Made by a program: the position numbers and the translations under genes
Notes under the pieces: generated by a model
Told to the model about the DNA's origin: nothing
The model's database searches: none
The model's input: the letters and a program-made list of their open reading frames with translations, nothing else
Part shown: positions 1-64,000 of the stretch, piece after piece
Position numbering within the stretch: position 1 is the first letter of the stretch
Layout of the letters: the number at the start of each line of letters is the position of its first letter
NCBI RefSeq assembly: GCF_026151205.1
Contig: NC_087072.1
Span: 15,166,169 to 15,230,168 of the forward strand
Origin: Bolinopsis microptera
Lineage: Eukaryota > Ctenophora > Tentaculata > Lobata > Bolinopsidae
Direction: 5' to 3'
Length of the DNA: 64,000 bases

Positions 1-2
1 TG

Positions 3-1640
3 AATCTAGAAGATTCGTCCGCATCAGAAATAATTGAAATAGTGAAGGGTTTGAAGATTAAGTCGACTTCTGATATGAGTATACTTCCCCTGAAAAAAGT
101 GAGCAATATACTTGCACCAGTGCTTAGCTGCCTAGTCTCTGCGTCTCTACATCAGGGGAAGTTTCCGCATAAATTGAAAATCGCGAAAGTAGTTCCACTT
201 CACAAAGGTGGGTCACGTGCTGAAGTTTCAAACTATCGACCTATCTCACTACTCTCATGTTTCTCAAAAATCTTTGAAAAAATTATGCAAGCGCGACTAT
301 TAGATCACTTAAAGACAGAGAAAATCCTATTTGACTCTCAATACGGATTTCGGGCTGGGCACAGCTGCGAACATGCTTTACTAGAAGCCCAAAACCATAT
401 TCACAGGGCACTAGAAAAAAAGCAGGTCACAGCACTGCTTCTATTGGACTACAGCAAGGCCTTTGACATGGTTGACAGCAGTATTCTTCTGAGAAAACTT
501 GAGCACTATGGAGTTCGGGGGTTGGCTTTATCTTGGTTTCACTCATATCTAACCGATAGAGAGCAATACGTGAGCGTCAACAACTGCAAGTCCTCTCACC
601 TCAAACTTAACTACGGAGTACCACAGGGCTCCATTCTCGGACCAATTCTGTTCATAATCTACATCAACGACCTTCCTCAGATTAGTAATTTAGCTAAACA
701 TATTTATTTCGCTGACGACGCAAACCTAATAATAAGTACAGATACATTTGAACAACTTAATGCATTGGTGAATGAGATTCTGACTTTGATAATTGATTGG
801 GCTACTAATAACGGGCTCAAATTAAATGCTAGCAAAACTAAATATATGATCTTTACAAATAAAAAAACTAAGGATATAGAAATCTACATGGGAGGTGAGC
901 GACTAAAGCAAAGTTATCACGAAAAGTTTCTTGGCGTGATCATTGATACTAAGCTAAATTGGGCCCACCATATTAGACATTTAGCCACTAAAGTATCTAG
1001 AAATGCGGGTATTCTCTACAAACTCAAAGGCTCAGTACCTAACAAAGCACTCAAGTTGATATACAACAGCTTTGTTCAGTCTCACTTGTACTACTGCTGC
1101 ACAGTTTGGGGAACAAGATCGCTAAACTCCGTTAAAAGAGTCTTCTCGGCCCAGAAAAAGGGCATTCGCGCTGCAGATAACCAATACCACCGCTATTTTT
1201 ATGACAAAGATCTGAATAGCACACCTTCACACACAAAGGAAATTTTCAATAAACTAGAAGTATTAGCTTTACCGAACGTGATAGCTAAATGTATATTATG
1301 CTTAATGCACAAAGTTTATTCTAACACTGCACCACCAAATATTATAAGAATGTTCACTGTTTCAAACTTAAACGCACCTAGAAGAGAACCTGAGTTCTTT
1401 GCAGTACCATTTAACCGTTTATGTAATTCAGACAAGAGCATTTCTTACATTGGGCCTAAGTTATATAACCAAACAGTCAACATTATTAACAAGGACATAA
1501 AATATGTCACCACTTGCCTACAAGACAAATTCCTAAATTCATTCAAGTCTACTGTCAACAAGCATGTGCTTACTGCACAAGCACATAAACCGGATGACAA
1601 GGACTGGGACAACTCAAATTTCGTACTTTTAGAAATTTAA
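3..1640 (+). CDS. Non-LTR retrotransposon reverse transcriptase, 5' partial
   Basis: The frame is open from the window edge to a TAA at 1638-1640, so the 5' part lies outside. Counting from position 42, the reverse transcriptase fold shows NYRPISLLS near residues 64-72, the first catalytic aspartate in LLLDYSKAFD (133-142), GVPQGSILGP (192-201) and the catalytic FADD (223-226). Thumb and C-terminal regions follow to residue 532. This is the usual order for the polymerase ORF of CR1/Jockey-type LINEs, which copy their RNA at a nicked target site. No RNase H domain is seen. The reading frame has no stop or frameshift, so this is a young or recently active copy. The clade (CR1-like versus Jockey-like) is inferred only. 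Confidence 0.9.
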   Translation, partial: NLEDSSASEIIEIVKGLKIKSTSDMSILPLKKVSNILAPVLSCLVSASLHQGKFPHKLKIAKVVPLHKGGSRAEVSNYRPISLLSCFSKIFEKIMQARLLDHLKTEKILFDSQYGFRAGHSCEHALLEAQNHIHRALEKKQVTALLLLDYSKAFDMVDSSILLRKLEHYGVRGLALSWFHSYLTDREQYVSVNNCKSSHLKLNYGVPQGSILGPILFIIYINDLPQISNLAKHIYFADDANLIISTDTFEQLNALVNEILTLIIDWATNNGLKLNASKTKYMIFTNKKTKDIEIYMGGERLKQSYHEKFLGVIIDTKLNWAHHIRHLATKVSRNAGILYKLKGSVPNKALKLIYNSFVQSHLYYCCTVWGTRSLNSVKRVFSAQKKGIRAADNQYHRYFYDKDLNSTPSHTKEIFNKLEVLALPNVIAKCILCLMHKVYSNTAPPNIIRMFTVSNLNAPRREPEFFAVPFNRLCNSDKSISYIGPKLYNQTVNIINKDIKYVTTCLQDKFLNSFKSTVNKHVLTAQAHKPDDKDWDNSNFVLLEI

Positions 1641-2005
1641 ATAATTTGGTACAACATACGTTGATCATAATAACGAGCAACAAAACTTTAACCTCATAAC
1701 AAAATATGACTATCTTCGAGCATTTTTTACAATGCTATCGAAACCGCGCAATTTCACTGTCATTTACAACTTTTAAAAGATAAAAATATCACCGCGCATT
1801 CTTCAGACCCTGTGTCGCTGTTCTAAATTTAAGTCAAGAGATAAGAGTTATTTAAAATTCTTAATAGTACTATTTAAATTTGCTAATAGCATAATCATAT
1901 TTTATACATTATTAATACTTTATACATTGTGTGCATATATTTATATTTGATTGTAATTAAAGATTTTAAGGCGTTAGTGCCGAGTAATGCCTTCGGGTAG
2001 TGCTC
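1641..2005 (+). other. 3' untranslated tail of the upstream LINE
   Basis: AT-rich sequence directly after the reverse transcriptase stop, with an AATTAAAG polyadenylation-like signal at about 1955-1962. A short GC-richer stretch follows (about 1970-2005) that could be the element's 3' end hairpin. No poly(A) run marks the exact end, so the right boundary is approximate. Confidence 0.4.
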
Positions 2006-3487
2006 CTCAATCAATCACACTTGATATTGCCACCAGATGAATTAAGTTTAACCGGACCGCACCACTACCAGTTTTAAAAACTCGTTGATCTAACCGAGCG
2101 GGTTCAAGATTATAAACTCAGATAAGAGTATAAAAGGTAGGATTAAGAAAGTTGACGGATCTATCCCTTAACTAGATTCGTGTCGTTGGACGGGCATCTC
2201 GGACGGGGGATTCAGATCTAGGAAAATGATCGAGCACTGTTTTGACGACAAAGAGTAGGATGATACTAGGCTTGGGTTCCTCATCTGGGAGATCAGACCA
2301 CTTACTGACAGTCTCAACAATATGATGCTATCACAATACTACGATTTGAAGGTTACTAGGAACAGTTGGGGTAGCGCCAGAATGGCTGATCAGCGTCGAG
2401 GGTTAAAATTTGCTGTAGTCATCCGCCAAATGCAAGATACAGTGTTGATTTTCGAATAAAGGGATATATGGGACTGCATGCCTGATTTGGTTAAGTCATT
2501 TTTCCAATCATAAACATCTTTGATTCCTGACCCTTATTTTTATTTCTACCCAGTTTCTTATATTTAAAAACAGCACACAACAGTTTTTTATAATTTTTAA
2601 ATTTATAATACTATTACTAGATTATACTAGAAAGTTTTATTATATTTGTAAATATTCGGGAGTCTGTTTTTGTTCCATTCAACTTAAATTTACCCAAATG
2701 AACATTTATCTTATGACAGGAAAAATCTAAATCTCTCCTCAAAAAATGTCCAATCATATTAGTGGTAGCGTGGACAGTTCATTATCTAGAGGTAATCCGC
2801 CAGGTATCCGCCAGGTACCATCAATCCCTTGGGTAAGCTAAGAACTTCGGGTCTAACATCGGGTCTAACCAGTGTCCACGGTCGACTCAACCCAATACTC
2901 GGAAAACCGTTATTGAGGGTTAATTTAGGAGCTAGGTCCCTGTAGCCAAGCCACGGGCGAAAATAGACACCCCCTGAACCATAGCGGGTCTTTTAAGATC
3001 ATCAGGCTTTTTTTAATCGGCCGATAGCTGTTGGAATTACCAAAGTAAGATACAAATTTCATATTAGAAAGTTAATCGAGCGACTGTTAATACACGACCG
3101 TAATCTTTGGTATAAATTCTAAAAGGGTCTAGTGGTCAAATTATCTATTTCGATACAATATACCTTCATTTTCCCGATTCCTGGAAAGTCAGAGAATAAT
3201 TAAACAAGCTGCTAGTACAATCTCAGTGAAGCTGTTCAAAAGAACATGCACAGATACACAATCAGTTGAAGAAGTTGTATTTTTTCAGATAAACTTGTAT
3301 TTCTTCTTTTCTTGCTTCTGTTCCAGTGACCGATGTTGAGGAAGTTTTCTACGAATAATTTACTACTTACAGACAATCTATTCTAATCTCATGGTTGTAG
3401 TGAATTATTTCTAGAAGGTGGTGTTTTTTTTGCTGTAGCTTAAGTGTTTGGAGTTTGGACATGAAATTGAATGAATTATCAATTATT
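2006..3487. other. Non-coding stretch, nothing recognised
   Basis: No convincing open frame, splice-bounded exon, RNA gene or inverted repeat was found. Base composition is mixed. It may be old repeat sequence. Confidence 0.4.
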
Positions 3488-3489
3488 CA

Positions 3490-3533
3490 GTTTTCAGTTT
3501 TCAGTTTTCAGTTTTCAGTTTTCAGTTTTCAGT
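3490..3533 (+). repeat. Short tandem repeat, 7-bp unit CAGTTTT
   Basis: About six perfect head-to-tail copies of CAGTTTT can be read directly. It is a microsatellite in non-coding DNA. Confidence 0.9.
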
Positions 3534-5287
3534 ATGCCTCCATTGCGAGAATTAGTGCGAAGTATCTGAAGGTTTGACGGATAACTAAAAGTTGGGCGGT
3601 CAATTAAAGGGAACCCATACAATCGAGGATGTTAGAGTTACTCTTAATGCCAATAACATGCTCTGCTTGAAGGAGTTAATTGGGGCCCTTCCTTGTCGAC
3701 ATTTTCTCAGGACTCCTCTGTTTGAAGGGGATGCCTGAACCAGAGCAGATGCAGCTTTGGTCCTGTAGAGCTGTGGTATATGTTAGAGTGTTAGACGGTG
3801 GAGGTATGCCGTATGAGACGGAGGAGTGACTGAGAGGGTGGGGGAAGGTGGGCGGGAGGAGAGGTGAACTGCCTCCCGCTTGTTAGCTGAGTGGGTGTCG
3901 GGCCCTGTACTTCTCTATACCGGGTTATGGGCCGGAAGAGAATCTCGGGGAGAGTGTGGTGAGCTAATTGATTAATTGAGAGGTGTCAGTGCGGTCCAAT
4001 GGGGGAGGACGGGGGCTGGTCATGTGAACCTCCACATCCGCTCACCCTGCCACTCTTCAGTTCATTGCTCTAACGAGACTCACAGCAGGGCCTCCTACCC
4101 GCCAATAAGAACAGACCTGATCAGCAGGGTAGCCAATCAGAGCAGGGGATGAAGTCACGTGACAGGCTACACGCTGTCAAACGTCTAGTAAGGTAACGAG
4201 GTCTGTCTAAAGCACAAAGCAACAAATCCAGCGTCGACGTGCCCCTAGTGGCTAAAAATATTGCGATTTTGGCGGTGGTTAATTTTAGTGCTCGGATATA
4301 TTTATATCGAGAAAGTCCAACAGCCACTTTGTAACGGTTCAGTAGCAACACCTTGTAGTTGCTCATAATTGTAAAGGTATATGCGCCTTGATCTTTTTTT
4401 GACAGACTGAAGTTCAATTTCTTATTTCTGACATAATATTAAGTTCGGAATCATTTTGCTGTCTAAATATTGTCGCTTCCAATCACATTGTACTTTATTG
4501 ATCAGCATTATTTTGCTTAGATTGACAAGAGAACCTTATTTTTGGCACGTGCTAATTGCTTATGGTTTCAGGCTGTCACGTGTTATTAGAATGCGCTTTC
4601 CATTCCGAGCCACAATATCTGATCAGCCAATGTACTTCATTCCTAGAATACCTAGACTTATGTGTTATCAAGTTGTACTTTCTATGTTTAGCGACCTACT
4701 ACATTATGAGTACACGACCTAAACGTTTAACACACTTTTACTTTTGCCTTCTCCAATCCTATAATGTTGTAGTTCTCCAATCCTAGTATGTTGTAGTTCC
4801 CTGATGTGACATTATCAACGTCTCTTTCATCTATTTCATTAACCGCGGAGGTCATTACACAATGAATCTCACTAACCACGTTCCGAAGAACGAAGTACCC
4901 TCCTACTTTAGCCTCCCACGACTTCCATAGAAAACTCTAGATCCAGAGCTAGCAGTTGAGGAGGCGAAGTAGCATGTCTCGATCACATACACACACAGCC
5001 GCGCTATCAACCCCCACACACTATACTCCCACACTGCTTATTTGGTGTCACGTGACAGCAGTAGTGGTGCTGACTCGGCTGCTTCTCATGTACTTGAGAT
5101 TCATGTAGCACTGGATAGTCAGCACTACAGGCACTGGATATGGAATTATGACTGCCGTAAGGGTAAGTCATACTCACGCAGTGCTTTGGACTGCAATATT
5201 GGAACATGGTAGATCTCCGAATGGCTGGCATTCTTGGGGAAAGCAACAACTGCACCTGGTAAAACGAGGTACAATTTGGGAGCTACT
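3534..5287. other. Intergenic DNA, GC-richer around 3700-4200
   Basis: No supported gene. A G/C-rich part (about 3700-4120) could be a promoter or an unassigned 5' exon, but no protein family can be read from it. Two copies of the palindrome TCACGTGA lie at 4155-4162 and 5048-5055. Around 4745-4800 a segment of about 28 bp (CCAATCCTA...TGTTGTAGTT) is duplicated in tandem. Confidence 0.35.
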
Positions 5288-5290
5288 TAG

Positions 5291-6390
5291 TACTCTAGTA
5301 GCAGGGCATAGTTGAGTGTGCACTTCGATGTATACGATTTCTGACAACACAGGGTTGTTTGTTAGGTCATTCTAAACCAGAATCGTTTAGGTGGACAATT
5401 TGTTTCGCTAGAGACAACCCTACAGGGCAAATTTTCTAAATTACCCTCAGTCGCGTATACGGGATTTTTGTATTTCGGTTCCTGAAGGTCATGGAGACTT
5501 TATTTTTGGCGTAAAATTACCGCAGTGGCCACATTTATATACAACTTATTAATCAATGTATGGTCTAAAATTGTTTGTTCCCGAGATATCTGCAAAAAAC
5601 TAATTTAAGCTCAGGCGTAGGCACAAATTTCATCAAATTTGTATCTCAGCTTCTGAAGGTCTTAGCGACTCAAACTTTCGCTTAAAATGACCGCAATGCA
5701 CATGTTTATATTGACACTATAAAGGTCATAAAGGTCCAAAATGCTTGCTTTTGGAAAAAATCCAGAAAAACTGATTTTCACTCAGGCGAGTGAAAAAAAT
5801 CTACTCTAGAAGCTAATTGAAATCGAGTATGCAATTTGGTGTCTACAACAATTCTAGAAACCAGGTCCTTTGTAAGGTCATTCTGGATCAGAATTGATAA
5901 GGTATGCAATTTCTATCAGTAGTCCCAACCCTAGGGGGGAAATTTCTAAATTACCCTCAGGCGCAAATATATGACTTTTGTATCTCGGCTTCAGAACGTT
6001 GTAGGGGCCTCTCTTTTAGCTCAAACTAACTGCAAAAGGCACATTTACATACAAGCAATAAAGCAACATAGGGTTTATAGTGCTAAGCTTTGGAGATATT
6101 CATTAAAAACTGTTTTAACTTTCGTGCATCCTAAAATATTAACATCAAACATGTAATTAATTTTGGTATCCTGGGCTAAAAAAGTCTTACAGACACTTTA
6201 CTTGCAGCACAGCAAAATTTTCAGCATGAACACATTCAGATAAAATTTATGGAGCAACACAATTCAATTTCAGAAGCTCCTTCCAGCTATCTTATCTTAT
6301 CCCCAAATGTATACATCTAACCATCTCTCTGGCTACTTCAAACCACTTCAATCCCCAAATTTATACATCTGACCATCTCCCTGGTTGCTT
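5291..6390 (+). repeat. Left arm of the palindromic element
   Basis: Near-identical reverse complement of about 7590-8699, with scattered substitutions and small indels. The high identity over about 1.1 kb points to recent formation or gene conversion between the arms. Confidence 0.85.
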
Positions 6391-6394
6391 CCAT

Positions 6395-6520
6395 CTCGTT
6401 AAAGCCAAGGCTCGACCGGGACCGCTTGTTTGGCCGGGACTGGGACTGGGAAAAAGTGCCAGGACCGGGATTAAGACCGGGATTAGGGATCGGGATTAAG
6501 CCGGGATCCCGTTTTTACCA
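6395..6520 (+). repeat. Left-arm-only insertion of GGGATTA-type repeats
   Basis: A segment of about 120 bp rich in CCGGGA and CGGGATTA units interrupts the left arm. The right arm lacks it: around 7575-7600 the matching sequence runs straight from the CTCGTTA stretch to CCACAAGTTGGGC (read in reverse complement). It is therefore a later insertion or local expansion in one arm. Confidence 0.6.
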
Positions 6521-7589
6521 CAAGTTGGGCTCTCTCCAGTACTGTTTGGCTATTATGGCTAATCAACTCCAATCCAACCTCATGTAGTAGAATCTACTTC
6601 TAGTTTCCTTCAATCCTGCTACCTCCACTCTAGCTCCTTCTAGCAATCTCTGAATACTATTACCTGCTCTATCTAGCTTCCACCAACACCCAATAATTGT
6701 TGTTTAAATGTTACCACTAGCACCTGCAAATTCTAGCCCTATCCATCAACCTCAGATTTACTCCTACTCTGTTCAGCTATCGCCAGCACCTGCAAATTCT
6801 AGCCCTATTAAGCAACCTCAGACTACTTTCTGCTCTATCCAGCTAACACTAGCAAACGGTACCCACAAATTTTAGCTTCTTCTAGCTACTTCGGGCTACA
6901 TCCATCCATATTCAGTTGGTTGAGCACTCTCAAATTCTATCTGTTTTTACCTAATTCGTGCTACCTCCAGGCTTCAGCTAGAATTTGAGGGTGCTTGTGC
7001 TTTCTGTTTATAGCATAATGTAGTCTGAGTTTGCTGGATAGGACTAGAATTTGCAGGTGCTGGTGGTAGCTGAACAATAATTAGTGGGTGTTGGTGGAAG
7101 CTAGATAGAGCAGGAAGTAGCATTCAGAGGTTACTAGAAATAGCAGGTTTCCTCTTCCTCAATGAGCTGGAAATTGTTGAATGCAGCTGAGGCAGCCGGA
7201 AAGAGCCAGAATAAATTGTTGCTGGCGGTGCTATAAAAGGCAAGAGGTAGCTTAAGTTAAGTTTGCTAGAAAGAGCAGAGGTTAGAGGGCCAGGGGGCCT
7301 TGCAGTAGTAGCTAAATAGATGTAGCCGAAGTAGGTGAAAAGAGCTTGAATTAGTGGTTTCTGCCCACTGGTGGTACCTGTATAGAGCAGGAGGTAGCAT
7401 TCAGAGGTTGCTAGAAAGAGCTAAAATTATAACGTGCTGGTGGTAGCTAGGTAGATATAGGCATGGCATGGAGGTAGCAGAATTAAAGGTAGCTAGAAGT
7501 AGATTCTACTTCATGAGGATTGAGGTGGGATTGAAGTTGATTAGCCATAATAGTCCAACAGTACTGGAGAGAGCCCAACTTGTGGTAGC

Positions 7590-8699
7590 TATAACGAGAT
7601 AGTTAGATGTTCATGTATAAATTTGGGGATTGAAGTGGTTTGAAGTAGCCAGAGAGATGGTAATTAGATGTATACATTTGGGGATAAGATAAGATAGCTG
7701 GAAGGAGCTTCTGAAACTAATTTGTGTTGCTCCATAAATATTATCTGAATGTGTTCATGCTGAAAATTTTGCTGTGCTGCAAGTAAAGTGTCCGTAAGAC
7801 ATTTTTAGCCCAGGATACCAAAATTAATTACATGTTTGATGTTAATATTTTAGGATGCACGAAAGTTAAAACAGTTTTTAATGAATATCTCCAAAGCTAA
7901 GCACTATAAACCCTATGTTGCTTTATTGCTTGTATATACATGTAAATGTGGCTTTTGCAGTTAGTTTGAGCTAAAAGAGAGGCCCCTACAAAGTTCTGAA
8001 GCCGAGATACAAAAGTAATATATTTGCGCCTGTGAGTAATTTAGAAATTTCCCCCCTAGGGTTGGGACTACTGATAGAAATTGCGTACCTTATCAATTCT
8101 GATCCAGAATAACCTTACAAAGGACCTGGTTTCTAGAAAATTTGTAGACACCAAACTGCATACTCGATTTCAATTAGCTTCTAGAGTAGATTTTTTTCAC
8201 TCGCCCCAGTGAAAATCAGTTTTTCTGGATTTTTTCCAAAAGCAAGCATTTTGGACCTTTATGACCTTTATAGTGCCAATATAAACATGTGCATTGCGGT
8301 CATTTTAAGCGAAAGTTTGAGTCGCTAAGACCTTCAGAAGCTGAGATACAAATTTGATGAAATTTGTGCCTACGCCTGAGCTTAAATTAGTTTTTTGCAG
8401 ATATCTCGGGAACAAACAATTTTAGACCATACATTGATTAATAAGTTGTATATAAATGTGGCCACTGCGGTAATTTTACGCTAAAAATAAAGTCTCCATG
8501 ACCTTCAGGAACCGAAATACAAAAATCCCGTATACGCGACTGAGGGTAATTTAGAAAATTTGCCCTGTAGGGTTGTCTCTAGCGAAACAAATTGTCCACC
8601 TAAACGATTCTGGTTTAGAATGACCTAACAAACAACCCTGTGTTGTCAGAAATCGTATACATCGAAGTGCACACTCAACTATGCCCTGCTACTAGAGTA
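7590..8699 (-). repeat. Right arm of the palindromic element
   Basis: Reverse-complement partner of 5291-6390. The central part between the arms (about 6540-7560) is also an imperfect inverted repeat, with reiterated CTAGAATTTGCAGGTGCTGG-like units. Confidence 0.85.
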
Positions 8700-8702
8700 T
8701 AG

Positions 8703-11700
8703 GGCACAAACTTCTGCAAATCACAGCTTTTCCGTCTTAAAATTTTGAATCTCTAGATTTTTAAACACTCAATCATCGTATTTTAGATTAAAAGACTATC
8801 GTAAATAGTTTAATCGTTATAAGTAAGGTCGACAGATCGGTGACGTTTGGGGCAAATTAATTTTAAGAACTTGAGTTTAGCTTAGTAGAAAGTAAGATAA
8901 GGAGTCCGAGTAGTGTTGAGCACTACATAGCATAACCCCGCCCCTCATTCCTTGAAGCGAGCGCTAAGTATCCCCTGAACTACTCCGACTGCCAGCTTGA
9001 CAAATTTTTATATTTCAACCTTTAAACTGCGGATTATAAGTTGACTTGATCCGTAAATCAAATCATGCATATTTTGACATATTTGAGTCGTTTTTTGACA
9101 ACTCTGCACACGAAATGTAACAGGAATGCTAGAGCAACGAGCTTGCTCGTTAGTGGGCGGCACACGCCGACCCGTAACTTGTTGTGGCAGCGACCAACTG
9201 CCGAGCAAACTTTAGAGGTAAACTCTGCAGACACAACGTATATTGTCACAGTTTTCAAACTGGAGTCGACCCTCGGAGGGGACCTGAAACACGACGCATT
9301 CTTCAGCTAAGCAAGGCCAAAAAGCTGGCTTAACCAATGGTCTGAAGCTTTTCTAAAAGATAACCCATGTATGATGTTGCTCTGAAACGTTTAAATCTCT
9401 GCACTATTAAAATCTGAGGATGAGTACTCTCGTCATATTGGTGCAACAATTCCAATCTTGTGCCACGAGCTTTGAGCTAGATCCTTTTGTCTCTGCAGGC
9501 CACCACCAGTTGTTGAAAGGTAAGTAAGAAGGTAGCGGACCCTGTTTTGCCCGTAGTTTTCATCTTGGTATGTGGGTGGTCTTTTGATACCTTACTTTAA
9601 CTTCTGTCACAGTGTGACTTGTAGTGTTTTCACCTGAAATTGAGGAATGTGTGGGCGTGTGTTTCAATCAAAATAGCGTAATACTGAGTTGAAGGTGTTT
9701 AGCGAGCTCACTAAGCTCACTACAAGTGATAATGCTAATTCAGCTTAGAACGCATGCGATCTGGCCTTTGAATCATTTCCTTTTTATTTATGAGGAAGGA
9801 GGACTTAAGGGCAGGGACCTGTGACGTCCGACGTAGATCCACATTCCACCTTGGTGGTCATATTTACAGGCCTCTCGTTCAATTCATTTTGTTCTACATA
9901 AAATACAATTTGACGTTGATTATTGATATTCGTCTCTGGACCTCAACTTCGAAAGAGCACCAAGCATGATTTTTAGATTCAATTTGTGACTTTTGGGCTT
10001 TACTTTGGGCTCCGCGTGAGTCCGTGAGTTTGTACAATTGATACGTGAATAAAGTTTGGAGAATAAATTACGATTTTCTAAGTCACGTACCTTCATCTTT
10101 CGAGGGATGTACCTACATTCCGGCATTGACCTGAAAATTTTTTTGTAGCCCTACAGCTCGTGGTGGCCGCCTTACGTTGTATACATTTTATATTGTTCTT
10201 CAACCGAGAATGCCATTTCACAAACACGTGTGTTGCCCAGCTGCTCCTTGGACCTCTAAATTGTTAATTGAACTTGAAGTGGCATGAGTTCACTTATCAC
10301 TTTGGGTTTGTGTGTAGCTTCTTCAGATTGTCTTCTTTTAATAATTTATCAGCCAAAGTAGTATAAATATCGGCTATCTATGATTTCTTTTGTTTTTGCC
10401 GAAAATATTTTTGGCTGATAACAAATTCCTGTAGTCTAAATTCTAGTCTGATTGTAAATGTAAACGAAAATCTCCATCGCGATCATCCCCATTAAATATA
10501 TAACGGATCATAATCATTCCCTCGATTTAGGTAGGTACTTAAACTCCAAGTCCTGGCATTGGTGGGGGGTCATTGCCATTGGTCATTTATTCTTGAAAAC
10601 TGACGAAAAAAATCTTCGGTCCCCCAAATCATCTTAGATCACAACTGATCTCGTTACTGATAACCAAATTTATGTTTCAGTAATCTGCAGCTATACCACA
10701 AAAGTAATTGGTTACAACTGGGTGAGCACTTAAAACCAGACTGCCGTCTTTAGGTTTTTATGTACCTACTTATTTGCAACGCTTCATTAGTTACGGGGCC
10801 GGGTGACGTTGTACCTTTGAAGCGTATTCCCAAACCAGCTGACCCTGTCGGCACTTTAAACACTAAGAATAGGATCGCAGCCCACTTGTGTGGCTCTGTG
10901 GGAGCTGGTAAAACTTTTTTCAAACCCATCAAACTTAATGAAAAAGTATCATTGATCAAAAGCACTGACCACAGAAAATTTAACATAGGTTTATTTCCAA
11001 CCCCATATTCCGAAATTATATTCACACTGAATACCCAAAATTTACTACTGATCTGACTGCTGACTGATTGAAAACTTAAAATCTATAAGTACAGACTACA
11101 GAGTAAGATAACACTGAGCTAGCTCGGGAACACCAAGTTCCGGACGAGCTGATGATCCCGGACCAAATACCTTAGCGGCCCATTTGTAGACGGCCCTTAT
11201 TTGAGAAATTTGCCCTCTTTGCTAGCCCATGATTCTGGCCGCTCGTTTTGTCAAACCATATTTTGAACCTATATTTTTACAATACTCTCATTGCTTTACG
11301 TGTATAATATTATTGTACAAATGCAGTCCAGTTGATAGCTACTGTGTAATAATCTGAGAACACCCGTGGTGGTTCTTTACCGGTACAATGGCGTTTTATA
11401 ACCGTTGGTGTTACAGTGGTTCTTTAATGGTGAAAGGGTTTTCTGTTAATTTTAGCAATGATTTATTGGATTTGTTTAATCTGCACAGTGTACTTTGTTT
11501 ATCGATGAGATTTCTGTTTAATTGACTTCGAGTAACGAACAAACATTAAAATTGCGCCTGAATTATTACTCTTCAAAAATGTTCCCTAGGTATTTGTTTT
11601 TGACAAATGTTTCTTTTCTGTTCATAATTTAGGCCATCCATAATTTTGACCGATCACAGTTTGGTGAAAAATCCGACCTTATTTCCGGTTAAATATTGAA

Positions 11701-12502
11701 CGCTCGGCCCGGACACCGGGCTGTGATTATAGCAGATTGTCCATTGTAGATACTTTGAAATTCTGATACGTTCTGACTACAACGACATTTGATGATGACT
11801 CAAACTTAATGACCACAGACTTCTAAGTATGTAGTTACAAGAAATAATAAATATAGTGTCTGCACCTCCATTGTGATTAGGTTTAACGACAAAGCTCGTA
11901 GCTCGATACGATAACGGCACATCACCGTATGGAATTACTTATCTCTTGACACATATAATAAACACTAACAGTAATATTCGCTCTTGCCTCATCTTAAATT
12001 TCTTCTCTTTGTAATCCACAATCACGGTGGTTTAGAGAGATGGTATAATATGTTGCAGTTTTTCATGATGTGAACTATTACTATTAGGTAGTAATGTTTC
12101 ACGTGGTTGCCTGGGTGGAACCCTCATTGGAGGTTCCCCGTTTACTCTGAACCTCTTATTCTCTGACACGCACCTTGACTCTCTCTCTTCCACTCCGGGG
12201 AATTTACGGGTGGTTATTCCGGGGGTTTTCAGCTGTTAGAGTACGGAGTCACGTGATTTAAGGGCCCTGTCACTCGTCTGACCACTTGGCGTATAGGCTA
12301 CCGATTTGGAGCGGTTTTCGGAATACTTTCAACTACTTTTGTCCTTTGTTTGCGCCCGATTTACAATTGACTGACTAGCTCCGCGCGTCAGAATAAGATC
12401 AAGTGATGGTCGCGTGATTGATCACGTGTCCAACGCGTGATCAGCTGACGACCATCATTGTATCCAGCGCAGATGCAGCGAGTGGTCATATTTTGATTTG
12501 AA
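8703..12502. other. Long intergenic stretch without a supported gene
   Basis: No gene with family support. A 98-codon frame at 10760-11056 (+) and an overlapping 91-codon antisense frame at 10750-11025 are the longest, but neither resembles a known family and no exon context was seen. TCACGTGA is at 12249-12256 and a related CACGTG lies near 12424. Both are within 260 bp upstream of the start of the gene at 12503 and are candidate promoter E-box elements for it. Confidence 0.4.
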
Positions 12503-24908
<12,406 letters not shown>

Positions 24909-25667
24909 CCCCGCCAGAGTTGTCAGTGTACAAATCACAATCGCTCTGAAGATCATGCGCTTTACTTTCTGGATCACGTGATTTGCTCTCTAAGTCACGT
25001 GACGACACCATTATTGACCATGAACTAATAATTTACACCATTTGAAAGAAACTCAAATCTGTTCAGGTCCAAATTTCTGACTTGTCAGTAATTGATGATA
25101 CGATTATGCTCAATTCAATGAGAACTTAGTATATTTCTTAAACTGGACATTCGTCTGGGGTAATAAGTACTTAATTATGAATAATATTACTGAGTTTATG
25201 TATGAACTTTAATGAATATTTATAACATTACAAGGTAATGGTATTTTCTGAGTTTTGCTATTATTTAAGAATGTTAGAGACTACCACTATAAATGATTAG
25301 TAATTTTTGAGCTTACTTTATCGATCATCCGAGAATTACATTTCTCGTGGTGGTACTTAATCATAAATAATGCATTTGACTTCAGATGTACATTTTATAT
25401 GGTTTTGAGACAGTATGCCACTTTTGAGCAAATAAGGGTTTTTAAAGTCGCAAATATATAATGTATTGATATTTAATTGTTTGTTTAATAATTTTCAAAT
25501 TAAACCATTAATGAATAGTTCATTTCATTGACTGAAAGTGTTGAACAACTGCAAACTGGTCGAATCTTGAAAAGTAGATTGGACTCGATCTTGGATATAA
25601 GGTCCCGGTCCACGAAAATGTTCTTCTTTAATGTTTAAAGTCAATCCTAACATGGGATTTAATTTGT
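24909..25667. other. Downstream flank, AT-rich, two TCACGTGA sites
   Basis: No gene. Two TCACGTGA palindromes at 24974-24981 and 24995-25002 lie 13 bp apart just past the stop of the 340-aa gene. The rest is AT-rich. Confidence 0.4.
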
Positions 25668-25760
25668 CATACGTTATAATTATATGACCCGCCCTGTATC
25701 GTCAGGACGATATAGTGAAACGACCGTGGGGTCGCAACGTGATACAAAATTTAATGATGA
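25668..25760 (+). repeat. Hairpin-headed GC repeat, copy 1
   Basis: Starts with a GTCATACGTT...TATGACCCGCC head and continues CTGTATCG, GTGAAACGACCGTGGGG, then a CGTGATAC end. The same modules recur at 26022-26390, 41421-41530 and, inverted, at 31033-31213. In the best copy the head is a perfect 7-bp hairpin (GTCATAC-GTT-GTATGAC). It is probably a short mobile element; the family is unknown. Confidence 0.6.
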
Positions 25761-26053
25761 TGTGATACTGATTGGAACACATTTGCACGGGTTGCTGCAT
25801 AGATGCCTGCAGCCTGATGCAGTGGCGATTTGAATTGGAGTTGGACCGCTCCGTGTAGATTCATACATCAAACATGTTGATTTTCGGTCCAATTTATGAT
25901 TTAATCACTTCCTTGTAGCACGATGCATTACTGGGCCGCGCTGCGCATATCACCCAATAATGCTTTTCGCGTCGCAACCACATTGTTAGATCGGCGAGAT
26001 GCGCTACTGGGCATCACTTGTCATACGTTGTATGACCCGCCGCGCACGATCAA

Positions 26054-26118
26054 TTACTGGGCCGCGCTCAGCCTGTCATTCCGCCTTAACAACATTAAAG
26101 CCTGGGGTCCTCAGGTAA
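26054..26118 (+). mobile_element. 65-bp micro-transposon TTACTGGG...CAGGTAA, 8-bp TSD
   Basis: Flanked by the direct repeat ACGATCAA (26046-26053 and 26119-26126). It shares TTACTG at the left, a CTCAGCCTGTCATTCCGCC core and AGCCTGGGGTCCTCAGGTAA at the right with three other copies. The ends are weakly inverted (TTACTGGG / TTACCTGAG). This is the smallest copy. Confidence 0.8.
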
Positions 26119-26170
26119 ACGATCAAGTGCGCGGCTCCCGGCCCCCTGTATCGTAGAAACTCAACTATAG

Positions 26171-26356
26171 TTGTAGGTTTACAACTTATCATGCAGGACG
26201 CGCTCCGAGTTGAACTCGTCGACGGAACGTACATGGAACAAATATTTTACGAGTATCACTTACTGGGCCGCGCTCAGCCTGTCATTCCGCCGAATCTCTA
26301 TTGTTTATGAACATTATAATAGCCTGAGGTCCCCAGGTAAGAGTATCACCCGTAAA
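26171..26356 (-). mobile_element. Second micro-transposon family, copy with 8-bp TSD
   Basis: Flanked by AACTATAG on both sides (26163-26170 and 26357-26364). Without the nested insertion it is about 96 bp and is the reverse complement, with changes, of the 86-bp insertion at 43588-43673. Ends: TTGTAGGTTTACAAC and, in reverse complement, TTTACGGGTGATACTCG. Confidence 0.75.
26260..26340 (+). mobile_element. 81-bp micro-transposon TTACTGGG...CAGGTAA, 9-bp TSD
   Basis: Flanked by GAGTATCAC at 26251-26259 and 26341-26349. It has the same CTCAGCCTGTCATTCCGCC core as the other copies and is inserted inside the second micro-transposon family. The 8-9 bp duplications fit Mutator-like or hAT-like integration. 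Confidence 0.82.
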
Positions 26357-26390
26357 AACTATAGTAAAACAACAGTGGGGGTCCCGACTT

Positions 26391-26902
26391 GATTCACGAT
26401 GTCAATCCTTCGCAGCTCGGTGAGGCACAGTGGTGCATTTTGCCGATCTACCGAAAGTGATCTATGGAAAGTGATTAATTGACGATTTTAATTCTTTGTA
26501 GCTCGGCGAGCGGTTGATTGACGATGTCAATCCTTCGCATCTCGCCGATCTGCATAAGTGGTTGCGAGAAGAATTATTTGATGCGCGGCGCGACCCAGTA
26601 GTGCATCGCGTTGATTCACGATGTCAATCCTTCGCAGCTCGGTGAGGCACAGTGGTGCATCTCGCCGATCTCGCCGATCTACCGATGCGCGCGCGACCCA
26701 GTAGTGCATCGCGCTACAATGCATCGCGTTGTAGCGCGATGCACTACTGAATCGCGCGCGCATCAAATAATGCTTCTCGCAACCACACGTATGCAAATGG
26801 GCGAAATGCGAAGGATTGACATCGTGAATCAACTTTTGAGCATGTACGAAATATTTGATGAATACATATAAAAAATAACATAATATCACTGAAAAAGTTT
26901 TA
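26391..26902. repeat. Mosaic of short GC-rich palindromic repeats
   Basis: Two word families recur in both orientations. One is GATTCACGATGTCAATCCTT plus CGCAGCTCGG (near 26393, 26520, 26612, and inverted near 26801). The other is GATGCACTACTGGGCCGCGC-like (near 25922, 26581, 26688, and inverted near 26738). The centre at about 26700-26750 is a strong hairpin of GCGCGATGCA words. No protein is supported; overlapping frames on both strands are by-products. Confidence 0.6.
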
Positions 26903-26911
26903 ATTGACGAT

Positions 26912-27459
26912 TAGGGTGGATGGTTTTTTAATCGTATTTATGGAATTGTTACCGTTGTAAAACTTACATTATGACAGTTCAGATGGCGAAAGTTTTATCG
27001 AAAATGGACCTGTCATTGTTCTGGAAATAACAATAATAAACAATAATATCTATGACCAATTTAACCATATTAAGAAATGTGGTCGGTGATCCAGTATTGA
27101 GCATATGTGCAACTGTGTGAGTTCAGTATTCTAATTGCCCCCTTCAAGCAGCTAAGGTGCGTCTTACTAGCAGTCATGTGACCGAGATCACGTGATAACA
27201 CCTTTAACTAACTTATTGCCCTGAGGATCAATTGGTACAATGTGTATTGAGGTAAATTGGTCGGGGTATGTTTTATTATATAATATCAGTATTTACACTG
27301 TTGGAACAGTGAAAGACCAAAATATTAGATGTTAACCCTGAGCAAATTGTAGCTTGTAGTTGTACATTTAATATAATCAATAATACTACATACTACCTTG
27401 TCGGACTTTATTTAAACGGACTTTAGTTCATAGTTGGATGCTAGAAGCCCAAGTTTACA
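26912..27459 (+). repeat. Left terminal inverted repeat of the foldback element
   Basis: Near-identical reverse complement of 30413-30985. It contains TCACGTGA at 27188-27195, mirrored at 30703-30710. Confidence 0.88.
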
Positions 27460-27464
27460 GTTTA

Positions 27465-30236
27465 CACTGCACAGAATACTCTATAGTAACACGGTACACT
27501 GCACAGAATACTCTATAGTAACACGGTACACTGCACAGAATACTCTATAGTAACACGGTACATTGCACAGAATACTCTATAGTAACACGGTACACTGCAC
27601 AGAATACTCTATAGTAACACGGTACACTGCACAGAATACTCTACAGTAACACGGTACACTGCACAGAATACTCTACAGTAACACGGTACACTGCACAGAA
27701 TACTCTATAGTAACACGGTACACTGCACAGAATACTCTATAGTAACACGGTACACTGCACAGAATACTCTATAGTAACACGGTACACTGCACAGAATACT
27801 CTATAGTAACACGGTACACTGCACAGAATACTCTATAGTAACACGGTACATTGCACAGAATACTCTATAGTAACACGGTACACTGCACAGAATACTCTAT
27901 AGTAACACGGTACACTGCACAGAATACTCTACAGTAACACGGTACACTGCACAGAATACTCTACAGTAACACGGTACACTGCACAGAATACTCTATAGTA
28001 ACACGGTACACTGCACAGAATACTCTATAGTAACACGGTACACTGCACAGAATACTCTATAGTAACACGGTACACTGCACAGAATACTCTATAGTAACAC
28101 GGTACACTGCACAGAATACTCTATAGTAACACGGTACACTGCACAGAATACTCTACAGTAACACGGTACACTGCACAGAATACTCTATAGAAACACGGTA
28201 CACTGCACAGAATACTCTATAGTAACACGGTACACTGCACAGAATACTCTATAGAAACACGGTACACTGCACAGAATACTCTATAGTAACACGGTACACT
28301 GCACAGAATACTCTATAGTAACACGGTACACTGCACAGAATACTCTATAGTAACACGGTACACTGCACAGAATACTCTATAGTAACACGGTACACTGCAC
28401 AGAATACTCTATAGTAACACGGTACACTGCACAGAATACTCTATAGTAACACGGTACACTGCACAGAATACTCTATACTCTATAGTAACACGGTACACTG
28501 CACAGAATACTCTATAGTAACACGGTACACTGCACAGAATACTCTATAGTAACACGGTACACTGCACAGAATACTCTATAGTAACACGGTACACTGCACA
28601 GAATACTCTATAGTAACACGGTACACTGCACAGAATACTCTATAGTAACACGGTACACTGCACAGAATACTCTATAGTAACACGGTACACTGCACAGAAT
28701 ACTCTATAGAAACACGGTACACTGCACAGAATACTCTATAGTAACACGGTACACTGCACAGAATACTCTACAGCAACACGGTACACTGCACAGAATACTC
28801 TATAGTAACACGGTACACTGCACAGAATACTCTATAGTAACACGGTACACTGCACAGAATACTCTATAGTAACACGGTACACTGCACAGAATATTGTATA
28901 GTAACACGGTACACTGTACAGAATACTCTACAATAACACGGTACACTGCACAGAATACTCTATAGTAACACGGTACACTGCACAGAATACTCTATAGTAA
29001 CACGGTACACTGCACAGAATACTCTATAGAAACACGGTACACTGCACAGAATACTCTATAGTAACACGGTACACTGCACAGAATACTCTACAGCAACACG
29101 GTACACTGCACAGAATACTCTATAGTAACACGGTACACTGCACAGAATACTCTATAGTAACACGGTACACTGCACAGAATACTCTATAGTAACACGGTAC
29201 ACTGCACAGAATATTGTATAGTAACACGGTACACTGTACAGAATACTCTACAATAACACGGTACACTGCACAGAATACTCTATAGTAACACGGTACACTG
29301 CACAGAATACTCTATAGTAACACGGTACACTGCACAGAATACTCTATAGTAACACGGTACACTGCACAGAATACTCTATAGTAACACGGTACACTGCACA
29401 GAATACTCTATAGTAACACGGTACACTGCACAGAATACTCTATAGTAACACGGTACACTGCACAGAATACTCTATAGTAACACGGTACACTGCACAGAAT
29501 ACTCTATAGTAACACGGTACACTGCACAGAATATTCTATGATAACACGGTACACTGCACAGAATACTCTATAGTAACACGGTACACTGCACAGAATACTC
29601 TATAGTAACACGGTACACTGCACAGAATATTGTATAGTAACACGGTACACTGCACAGAATACTCTACAGTAACACGGTACACTGCACAGAATACTCTATA
29701 GTAACACGGTACACTGCACAGAATACTCTATAGTAACACGGTACACTGCACAGAATACTCTATAGTAACACGGTACATTGCACAGAATACTCTATAGTAA
29801 CACGGTACATTGCACAGAATACTCTACAGCAACACGGTACACTGCACAGAATACTCTATAGTAACACGGTACACTGCACAGAATACTCTACAATAACACG
29901 GTACACTGCACAGAATACTCTATAGTAACACGGTACACTGCACAGAATACTCTATGATAACACAGTACACTGCACAGAATACTCTATAGTAACACGGTAC
30001 ACTGCACAGAATACTCTACAGTAACACGGTACACTGCACAGAATACTCTATAGTAACACGGTACACTGTACAGAATACTCTATAGTAACACGGTACACTG
30101 CACAGAATACTCTATAGTAACACGGTACACTGCACAGAATACTCTATAGTAACACGGTACACTGCACAGAATACTCTATAGTAACACGGTACACTGCACA
30201 GAATACTCTACAATAACACGGTACACTGCACAGAAC
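27465..30236 (+). repeat. 32-bp minisatellite, about 87 copies
   Basis: The unit is ACACTGCACAGAATACTCTA plus TAGTAACACGGT, head to tail with no spacers. Variants are ordered rather than random: TACAG for TATAG, GTAACA versus GAAACA, and ATTGTATAG recur, and a block of about 320 bp seems duplicated (around 28690-28950 and 29010-29270). One unit carries an extra CTCTATA (near 28474). Confidence 0.97.
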
Positions 30237-30412
30237 ACTGTTCGGATATTGTACACAATATAGTCAAACTGTACGGAGATTGTACCTAATATAGTCACAC
30301 TGTTCGGAGATTGTAAAACGTCTGCCCGAGAATTAGGTTTAAAATACTCTAAGGTGAACCTTTCTCCGAGATCTGGTTTTAAAACGGTACGAGATAAATT
30401 TCTGCGGTAAAT

Positions 30413-30985
30413 TGTAAACTTGGGCTTCTAGCATCCAACTATGAACTAAAGTCCGTTTAAATAAAGTCCGACAAGGTAGTATGTAGTATTATTGATTATA
30501 TTAAATGTACAACTACAAGCTACAATTTGCTCAGGGTTAACATCTAATATTTTGGTCTTTCACTGTTCCAACAGCTAAGGAAAGCTATTGAATGTTTCAG
30601 TGTAAATACTGATATTATATAATAAAACATACCCCGACCAATTTACCTCAATACACATTGTACCAATTGATCCTCAGGGCAATAAGTTAGTTAAAGGTGT
30701 TATCACGTGATCTCGGTCACATGACTGCTAGTAAGACGCACCTTAGCTGCTTGAAGGGGGCAATTAGAATACTGAACTCACACAGTTGCACATATGCTCA
30801 ATACTGGATCACCGACCACATTTCTTAATATGGTTAAATTGGTCATAGATATTATTGTTTATTATTGTTATTTCCAGAACAATGACAGGTCCATTTTCGA
30901 TAAAACTTTCGCCATCTGAACTGTCATAATGTAAGTTTTACAACGGTACCAATTCCATAAATACGATTAAAAAACCATCCACCCT
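30413..30985 (-). repeat. Right terminal inverted repeat of the foldback element
   Basis: Partner of 26912-27459. It carries an extra stretch of about 26 bp (CTAAGGAAAGCTATTGAATG..., near 30575) absent from the left arm. Between the array and this arm (30237-30412) lie three degenerate repeats of a GTACGGAGATTGTACCTAATATAGTC type. Confidence 0.88.
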
Positions 30986-31032
30986 ATTGACGATGCGATA
31001 GCATAGTTATGAAATTCAAATGTATTATTTCT

Positions 31033-31213
31033 TTGTATCACGCCGTGACCCCCACGGTCGTTTCACTACGATACAGGGGGAGTTACTGAGCCGCGCTCAG
31101 CCTGTCATTCCGCCAAATCTTTATTCGGTTATGTTAATGAACATAATAGCCTGGGGTCCTCAGGTAACAGGGGGAGCCGCGCACGAGTGAGCGGCGGGTC
31201 ATACAACGTATGA
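31033..31213 (-). mobile_element. Hairpin-headed GC repeat, copy 3, with a nested micro-transposon
   Basis: Inverted copy: GTATCACGCCGTGACCCCC at the left and GGCGGGTCATACAACGTATGAC at the right end (31191-31212). It is interrupted by the 85-bp element at 31083-31167. Together with copy 1 it brackets the foldback element, although the outer parts differ in length. Confidence 0.65.
31083..31167 (+). mobile_element. 85-bp micro-transposon TTACTGAG...CAGGTAA, 9-bp TSD
   Basis: The direct repeat CAGGGGGAG flanks it at 31074-31082 and 31168-31176. The same CTCAGCCTGTCATTCCGCC core and CCTGGGGTCCTCAGGTAA end are present as in the copies at 26054 and 26260. Confidence 0.85.
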
Positions 31214-31273
31214 CAAAAGTTATAAACCTACAACTAATATGAGGCTACAATCAATAATATAATATATATATAT

Positions 31274-31672
31274 TGTCAGAGTAATAACCTTATTTATTTA
31301 ATGGAGTGTAGAACTTGTAAACAGTCGTATGTAGGATATACTACTTCTAATCTCCCTAAGAGATTTTCTAATCATAAGAGCCACATTAAGAAAGGTATCA
31401 GAAGTTGTAAGTTAGTAAATCACTTTTTAGATATTGATCATGATTTAGATTTTAGTTCAGTAGCCTTATATAACTCTTCACTTAGTACGCACCTTTCTGT
31501 TATTATAGTGGACGCTCTTGAATTTAAACCTGAAATAAGTCAAGCAGATAGGGAAAAGGCCATGGAAGCTAGAGAGGGGTTCTACCAGACCCAATTGAAA
31601 ACCCTTGAGCGTTATGGGGGTATGAACACCCTCGATAGTAACCACATCCTTTTTAAATCCGCTGGAGCTTAG
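31274..31672 (+). CDS. Penelope-like element GIY-YIG endonuclease fragment
   Basis: The frame is open from at least 31274. It reads CQSNNLIYLMECRTCKQSYV and continues VGYTTSNLPKRFSNHKSHIKKG, then KLVNHFLDIDHD. This matches GIY-YIG nuclease domains of Penelope-like retroelements: the tyrosine of IYL and YVGYT are the GIY/YIG strands, R of KRF is the catalytic arginine, and the paired C-x2-C before it is usual there. The C-terminal tail (LERYGGMNTLD) is also PLE-like. The reverse transcriptase expected upstream is absent; the sequence before 31274 is AT repeat and then the GC repeat. This is a 5'-truncated copy and not functional alone. Confidence 0.82.
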   Translation, partial: CQSNNLIYLMECRTCKQSYVGYTTSNLPKRFSNHKSHIKKGIRSCKLVNHFLDIDHDLDFSSVALYNSSLSTHLSVIIVDALEFKPEISQADREKAMEAREGFYQTQLKTLERYGGMNTLDSNHILFKSAGA

Positions 31673-32124
31673 TGTTTAGTTTATTTATTTTATTTGACAT
31701 GGTCTCAGCCTATTAACCTGTGTTTAGTTTACAATATTGCTATCAGAGACGTGTTATATTCATTACTATTTATATATTTTTACTGCTTGATTCAGAGAAA
31801 TCTAGCTTTTTCCGAGAAACTAATCTTTAATAGATTAGATAAAATGTACGCAGCCATTCTTTCGTTTGATTATTACTCAGTATATTTTAGTTTTGTACCG
31901 TTTTAAGTCACATAGTTTTGTACGTCTTCCTAAGACTTGTTTTCCTTTCCTAGTTTGTAAGTTATTTTAAAGATTTGTGAATATTCCAGTTGCTTTTAGA
32001 ACAATTTTATCTCAGATAACGATTTTTAATAAAATGATGCAAAGACTTATTTCGAAGATCTAATCAACACCGACTTTTAATGTGTAGGAGTACAGCTACA
32101 AAATATATATATATATATATAATA
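31673..32124. other. 3' tail of the Penelope fragment and AT-rich DNA
   Basis: T-rich, with no gene. It ends in an (AT)n run at 32103-32126 that borders the MITE. No terminal repeat of the Penelope element could be defined. Confidence 0.4.
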
Positions 32125-32126
32125 TA

Positions 32127-32453
32127 TTTGACCAAAACCCATAATCATGGGTAGAGTGAGCCGCTGCCAGTGTCTCTCTTTTCCAAACAAAAGAAAATGA
32201 TATTAATTTGAGGAACCGTCCGCAAATGCAGATTGATACCGAGAATGAAATCGGTCGCTCGCTTTTCCCATTCAATAAGCTTTATTACAATACGTAAGCC
32301 GTGAATGAATGGGAAAAGCGAGCGACCGATTTCATTCTCGGTATCAATTTGCATTTGCGGACGGTTCCTCAAATTAATATCATTTTCTTTTGTTTGGAAA
32401 AGAGAGACACTGGCAGCGGTTCACTCTACCCATGATTATGGGTTTTGGTCAAA
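32127..32453. mobile_element. 327-bp hairpin MITE with TA target duplication
   Basis: TTTGACCAAAACCCATAATC at 32127 is the exact inverse of the right end (to 32453). The arms of about 150 bp are nearly identical around a short loop near 32280. TA lies on both sides (32125-32126 and 32454-32455). This is a near-perfect palindrome of Tc1/mariner-type MITE. The antisense frame across it is a palindrome artefact. Confidence 0.88.
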
Positions 32454-32455
32454 TA

Positions 32456-33457
32456 TCATCTCTTTTTGATTATAATGTCAGGATAATTTACACAGTCGAA
32501 ACTTAATAAGGAGGTAATTTCAACGATTTCGAAATTTTACCTTTGAAAACGTTTCCTTGTGTTTAGGTAGGCATATCTGTCAATAACAGACTGAATATAG
32601 CACTTTTTACTCATTCAAGTTGGCATTAAATTCATATTATATAATGCCATTTTAATATCGTGGGAAAGCAGAATATATTCGAAATCACGAATGAGCAAAA
32701 TTCTCACCTTTCGCACGTGCAAACTTTGAGCGGACGTTGCGTGCGCATAAAATATTGAATCACCATAAATTTTTACATAGTGTTATTTAATATATAGTTT
32801 GATAAGCATGAAAAGTTTCAGAAGATTTCAAAAAGAACTTGGATCACAACGGGACTCCAAAGTTGGTAAAAATCGTGAAAATAACAATTTTTAGTGATTT
32901 TAGCTATTTTAAATGAATTTGGGCGTGTCCCCACGTGTGCAACTTTTCGATTTTCAACTTTAAAACTAGCCTATAACACAATTTAGACCTTTAGGAAGCA
33001 AAATTGAGCTCCACAACCCAAGGGATGGCCCAACACCAGAGAATACTAATTCACAACTTTTGTGTTTTTATAAAATTATTCTTCAAAAAAGCACAAACTT
33101 CAATAGCGAATATCTTTATGAAGGAGCAAGGTAGGAAAACTTTCCGGTAGATTTTCAGAATGCTTGAACAATTATCTAAGGTGAAAATGTCCTCAGATTT
33201 TGAATAAAATTACTCCTTAATGCTTTAAAATCGATTTGAAAAGTTGTTATTTTGTCAAAAATCAAGTTTTAAAAACACTTAAATTGATGACGTCATCAAG
33301 TGATGATGATGACGATAAATCATTTTTCGATATAATGTAAACTAAAATATAAACAATTATCTTTAAAACATGTGGTTCAAAATGACTGTATCTTTTATAC
33401 TTTTGAATCTACGGACACTTAAATGTAGGCTACAATTTACTGCAAAAGCGTCTATAC
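32456..33457. other. AT-rich non-coding flank
   Basis: No gene, exon or inverted repeat was recognised. Its style (phrases such as CGATTTGAAAAGTTGTTATT and TGATGACGTCATCA) suggests decayed repeat sequence. Confidence 0.4.
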
Positions 33458-34345
33458 ATATATGGACACGTTCATTGAAGTTTGAGGATATTGGTAAATA
33501 TTAGTGACCCTACTAAATGGCACGATGATGTAAAATGTGTCACACTATAAAACTATATAAACCCTCAATGGTTAGGATAATCGTTTCATCCTCTAGATAA
33601 ACTTTGTCGCATAACGATATCTTTATCAGACAATAAGATATCGTTTAAATGCGGCCGGCAGTGAGTTGTAAACTTTGTCACACTATAAAAACGTGACAGA
33701 GTTTATATGGACCCCTTGTTGCCGTGTTTGACCAAATTTTCGAATTTCAAATTTATAGGATAGTTGCATATGACTATTGCATATTGACTATTATCTACAT
33801 ATTTAGCGACTTTTTTCGTTAAATGGTAGCACCATGTAAACTCCGTCACACATTTAAGAAATTTATATGAGGGATGTTTATGACATCCTGACAAGAAATG
33901 CCGAATAGTCTAGCATTATTTTGTGAGCTGAATGTGTTTGGAATTGTTCACATATTTCATTGTTATAGGCAAATACAAATACAGAAGGCAGAAATAGGTA
34001 AATTTAGTCACATAAATTTGTATGATATCTCAACATGTGTGAAATTGAATAAATATTAGTATACCAACTTAAACACCCTATTATATATTACGTACTATGG
34101 ATCAATTAACAATATTTCAACCATATGCCGGTCATATAAATTATTATATGGCAGTGATATGTTAACGTTGGCAAAAATTTGTAAATTTCGTCACAAAAAA
34201 AATATTATAACTTTATTTGCTCCGTGTTGGCAAAATAACTAATTTATCGACATAGTGATGGTGATAAAGTAACATTATATACTAATTGAGGTATGATTCT
34301 TCAAAATAGGGGCAAGAAATGTAAATTTCGTCACATCAGCCATAG

Positions 34346-34348
<3 letters not shown>

Positions 34349-34387
<39 letters not shown>

Positions 34388-37300
34388 GAGGCTGGGCATA
34401 GAAAGCCCACTAGAGGATAGCATTAAGATGCTTTGCCTACCTCTGGGATGAGGGGGGGTTTATCGGAGACAACAGTGTGAATTGTGGAGGACGGTGGTGG
34501 TAATGATCTGAATGGGAATACCGCGCTTTGGTACCAGATGAGTTTGTAAATCAGTTAGGCAAGGCTGCATATGTAATGTGTTAATGCGCTAAGTTACGCC
34601 AGTCTGATCCAGTTCTTCTGGTACTATTAAGCGTTTGGTGCGGTTTGTGAAGTTGACGATTGTGGTAATGTGGTGGTTGTCGAATATGTCGTTGACCGAG
34701 AGGTAGTAGTCCCGAAAGTATTGACCTCTTATTTGGGCAATAGCTGGGCACTGTCCAAGAAAGTGTGAGACAGTTTCCTCTCCGTCACCGCACATAGGAC
34801 AAGCACTGGTGCTTGATTTGCGGATGGTGTGGAGGTGTTTGTTTAAGCCACAGTGGCCCGTGATTAGGTGGACTGCGGTTCTATAGTCTTGTCTATTGTT
34901 GATGAGTGACGTGTTTATATTATTGATTATTTTGGTGTGCTTTTGGCCAAGTGTTAGTTTGGTGTGTCTAGGACCATCCGTTAACCAGATATCCTGATTC
35001 AGTCTGTGGACTTTGTTGTTGATTTGTCGTTTGATGTAAGATTGAGGGATTGGGCATTTCAAAACGTGTTCGCTGGTCGTGCCAAGCTTGGCCAGCTCAT
35101 CCGCTTTTTCATTTCCCCACAACCCAATATGGGCTGCGATCCATCGGATCTCTAGAGTGTTGTTCGATCCGAGTGCGTTAAGGGTGTCATAACAGTCTCT
35201 AGTAGTTCTGCTCCTCGTTGAAAGCGAGGAAATAGCTTGTATGGAGGAGAGACTATCAGACCATATAATGATGTGTGAATTGGTGTAGGATGAGAGATAC
35301 TTGCAGGCTTCAATGATTGCAGTGAGCTCTGTCTGGTAGACAGTACAATAATCAGGGAGCTTGAATGATCTCTCTTCCAGGGTGGTGTTGTTGTTGTCAG
35401 TCGTGATGATGTACCCAGCCCCACTTCCGGAGTCTGATAGAGACCCGTCTGTGTAGCAGGTGATCGTTTCACTGGTAATGTTGTCGATGGTGTGTTGGAG
35501 TGCGGTTCTGTATTCAGTGTTGTTAGTTCCAGGAGTGGTGACGGTGAAGTGCCGTCCCAGCATCATGGTTGGTGCTGTGAGGTCTCTTGTGGCTCTAGGT
35601 GGTATGTTGAGATCCTCCATGAATTGTTTGTTGATTGTGGTGTGGTTTTTGATAGTTCCCTTCCTGTGGGCGATAGTTTCAAGAGTGAGGCTGCCGTAGG
35701 CTTGAAGCCTTGCTGCCCCCTTCGCTGCTTCGCCCCTCAGGAATAGTATGGTGTCTGGAGTGTCAGTAAGGTGATTCAATGCGAGGAAGGGTGTACTTGG
35801 CATGGCACCAGACATCATTCTCAGTGCCAATGCCTGCACACGTTTGAGCTTCCTCGCATTGTAGTCCGTGTCAATTGCCCTGATCCATATACTACAACAG
35901 TAGGACAGAATGGGTCGAATGACCGCTGTGAACATCCATTTACAAGTTTTAGGGCTCATACCCCATGTGGGGCCGACAGCTCTTCGACATTACATGAGGG
36001 ATGCCGTGGCTTTTTTGGTGATGTTGATGATATGTTCGTTGTAATTGAGTTTGCTATCTAATGTCACTCCTAGGAATTTAGCCGACTTCGAGAGACCTAT
36101 AATGTTGTTGCCAACTTTTATTGGTCTCAAAGTCCACTTAGTATTCCAGGTAAACATGACTATCTGAGTCTTGAGTGCGCTGATAGATAGATCCTTGGTT
36201 TGGCACCATTTTTCTATCGTATTGATGGTTTTGCATGTGCGGTTCCAGATGATGTCCAGGTCATTTCCTTCTGCTAGTGAAGCCAGGTCATCTGCGAAGG
36301 CTTGCAGGTAACCCGGTATGTCCTTCGCAGTAAAGGAGAGGAGATCATCGACTACCAGGTTCCATAGAAAAGGAGAGAGGATGCCTCCCTGGGGGCAGCC
36401 TCTCCTGATCTGTACCCTTCTCGACTTATCCTTATGACTTAGATTGATAAAGCAATTAGTGACCATGTTGATGATCCATTGCGCTGTAGCTAGGTCCACT
36501 TTCGTGGCCCTGACTGCATCAGAAATAGCTTTGAACGAGACGTTGTCGAAGGCGCCCTCTATGTCAAGAAAAACTCCTAGGACATATCCCTTCTTAGCTA
36601 TTCTGCGCTCAATGGTGTGGGTAACTTTATGAAGAGCCGCTTCTGTTGAGCAGCCCTTCCTAAAGCCGAATTGACGTTTGTTTATGTCATTTGCTATGTT
36701 GAGGTCGTGTTGCATGTGCCAAAGAATCACTTTCTCCTGTAATTTTAGCATCACAGGTGAGAGAGTGATTGTGCGAAAAGACTTAGCCTTGTTGTAGTCG
36801 GTTTTGCCGGGTTTGGGGAGGAAGATTCCGATGGAATCCCTCCACAAAGTAGGGATGTGTTGTGTTTTGTGATTATTTGTCATGATGTTTTGTGTTATAT
36901 CTTTGATATGGTTCCAGGCTTTCTGGAAGATGATCGGTTTCAGGGTGTCCGGTCCTGCAGCCTTTAAAGGATCGAAAGACATGAGGGCCTTCTCGATTCT
37001 TTCAGGGCTGTAGATTTTGTCTAGTAAGTCTGAGGAGATGGGTATTGGGCCGAGGGGCGGGACTGGCGGATCAGTAACACTCTCCCTGAAGTGGGTTTGA
37101 GTCATGACCTCCAGTGTCTCCTCTGCGTTTTTGGTGAGTTCTCCGTTGGGTTTATAAATGGCTTCTAGTTTGTTGTTGGTGTCAGTACAGGTTTTCAGAA
37201 TCTTGCTCATCCTTCCAGATTCTTTGACCGATTCTGTGTCTCTGGAAAAGTTCCGCCACGCATTGCGCTGGGAGTTTGACAGGATCTTGTTGTATTGCTT

Positions 37301-37657
37301 GTTGCTTTCTCGGAGAGCAAGCCACGAAGCGTCAGTTTTCTTTCTGCGGGCTGTAATGAGTTTGCGTCTTATTCCCCTCTGAGCTTCCTCGACTTCTCGA
37401 GTTAGCCAGGGAGGTTTGCGGACCGCACTCGAGATGTAAGTAATAGGACATGCCTCCTCGAAGGCTGTCCTGAGAGCAGAGTTTAAGGTGTTGACCTTTA
37501 GGTCGATTTCTTGGGGTGTGATAATGCCGTTACTGTGGAGGTCGTTGTTGTTCTGTAGAATCTCGTCAAATTTCGCCCAGTCAGTGTGCTTGACTAGTCG
37601 TATTTGACGTGGTTCTTTTTTGGGGCCGGATGTTATATCAAACATAATATATCTGTG
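34349..37657 (-). mobile_element. 5'-truncated LINE with RNase H, 11-bp TSD and poly(A)
   Basis: The minus-strand element ends in a run of about 35 A (T at 34349-34383). The 11-bp repeat AGCCATAGCAT flanks it at 34338-34348 and 37658-37668. This is a clean target-primed insertion into the motif-rich DNA element. The apurinic endonuclease expected at the 5' end is missing, so the copy was truncated on insertion. Confidence 0.93.
34589..37657 (-). pseudogene. RT-RNase H polyprotein of the LINE, one internal stop
   Basis: A single frame runs from the truncated 5' end to 34589, broken only by a TAA at 35990-35992. The frame is the same on both sides, so this is a nonsense change and not a frameshift. 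The upstream part has the reverse transcriptase: FLDIEGAFDNVSF, RRGCPQGGILSPFLWN and catalytic FADD in AFADDLASL. The downstream part has the thumb, then RNase H with YTDGSLSDSGSGAGY, YQTELTAIIEA, WSDSLSSIQA and HIGLWGNEKADELAK (Asp, Glu, Asp and final Asp all present). A C-terminal zinc knuckle follows (CPMCG...HFLGQC). The RT plus RNase H order fits I/Jockey-related LINEs. Otherwise the copy is intact. Confidence 0.9.
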
Positions 37658-38059
37658 AGCCATAGCATTAGTTAGATAGATTTTCTTTCATATCAACTGC
37701 CCTTATTATAGCTAGAATGGATTTATACAGGAAATATAGAAACCCATGCCCATTTTTCATCACATTGAAATTATACTGTTGGGGCAGGAAAAGTAAATTT
37801 CGTCACATTTCGGTAAATTAGCTAATTAGTGATATCAAACTCAGCATTGTTAAACTTGGGTTCTGATTTGCTGAAAAATAACCAACCAATAATTCCTGGA
37901 AGAAAATTGAATTTTAACTGATATGAGGTATGGTTCTTTAAAATAGGGGCAAGAAATGTAAATTTCGTCACATACGTAATTTTAAAATTTAGATAGATTT
38001 TCTTTCATATCAATAGTCCTTATTATAGTTAGAATGGATTTATACAGGAAATATAGAAA

Positions 38060-39372
38060 CAGTGCACTGTATTTTGATAACATTTCCCGAGGCATATATG
38101 AGAATGTAATTAAGGATATGAAAATTGTGTATGAATGGCTTAGAATCAACAAGCTGAGGCTAAATGCTGCAAAATCTTCATTCATTGTATTTGATAGATC
38201 ACCTAATCTGGACACGTTGTCAATCCCTCTGGATTTGGAAAAAGAATGCCTATTTATAGAAGAAACTAAATCTCAAAAATATTTAGGTCTCATGATAGAC
38301 AATTTATTGAACTTTCAGGACCATATTGATTATGTGAAATCAAAAATTGCTAAAAGAATAGGGGCATTATACAGGTCGAAAAATCTTCTTCCACTGAAAT
38401 ATAGAAAAATGTTTGTAAATGCTCTTATGCTCCCCCAATTTGACTACCTGGATATAATATGGTGTAGGGCTGCCAAAACCAAACTTAATTCTCTTGATAT
38501 ATTATACAAGAAAGTAGCAAAAATTGCTCTGGATGTTCATTGGCAGGAACCATCAGTAAATGTATATCGAAATATGAAGTGGTTACCCTTACACTTAAGA
38601 AGACAACTCCATCTATCAACGTATATGTATAAAATTCTTAATGAGGCTGCACCATCATCATTCACAGATAAATTTTCTTATGTATCCGGAGGATCACGTG
38701 ATGCTGAGAGGTGCAACCTTTATATTCACAAATCCAGAACACACAAAACCTTTACATATTTAGGTGCAAAATGTTGGAATACAATTCCAGAGAACATAAG
38801 GACTATAGAATGTAGTGTAAAATTCTCACAATGTATGAAATCTAAATTTATGTCAGATGTAATTCAAGGAGTCTCATCCTATGAAATAAACAATAGTTTC
38901 GACTATTTCTACACTCTAGCTATGTGACAACTGAAACAAATTTAATGGTGCTGGAGTTTTCGTCGGGTGGAAAGGCCCCCTGCGTTATATATGACCTATT
39001 TCCAGAAGTATAGAACTTTAAACATCTCCTTTACTCGTTCCCATTTGTTATCATTGCCAATCTATTATTGTTCTATACTTCTCTGTATATAACTGTAAAT
39101 AACATTACTAACGTAATCCCAAAGTGGGCATCTATGTAATCTTAATTGTTACCTTCATGCCCACAGTTCACTGTTAAATCATATCTTATTTTATCACTCA
39201 TTAATTTATTACTCATTATGTTTTACATAATATATCCTTATGTCCCTAGAAGGGTGTTCTGCTAACAGTTTTCGACTGACTTGAATGTCCTGCACAGCAG
39301 ATTGAAGCTTCTTAAATTATTTTTTATTCTTATTGTATTGCTGTGTAAATTTGATTCTAATTCTAATTCTAA
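38060..39372 (+). mobile_element. 5'-truncated CR1/L2-type LINE
   Basis: Inserted within copy 2 of the 303-bp unit, after GGAAATATAGAAAC. The 3' end is a (TTCTAA)n-type microsatellite (39350-39372), as in CR1/L2 elements that lack poly(A). No convincing target duplication was seen. The 3' untranslated part (38931-39349) is AT-rich. Confidence 0.8.
38061..38927 (+). CDS. C-terminal reverse transcriptase fragment (CR1/L2-like LINE)
   Basis: Reads VYEWLRINKLRLNAAKSSFI, then QKYLGLMIDNLLNFQDHI, KIAKRIGALYRSKNLLP and QFDYLDIIWC. This is the region downstream of the YADD box plus the thumb and C-terminal domain (WLPLHLRRQ, KTFTYLGAKCWN). The catalytic part is missing through truncation. The apparent start codon at 38034 lies in the flanking 303-bp unit and is fortuitous. 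The remaining frame is intact. Confidence 0.88.
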   Translation, partial: SALYFDNISRGIYENVIKDMKIVYEWLRINKLRLNAAKSSFIVFDRSPNLDTLSIPLDLEKECLFIEETKSQKYLGLMIDNLLNFQDHIDYVKSKIAKRIGALYRSKNLLPLKYRKMFVNALMLPQFDYLDIIWCRAAKTKLNSLDILYKKVAKIALDVHWQEPSVNVYRNMKWLPLHLRRQLHLSTYMYKILNEAAPSSFTDKFSYVSGGSRDAERCNLYIHKSRTHKTFTYLGAKCWNTIPENIRTIECSVKFSQCMKSKFMSDVIQGVSSYEINNSFDYFYTLAM

Positions 39373-39757
39373 TGCCAATTTTTCATCACATTGAAATTAT
39401 ACTGTTGGGGCAGGAAAAGTAAATTTCGTCACATTTCAGTAACTTAGTAAAATTAAACTCAGCATTGTTAAACTTGAGTTCTATTTTGCTAAACAATAAC
39501 CAACCAATAATTCCTGAGAACATTGAATTCTAACCGAGGTATGGTTCTTCAAAATAGGGTCAAGAAATGTAAATTTCGTCACATACGAGTACGTCATTGT
39601 AAAATTTAGATACAATTTCTTTCACGTGAACAGTTCTAATTACAGTCCGAAATGATTAATACAGAGATACAGGAAATATAAAAACCCCTGCCCATTTTAT
39701 AATGTATGTAATATGTTAATCACAGACTATTTCATTCTATAATCATTGTTTCCAAAT

Positions 39758-39970
39758 TTAACCTATTTATGATGTCTTATCATTTTGTGACGATGTTTAC
39801 ATCAACTGCCCTATACTTGAATCAACTGTATCCGTGTATCGTCCTTATATAGAGTTTTCCCGCAAAATTTAACTTATTTACGATGTCGTATCATTTTGTG
39901 ACGATGTTTACATCAACTGCCCTATACTTGAATCAACTGTATCCGTGTATCGTCCTTATATAGAGTTTTT
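39758..39970 (+). repeat. Tandem duplication of about 111 bp
   Basis: Two adjacent near-identical copies containing CATTTTGTGACGATGTTTAC and CCGTGTATCGTCCTTATATA. Each carries one inverted copy of the 15-bp motif. Confidence 0.85.
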
Positions 39971-40553
39971 CCGCCTTCCAAACCAAAATCAGATATAAAT
40001 GATTTCGGAAATTCACCCAGAATTTCGAATTCCATATAATGTGACAGAATTTACATCATTTCCCAATAACCAAGTGCATGTATTAGCTAACTTTTCAAAA
40101 CAACATATTTTAGGGCTATGATTGGCAGAAGAACCATCAAATAATGAGTTGAAAGGGTTTTGAGGACACCTCACAGTAGAAAAGAGGTCTTGTATTCTGA
40201 GTGTGACAAAGTTTACGTAATATTGCCTTAAAGCCGTTCGATCCGTGCCCTTTAACCAATGTTGTATCATAATTGTTAGATTGACCTAATCTACTATATT
40301 TCAGACCAAGGAATGATAATTGGGCAGCTATGGTAAACAATGTCACAAAAATGTGACATTTTTTACATTATAGTGCCTAAAAGCAATACATTTTATTTCT
40401 GAGCAGTGCATATGGGAGTATGGGTTACGAGGCTAATGTTCAGAACTTATGAACACGCTAGATTAATAGATGCTAAAATTAAGCCACTATCGTCGAAAAC
40501 GCTATTTTAGAAATTTACCAATATCCTCAAACTTCAATGAACGTGTCCATATA

Positions 40554-41046
40554 TATATATAGCTTCACGACAATCTGTTGTAAAACAGGGGTTCAAGAAA
40601 ACCCACTTCCCGATACTCCTGCAACATGAAATTTTTTTACAGTCGATTTGGACAAGGTCTAGACGCTCTGCAAAGTTTCAGATCTCTAACTCAATTTTAA
40701 CATGGTTTTTAAGGCACCTGAATATGGCGATTTTGGGTTTTTTACTTAATTTCGTATAACATGCTGGCGCGTATTTTGCGCAAATTTCTTAAAAACCTCC
40801 ACATTTAAACCATTTCTTATTCCTGTCATCTTTAACATTGAATTAGAATGTTTTGAACTTAAATATACCTGCTGAACTACTTTCGATGAGTCTTAATGCC
40901 TGGAAAACAATAAAGGGGATATAATAGTATAGGGGGTACATAGTGTTGTGAATATAAGGGCAACGGTTATGCTTGCCAGCATTGTGATATAATAATGTTC
41001 ATAATTAATTGAATTGCTGCGGCGGAATGCATTGGCAGATTGATTG
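40554..41046. other. Non-coding flank
   Basis: No gene or recognised repeat up to the micro-transposon at 41047. Confidence 0.4.
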
Positions 41047-41138
41047 TTACTGGGTGGCACTCAGCCGGTCATTCCGCCAAATTTTTATTCGGCGGATTAT
41101 TATGAACATAAATATAATAGCCTGGGGTCCCCATGTAA
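41047..41138 (+). mobile_element. Degenerate 92-bp copy of the TTACTGGG micro-transposon
   Basis: Shares TTACTGGG, CAGCC-GTCATTCCGCC and AGCCTGGGGTCC with the other copies but ends CATGTAA. No matching flanking repeat was found, so it is an older copy or was copied as part of a larger unit. Confidence 0.65.
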
Positions 41139-41420
41139 GCTGAGAGCCGCCGGCCAAAAAGATAAAATGTAAAAGTAATTAAGTCAATGTTCTTGATCTT
41201 ATGCATGGCGACTTATTTCAATCACAAATCGTAATGCACCACCGGGCCGCGCCGCGCATCATCAATCATATAAGGATGAAACCAGAGATACTTATTATCA
41301 AGTATGTATTTCTTAATTATTGACATAACTGGCTCCCTCAATTCTTTATATTTAAACTTCATTTGAAACATTAAAAAAAAGCAATTATTTGTAATACTTT
41401 TAGTAACCATGTCTTTCTTT

Positions 41421-41530
41421 GTCATACGTTGAATGACCCGCCCCCTGTATCGTAGAAACTCTAGCTCTTATCTACAGGGTGAAGCGACAGTGGGGGTCAC
41501 CACGTGATACAAGTCACGGCGTGATACAAG
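41421..41530 (+). repeat. Hairpin-headed GC repeat, copy 4
   Basis: GTCATACGTTGAATGACCCG, then CCCCTGTATCGTAGAAACTC, GACAGTGGGGGTCACCACGT and a CGGCGTGATAC end. It has no nested insertions, so it shows the order of the modules. Confidence 0.6.
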
Positions 41531-41828
41531 TCTTTCTTAAATCATTCCATGTTAATTTTAAAGCCTGAAACTGTCACAGAGTTCTTGACGCCCGTAATGT
41601 GTTTTTTCCAATATGGAATAGTACTCGCTCCGGGAGAAAATACTTCTGGATAGTCTTGATTCTAGTTAGTGAATAGGCCATAGAGTAAATATCATAAGAT
41701 CTGACCGACAGAATCAAGATATGTAGTAGGCTATTCGGGTCGGTAGCTGTCACAGCTATGGGTGATGTTTAAGTTTTAAAATAATTTTGCTTGAAAATAG
41801 AAGGCGGATAGTTTTAAAATGGTCGATT

Positions 41829-42336
41829 ACCTTACAAGACATTTTTGTGGCGGACCAATTTGCGACGACCGAAATTTTGGCGGTCCGAAAATATGGCGAA
41901 ATTGAACAAAAACCGTCACATTTCGGACGTCACAGAAAATAAGGGTATTTTTCATCATTTTTTGTGACAGTAAGCAGTAAGGAAATTTCTGAAATTCGGT
42001 AAAATCATGTTCAAACTTAGTCTGTATTAAGACTGTAAGACTTTCATGTTAGCACATACATGTATTTTAATGCAAATTTAAACTGTATTGCTTGACATTC
42101 AATTCGTCATTGGTGTGGTGATAATTTGTCCCAAGATGCCAGAATTTATTTATTTATTTTACTTGATATTACTTTTTAGAAACAAAATAAAGCAGTGAAG
42201 GCACAGTCATTGAAATAAGCTAAAAGATAATGCGACGGATTCTATTACGACGACCGAAATTTTGGCGGTCCGAAAATATGGCGAAATTTTCGGAAAACCG
42301 CCACATTTCGTACGTTATAAATATGTCTTGTAAGGT
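41829..42336 (+). mobile_element. 508-bp MITE, copy 1, upstream of the heme-oxygenase-like gene
   Basis: Inverted ends ACCTTACAAGACAT (41829) and ATGTCTTGTAAGGT (to 42336), with subterminal GACGACCGAAATTTTGGCGG and GGTCCGAAAATATGGCG in mirrored positions. A second copy lies inverted at 43250-43851. No open frame. The family is not identified and the target duplication is uncertain. Confidence 0.85.
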
Positions 42337-42830
42337 AATTAATATGTATACAACTGCAGTTGTATTAGTTGGTGTGCTGTTATTATATCATATATTCTCT
42401 TGTCACTCTGTTCGGTTTCTTGTCTGACTTTCTGCAGATGTAAGACTCTCACTCCCCTGTAGTGCAATTGCCAATTAGGACGGTAATCAAACTCACTCGT
42501 CAAACTCGTTTGTTTGATTACTATTAAACTCATTACTCATAATTATTTCAATCTTTCAAATGTCAACAATCCTAAAATAATTTAGAACCGAAACGTGATC
42601 CTTTGTAAGATTATAATAATGTCCGAAAACTCAAATTGACTTGTACTCAAGTATAGAATTTAAAAGTTCACTCCAATATCTATGATCACTAGATATCACT
42701 ATATCACTATTAAACTCATATCACATTTAATTTGTGTTATTGGTTACCGAATTGCCTTTCAATGTTATGAGATTATCATACATACCAAATTAAAATAATA
42801 TACATATTATTAGTGATTGGTAATGGTACG

Positions 42831-44120
42831 ATGGAGTTTACGGAAGAATTGAAAGTCAAATCTCAAGATGTTCACAATGTGTCAGACAAATTGTTCAACT
42901 CTGCCCTAGCAATTGCTCTTGCAGGTAATTTTAATAGAACATTAATTTGGTAATAATTAATATAATGTTCCTCGTTCTTTGTATGAATGTATCGAAATTT
43001 ATTCAATTATACCCACATGATAAGTATTGTGAAAATTTGACTCTTTCAGACCGGGCAGTGTACAGAATGGCAGTTTATCGGTTTTATCATGTCTTCCTTA
43101 TGATCGAAGATAAACTTGAAGACTTACATTATGACAGTGATTCTCTGAAATCCCTTTATTTTCCCAATCTGTTCAGAGCACCTGGTAGGTATGTGGATCA
43201 GTAAATTCTAAAATGAGTCGAACAGTAATATCTTATAACAATTTTACATACCTTACAAGACATATTTATAACGTACGAAATGTGGCGGTTTTCCGAAAAT
43301 TTCGCCATATTTTCGGACCGCCAAAATTTCGGCCGTCGTTATAGAATCCGTCGCATTATCTTTTAGCTTATTTCAATGACTGTGCCTTCACTGCTTTATT
43401 TTGTTTCTAAAAAGTAATATCAAGTAAAATAAATAAACAAATTCTGGCATCTTGGGACAAATTATCACCACACCAATGACGAATTGAATGTCAAGCAATA
43501 CAGTTTAAATTTGCATTAAAATACATGTATGTGCTAACATGAAAGTCTTACAGTCTTAATACAGACTAAGTTTGAACATGATTTTACTTAACGGGTGATA
43601 CTCGTAAAATATCTGTTCCATATATTGGACCGTCGACGAGTCCAACTCGTCCTGGTAGGTTGTAAACCTACAAGATTTTACCGAATTTCAGAAATTTCCT
43701 TACTGCTTACTGTCACAAAAAATGATGAAAAATACCCTTATTTTCTGTGACGTCCAAAATTTGACGGTTTTTGATCAATTTCGCCATATTTTCGGACCGC
43801 CAAAATTTTGGTCGTCGCAAATTAGGCCGCCATAAATATGTCTTGTAAGGTATCATTCATTACACAAGACACATGCCATATTATATATTAAGATCAACCA
43901 ATGAGACACTAGCATGCTTACTAACCATATTCAAGTGATACAAATTCCCATTATTGTTTAGAATTTGAAGAGGATGTGCAGTTTTTCTATCCAGATGGAA
44001 TACCTGAAGAGTTGTCACCTGTATTGGAAGAGTACAAAGCCAATATTGACAAAGACACAGAAAAAGATCCCGCTAATCTCATCGGCTACCTGCAGACAAT
44101 GCAACTTGCTATACTATCAG
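42831..44120 (+). CDS. Heme oxygenase-like protein, N-terminal exons
   Basis: Three exons with GT-AG borders, each ending in phase 1: 42831-42924, 43050-43184 and 43962-44120. The encoded part begins MEFTEELKVKSQDVHNVSDK. H15 in QDVHNVSD fits the proximal heme-ligand histidine of heme oxygenases. Helices continue with RFYHVFLMIEDKLEDL and a YFPNLFR region. Exon 3 ends in KDPANLIGYLQTMQLAILSG, matching the helix that precedes the distal LSGGQ motif. The known reaction of the family is oxidative opening of heme to biliverdin, CO and iron. The exons for the remaining distal half were not found before the Polinton or to its right. The gene may be interrupted, diverged, or continue elsewhere. Family assignment rests on pattern and exon logic. 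Confidence 0.68.
43250..43851 (-). mobile_element. 508-bp MITE, copy 2, inverted, in intron 2
   Basis: Reverse complement of 41829-42336 with an extra 94 bp: an 86-bp insertion plus an 8-bp duplication. Without these it is again 508 bp. It lies in intron 2 of the heme-oxygenase-like gene, so exons 1 and 2 sit in the loop of a 2-kb palindrome. Confidence 0.88.
43588..43673 (+). mobile_element. 86-bp micro-transposon inside the MITE, 8-bp TSD
   Basis: GATTTTAC is duplicated at 43580-43587 and 43674-43681, while MITE copy 1 has the empty site. The insert holds two perfect small hairpins: GACGAGT-CCA-ACTCGTC and GTAGGT-TGTAA-ACCTAC. Another copy is at 26171-26356. Confidence 0.88.
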
Positions 44121-44158
44121 GTAAAACTTTAAAAACTATCAGGTGAACCTTGCTATTT

Positions 44159-45720
44159 GGACATCTTCAACAAGACGTTGTCTCACGTTTTGACTGCCAC
44201 ATGCTCGAATTTTGACTGCCAAACCATGTGATAGTTATTACTCGGCCAATTTTAAACCAATTACCACACAAATTTGTAGTTTGGTCAACAAGGATACAAT
44301 AATCACTCATTCATCAACATGAAACAGCTAAATTTATTATCTGTACACTTTATGATAAGAATATCACAGGGAAACTTGTTTATGGCTGTGTAAAATCGAA
44401 TTTACATGATTTGAGTGAGTTATCGTGATAGATGTGACCATCAAACCTTTCTGAAGCATGTGGGTGTTATATGTACCGCGATTAATGGTTAAATATATGA
44501 AATATGGTACGATTATCACATATCACTTAGGGTAGGCTATAATGACAACCAGTGAGGAGTATTTTGATGTTTTGAATGCTATTCAAGGTGCTTTAGGCTG
44601 TAAAATAATGTTGTAATGATTGACATTCAATAAATGACCTGTAAATGATACAAATATCACATTAAATTCAATATTTTTCACGAATCAATGTCAATAATGT
44701 GTGAATGTTGTTTTTGAAGATCAATTCATCCAATATTATTAAACATAGTCAATAAGTAATAGGCATTTCATTAAATAAGCACTTTTCAGATACAAATATC
44801 ACTTGATTAAAAAAAAATTAAAAAAATTAAAAAAATAAAAAATTATTTGAAATGAAATTGTGATATTCGTATCCTATTTTGGTTTCTAGATGTGCTGTGT
44901 AAGATGTTCAGGGAGTAATAATGTTTATTGTACATGCATCAAAAAGAATCTCGTTCTATAGACCCATATTGATACATTTATCACGAATGTTACACTTGTA
45001 AAATTTGGTTCACAAAAAATGTGATATTTGTATCCTTCAAGTGGTTGGAACAATTTTTCATCCTTGTATCCATACTGAGTTACCATTTTTGTAGGTGTGA
45101 ATGAAGTTTCATCTTTATTAATGAATTATGTACCCTTCAAACAGCCACCCAGAGAACTGGACCCGAAAAATAGCTATATTTCGTTGTTTTAAAATACAAT
45201 GTGATAATTGTAGTACATCTAACGGGAGGTTGATTTTTGTATCATACTTTTCACTAATTATGTTTGGAATTGCCTCTGGTACAGTTTGAGTTCAAAGAAA
45301 CAGAAAAAAGAGGTCAAGGGGATTCAATAATCACATCATAAAAGGGACAATTTTGAAACGGAAATGTGTGATATTTGTATCATAATTAGCCTAAATAACG
45401 ATTTCCTTTTGTACACTGCTTCCTTAGGAGACAGGCATCATGTTACGAAATTTTCATAAAAAACTGATAACATTCGGTCTCTCCAGACCCATTTGTATCA
45501 TTATCACATCTCAGAAAATGTGATATTTGTATCATTGGACTTTAACGTGGTCTAGCTCTGTCAAATTATGTGATAGCATGATTTTGATTTCATAGTCATA
45601 AAGCTATGAAGATTCTGCAACCAATCAATCGAGTCTATCATAGCCAATAGACTATATAAGACTCTAAAAATCAATTTAGAAAAAGTCAAAACGTGAGACA
45701 ACGTCTTGTTGAAGGTGTCC
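44159..45720. mobile_element. 1.56 kb inverted-repeat element with GATACAAATATCACA motif
   Basis: GGACATCTTCAACAAGACGT at 44159 is inverted at the right end (CTTGTTGAAGGTGTCC, to 45720), with terminal repeats of about 36 bp. Inside, a 15-bp word close to GATACAAATATCACA recurs: forward at 44647 and 44789, reverse at 45020, 45367 and 45519, plus weaker copies. The motif faces inward from both ends. No protein. It lies just after exon 3 of the heme-oxygenase-like gene, in what would be intron 3. ATTT flanks both sides as a possible short duplication. Confidence 0.72.
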
Positions 45721-46457
45721 ATTTAGAGAAATGAACATGAAACAAGGTATCTATATCCAACCAACACAAGGAAATATGGTTCAACATGTCAGAGCGGCTG
45801 GCTTGAGTGATATGAGCAAAAGTGTAATAAGTAAATAAATGTGTGAATACATATTAAGACGAGATAAAATTAAAACATCCTTTATTTTAAACCACACTAA
45901 GTGAAGTTTTTGATTGAAATAAATTTTCGTGCACATACAGAATGAATGGTTAATAATTTAATATATATGTAGACCAAGCTCTGTGCACGGGATGCTTCCT
46001 GGAAGAATCCAGTTCTTTTAGCGGGGCACCCTACCTAAAGCCAAATTGAGATATAATAATCATATTCCTAGGGAAATAATCAGAAATCGAATACCAATCA
46101 AATAATATGATATATAGGAGTAGTAACCATATTTACTATGCAAAATGCCCCAACCACATACTGTAGTGTAAATTTATATAAAATTCAAATTCCATATCAT
46201 CATTAAACCTCAATAGTCAATATAATAGCCCAAGCAAAATTAAATAACTTCTTATATACCTTACTGTCATACTACAAATTAATTAAACATTTTAAATCTG
46301 TTAACCAGAGAATAAATTTCTAAACCTGATGCAAGTGAAATAATTTAGATGCAATAATGAATGCCTAATGTGAGTATCATCTGTCAATGTCCTTGTAAAA
46401 CAGTCTGTACAAGAGATATGAGTAACTAATATAGAAGAAAAAAACAGGAAGTTGTCG
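45721..46457. other. AT-rich stretch between transposons
   Basis: No exon of the heme-oxygenase-like gene and no other gene could be recognised here. Confidence 0.4.
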
Positions 46458-46463
46458 TCAGAG

Positions 46464-46997
46464 AGTAGTATACAATATATGGCCCCGCTGTATCACCTAA
46501 AAGTTAGGCACCATTTACCCAATTTCCTTATATGGTAATGTCACATAATCAATAATAATTTGTCGGCCGGGTGGTGTAGTGGTAACACAATTGCCTCCCA
46601 AGCAGAAGATCCAGGTTCGAATCCGGTCGAGAGCCAGTCGATCAATTACCAAGCTATGATTTGGTATAGCTTCGGCTGGTTATATTCACTCTGTGACTGG
46701 TAGGACTAGCCCCCCCCCCCCTACTGTTAGTATAGCGCTTACACACAGTGACTTAGGGTTACCGTAGGGGAGATTTTTATCAGTGTAACGGTGAAATTAT
46801 TATATTATTTAGATATCATAAATAAACTTTATGAGAAATAAGACAAACCGTTTGAAACTTAAAAAATCATACACATTTAAAAATACAATGTCAATCGTCA
46901 GCAATTTTCAGTACTTAAGACTTTGTACGATCATGTCACATTTCTTAACGACTGATTTCAATAAGGGAATATTCTCATTTATAAGTTTACAAAGGAT
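46464..46997 (+). repeat. Left terminal inverted repeat of the Polinton-type element
   Basis: Matches 55349-55879 in reverse complement with few differences (an extra AT near the end, poly-C length, single bases). It includes a tRNA-like sequence and the 3' end of the zinc-finger gene. Confidence 0.92.
46564..46637 (+). ncRNA. tRNA-like sequence (Gly-CCC-like) in the left TIR
   Basis: GGGTGGTGTAGTGGTAACAC resembles a D-arm with box A, and GGTTCGAATCC is a perfect box B. The CTCCCAA loop between short stems would read CCC (glycine). The acceptor ends pair poorly and the T-stem has mismatches, so this is more likely a tRNA-derived polymerase III promoter or pseudo-tRNA than a working tRNA. It is present once in each terminal repeat. 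Confidence 0.6.
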
Positions 46998-47753
46998 TAA
47001 GAGATTATCAGTTTTTAGTACAAGATTGAAAATTAATTGTTCTTTGTTTGATAATATAGAATCCATTTGTAATCCACGTGTTTGAAAGTAATTATCTAGC
47101 ATCACGAAAAAATCAGTCTTCAATTCATAACTTGAAAAAAGATCAAAGCAGTCATCCTCTTGGCAGGCTTGGTTCTTTAAATGTTTCTCAATTGACCGCA
47201 GAGTCTTGGTTAGCATATTAGAGCCAGCTTTAAGTCTTGTCATTTTTCGTCTGCGCTTCACACGTGGATGATCATTGCTACTATATGAGGAACTTTCATC
47301 GTCTGTACTTTCATTGAGGTCATTGTCTTCATTTATTGATTCATTGTCACTTGAGTAATCCTTTGTAGAATCATCATCTTTATCTTCATCCATGCTATCA
47401 TCAGTGTCGGTAGGATATTCATCGTCCATACTATCACCTGAATTTTGTATTGCAAGATTGCATAGGGTGTAAAAAACAATATTAAACAGCTTGACAGTGT
47501 AACATTATTTTCAGATTTTCATGTTGTTTTTAAAACTTCGAATCTATTGAATTAAATTACCTGTCTTCGATAAGGAGTTCATCTCGTGTTTCTGATCATT
47601 CTTGTTTCCAGAGTTGTTTGTTGTAATGGTCTCATCATCAGACACATTTTTATTCTCATAGATGTCATTCTTACGATGGAAGCTATATCGATGACTGGCT
47701 AGACTGCGTGAACTAGCAAATGTTTTATCGCATAATTCACAGAAATTGCTCAT
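46908..47753 (-). CDS. Two-exon C2H2 zinc-finger protein with acidic middle
   Basis: Exon 1 is 47753-47561 and exon 2 is 47437-46908. The donor is GTAATT and the acceptor AAAATTCAG, joined in phase 1, giving 240 aa. One C2H2 finger lies at the N-terminus (FCELCDKTFASSRSLASHRY, residues 4-26). A strongly acidic Asp/Ser stretch follows (about 66-118), then a basic patch (RVKRRRK) and a helical C-terminal region (about 130-240) with LTKTLRSIEKHLK and LLILCKLINENIP. It is likely a nuclear or DNA-binding accessory protein of the element; no enzymatic motif. A TATAAATA lies about 85 bp upstream of the start (47836-47843). The last codons lie inside the terminal repeat, so the other repeat holds a duplicate of the 3' end. 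Confidence 0.8.
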
Positions 47754-47835
47754 GATGATTCCAATTAAAGTGTCAGAGCAGCAAAATTGATGCGTATGCT
47801 AGGGGCAAAAAGTGGAAATGATGCTGATTCTATTG

Positions 47836-47843
47836 TATTTATA
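47836..47843 (-). promoter_or_regulatory. TATA box for the zinc-finger gene
   Basis: TATAAATA on the minus strand, 83-90 bp upstream of the ATG at 47753. The distance allows a short 5' leader. The site is inferred from its sequence only. Confidence 0.45.
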
Positions 47844-48007
47844 CACAATTTTGGAAATTTCAATTTTTAGATGTAACTTTTTGCAATCATATAATGAAGC
47901 AATATACAGCTGACGCTGCAACATGTAGGAATACTTCCCAGTGGGGAACGCACCAGACAGGAGAAGGGGAATAAATTCAAATTCTACATCAACTAGTCAG
48001 ACGGAGA

Positions 48008-49786
48008 GTATCATTATATATCATATGTATCATTTTAGTTATCATTATATCATTTCAGCTATCATTATATCATTTTAGATATCATTATGTATCATTTTAG
48101 ATATCATTTTAGATATCATTTTAGATATCATTTTAGATATCATTTTAGATATCATTTTAGATATCATTTTAGATATCATTTTAGATATCATTTTAGATAT
48201 CATTATGTATCATTATGTATCATTTTAGATATCATTATGTATCATTATGTATCATTATGTATCATTTTAGATATCATTTTAGATATCATTTTAGATATCA
48301 TTTTGTATCATTATGTATCATTATGTATCATTTTAGATATCATTATGTATCATTATGTATCATTTTTGTATCATTTTGTATCATTTTAGATATCATTATG
48401 TATCATTATGTATCATTTTAGATATCATTATGTATCATTGTGTATCATTTTAGATATCATTATGTATCATTGTGTATCATTTTAGATATCATTATGTATC
48501 ATTATGTATCATTATGTATCATTATGTATCATTATGTATCATTTTAGATATCATTATGTATCATTATGTATCATTTTAGATATCATTAGGTATCATTTTA
48601 GATAACATTGGGTACCATTTTAGATAACATTATGTATCATTATGTATCATTTTAGATATCATTATGTATCATTATGTATCATTTTAGATATCATTATGTA
48701 TCATTATGTATCATTATGTATCATTTTAGATATCATTTTAGATATCATTTTGTATCATTATGTATCATTATGTATCATTTTAGATATCATTATGTATCAT
48801 TATGTATCATTTTTGTATCATTTTGTATCATTTTAGATATCATTGTGTATCATTATGTATCATTTTAGATATCATTATGTATCATTGTGTATCATTTTAG
48901 ATATCATTATGTATCATTGTGTATCATTTTAGATATCATTATGTATCTTTATGTATCATTATGTATCATTATGTATCATTTTAGATATCATTATGTATCA
49001 TTATGTATCATTTTAGATATCATTGGGTATCATTTTAGATAACATTGGGTACCATTTTACATAACATTATGTATCATTATGTATCATTTTAGATATCATT
49101 ATGTATCATTGTGTATCATTTTAGATATCATTTTAAAGATATCATTTTTAGATATCATTTTAGATATCATTATGTATCATGATATATCATTATGTATCAT
49201 TATGTATCATTATGTATCATTATTTATCATTATTTATCATTATGTATCATTTTAAATATCATCATGTATCATTGTGTATCATTTTAGATATCATTTTCGA
49301 TATCATTTAGATATCATTTTAGATATCATTATGTATCATTTTGTATCATTTTGTATCATTTTGTATCATTTTAGATATCATTGTGTATCATTATGTATCA
49401 TTTTAGATATCATTATTATCATTATGTATCATTAGTTATCATTTTAGATATCATTATGTATCATTATGTATCATTTTAGATATCATTATGTATCATTGTG
49501 TATCATTTTAGATATAATTATGTATCATTAATCATTATGTATCATTTTAGATATCATTATGTTACATTATGTATCATTTTAGATATCATTTTATATATCA
49601 TTATGTATCATTATGTATCATTATGTATCATTTTAGATATCATTATGTATCATTATGTATCATTATGTATCATTATGTATCATTATGTATCATTATGTAT
49701 CATTATTTATCATTATGTATCATTATGTATCATTATGTATCATTATGTATCATTATGTATCATTTCAGATATCATTGCATATCATT
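48008..49786 (+). repeat. Two-word satellite (ATCATTTTAGAT / ATCATTATGT), 1.8 kb
   Basis: The whole stretch is a string of two closely related monomers, a 12-mer and a 10-mer, plus rare variants (TTGTGT, TTTTGT). Their order is itself duplicated: the series near 48325-48560 recurs near 48773-49010, an offset of about 448 bp. It fills the space between the two genes of the Polinton-type element. Open frames across it are artefacts. Confidence 0.95.
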
Positions 49787-50088
49787 TAAGGCATCATTAT
49801 TTAGTTTTTATATCATTATGTATCATATCGTTTTTGAAATTAAAAAAAAAATGTATTATTACAAATTCTATTGTAATTTATTCATGATTTTTATGGTTCT
49901 ACTGATTTGATTAGGCGATTATAAGTAATTTGGAATACAATCAAGACACATAAATTCAAAAATGTGACAAATGAAAATTTGTTACAACAATTGGTAATGT
50001 TATCAAGATTCAAAAAGTCAGTATCAAAAATATTTGAATTAATCATTACATTTTTCCGTAATCAGACATGAAAAACAAATCAAATGTT
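49787..50088. other. AT-rich spacer downstream of the polymerase gene
   Basis: No gene. It holds the presumed 3' end of the polymerase transcript. Confidence 0.4.
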
Positions 50089-53000
50089 CTAAATCAGAAA
50101 ATCAATTTTAAATAGTTGTTTATGTCCATAACTTAATGTACTGATTCCATCGTCTAATATAAACTTTTTGTCGTCGAATCCTGATAGTCCACGCTTTTGT
50201 ACAACAATACTAGATATTTTATTGCCAAAAGTGCGAATTGTTTGAGACTTTGTTATTGTAGTGCATTGAGTGTTCAAAACTCTTCTATAGTCTTCGTGGC
50301 GGATCTTTCTTTGCGCTGTTTTAGAGATCCCTTTTGCAGTCACCGAATGACCGATGGAACAAGATGATGTGCAATCATGAGCTTTTTCACACTTGAACAA
50401 CAGCTTTTTGGTTACGACCGAGTACATTTTAGGCTTTAATGCAATAACTTCGCTGATTATTTCAGTCGGCTTTTCATCAGAGAACTTCCCTGGAACCTTT
50501 TTGTTTGCAGGGTCATGAAATCTTGCCAGCGGTGTACCGTTTAGATAGCCAGACAAATCCATTAGGTTCCGCATTCTGTACAAATCTTCATATCCATCCC
50601 TGGTGAAAACACCATAGATGAAGCTGTCGGTATCACTAAGGATAAGTTTGATGTCGGTTCCATATTTTGGTTTGAGAACATCATACCAGAACTCCCCCAT
50701 GATGTTTTTCGCATTTTCCAATACAATAAATCCACAAGCTATGGGTTTGTTCAGGACTAAATTGCGTTTTACTGATTGTACAACAGTTGTTTGGTCATCC
50801 AGCATGTGAAAACCAATGAACTGTGGTTTAGAAGTAAGACGTTTTGCAGATTTTTGATCTTTCACTATCTCAACATTTGTGCGATTTCTGAGACTTTCAA
50901 TAAACTTTCCGTAAATGGAGTTATTGGCAAGCTTAAAGAAGTCTTTCTCAAAATCCGATTGTGCATTTTGTCTTTTTGTGGAGTTGAATTCAATGTACGG
51001 AGTCACAAAATCTGTTTGGTCTGCGGCTAAAACCCGATGAATCTTTTTAACTTCAAGCCCTTTGTTGACGCATAACTGGAGGGTTTTCAGGGAGCATACG
51101 AAATGTTTCTTATCTTTCAAATCAGGAACAAGTTTGCGTGAGGCCTTAAACTTTTCACTGTGTAGTTCCAGAAACTTTTTGTTGAAGGGTGATAATTGAT
51201 GTTCTTCAATCATTTTGCTCTCCACAGCGAGGGGGTAATCATTGTGGTAGTCATGAAGAAACGCTGGATAGTGCAGATCAATTTCCAAAATATAGCATGT
51301 TTCCCCTTCTGGGTCTATCTTGGAAGTGTCAAGTAGATCTATTTCATCCCTGTCTAGCCATCTAAAATTCTTATATGGCAACTTGTACGACATTGACTTT
51401 CCATAAAGGTTATTTGCATCCACATAATGGATGAATGATGTAGGCTTTGTTGTGTCATGGTCGTCCAAATAAGGGTTGTTGGCTTTGAAATGACGATGGT
51501 TAACCGTAGTGACTCCTCCTCGCAGATTCTTCTCAATGAAGGTGTACATGTCAATGTCAGTCATGTACTCGATATTCACATTTGTCATCTTCAGCATCGC
51601 ATCCCAAGAAAATCCTGGAAAACTCATATAGTGACAACAGTCTAGGCCATAGTAGTCCAAGCAAAGTTTTCTAAAACTCTCAAATACATCACATAATATG
51701 AGAGCATCTGTTTTTACATAAATCTCCATGTAATCGAGCAAAGATTGACAGTTCATGGTTTTGTAGACATCTTGAGCTCGAGTGTAGTCAGCATCTGAGA
51801 TGTCTTCTTCCCTCAGTTTACTGTAAAACGCTTGCTTGGGTGGTAGGTTCTTCTCCGAGAAAACTGAGAAAGATGAAGCATAGTCATAGAAATATACGCC
51901 TTTTTCTGACAAAAGTTCGTAGTTTTCTGGGAACTCTTCTTTTAATTGCTTGAACTTTTCGACACCTGACTTTTTCATATTTGATGCCAATCTATCAAGG
52001 GAAGTAGAAAGAAATGCAAAGCTGTCCAAGAAAATAAAGTTGTCAGTAAAAACAGCTTTGAACTTTTCAAGTGTCTCAGGGATTACATCCAATCTCTCGA
52101 CTCGTTTTGTCAAATCTAGTAGGAAGAGGTTGAGATCATATCCTTTTAGGTTATGTGCAAATGCTGGAACTTTTTTAGATCTGTTGAAATAGTTTATGTT
52201 GCAGGAATTGCATGCTGCACCTCTGAAGTTATTCTTTTTCTGCAAGTGGTCATGATCTCGAACTGGGTAATTTTTTTCAGATTCCCAGTTCAATTTTCTG
52301 TTACAAATGTGACAGATTGTTGCACTCTTAAACTTCACTTCATCCTCGGGCGTCATATCTATTGAATGTTGGTTCTTTTCATAGCATTTCATCATTTTAT
52401 CATGTATCTTAGCTAGCTGTGATATGAATTCTTCAGTCACAACATTTGGATTTTCATGGCTAAAAGTGATCACTTCCGAGTTGTATTCCGAAAACTCTGA
52501 CACAGTAACGATGCAAAGGCTGCAAGGTACATGTTTTTGATACTTTTCTGTGTAGCTCGAGGTATCTTTTTTACTGCAGGTACTGTAAGGTACAGTTAGA
52601 CATTCAAAATCAAAGTAAACCGTAAACAGTTTTTTGTCTTGCTTATGTAATGCCTTAAACTCAATGACTCCTGGATCCGGCATCTTGACTAACTGATTAA
52701 TTCCTTGTTTACAGTTTTGGTAGTGAGTCTCATGGTTCTGTGAAGATACAAAACCATGCATACATTTTCGGCAGTAAAACATCGTGTGATGATGCTTAGT
52801 GCGATGTCTCATGAATGCGTTAAAATCTTTGATCAGTAAATAATGAGCAAATCCTTCATTTTCCAAGTAGAGTAGGTCAACTGGTTCGCCAATTTCACTG
52901 CCATGTTTTAACGGCAAAACACATTCTTCCTCAACACACCACTGGAAAACAGAAATTGAGACCTTATTCAACTCCTCAACTTTTGCTATATCTTTGATCT

Positions 53001-53559
53001 TTACTGGGAATTGAACCGTACCCATATTTATCTTCCCGATGTGAGACAGATACTTTGTGTGTCTATCAATATTGGAGCCTGTTGCAGGATAGAGCTTTGC
53101 CAAAAGGCAATACAAGAAGCATTTATTGTCTGAGGACTTAATGTTTAGAACTGATCTCATTTTACTTAGCTTCTTCGGAATGGAAACGTTGCCTGAAGCA
53201 GAAAGTGGAGAGTATTTTGCAATTTCGATATGTGCCCATTGCAATTCGTCAAAAATCCAACCACTTCCCAATCGTTCGTAGGTGTCAATTCCATGCCGAA
53301 TATAGCTCTTAGCACGTGACAGAAAGTCATCAACATTGTCTCCTAGTAGTAAGGGTTCACAAATTGACCTGAAAACCTTTTCAGATTGTCCCTCTTCTCC
53401 ATTGACATGCTTGTGGAATGATAGGGAAATGACTAGCTGTGCTTTAACAGGATGTGACTGTAAAATTTGGATAATCTTTTGCTTAGCTGCAGAGCATGAC
53501 TCCAAAAGAATTGTATCATAATCTGAACTTTTCGCAATGCTGAGATCAAACGACTTAAA
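50089..53559 (-). CDS. Polinton-type family B DNA polymerase, frame without intact N-terminus
   Basis: The frame is open from 53559 to the stop at 50089; residue numbers below count from 53505. A CxxC...H...C finger lies at 244-265. The 3'-5' exonuclease has Exo I DFE (299-301), Exo II HNLKGYD (451-457) and Exo III YVKTD (596-600). An HNH-like cysteine/DHDH block lies between them (398-435: CHICNR, VRDHDH, CNSCN), as in protein-primed polymerases of Polintons and linear plasmids. The polymerase has motif A DANNLYG (696-702), motif B KLANNSIYG (858-866) and motif C DTDS (958-961). The C-terminal DDKKFILDDG...TLSYGH matches Polinton polymerases. All catalytic residues are present. Its role is replication of the element from a protein primer. 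The upstream zinc-finger frame (53433-53864) overlaps out of frame, so one frameshift or an unusual junction separates them. Confidence 0.93.
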   Translation of the reverse strand, partial: FKSFDLSIAKSSDYDTILLESCSAAKQKIIQILQSHPVKAQLVISLSFHKHVNGEEGQSEKVFRSICEPLLLGDNVDDFLSRAKSYIRHGIDTYERLGSGWIFDELQWAHIEIAKYSPLSASGNVSIPKKLSKMRSVLNIKSSDNKCFLYCLLAKLYPATGSNIDRHTKYLSHIGKINMGTVQFPVKIKDIAKVEELNKVSISVFQWCVEEECVLPLKHGSEIGEPVDLLYLENEGFAHYLLIKDFNAFMRHRTKHHHTMFYCRKCMHGFVSSQNHETHYQNCKQGINQLVKMPDPGVIEFKALHKQDKKLFTVYFDFECLTVPYSTCSKKDTSSYTEKYQKHVPCSLCIVTVSEFSEYNSEVITFSHENPNVVTEEFISQLAKIHDKMMKCYEKNQHSIDMTPEDEVKFKSATICHICNRKLNWESEKNYPVRDHDHLQKKNNFRGAACNSCNINYFNRSKKVPAFAHNLKGYDLNLFLLDLTKRVERLDVIPETLEKFKAVFTDNFIFLDSFAFLSTSLDRLASNMKKSGVEKFKQLKEEFPENYELLSEKGVYFYDYASSFSVFSEKNLPPKQAFYSKLREEDISDADYTRAQDVYKTMNCQSLLDYMEIYVKTDALILCDVFESFRKLCLDYYGLDCCHYMSFPGFSWDAMLKMTNVNIEYMTDIDMYTFIEKNLRGGVTTVNHRHFKANNPYLDDHDTTKPTSFIHYVDANNLYGKSMSYKLPYKNFRWLDRDEIDLLDTSKIDPEGETCYILEIDLHYPAFLHDYHNDYPLAVESKMIEEHQLSPFNKKFLELHSEKFKASRKLVPDLKDKKHFVCSLKTLQLCVNKGLEVKKIHRVLAADQTDFVTPYIEFNSTKRQNAQSDFEKDFFKLANNSIYGKFIESLRNRTNVEIVKDQKSAKRLTSKPQFIGFHMLDDQTTVVQSVKRNLVLNKPIACGFIVLENAKNIMGEFWYDVLKPKYGTDIKLILSDTDSFIYGVFTRDGYEDLYRMRNLMDLSGYLNGTPLARFHDPANKKVPGKFSDEKPTEIISEVIALKPKMYSVVTKKLLFKCEKAHDCTSSCSIGHSVTAKGISKTAQRKIRHEDYRRVLNTQCTTITKSQTIRTFGNKISSIVVQKRGLSGFDDKKFILDDGISTLSYGHKQLFKIDFLI

Positions 53560-53864
53560 TTAATAAAGTACCCCGAAACTGAACTACAGTGCTCATCATT
53601 GTCCAGATGTTCATGAATCCCAGAGAAGCGATTGCATAAAGATTCATCGATCTGAGAGCGACACAGAAGCTCATGCCTTGTCAATTTGTCCGAGCGAAAC
53701 AACTTTTTACAGCTGTTGCAGGTTTCTTTGCTGTTGTGTGTCGGAAGATGATGTTTTAGATTATCAGCCCTCATCCTCTTGAAACATACCGGACACTCTT
53801 CAACTTGATGTTTGCCATGTTGGCTTTTTGCTGAAAATCTTCTCTTCATTTCTGTCGAGAGCAC
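53433..53864 (-). CDS. N-terminal zinc-finger part of the polymerase gene, out of frame
   Basis: Begins MLSTEMKRRFSAKSQHGKHQ. Two zinc fingers follow: CPVCFKRMRADNLKHHLPTH and CNSCKKLFRSDKLTRHELLC. Related Polinton polymerases carry such fingers at their N-terminus, so this is probably the true start of the same gene. The polymerase frame has a stop at 53560-53562. The switch from this frame to the polymerase frame must lie between about 53560 and 53433, through an indel or a very short intron. Beyond that point the residues here are likely meaningless. Confidence 0.7.
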   Translation of the reverse strand: MLSTEMKRRFSAKSQHGKHQVEECPVCFKRMRADNLKHHLPTHNSKETCNSCKKLFRSDKLTRHELLCRSQIDESLCNRFSGIHEHLDNDEHCSSVSGYFINLSRLISALRKVQIMIQFFWSHALQLSKRLSKFYSHILLKHS

Positions 53865-53865
53865 A

Positions 53866-54476
53866 GAAAATCAAACGTAACGAAAAATGCAGTTTGAGAA
53901 ATGAGCTGATGAAGGTCTCACTCCCCTTATATAGTCGATTGCAGAAAAATCAACTATTACTGAAAAGATCAAGTGTAAATCAGGATTTTGTCCTTGACCA
54001 GTTCAAAAACAGCAAAGAGAGCAGGTAAAATCAAACGTAACGAAAAGTGCAGTTTGAGAAATGAGCTGATGAAGGTCTCACTCCCCTTATATAGCCGATT
54101 GCAGAAAAATCAACTATTACTGAAAAGATCAAGTGTAAATCAGGATTTTGTCCTTGACCAGTTCAAAAACAGCAAAGAGAGCAGGTAAAATCAAACGTAA
54201 CGAAAAGTGCAGTTTGAGAAATGAGCTGATGAAGGTCTCACTCCCCTTATATAGCCGACTTCAGAAAAATGAACTATTACTGAAAAGATCAAGTGTAAAT
54301 CAGGATTTTGTCCTTGACCGGTTCAAAAACAGCAAAGAGAGCAGGTAAAATCAAACGTAACGAAAAGTGCAGTTTGAGAAATGAGCTGATGAAGGTCTCA
54401 CTCCCCTTATATAGCCGACTTTAGAAAAATCTACTATTACTGAAAGTGTCAAGTGTAAATCAGGATTTTGTACTTG
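53866..54476 (-). repeat. Four tandem 160-bp repeats, each with a TATA box
   Basis: The period is exactly 160 bp for the first three copies; the fourth is partial and diverged. On the minus strand each has CTATATAAGGGGAGTGAG (TATATAAG at 53926-53933, 54086-54093, 54246-54253 and 54406-54413). The first is about 62 bp upstream of the zinc-finger ATG at 53864, a proper core-promoter distance. The array looks like a multiplied promoter. Plus-strand frames of 66 codons in each unit fall in different phases and are by-products. Confidence 0.85.
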
Positions 54477-55348
54477 AATCAGAATTTTGTACTATAACAA
54501 AAATGTATGCAATTGACGAACAATAATTATCCTATAAACAAATTATTAAAAAAAGCTCGCTCAATTACTGACAGTGCTTAACATTTGCAATTGACTTGGT
54601 ACTAGTTCAAACTACATGCATCTCACATTACTCAGTTAGATTAATGGTCATACTGCAGTGCAAGGCTATTAGATTGTAAGCCGGGTTCGAATTCGCCTAT
54701 ATCTTTATATTGATCACTGCCTACTACATCTTACATTTCTCAATTTAGTGGGAGTTCCCACATACATTTGGATGGAGAGAACGCTCTCCTAATTCCGGTT
54801 TTTCACGGGAGTCGACCCCGAACTGCGATATAGCTGACTCATGGCACTGGAGATAGACTAAGATCTCTCTAACCGAGCCGTCAACATCAGCCTTATCACA
54901 GTAAATTTTGATTGCTTTTTTTTGAGTTTTGTAAGAGTAGCTTGACACAGATTTGAACACTGGATGTTCCGATTAACTGTCTGATAATTACAGGTGTACG
55001 CCACAGAGGGGCCCAAATTGATTCAATTACAGTGATATTTACAAACATATATAGATATATTGCAATGTTATTATGGTGTATCATGTTACCAATGAATTTG
55101 GTGCCTTTCCTAATAACAATTATGACGTGTACATTGCACAGTTATGTTTTCACCTACTGTACACTCTTGTAACTGTCATAACCATTTGCAGTTATGTAAT
55201 AATATCTTGTTGCATAGAGGAATATTGCTGCATCTACTGTTTTAGGCTGAGTTAATTAGTTGAATCTGGTTAGATTGATGGTAGCCAGCTGATTTCATTT
55301 AATTTCATCATTACACTGATAAAAATCTCCCCCACCCTAAGTCACTCT
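54477..55348. other. Right non-coding part of the Polinton-type element
   Basis: No gene. It holds the SINE-like heads and, at 55305-55348, a broken duplicate of an inner terminal-repeat segment (TTACACTGATAAAAATCTCC and CCTAAGTCACT; compare 55556-55603). That duplicate is evidence of past recombination at the inner edge of the repeat. Confidence 0.5.
54803..54888 (-). ncRNA. tRNA-like SINE head
   Basis: On the minus strand, GGCTCGGTTAGAGAG (box A-like) is followed about 50 bp later by GGGGTCGACTCCC (box B-like). This is the layout of a tRNA-derived SINE. A second box B-like GGGTTCGAATTC is on the plus strand near 54681. Pairing is poor, so a working tRNA is unlikely. Confidence 0.35.
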
Positions 55349-55879
55349 ATCCTTTGTAAACTTATAAATGAGAATATTCCCTTATTGAAATCAGTCGTTA
55401 AGAAATGTGACATGATCGTTAAGTCTTAAGTACTGAAAATTGCTGACGATTGACATTGTATTTTTAAATGTGTATGATTTTTTAAGTTTCAAACGGTTTG
55501 TCTTATTTCTCATAAAGTTTATTTATGATATCTAAATAATATAATAATTTCACCGTTACACTGATAAAAATCTCCCCTACGGTAACCCTAAGTCACTGTG
55601 TGTAAGCGCTATACTAGCAGCAGGGGGGGGGGGGGCTAGTCCTACCAGTCACAGAGTGAATATAACCAGCCGAAGCTATACCAAATCATAGCTTGGTAAC
55701 TGATCGACTGGCTCTCGACCGGATTCGAACCTGGATCTTCTGCTTGGGAGGCAATTGTGTTACCACTACACCACCCGGCCGACAAATTATTATTGATTAT
55801 GTGACATTACCATATAAGGAAATTGGGTAAATGGTGCCTAACTTTTAGGTGATACAGCGGGGCCATATTGTATACTACT
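55349..55879 (-). repeat. Right terminal inverted repeat of the Polinton-type element
   Basis: Partner of 46464-46997. It starts inside with a duplicate of the last codons of the zinc-finger gene (LINENIPLLKSVVKKCDMIV then a different end) and carries the second tRNA-like sequence. Confidence 0.92.
55713..55789 (-). ncRNA. tRNA-like sequence (Gly-CCC-like) in the right TIR
   Basis: Inverted copy of 46564-46637 with the same box A and box B. The two lie in opposite orientation and both would be transcribed towards the element's interior. Confidence 0.6.
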
Positions 55880-55885
55880 TCAGAG

Positions 55886-56325
55886 ATTGCGAGCAACAAA
55901 TTTTACCATCTCTGATATAATAATGTTTATTTGGGTCCTCTTTGGCTATCTGTTTCATCTCCAAGACCAACCGTAGATGGATAGCTCGATTTTCGGGTGA
56001 TTGATCTACAGAAATGAAAACAGTTTTATGATCCTGGCCTTGGCACTGTCTCAGATTTTTGGCTTTTACTAATAGAGTAATATCTGATAAACGGTACTAC
56101 AATTACCTAACGAAACTTTGACTGGTTACGTCTTGTCAGCTTCAAAACGTGGGTTTTCTCCAACCTGCTGAAAATTCTGTCAACTTTATCAGACAGCATC
56201 TCTTCGTCAGTCTCGTTTAAACCAATAATGAGCACATTCCTACTGCGATCCTCTTCAGATTGAACATTCCTAACAACGTTCTTCAAGTTCTCTGGCGTGA
56301 AAGTATGGCAGAGCTGGGGAAAAAG
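55886..56325 (-). pseudogene. Decayed LINE ORF1-like gene
   Basis: On the minus strand, NVVRNVQSEEDRSRNVLIIG then LNETDEEMLSDKVDRIFSRL, a break near 56115, and KAKNLR...HKTVFISVDQSPENRAIH and NKHYYIRDGKI. This two-part layout is common in ORF1-type proteins of invertebrate CR1/L2-like LINEs (RNA-binding accessory protein). At least one frameshift and stops separate the parts. The Polinton-type element is inserted at its 3' end. Confidence 0.6.
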
Positions 56326-56363
56326 TTAATTCGGTTGAATTGTTCTCTAAAGACTAGCAATAG

Positions 56364-57183
56364 GGCCACGTGATGGGTTTAAAGTTGGAAGTAACTACAT
56401 TGCTGATTTGGACTTCGCCGATGACCTAGCAACAATTACTGACAGCTTCAGCGAAATGGCCGCCTTTGCCAAAGCATTTCTGACATAGCAGCCCGTTATG
56501 GTCTCCTTATTAACATCGGAAAGACCAAATACATGTCCTATAACATCCCGCGACCTGTCAACTCAGACGATAGAGTCTTTATTAACGGCAACCCTTTAGA
56601 AGAAGTTCATGACTTTAAGTATCTGGGATCCTTTATAGCCTCAACAAGCAGAGACATCAATGTCAGGAAAGGCCTCGCATGGAAAGCTTTACAGAGTCTA
56701 GATGCTTTTTGGAAATCTAATATGTCCAGGAAGATCAAGACTAAGATTTTTCGAACTGCAGTAGAACCTGTTCTGCTGTATGGTGCAGAAACCTGGACTC
56801 TTAAAAAGGCTGATATCAGAGCACTAGACGGTGTTTATACTAGAATGCTACGAAGGGTCTTTGGTATCTCATGGAAATCACATACACCTAACTCCGTTCT
56901 TTACGGAAAGATTCCATCGGTGACAGATACTATAAAGACACGAAGACTTCGTTTTGCAGGACATGTCTACCGTCTACAGGACCAACCTGCTCAACAACTC
57001 CTTTTCTGGCAACCATCCTATGGCCAGCGTTATCGAGGACGACCACATAAGACCTTCCCGGACGTCCTACTTGAAGACACTGGAATGGAACCTGACCAGC
57101 TGCGTTTACTCATGTGTGATAGGGATAAATGGAGAGAAGCGTTGACACGAAACTCGTTCCAGATTTCATCTGGATCGACCTAG
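56364..57183 (+). pseudogene. Truncated LINE reverse transcriptase (RTE/CR1-like), C-terminal
   Basis: The first part reads YIADLDFADDLATITDSFSE (FADD catalytic box), then a frame break near 56480. From 56533 the frame is open: DFKYLGSFIASTSRDINVRK, LLYGAETWTLKK, RMLRRVFGISW and RLRFAGHVYR, to RGRPHKTFPDVL and the stop at 57181-57183. These are the post-catalytic and C-terminal parts of endonuclease-reverse transcriptases. It is 5' truncated with at least one frameshift, so inactive. Confidence 0.85.
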
Positions 57184-57662
57184 GCAGGGCAGGTAGGTTC
57201 TCTAAAAATTTGGGCATTGAGTTTGGGCCAAGCTTACGTACCTAATTTTTTAAGATACAGATAACAGACCGATATATTATATATAGGTATTATCATATCG
57301 GCAACGTGAGTTATATTATGCATTTCACAGTTTCTGCTCACATAGCTAAATTAAGTTAAATTTGATATAGAATACATTCTGCGAATTGATTCATAATACA
57401 TATTTGAAATGTTCCCGGTTCGTATTCTGAGAAAAGAAAAAAAAAACTGCTTTATAAAATTATAAAACGTGAAATGAGAACAACACAGAATAACAATATT
57501 ATACACAGAAATATCATAAATTCATTATTCACAACAACAAAAACCTGTGTGAAATAACTCTATCATTATATTATCTGTATAACCAGTCCAAATGTGTAAG
57601 AGCTGGTAATATTCTAGTTCCGCTAATACACTATGATAGAGTTGGGGAACTTATAGTCTTCC
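57184..57662. other. AT-rich spacer
   Basis: No gene or recognised repeat. The last part is the presumed 3' untranslated region of the minus-strand gene. Confidence 0.45.
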
Positions 57663-58772
57663 TTAGACCAGAGTGTAGATAAGAGCGACGAGGGGGAGGA
57701 GGAAGGCAGTGATGGTGGTGGCAGAGTTACACCCATCTCCTTTGCACTCAACACATGTGGTGTTAGCGACACAGGGTCCACATCCAGCGTGAGGGCTTAG
57801 GTATTCGGCGGCGGCAGCTTTCTCGGGACTGAAATTGTGAAGTTTATTATTTATTATTTATTATAATTAAATGGAATTTTGAATAAAACTACCATGAATA
57901 CAATGACAGAGTGTGAGACTACTGCCATTAGACTGAGGAGATTTTATGTTCATTTTGTTCCAGCCTGTTTAGGTGTAATTTAGATGAAGTCTCAAAACAA
58001 GTTAAGATTTAGTCGTAATAAACTAACCTGTTGCAGATAGCTTCGGTTGCTTCCAGTCTTTGGCAAGTTGTGGCGTTGACTGCTTGGGCAAACACCTTCG
58101 TTGCTGCGTCATATGCGAAATTGTAGCACATGAAGCTCTTGCCGGCTGCTTGAGGAACATTGCAAGATGCATTAGTTGCACCGGTGCATTCCATACAAGT
58201 TGCATCTTTAGTTCCTTCAGCACAAGCTCCACATGCGTAATCAACACCAGCTGAGAGTCCGGTGTATTCAACAAACTTGGGCCTGAAAAATAAGGATATA
58301 TTCATCATATTATTATCATCATACAATTTATCTAGTATTCCTAACTAAACTGTTTCATAATCAACGAGATATAATGTCTAATATCATTTGTATTTTCAAT
58401 ATTGCTTACATGCTACAAAGAGTTGCTGCAACTCCTCCATCTGCGGGGGCAGGGCAAGCAGCAGAATTAGTGGCGTTACCTTGGTTACACATAATAGCAG
58501 TGGGAGCTGGAGGATCTTGGGCAACTGAAAATACGGAATTGTAGTTAAATCATTGGGATAAAGTTCAGACGAGTTAATGATAGAATAGGGAATACTGTTT
58601 CAATACTGTTATAATTAATGTTCTTGATAATAATATGTTGTATAAACTGAAAAATATAAAGCACATTAAAATTATAATGCAGTGTGAATTGTAAATTATT
58701 AGTTTTTAATAATTGTAATATTAAGTTACCTGCGGCGACGATCAGGCATAGGGCAATAAACATAGAATTCAT
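57663..58772 (-). CDS. Secreted GPI-anchor-type cysteine-rich protein, four exons
   Basis: Exons: 58772-58730, 58524-58410, 58282-58028 and 57828-57663. All have GT-AG borders and matching phases, giving 579 nt or 192 aa. The N-terminus MNSMFIALCLIVAAVAQDPP is a signal peptide. The mature part is Ala/Thr-rich with about 18 cysteines, in two related blocks (ACGACAEGTKDATCMECTG and GCGPCVANTTCVECKGDGCN). NAT, NAS and NTT sites suggest N-glycosylation. The C-terminus GDGCNSATTITAFLLPLVAL plus a short hydrophobic end is a typical GPI-attachment signal. CKGDGCN recalls the C-x-x-x-x-CN end of Ly6/uPAR domains, but the cysteine spacing elsewhere does not prove that fold. It is expected on the outer cell surface. 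The function is unknown. Confidence 0.85.
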
Positions 58773-61665
58773 CTTGGATTGTGTTGAAGTTCTTGCTAGA
58801 ATTATAGTCATTAGGTAATCATTAAGTAAAATTAGTATATTCATTATCTAATTGATGTTAAAGAAATTATTAGAATAAACTTAGGTTGTAAGCTGTTATG
58901 AACATACTATTATGGTAACAATTAAATTAGTAATGGCAGGAAATTTGCTGTTCATAGTTCGAGTAAGTCAACACATTGCAGTACCTCCTTATTTTAGTAT
59001 ACATATAAATACTGATTAAGATTAATTGAGTACGATATAAGGTTTATGCGACTGGATATATGCCTTATGTAGGGTCAAGAAATATAAATTTTATATTGAA
59101 AGCGAAAGTAATCATGAATCTTTAGTAAAAACGATGAACACGACCTTGTGATTTGCAATGAAAACTACAAATTATCATACGGATTTGTGACTCTTAGGCA
59201 AAACTAAATGCTGTTAGAAACTGATTTGGAAGAGTGTAGACAGGCAGTGAAATAGCCAAGAGAGAGAGAGAGAGAGATATAACTTATGAAACTGATCAGA
59301 TTGAACCTTCTTATAATATGTGCTGCGCTACCATCGCCGTGAGGTCACAGCAAACCACATGACTTGCTTGACTGACCACGTGACATTACCGGGATGGAAC
59401 ATTACTGCTATCTGCGGTCTAATCGTTCTGCAGCACAATTTAATTAGAGTGACAGAATGGAGGGCCAGATAACGTAAGAGAAACTGGAGTGTTACAGTGA
59501 ACTTGTTGAGTCAGGTGATGATAAAGAATGTTGGGTTGCGCGTGTGGCAGTGTCGCTTCCCTTATCAACTTTCACTTTCACTTGCTGCACCCTCGGAGCA
59601 GTAAATATTTCCGGTATTTGATTTGAGAACTTGCAAATTAGATCAGGCTGGTAAGTGTGATATGTAAGGTGACGCGCCATCGATTAGTACTGTTGAAATT
59701 ATTTTCAGTGCTGATGATACCTTATATGAACCGAATATGAGCTGAACATCAGACCATGCAATGACCGAGGCTTATCTGTAATTTATCTGGTGACGTCAGA
59801 TATTTCATTTGTGAAAGTTACGTCAGAATAGAACATTTACCGTAATCCTTAAATTCCCTATGTTTTTAGAAATTATTGTTAGATGATAAAAGAACTTTTC
59901 TCTCCACTTGCCACCTGAGGTGTCGTCAGTTCGACCTATTATTACTCACCTCTATCTAGTGCTCTTATGACCTCATCAATCATTTAATCTCTATAATATT
60001 TGTTATCGTCAAGGCTGTTAAATTCGCCAATTTACTACTTCAAGTTATAATTTTTAGGGCTGTTAAATTCGCCAAGAAATGCGCGGAAAATTCGGTAAAA
60101 ATGCGGCCGTGGGAACACGTAGCATTCTCAAGTCTATTATCTATAATCTAGTTGGATGTGTGACGTTATACGTCAAGTCTCAAACTTACAAATCTCGACA
60201 AGTAGAGTTAATTTACTCCATAATGTCTTCGGTTATGAGCTAAATTTAACCCCTTGCGATATTGATCAGTACCCACGCTAGTCGCAAACCATTAACCACC
60301 CACTTGTTGCGGGAAGCACATTTTTTGGCAATATTCCGCCATATAAAACCAACTATCGTGAAACAACTACCGTATTTCTTTTTAAATGCGGCAATTTTCA
60401 GAGAAAAATTCGTAAGCGAATTTACTTCGAATAATAGTAATACGCGTAGTGTGAATTTCACAGCATTGGTTAACGTTAAACCAAGTTATCAGTTCTTTAT
60501 CAGCACTGGTTTCACTTTCTGTATCTTTCTGTTACAATCAGTCGTCTCATGCTTAGGTTGGGTGCAAGCCAAACTCACCGGTCAAGAATTACAAACAAGA
60601 TTTACGCTTTATCAGCTTTTCTGTGCCAGCAAAAGATATGAAATTTCCTTGGAAGCCCCAAAAGGTCTAATTGAATTTGGAAGTCAGGTCATTTGAAAAA
60701 CTTATCTATAAGCTACATTTTCCAAGCAAAGACATGACGTGATGACAGGTTATTCAAATAAACTTACTTCCGTTCCGTTCATATTATTATATTATATTTC
60801 TCAAATTGTCTGCTCTAGTCTCAACTGGCTGCAAAGAGGATAGGAGTGACAGAGCAAAGTAACCTTTTGACTAGGAAGGAGTGACGTATCACCATTTACC
60901 ATGTAAAGAAAGTGAAACTGATACTTTAAATCACGTGATGTGACGTCCCTTACGTTACTGTTCATGTACTCATCAAACTCTAATATTTCACTCTAAAAAA
61001 GTGAAAGGGAACTGGTCATGGTTTCACTTTCAGTCTTGCAATTTGCGGCTATTCGATTGTGATGCTGCTTCAGGCCTCTGAGGTCATTATACTGCTGGGC
61101 TAGAACTTTCTACAACTTTCTGCTTGATATGAGATTAGAGGCTACTGTAATTCTATCAGGGGTTTTATCACCAAAGATAGAGCTGGGAAATTTTAAGTTA
61201 AGTTTTATGTAACGGCCTTTTCACAGTAAATATGTCACGAACCGAGAAAAGTGACAGTCCTTTCACATACTCACATATAAAAACTTAAACTTCTAGACAC
61301 AATCTGTATTAAAATCTACTGGCCTATTCGCTCGCACCCTTAGGTGCCGAGATTGATACAATTTATGAATTACAGAATGACTTATATGCTGTCATGGCAA
61401 CCTTAATCACGTGTTCATTGTAATATTTCAAAAAAAGGAAGCGAGACTGTAAATTAAATTAAATCCAGCTTAATGAAACCGAAACAGTCCCATACGCTAA
61501 ATGTGATAATTAACAGAATTTAGCGGATTTGGATGGAGAACGGATATTCACACTTACTGACTTACATATTTCGCATTCTTAATATATAATAAGTGCCTCA
61601 TTAATGTAGACATTTACAAGTAGTTTAAGATGATAACCTTTAGTCTAACATGAGTATATAATAAT
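58773..61665. promoter_or_regulatory. Intergenic region with IRF/ISRE-like sites
   Basis: It lies between the divergent starts of the GPI-protein gene and the tail-anchored gene. Direct and inverted TTTCACTTTC words occur at 59567-59585 (two overlapping), 60508-60521, 60907-60921, 61001-61010 and 61018-61033; several fit the ISRE pattern GTTTCNNTTTC. TCACGTGA is at 60931-60938. A 144-codon frame at 60262-60696 has no family support. A short (GA)n run is at 59263-59278. Confidence 0.5.
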
Positions 61666-62187
61666 ATGTCAACAAACTATAACAAATACACACAATTAAA
61701 TAATATCTCAGGAGGAAGCATCTTGAGACCCATGATAGTAAAGGTTCTTGGCTTAAAGGACAATTATCCGCTAGGAGTCAAGGTATGTTTTAATGAAATT
61801 GTGATCACTCTCTTCTTTTTCAATGTTAATATTTTTGAGAGCATGCACAATAGCTTCTCCCCCCCCCCCCCCCCCCCCCACTCTCCCGCGTTATCTTATC
61901 AGTTTAAATTTCCGTACTTTCAGGCGCTGGATTGGCCGGAAGGTTTCAGTCTAACAAAAGCAAAGACACAATACAAAGAGAAACTCAACTCCCTGGAGCT
62001 GACACGAGAGCAGAAGGACAGTATAATAAGTATTAAAATGAAAGTTTTCCAGCTTAATAATAAGCTCATAAAGGAAGTGACACACTCAAAACAGAGTAAA
62101 GATGTCGCGTGGAAATACTTGGAGAGGATCCTTTTCGTTTTGTGCCTGATCATAGCTTTCCTTTTATTTTGGTATATGCGAAAATAA
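61666..62187 (+). CDS. Small tail-anchored membrane protein, two exons
   Basis: Exons 61666-61782 and 61924-62187 join in phase 0 (GTATGT donor, TTTCAG acceptor), giving 126 aa. Charged helical middle: KAKTQYKEKLNSLELTREQK, then VFQLNNKLIKEV, a possible coiled coil. A single C-terminal membrane segment (ILFVLCLIIAFLLFWY, about 106-122) is followed by MRK, so it is a tail-anchored (type IV) protein facing the cytosol. The intron has a run of 18 C. The frame read straight through the intron is open by chance. The start ATG at 61666 has no upstream in-frame extension that I can support, though an upstream exon is possible. The family is not recognised. Confidence 0.7.
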   Translation: MSTNYNKYTQLNNISGGSILRPMIVKVLGLKDNYPLGVKVCFNEIVITLFFFNVNIFESMHNSFSPPPPPPHSPALSYQFKFPYFQALDWPEGFSLTKAKTQYKEKLNSLELTREQKDSIISIKMKVFQLNNKLIKEVTHSKQSKDVAWKYLERILFVLCLIIAFLLFWYMRK

Positions 62188-62641
62188 CTCGAACACTCTT
62201 AAACTTACAACTCACAACCGTTCAGTGTTGATTGTTGCATTCAGGCGACAGAAAAATGTTTAATTAAGCGATTTATTTATTTGCAAGTTACAATAATTTT
62301 TGAAAGATTTGCTGTGAAAATCGTTTCAAGATTATGCCTTGATTTATAGATGAATAATTTATGTTTGAATTTCTATATTTAAACGTGGCCCGATATACCC
62401 GTACCCCCATGATGCATATATTTTACTGTTTCTTAATTGAAGTTATTTTGTTTTGAGAAGCTTGCTTGTCATTGTATGAAAAATAAAAGAGGTTGTCAAA
62501 AACGAAACAAGAAGTTTATAAATTACATCAATCACCATATGATAGTTATTTATAGCTCACTTTAATGTTATAAATAGATTTAAATAGATAAAAGACTCAT
62601 TAATTTTATTTAAATTGCTAGGTCGGGTAGAACTTCTCTCC

Positions 62642-63276
62642 ATGGCCCGGGGAAACCAGCGGGATTTAGCAAGAGAAAAAGCTGCAAAGAAAAACAAGGG
62701 TAAAAACAAAGGTAAAAACAGTCTGCATAGAATGCTTCCATTTTTCGGTTGTATCATATATCCAAATCAATCAAAATCAAATTTTAATTTGAAAATTTCA
62801 TCAAAAGAACAAAGAATTCAGGAATTTTCCTTAAAACTTTCTTCTTCAGAAACTAAAGATCAAGATGGTAACAAAGGTCTAACTCACACTCAACGGCAAG
62901 AGAGGGACGCTGAGGTTTACTTAATTAACAAACTTACTTGATTAACAAACTTACTTTATTAACAAACTTACTTAATTAACAAACTTACTTAATTAACAAA
63001 CTTACTTAATTAACAAACTTACTTAATTATCAATCTTTATGTGGATGAAGGAATGGCAAGTTTACTCTACGAAAATCAAACAAAGTAGGTTTTGTACAGA
63101 GAAATAGTTGGTAAACTTTATATTAGCGGTCGAGGGGCCAAAGCTAAGGGGACGGCACTATATTCATGATAATCCTGCTATTTAAAATAAATAAATACTT
63201 TCTCGTTCAGGTAATGAGAAAGAAACAAGAGGCAGCAGCGGCGAAGAAAGCGGAACAAGGCCAGAGTTCCAAATAG
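62642..63276 (+). CDS. SERF: SERF-family protein (small EDRK-rich factor), three exons
   Basis: Exons 62642-62711, 62850-62914 and 63211-63276 join in phases 1 and 0, giving 66 aa. It begins MARGNQRDLAREKAAKKNKG, the conserved 4F5/SERF N-terminus. The middle is GLTHTQRQERDAE, and the end is VMRKKQEAAAAKKAEQGQSS plus K. SERF proteins are small, highly charged, nucleic-acid-binding and promote amyloid nucleation in vitro; they occur in nucleus and cytosol. The length fits the family. A second donor 12 nt earlier (after 62699) is in the same phase and would drop four residues (GKNK-like), so alternative splicing is possible. Confidence 0.9.
62917..63027 (+). repeat. 17-bp tandem repeat TTAATTAACAAACTTAC
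   Basis: About six copies directly after exon 2 of the SERF-family gene, starting at the donor. The first copies differ by one base (TTGATTAAC, TTTATTAAC). Confidence 0.9.
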
Positions 63277-63779
63277 GTACCAGCTGGTAAAAGATCTCCA
63301 GTTTTCGGTCGATCAAGTATCTTTAATACCTTACTGTTGATAATATATTTAATATGGATTGATCGTATTCATAAGATTTTCTTTTTACGAATATTATTAT
63401 GTTTGATTGAAAAACTGAGTTTATAAAGTAGTTTTACCAAATCTTCTGAATTGAAATAAATTAGTTTTTTTTAGACAATCATAAACTGTGGCTAATAAGA
63501 CATTTTTATTTGCGTTGATATATAATATAATTATCATTTTGAAAACTGATATTATGCTACATAGTTTTATTGATTCTCCTACTAATTTACAATTTCCATT
63601 TAAAAGTAAATCAAATTTCAGTTCAGTTTTATAATCGCTACGGAGTCTTTAAATACTAACTTTAAACTAGTGAATTTATCTTAAGGCTAAATAATTGAAA
63701 CTTCAAATTCTAATTGATATCTTAACATGTAACAATTAATCTCACCAGAATATGTTGAAGTAACAACCCCCGCTGTAAA
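63277..63779. other. AT-rich intergenic region
   Basis: 3' end of the SERF-family gene (ATTGAAATAAATTAG near 63450) and the upstream region of the next gene. Nothing else was seen. Confidence 0.45.
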
Positions 63780-64000
63780 ATGTCAGAAGTGAGCGCAGCA
63801 CTGCAAGGTATCAGGAAGGGAGATGGCACGGACACCCAACCTGTTCTCCACCTGGTGGAACTGCTAAAGTCACGTGACACCTCCCACCTCCCCCAGCTCC
63901 TCACCCTCTCCCCCAGCTGTAGTGAGGTGTTCTCTTGGTGGGACAGGGGTCCCGGTCAGCACACCCAGTCAGCAGCCTGTTTTACACTGTTCGCCCTTCT
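63780..64000 (+). CDS. First exon of an unidentified gene, runs off the window
   Basis: ATG at 63780, open to the window end (73 codons). It begins MSEVSAALQGIRKGDGTDTQ, then LHLVELLKSRDTSHLPQLLT and EVFSWWDRGPGQHTQSAACF. The helical, leucine-rich pattern looks like the start of a HEAT- or armadillo-type repeat protein; an Urb1/Npa1-like ribosome-assembly factor is one idea but is not proven. The region is GC-richer than its surroundings. TCACGTGA at 63870-63877 lies inside the coding part. Confidence 0.55.
   Translation, partial: MSEVSAALQGIRKGDGTDTQPVLHLVELLKSRDTSHLPQLLTLSPSCSEVFSWWDRGPGQHTQSAACFTLFAL

Follow-up and report, generated by a model that had tools for sequence, protein, structure and literature searches.

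A reduced Polinton/Maverick element of Bolinopsis microptera that probably relies on a borrowed integrase

The element and its two genes

The window, a 64,000-nucleotide stretch of the Bolinopsis microptera genome, holds at positions 46464–55879 a complete element of 9,416 bp, in which a Polinton-type DNA polymerase B (PolB) gene and a spliced C2H2 zinc-finger gene lie between long terminal inverted repeats (TIRs). Its features are as follows.

46458–46463, no strand: left 6-bp target-site duplication, TCAGAG, read from the sequence
46464–47004, plus strand: left TIR, starting AGTAGTATAC and containing a piece of a dispersed repeat
46908–47437, minus strand: zinc-finger gene, exon 2, with an acidic stretch, a basic patch (KRRRK) and a helical C-terminal part (low-confidence model) extending into the TIR
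47438–47560, minus strand: zinc-finger gene, GT-AG intron of phase 1, modelled by eye
47561–47753, minus strand: zinc-finger gene, exon 1, with one C2H2 finger; gene model made by eye, with no transcript
48008–49764, plus strand: satellite of 10/22/32-bp units (GTATCATTAT), its length differing among copies
50089–53505, minus strand: PolB main open frame, 1,138 aa, with exonuclease and polymerase motifs and a weak endonuclease VII-like (HNH) stretch at residues 394–437
53433–53849, minus strand: PolB N-terminal zinc-finger part, read in a different frame from the main one in the window copy, but in the same frame in the other four copies
53867–54477, minus strand: some four copies of a 160-bp tandem repeat, lying upstream of PolB and each containing TATATAAGG; a promoter-like unit
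55342–55879, minus strand: right TIR, terminating in ACTACT
55880–55885, no strand: right 6-bp target-site duplication, TCAGAG, read from the sequence

The termini are thus AGTAGT...ACTACT, and the TIR arms pair at 96–100% in three blocks, with 524 identities, 4 mismatches and 7 gap positions over about 535 bp. This alignment, together with TCAGAG at both flanks, bears out the initial annotation, which had described intact ends with AG-starting TIRs of about 530 bp and perfect duplications, and a length of 9.4 kb that owes nothing to truncation. The 1.8 kb of satellite that it placed inside the element was likewise found, and the unit covers 0.7–1.75 kb in each of five copies described below. 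Its statement that the polymerase retains every exonuclease and polymerase residue is true of the 1,138-aa frame but not of the N-terminal zinc-finger part, after which the PolB frame of the window copy is broken. The 160-bp tandem unit, present three to four times in each of the five copies, is a candidate PolB promoter. The piece of dispersed repeat in the left TIR (query positions ~80–311) recurs at about 30 other places with ~80% similarity; these secondary matches, first read as further copies of the element, are confined to that interval. The six-frame translation of this piece hints at a SINE-like repeat of tRNA origin, but ARAGORN found no tRNA in it.

The PolB main frame contains the exonuclease and polymerase motifs DFECL, HNLKGYD, YVKTDALIL, YVDANNLYG, NNSIYGK and DTDS. 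A Pfam scan of the window PolB alone gave no DNA_pol_B_2 match, and its identity follows from these motifs and from 37% identity, with the motifs aligned, to the PolB of locus L027, which does match DNA_pol_B_2 (E 3.5e-11). All five PolB proteins that were scanned have the endonuclease VII-like stretch, with E values between 0.0024 and 8.7e-7; it exceeds the Pfam cut-off only in L027 and in the PolB of L054, a resident Polinton that also has an integrase. Because it is present in this integrase-bearing element and, according to the available part of PMC5803895, in the PolB of Spodoptera Mavericks, the stretch is not specific. The splice sites of the zinc-finger gene are present in all five copies, and its exon 2 is modelled as helices only (pLDDT 60). 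No homology was detected between this exon and other zinc-finger proteins, and when these were compared with the zinc-finger protein of the full Polinton, homology was seen over the finger alone (27 columns). A genome search for the zinc-finger protein gave 55 rows, of which 39 were retained; the other 16 were further pieces of copies already represented.

Genes for integrase, ATPase, protease and capsid were not found in the element, in line with the initial annotation: a six-frame Pfam scan outside PolB and the satellite returned the zinc finger only. Of the 3,543 residues in the translation list, that scan covered 2,439 letters, a count that takes in the X spacers; segments with tandem repeats and most of those from the TIRs lay outside it, as did the PolB N-terminus, which was scanned separately with Pfam. 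For the retrovirus-type integrase, Pfam on open reading frames and most six-frame segments was complemented by tblastn with integrases of the same genome, which over the window and loci L001–L056 matched only L054 and L055. An equivalent tblastn search for the packaging ATPase matched only L054; the reach of both tblastn searches was limited, an ATPase-like frame in L055 having been missed. For protease and capsid, the negative result comes from Pfam and frame length only, and, satellite and PolB-overlapping frames aside, no window frame outside the two genes exceeds 84 aa. Nor was an integrase found in any of the related elements that we read, which we call mini elements.

Copies, selection and split relatives

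A DNA search of the 265-Mb genome with the left TIR, in which 44 matches were listed and 40 of 194 candidates scored, identified at least five two-ended copies, including that of the window, and no longer element with the window TIRs among the matches listed. The five copies are collinear, measure 8.2–9.4 kb, occupy five sites and all contain the two genes; in the comparison with copy C7 the longest blocks match at 95.6–97.0%. Each is flanked by a perfect 6-bp duplication and all of these differ (TCAGAG, CCTTGA, CGTGTC, ATATTA, GTAGAC), which is far above chance. The combination of TIRs, (AGT)2//(ACT)2 ends and a 6-bp duplication that defines Polinton/Maverick elements occurs in all five (in C9 the TIR match spans just 162 bp), and the ends are identical to the commonest motif of vertebrate Mavericks, likewise with a 6-bp duplication, in the part of PMC8097293 available. 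That collinear copies with almost the same TIRs lie at five sites, each with a different duplication, points to recent mobility.

The mini-element PolB evolves under purifying selection. Omega is 0.13–0.17 in the four pairs that involve C3b, the most diverged copy (dS 0.068–0.091), 0.13–0.44 across all ten copy pairs, and 0.06 against a lineage that is 82% identical (dS 1.85). A single unbroken PolB frame of 1,246 aa is present in C3b, C7 and C9; in C3a it is broken at a place other than in the window copy, and zinc-finger exon 2 is broken as well. The zinc-finger gene is under weaker constraint than PolB, the omega of its exon 2 being 0.18–0.98 on the basis of 4–19 changes per pair. In a tree, the 11 PolB rows from mini elements fall into a single clade on a long stem, with a support of 100/100.

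The two-gene layout is repeated in a lineage with PolB 59–60% identical, whose representative L026 (on C5) has an intact PolB of 1,244 aa at 59% identity, TIRs matching at 96%, the tandem unit and the satellite; no perfect 6-bp duplication was found at L026. In a sister lineage, PolB and the zinc-finger gene reside on two separate palindromic elements that have their ends and central sequence in common. Assembly artefacts are disfavoured as a source of the palindromes: each of those examined lies in flanks of its own, where the 6-bp duplications match (in five of six bases for C6; C2 was read at one end only), and C9a has an unpaired centre of 303 bp. We tentatively propose that these may be two-segment mobile elements, a PolB-only and a zinc-finger-only palindrome, each carrying its gene on both arms, with common ends, promoter repeats and centre, which would insert separately with 6-bp duplications by means of the integrase of resident Polintons, the window element being the one-piece form. 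The near-perfect identity of the arms would then mean that a hairpin intermediate allows each to be copied from a single strand. In open-licence papers, we found no earlier report of genes split over palindromic partner elements.

Resident Polintons and the source of the integrase

Full Polintons reside in the same genome. L054 has an integrase (rve 5.7e-13, Chromo 7.3e-12), an ATPase, PolB pieces and a zinc-finger protein. In the integrase search, 73 rows yielded 33 loci for a neighbourhood count after removal of second pieces of the same loci and of 17 rows at 25–32% identity (frames of 421–1,555 aa, taken as retrotransposons). With four short fragments on C5 (5371807, 5510449, 5532708, 11184797), near which no ATPase was listed, 37 Polinton-like integrase loci were kept, 33 of them with an ATPase at most 2 kb away. 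The Pox A32 profile had given no ATPase match in the genome, a result that the later ATPase search proved to be a false negative. None of 15 mini elements lies within 20 kb of the 33 ATPase-adjoined loci. PolB pieces adjoin 10 of the 33 (four from the first neighbourhood count and six found by hand with a better PolB query) and none was found within 20 kb of the other 23, these searches giving lower bounds. The six additional loci weakened the idea of a third segment, in which integrase elements would lack PolB, and it was dropped. IMG/VR gave no close relative and two distant ones (L055 and L056, 33–36% identity, on contigs of 17.4 and 15.1 kb), of which L055 also has an integrase match.

We consider it likely that the window element is a reduced Polinton/Maverick without integrase, packaging ATPase, protease or capsid, belonging to a persisting lineage of its own that encodes its replication and borrows its integrase. 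As the element contains no insertion gene, integrase is probably supplied in trans by larger resident elements. PolB would replicate the element as a linear molecule, starting at the TIRs, and its long N-terminal extension would be, by analogy, the likely protein primer. The zinc-finger protein could help in this, perhaps by attaching to the ends or to displaced single strands. A full Polinton resident in the genome would provide the rve-chromodomain integrase that recognises the AGTAGT ends and joins them to the chromosome, producing the 6-bp duplication. Such an element would be a replication-autonomous but integration-dependent parasite of Polintons, and in the sister lineages, where two palindromes have ends and centre in common, each of the two proteins would work in trans on the element that carries the gene for the other.

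It is unlikely that integration dispenses with a borrowed integrase, the staggered 6-bp cut in the target being made by PolB, through its HNH stretch, or by the zinc-finger protein. The stretch is present in every PolB scanned and integrase was found in none of the mini elements read, but the same stretch accompanies an integrase in L054 and occurs in Spodoptera Mavericks (PMC5803895), the mini elements agree with Mavericks in their ends and in the length of the duplication (PMC8097293), and exon 2 of the zinc-finger gene yields only the low-confidence helical model. Slightly less probable still is a recent internal-deletion derivative of a full Polinton, moved wholly in trans while its genes decay, which the initial annotation had offered as one alternative. 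Just two Polinton genes remain and the PolB frames of the window copy and C3a are broken, as such a derivative would have it; against this, PolB is under purifying selection both among copies that all lack the other genes and relative to sister lineages, the layout recurs at 59–60% PolB identity, and the 44 TIR matches listed (40 of 194 candidates scored) include no longer element. From this selection and recurrence, the element does not appear to be a recent deletion. The other alternative of the annotation, a replication-only Polinton lineage using the integrase of another element, gains support from the same two observations, from the integrase-bearing Polintons in the genome and from the TIR search, for which several copies of equal content at different sites had been named as favouring a distinct lineage. 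Domesticated or satellite remnants maintained by the host without mobility of their own are very improbable: the satellite array is large and the copies are few (five with both ends, from 40 of 194 candidates scored), but these copies have almost the same TIRs, differ in their duplications and are collinear at all five sites.

Relation to known systems

The mini elements share with Polinton/Mavericks a Polinton-type PolB, which has a long N-terminal region and includes the endonuclease VII-like stretch, as well as AGTAGT...ACTACT ends, 6-bp duplications and TIRs that run to hundreds of base pairs, and differ in their size of 8–9 kb, in that no integrase, ATPase, protease or capsid was found, and in the presence of this reduced form in two PolB lineages. 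The genome of the Bidnaviridae consists of two parts, a likeness to the split elements. Bidnaviruses also have a Polinton-derived PolB, a putative primer domain at its N-terminus and inverted terminal repeats, according to the available part of PMC4061559. Unlike the mini element, they have capsid and helicase genes described, in the text available, as parvovirus-derived; the ORF list and Pfam gave no frame for either in the window. Capsid genes are missing from 9 of 72 Polintons in the part of PMC4028283 available, where capsid, protease and ATPase genes were lost together, as appears to be the case here, but the mini element is without integrase too, whereas the available part of PMC4642659 places a retrovirus-type integrase in all Polintons. 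That same text proposes that integrase-less Polinton-like viruses use resident Polinton integrase in trans, much as we propose; those viruses keep capsid proteins and ATPase, whereas the mini element keeps PolB, and no capsid proteins or ATPase were found in the window by Pfam and frame length, or for the ATPase also by tblastn.

Our results suggest that replication can be parted from integration in Polintons, with a PolB under selection and an integrase that is apparently another element's. Polintons are regarded as a hub of the evolution of eukaryotic DNA viruses, and a lasting branch without capsid and integrase would mark the transposon end of their range. The division of two genes over palindromic partners resembles a segmented genome among transposons and, as one-piece, split and full forms are present in one genome, the question can be tested.

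The two-gene element and its copies

The window covers G000:C1:15166169-15230168, and its element at 46464-55879 is 9,416 bp long; it opens with AGTAGTATAC, closes with the complement of AGTAGTATAC, carries terminal inverted repeat (TIR) arms of about 535 bp and is flanked at both ends by TCAGAG, a 6-bp duplication. The initial annotation had read it as a minimal Polinton that might represent a lineage of its own, and a TIR search for further copies with the same two genes (265 Mb in 232 contigs; genome-wide search counts are minimum figures) recovered four more complete copies with the same gene order at separate sites, as well as a fragment on C4. The duplications differ from copy to copy among the five. 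TTAGGG arrays in the genome and a protein frame beside one locus, judged by eye to be of animal type, suggest that the host is an animal.

Further complete copies, each with its own perfect 6-bp duplication
C3:8636913-8645649
C3:11680502-11688675
C7:1344454-1353446
C9:2276551-2285161, matching TIR only 162 bp

The order common to all five is zinc-finger gene, satellite, DNA polymerase B (PolB) and three to four promoter-like repeats, each about 160 bp long. Inside the TIR, window positions 46542-46774 are a dispersed repeat, perhaps tRNA-derived, that recurs about 80% alike at about 30 further sites. Elsewhere, the window holds a tandem array (27463-30239) in which a 32-bp unit is repeated about 87 times at 96% similarity, and about 515 bp of almost pure GA repeat (18588-19102).

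That the element encodes only these two proteins is borne out by the window copy, in which, satellite frames and PolB-overlapping frames aside, no other frame exceeds 84 amino acids and the tested six-frame segments gave no further Pfam match. The zinc-finger gene, modelled by eye as two exons with GT and AG sites in 5/5 copies, encodes one C2H2 finger; in C3a, one of the two C3 copies, its second exon is broken. Three of the five copies have an uninterrupted 1,246-aa PolB frame, and in C3a the break lies further in than in the window copy. The earlier claim that the polymerase keeps all its exonuclease and polymerase residues stands in part: the catalytic motifs are present in the alignment, but the window frame is broken between the zinc-finger N-terminus and the remainder. 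An endonuclease VII-like stretch in the window PolB falls just below the Pfam cut-off (21.9 against 23.6 bits) and lies above it in L027, a distant PolB locus, and in the integrase-bearing Polinton L054.

PolB omega was 0.13-0.44 in all ten copy pairs (pairwise counts over at most 1,133 shared codons), 0.13-0.17 in the four pairs with C3b, the most diverged copy, and 0.06 (dS 1.85) against an 82%-identical lineage. These low values, both between copies and against that lineage, indicate that the short form multiplied while PolB was still needed. Constraint on zinc-finger exon 2 is less certain, because omega between copies spans 0.18-0.98 on 4-19 changes per pair.

One-piece and palindromic relatives

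Matches from the genome PolB search (41 of 213 candidates scored) fall into three groups. The first, at 59-60% PolB identity, comprises L026 on C5, L053 on C10 and C13:4662617 (internal stops). L026, 9.7 kb long, is the second element of the one-piece kind. It combines TIRs, a zinc-finger gene, a satellite and tandem repeats of 134 bp with an unbroken PolB of 1,244 aa, and no perfect duplication is seen in its flanks. Since the PolB DNA of the one-piece element L053 (1305-7344) is 96% identical to that of L026 but its zinc-finger gene is of another type, in opposite orientation, a module exchange has taken place, joining the PolB of one lineage to the zinc-finger gene of the other type. The second group, at 82%, consists of four palindromic elements with PolB inverted in the two arms. 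The third, at about 37%, includes L027, which Pfam clearly recognises as DNA_pol_B_2, alongside numerous decayed copies. In a 15-row tree, 13 of whose rows are different, the window family and the first two groups form one clade (100/100) with a long stem, and the remaining four rows have long branches in no settled order.

Palindromic elements and their duplications
PolB, C9a: GACGTC
PolB, C9b: CTTGTT
PolB, C7: TACTTG
PolB, C13: TCTTAG; second PolB partial
Zinc finger, C11 (L052): GACAAC; the only one of its five read through
Zinc finger, C5: GATATC
Zinc finger, C7: GGCGGC
Zinc finger, C6: matches at 5/6 bases
Zinc finger, C2 (L048 1-110, near G000:C2 1111350): one end read, inside a telomere-like (TTAGGG)n array

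In PolB palindrome C9a, read through as two loci, tblastn found no zinc-finger gene, and the centre of C7 holds, besides the PolB ends, no frame above 117 aa (one 99-aa frame there is repeat-derived). Ends of another AGTAGTATATGATGC family adjoin PolB palindromes at L031 (about 1003) and L035 (about 1498, minus strand), at the latter within a few bases; these are nested or adjacent insertions.

With the L026 zinc-finger protein as query, 24 loci were found, 15 of them with at least two copies within 15 kb (a lower bound). Among the genome PolB matches listed, none lies in the zinc-finger palindromes of C5, C7, C6 or C2. All eight zinc-finger frames compared, one from L026, are unbroken, with omega of 0.26-0.85 where defined. 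Across about 200 bp the ends of the C11 element are 88-94% like those of the PolB palindromes; from the promoter repeats through to the centre it is 97.5-97.8% identical to those palindromes (2.35 kb per arm against L051), its zinc-finger gene occupying the position of PolB. PolB-only (L024/L025, L051) and zinc-finger-only (L052) palindromes look like two segments of one genome. At L050 (C13:10781202-), a 160-aa open frame adjoins a type-3 zinc-finger gene.

Within elements, the PolB arms differ at three places in C9a and one in C7, the zinc-finger arms at none in three of three pairs, and longer stretches of the arms are 98.8-99.8% alike. Differences between elements are mostly larger, some being small (PolB of C7 and C9b, 3-4 places; zinc-finger genes of C5 and C7, two). 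The near-identity of the arms is compatible with, though not proof of, a replication step copying one arm into the other.

Resident Polintons and probable integration in trans

At L054 (C1:344500-354400) lies a stretch of canonical Polinton sequence, which encodes an rve-chromo integrase and a packaging ATPase, along with pieces of PolB and a zinc-finger protein whose middle part is, by eye, helical. Its integrase gave 73 genome matches (103 of 271 candidates scored), from which 33 loci were retained, each having an ATPase no more than 2 kb away; counting four short C5 integrase fragments for which no ATPase was listed, the figure is 33/37. Among the matches listed, 17 are 300 aa or longer with identity of at least 57%, and eight of these have no internal stop. 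A genome search with the rve profile (150 of 394 candidates scored) returned mostly retrotransposon-sized frames. PolB lies within 20 kb of 10/33 integrase loci (four by computed distance, six by hand reading; a lower bound), and these lower-bound searches found none within that distance of the other 23. Those 23 include G000:C11:20204061, C10:2226337, C5:23442336, C1:55190, C13:6972653 and C9:8362625. None of the 15 mini elements checked, the short integrase-less forms, lies within 20 kb of any of the 33 loci.

The mini elements carry the Maverick end motif together with a 6-bp duplication, both as described in passages of PMC8097293. Because they have these ends, because no integrase was found in any mini element read and because integrase-bearing Polintons are resident, the simplest mechanism is integration by an integrase supplied in trans. 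A comparable dependence is proposed, in parts of PMC4642659, for integrase-less Polinton-like viruses, which, unlike the mini elements, retain a capsid module. The integrase of a resident Polinton would insert the mini element, and the element's own PolB may replicate its DNA from protein-primed ends, by analogy with the replication of this polymerase family as outlined in PMC4061559.
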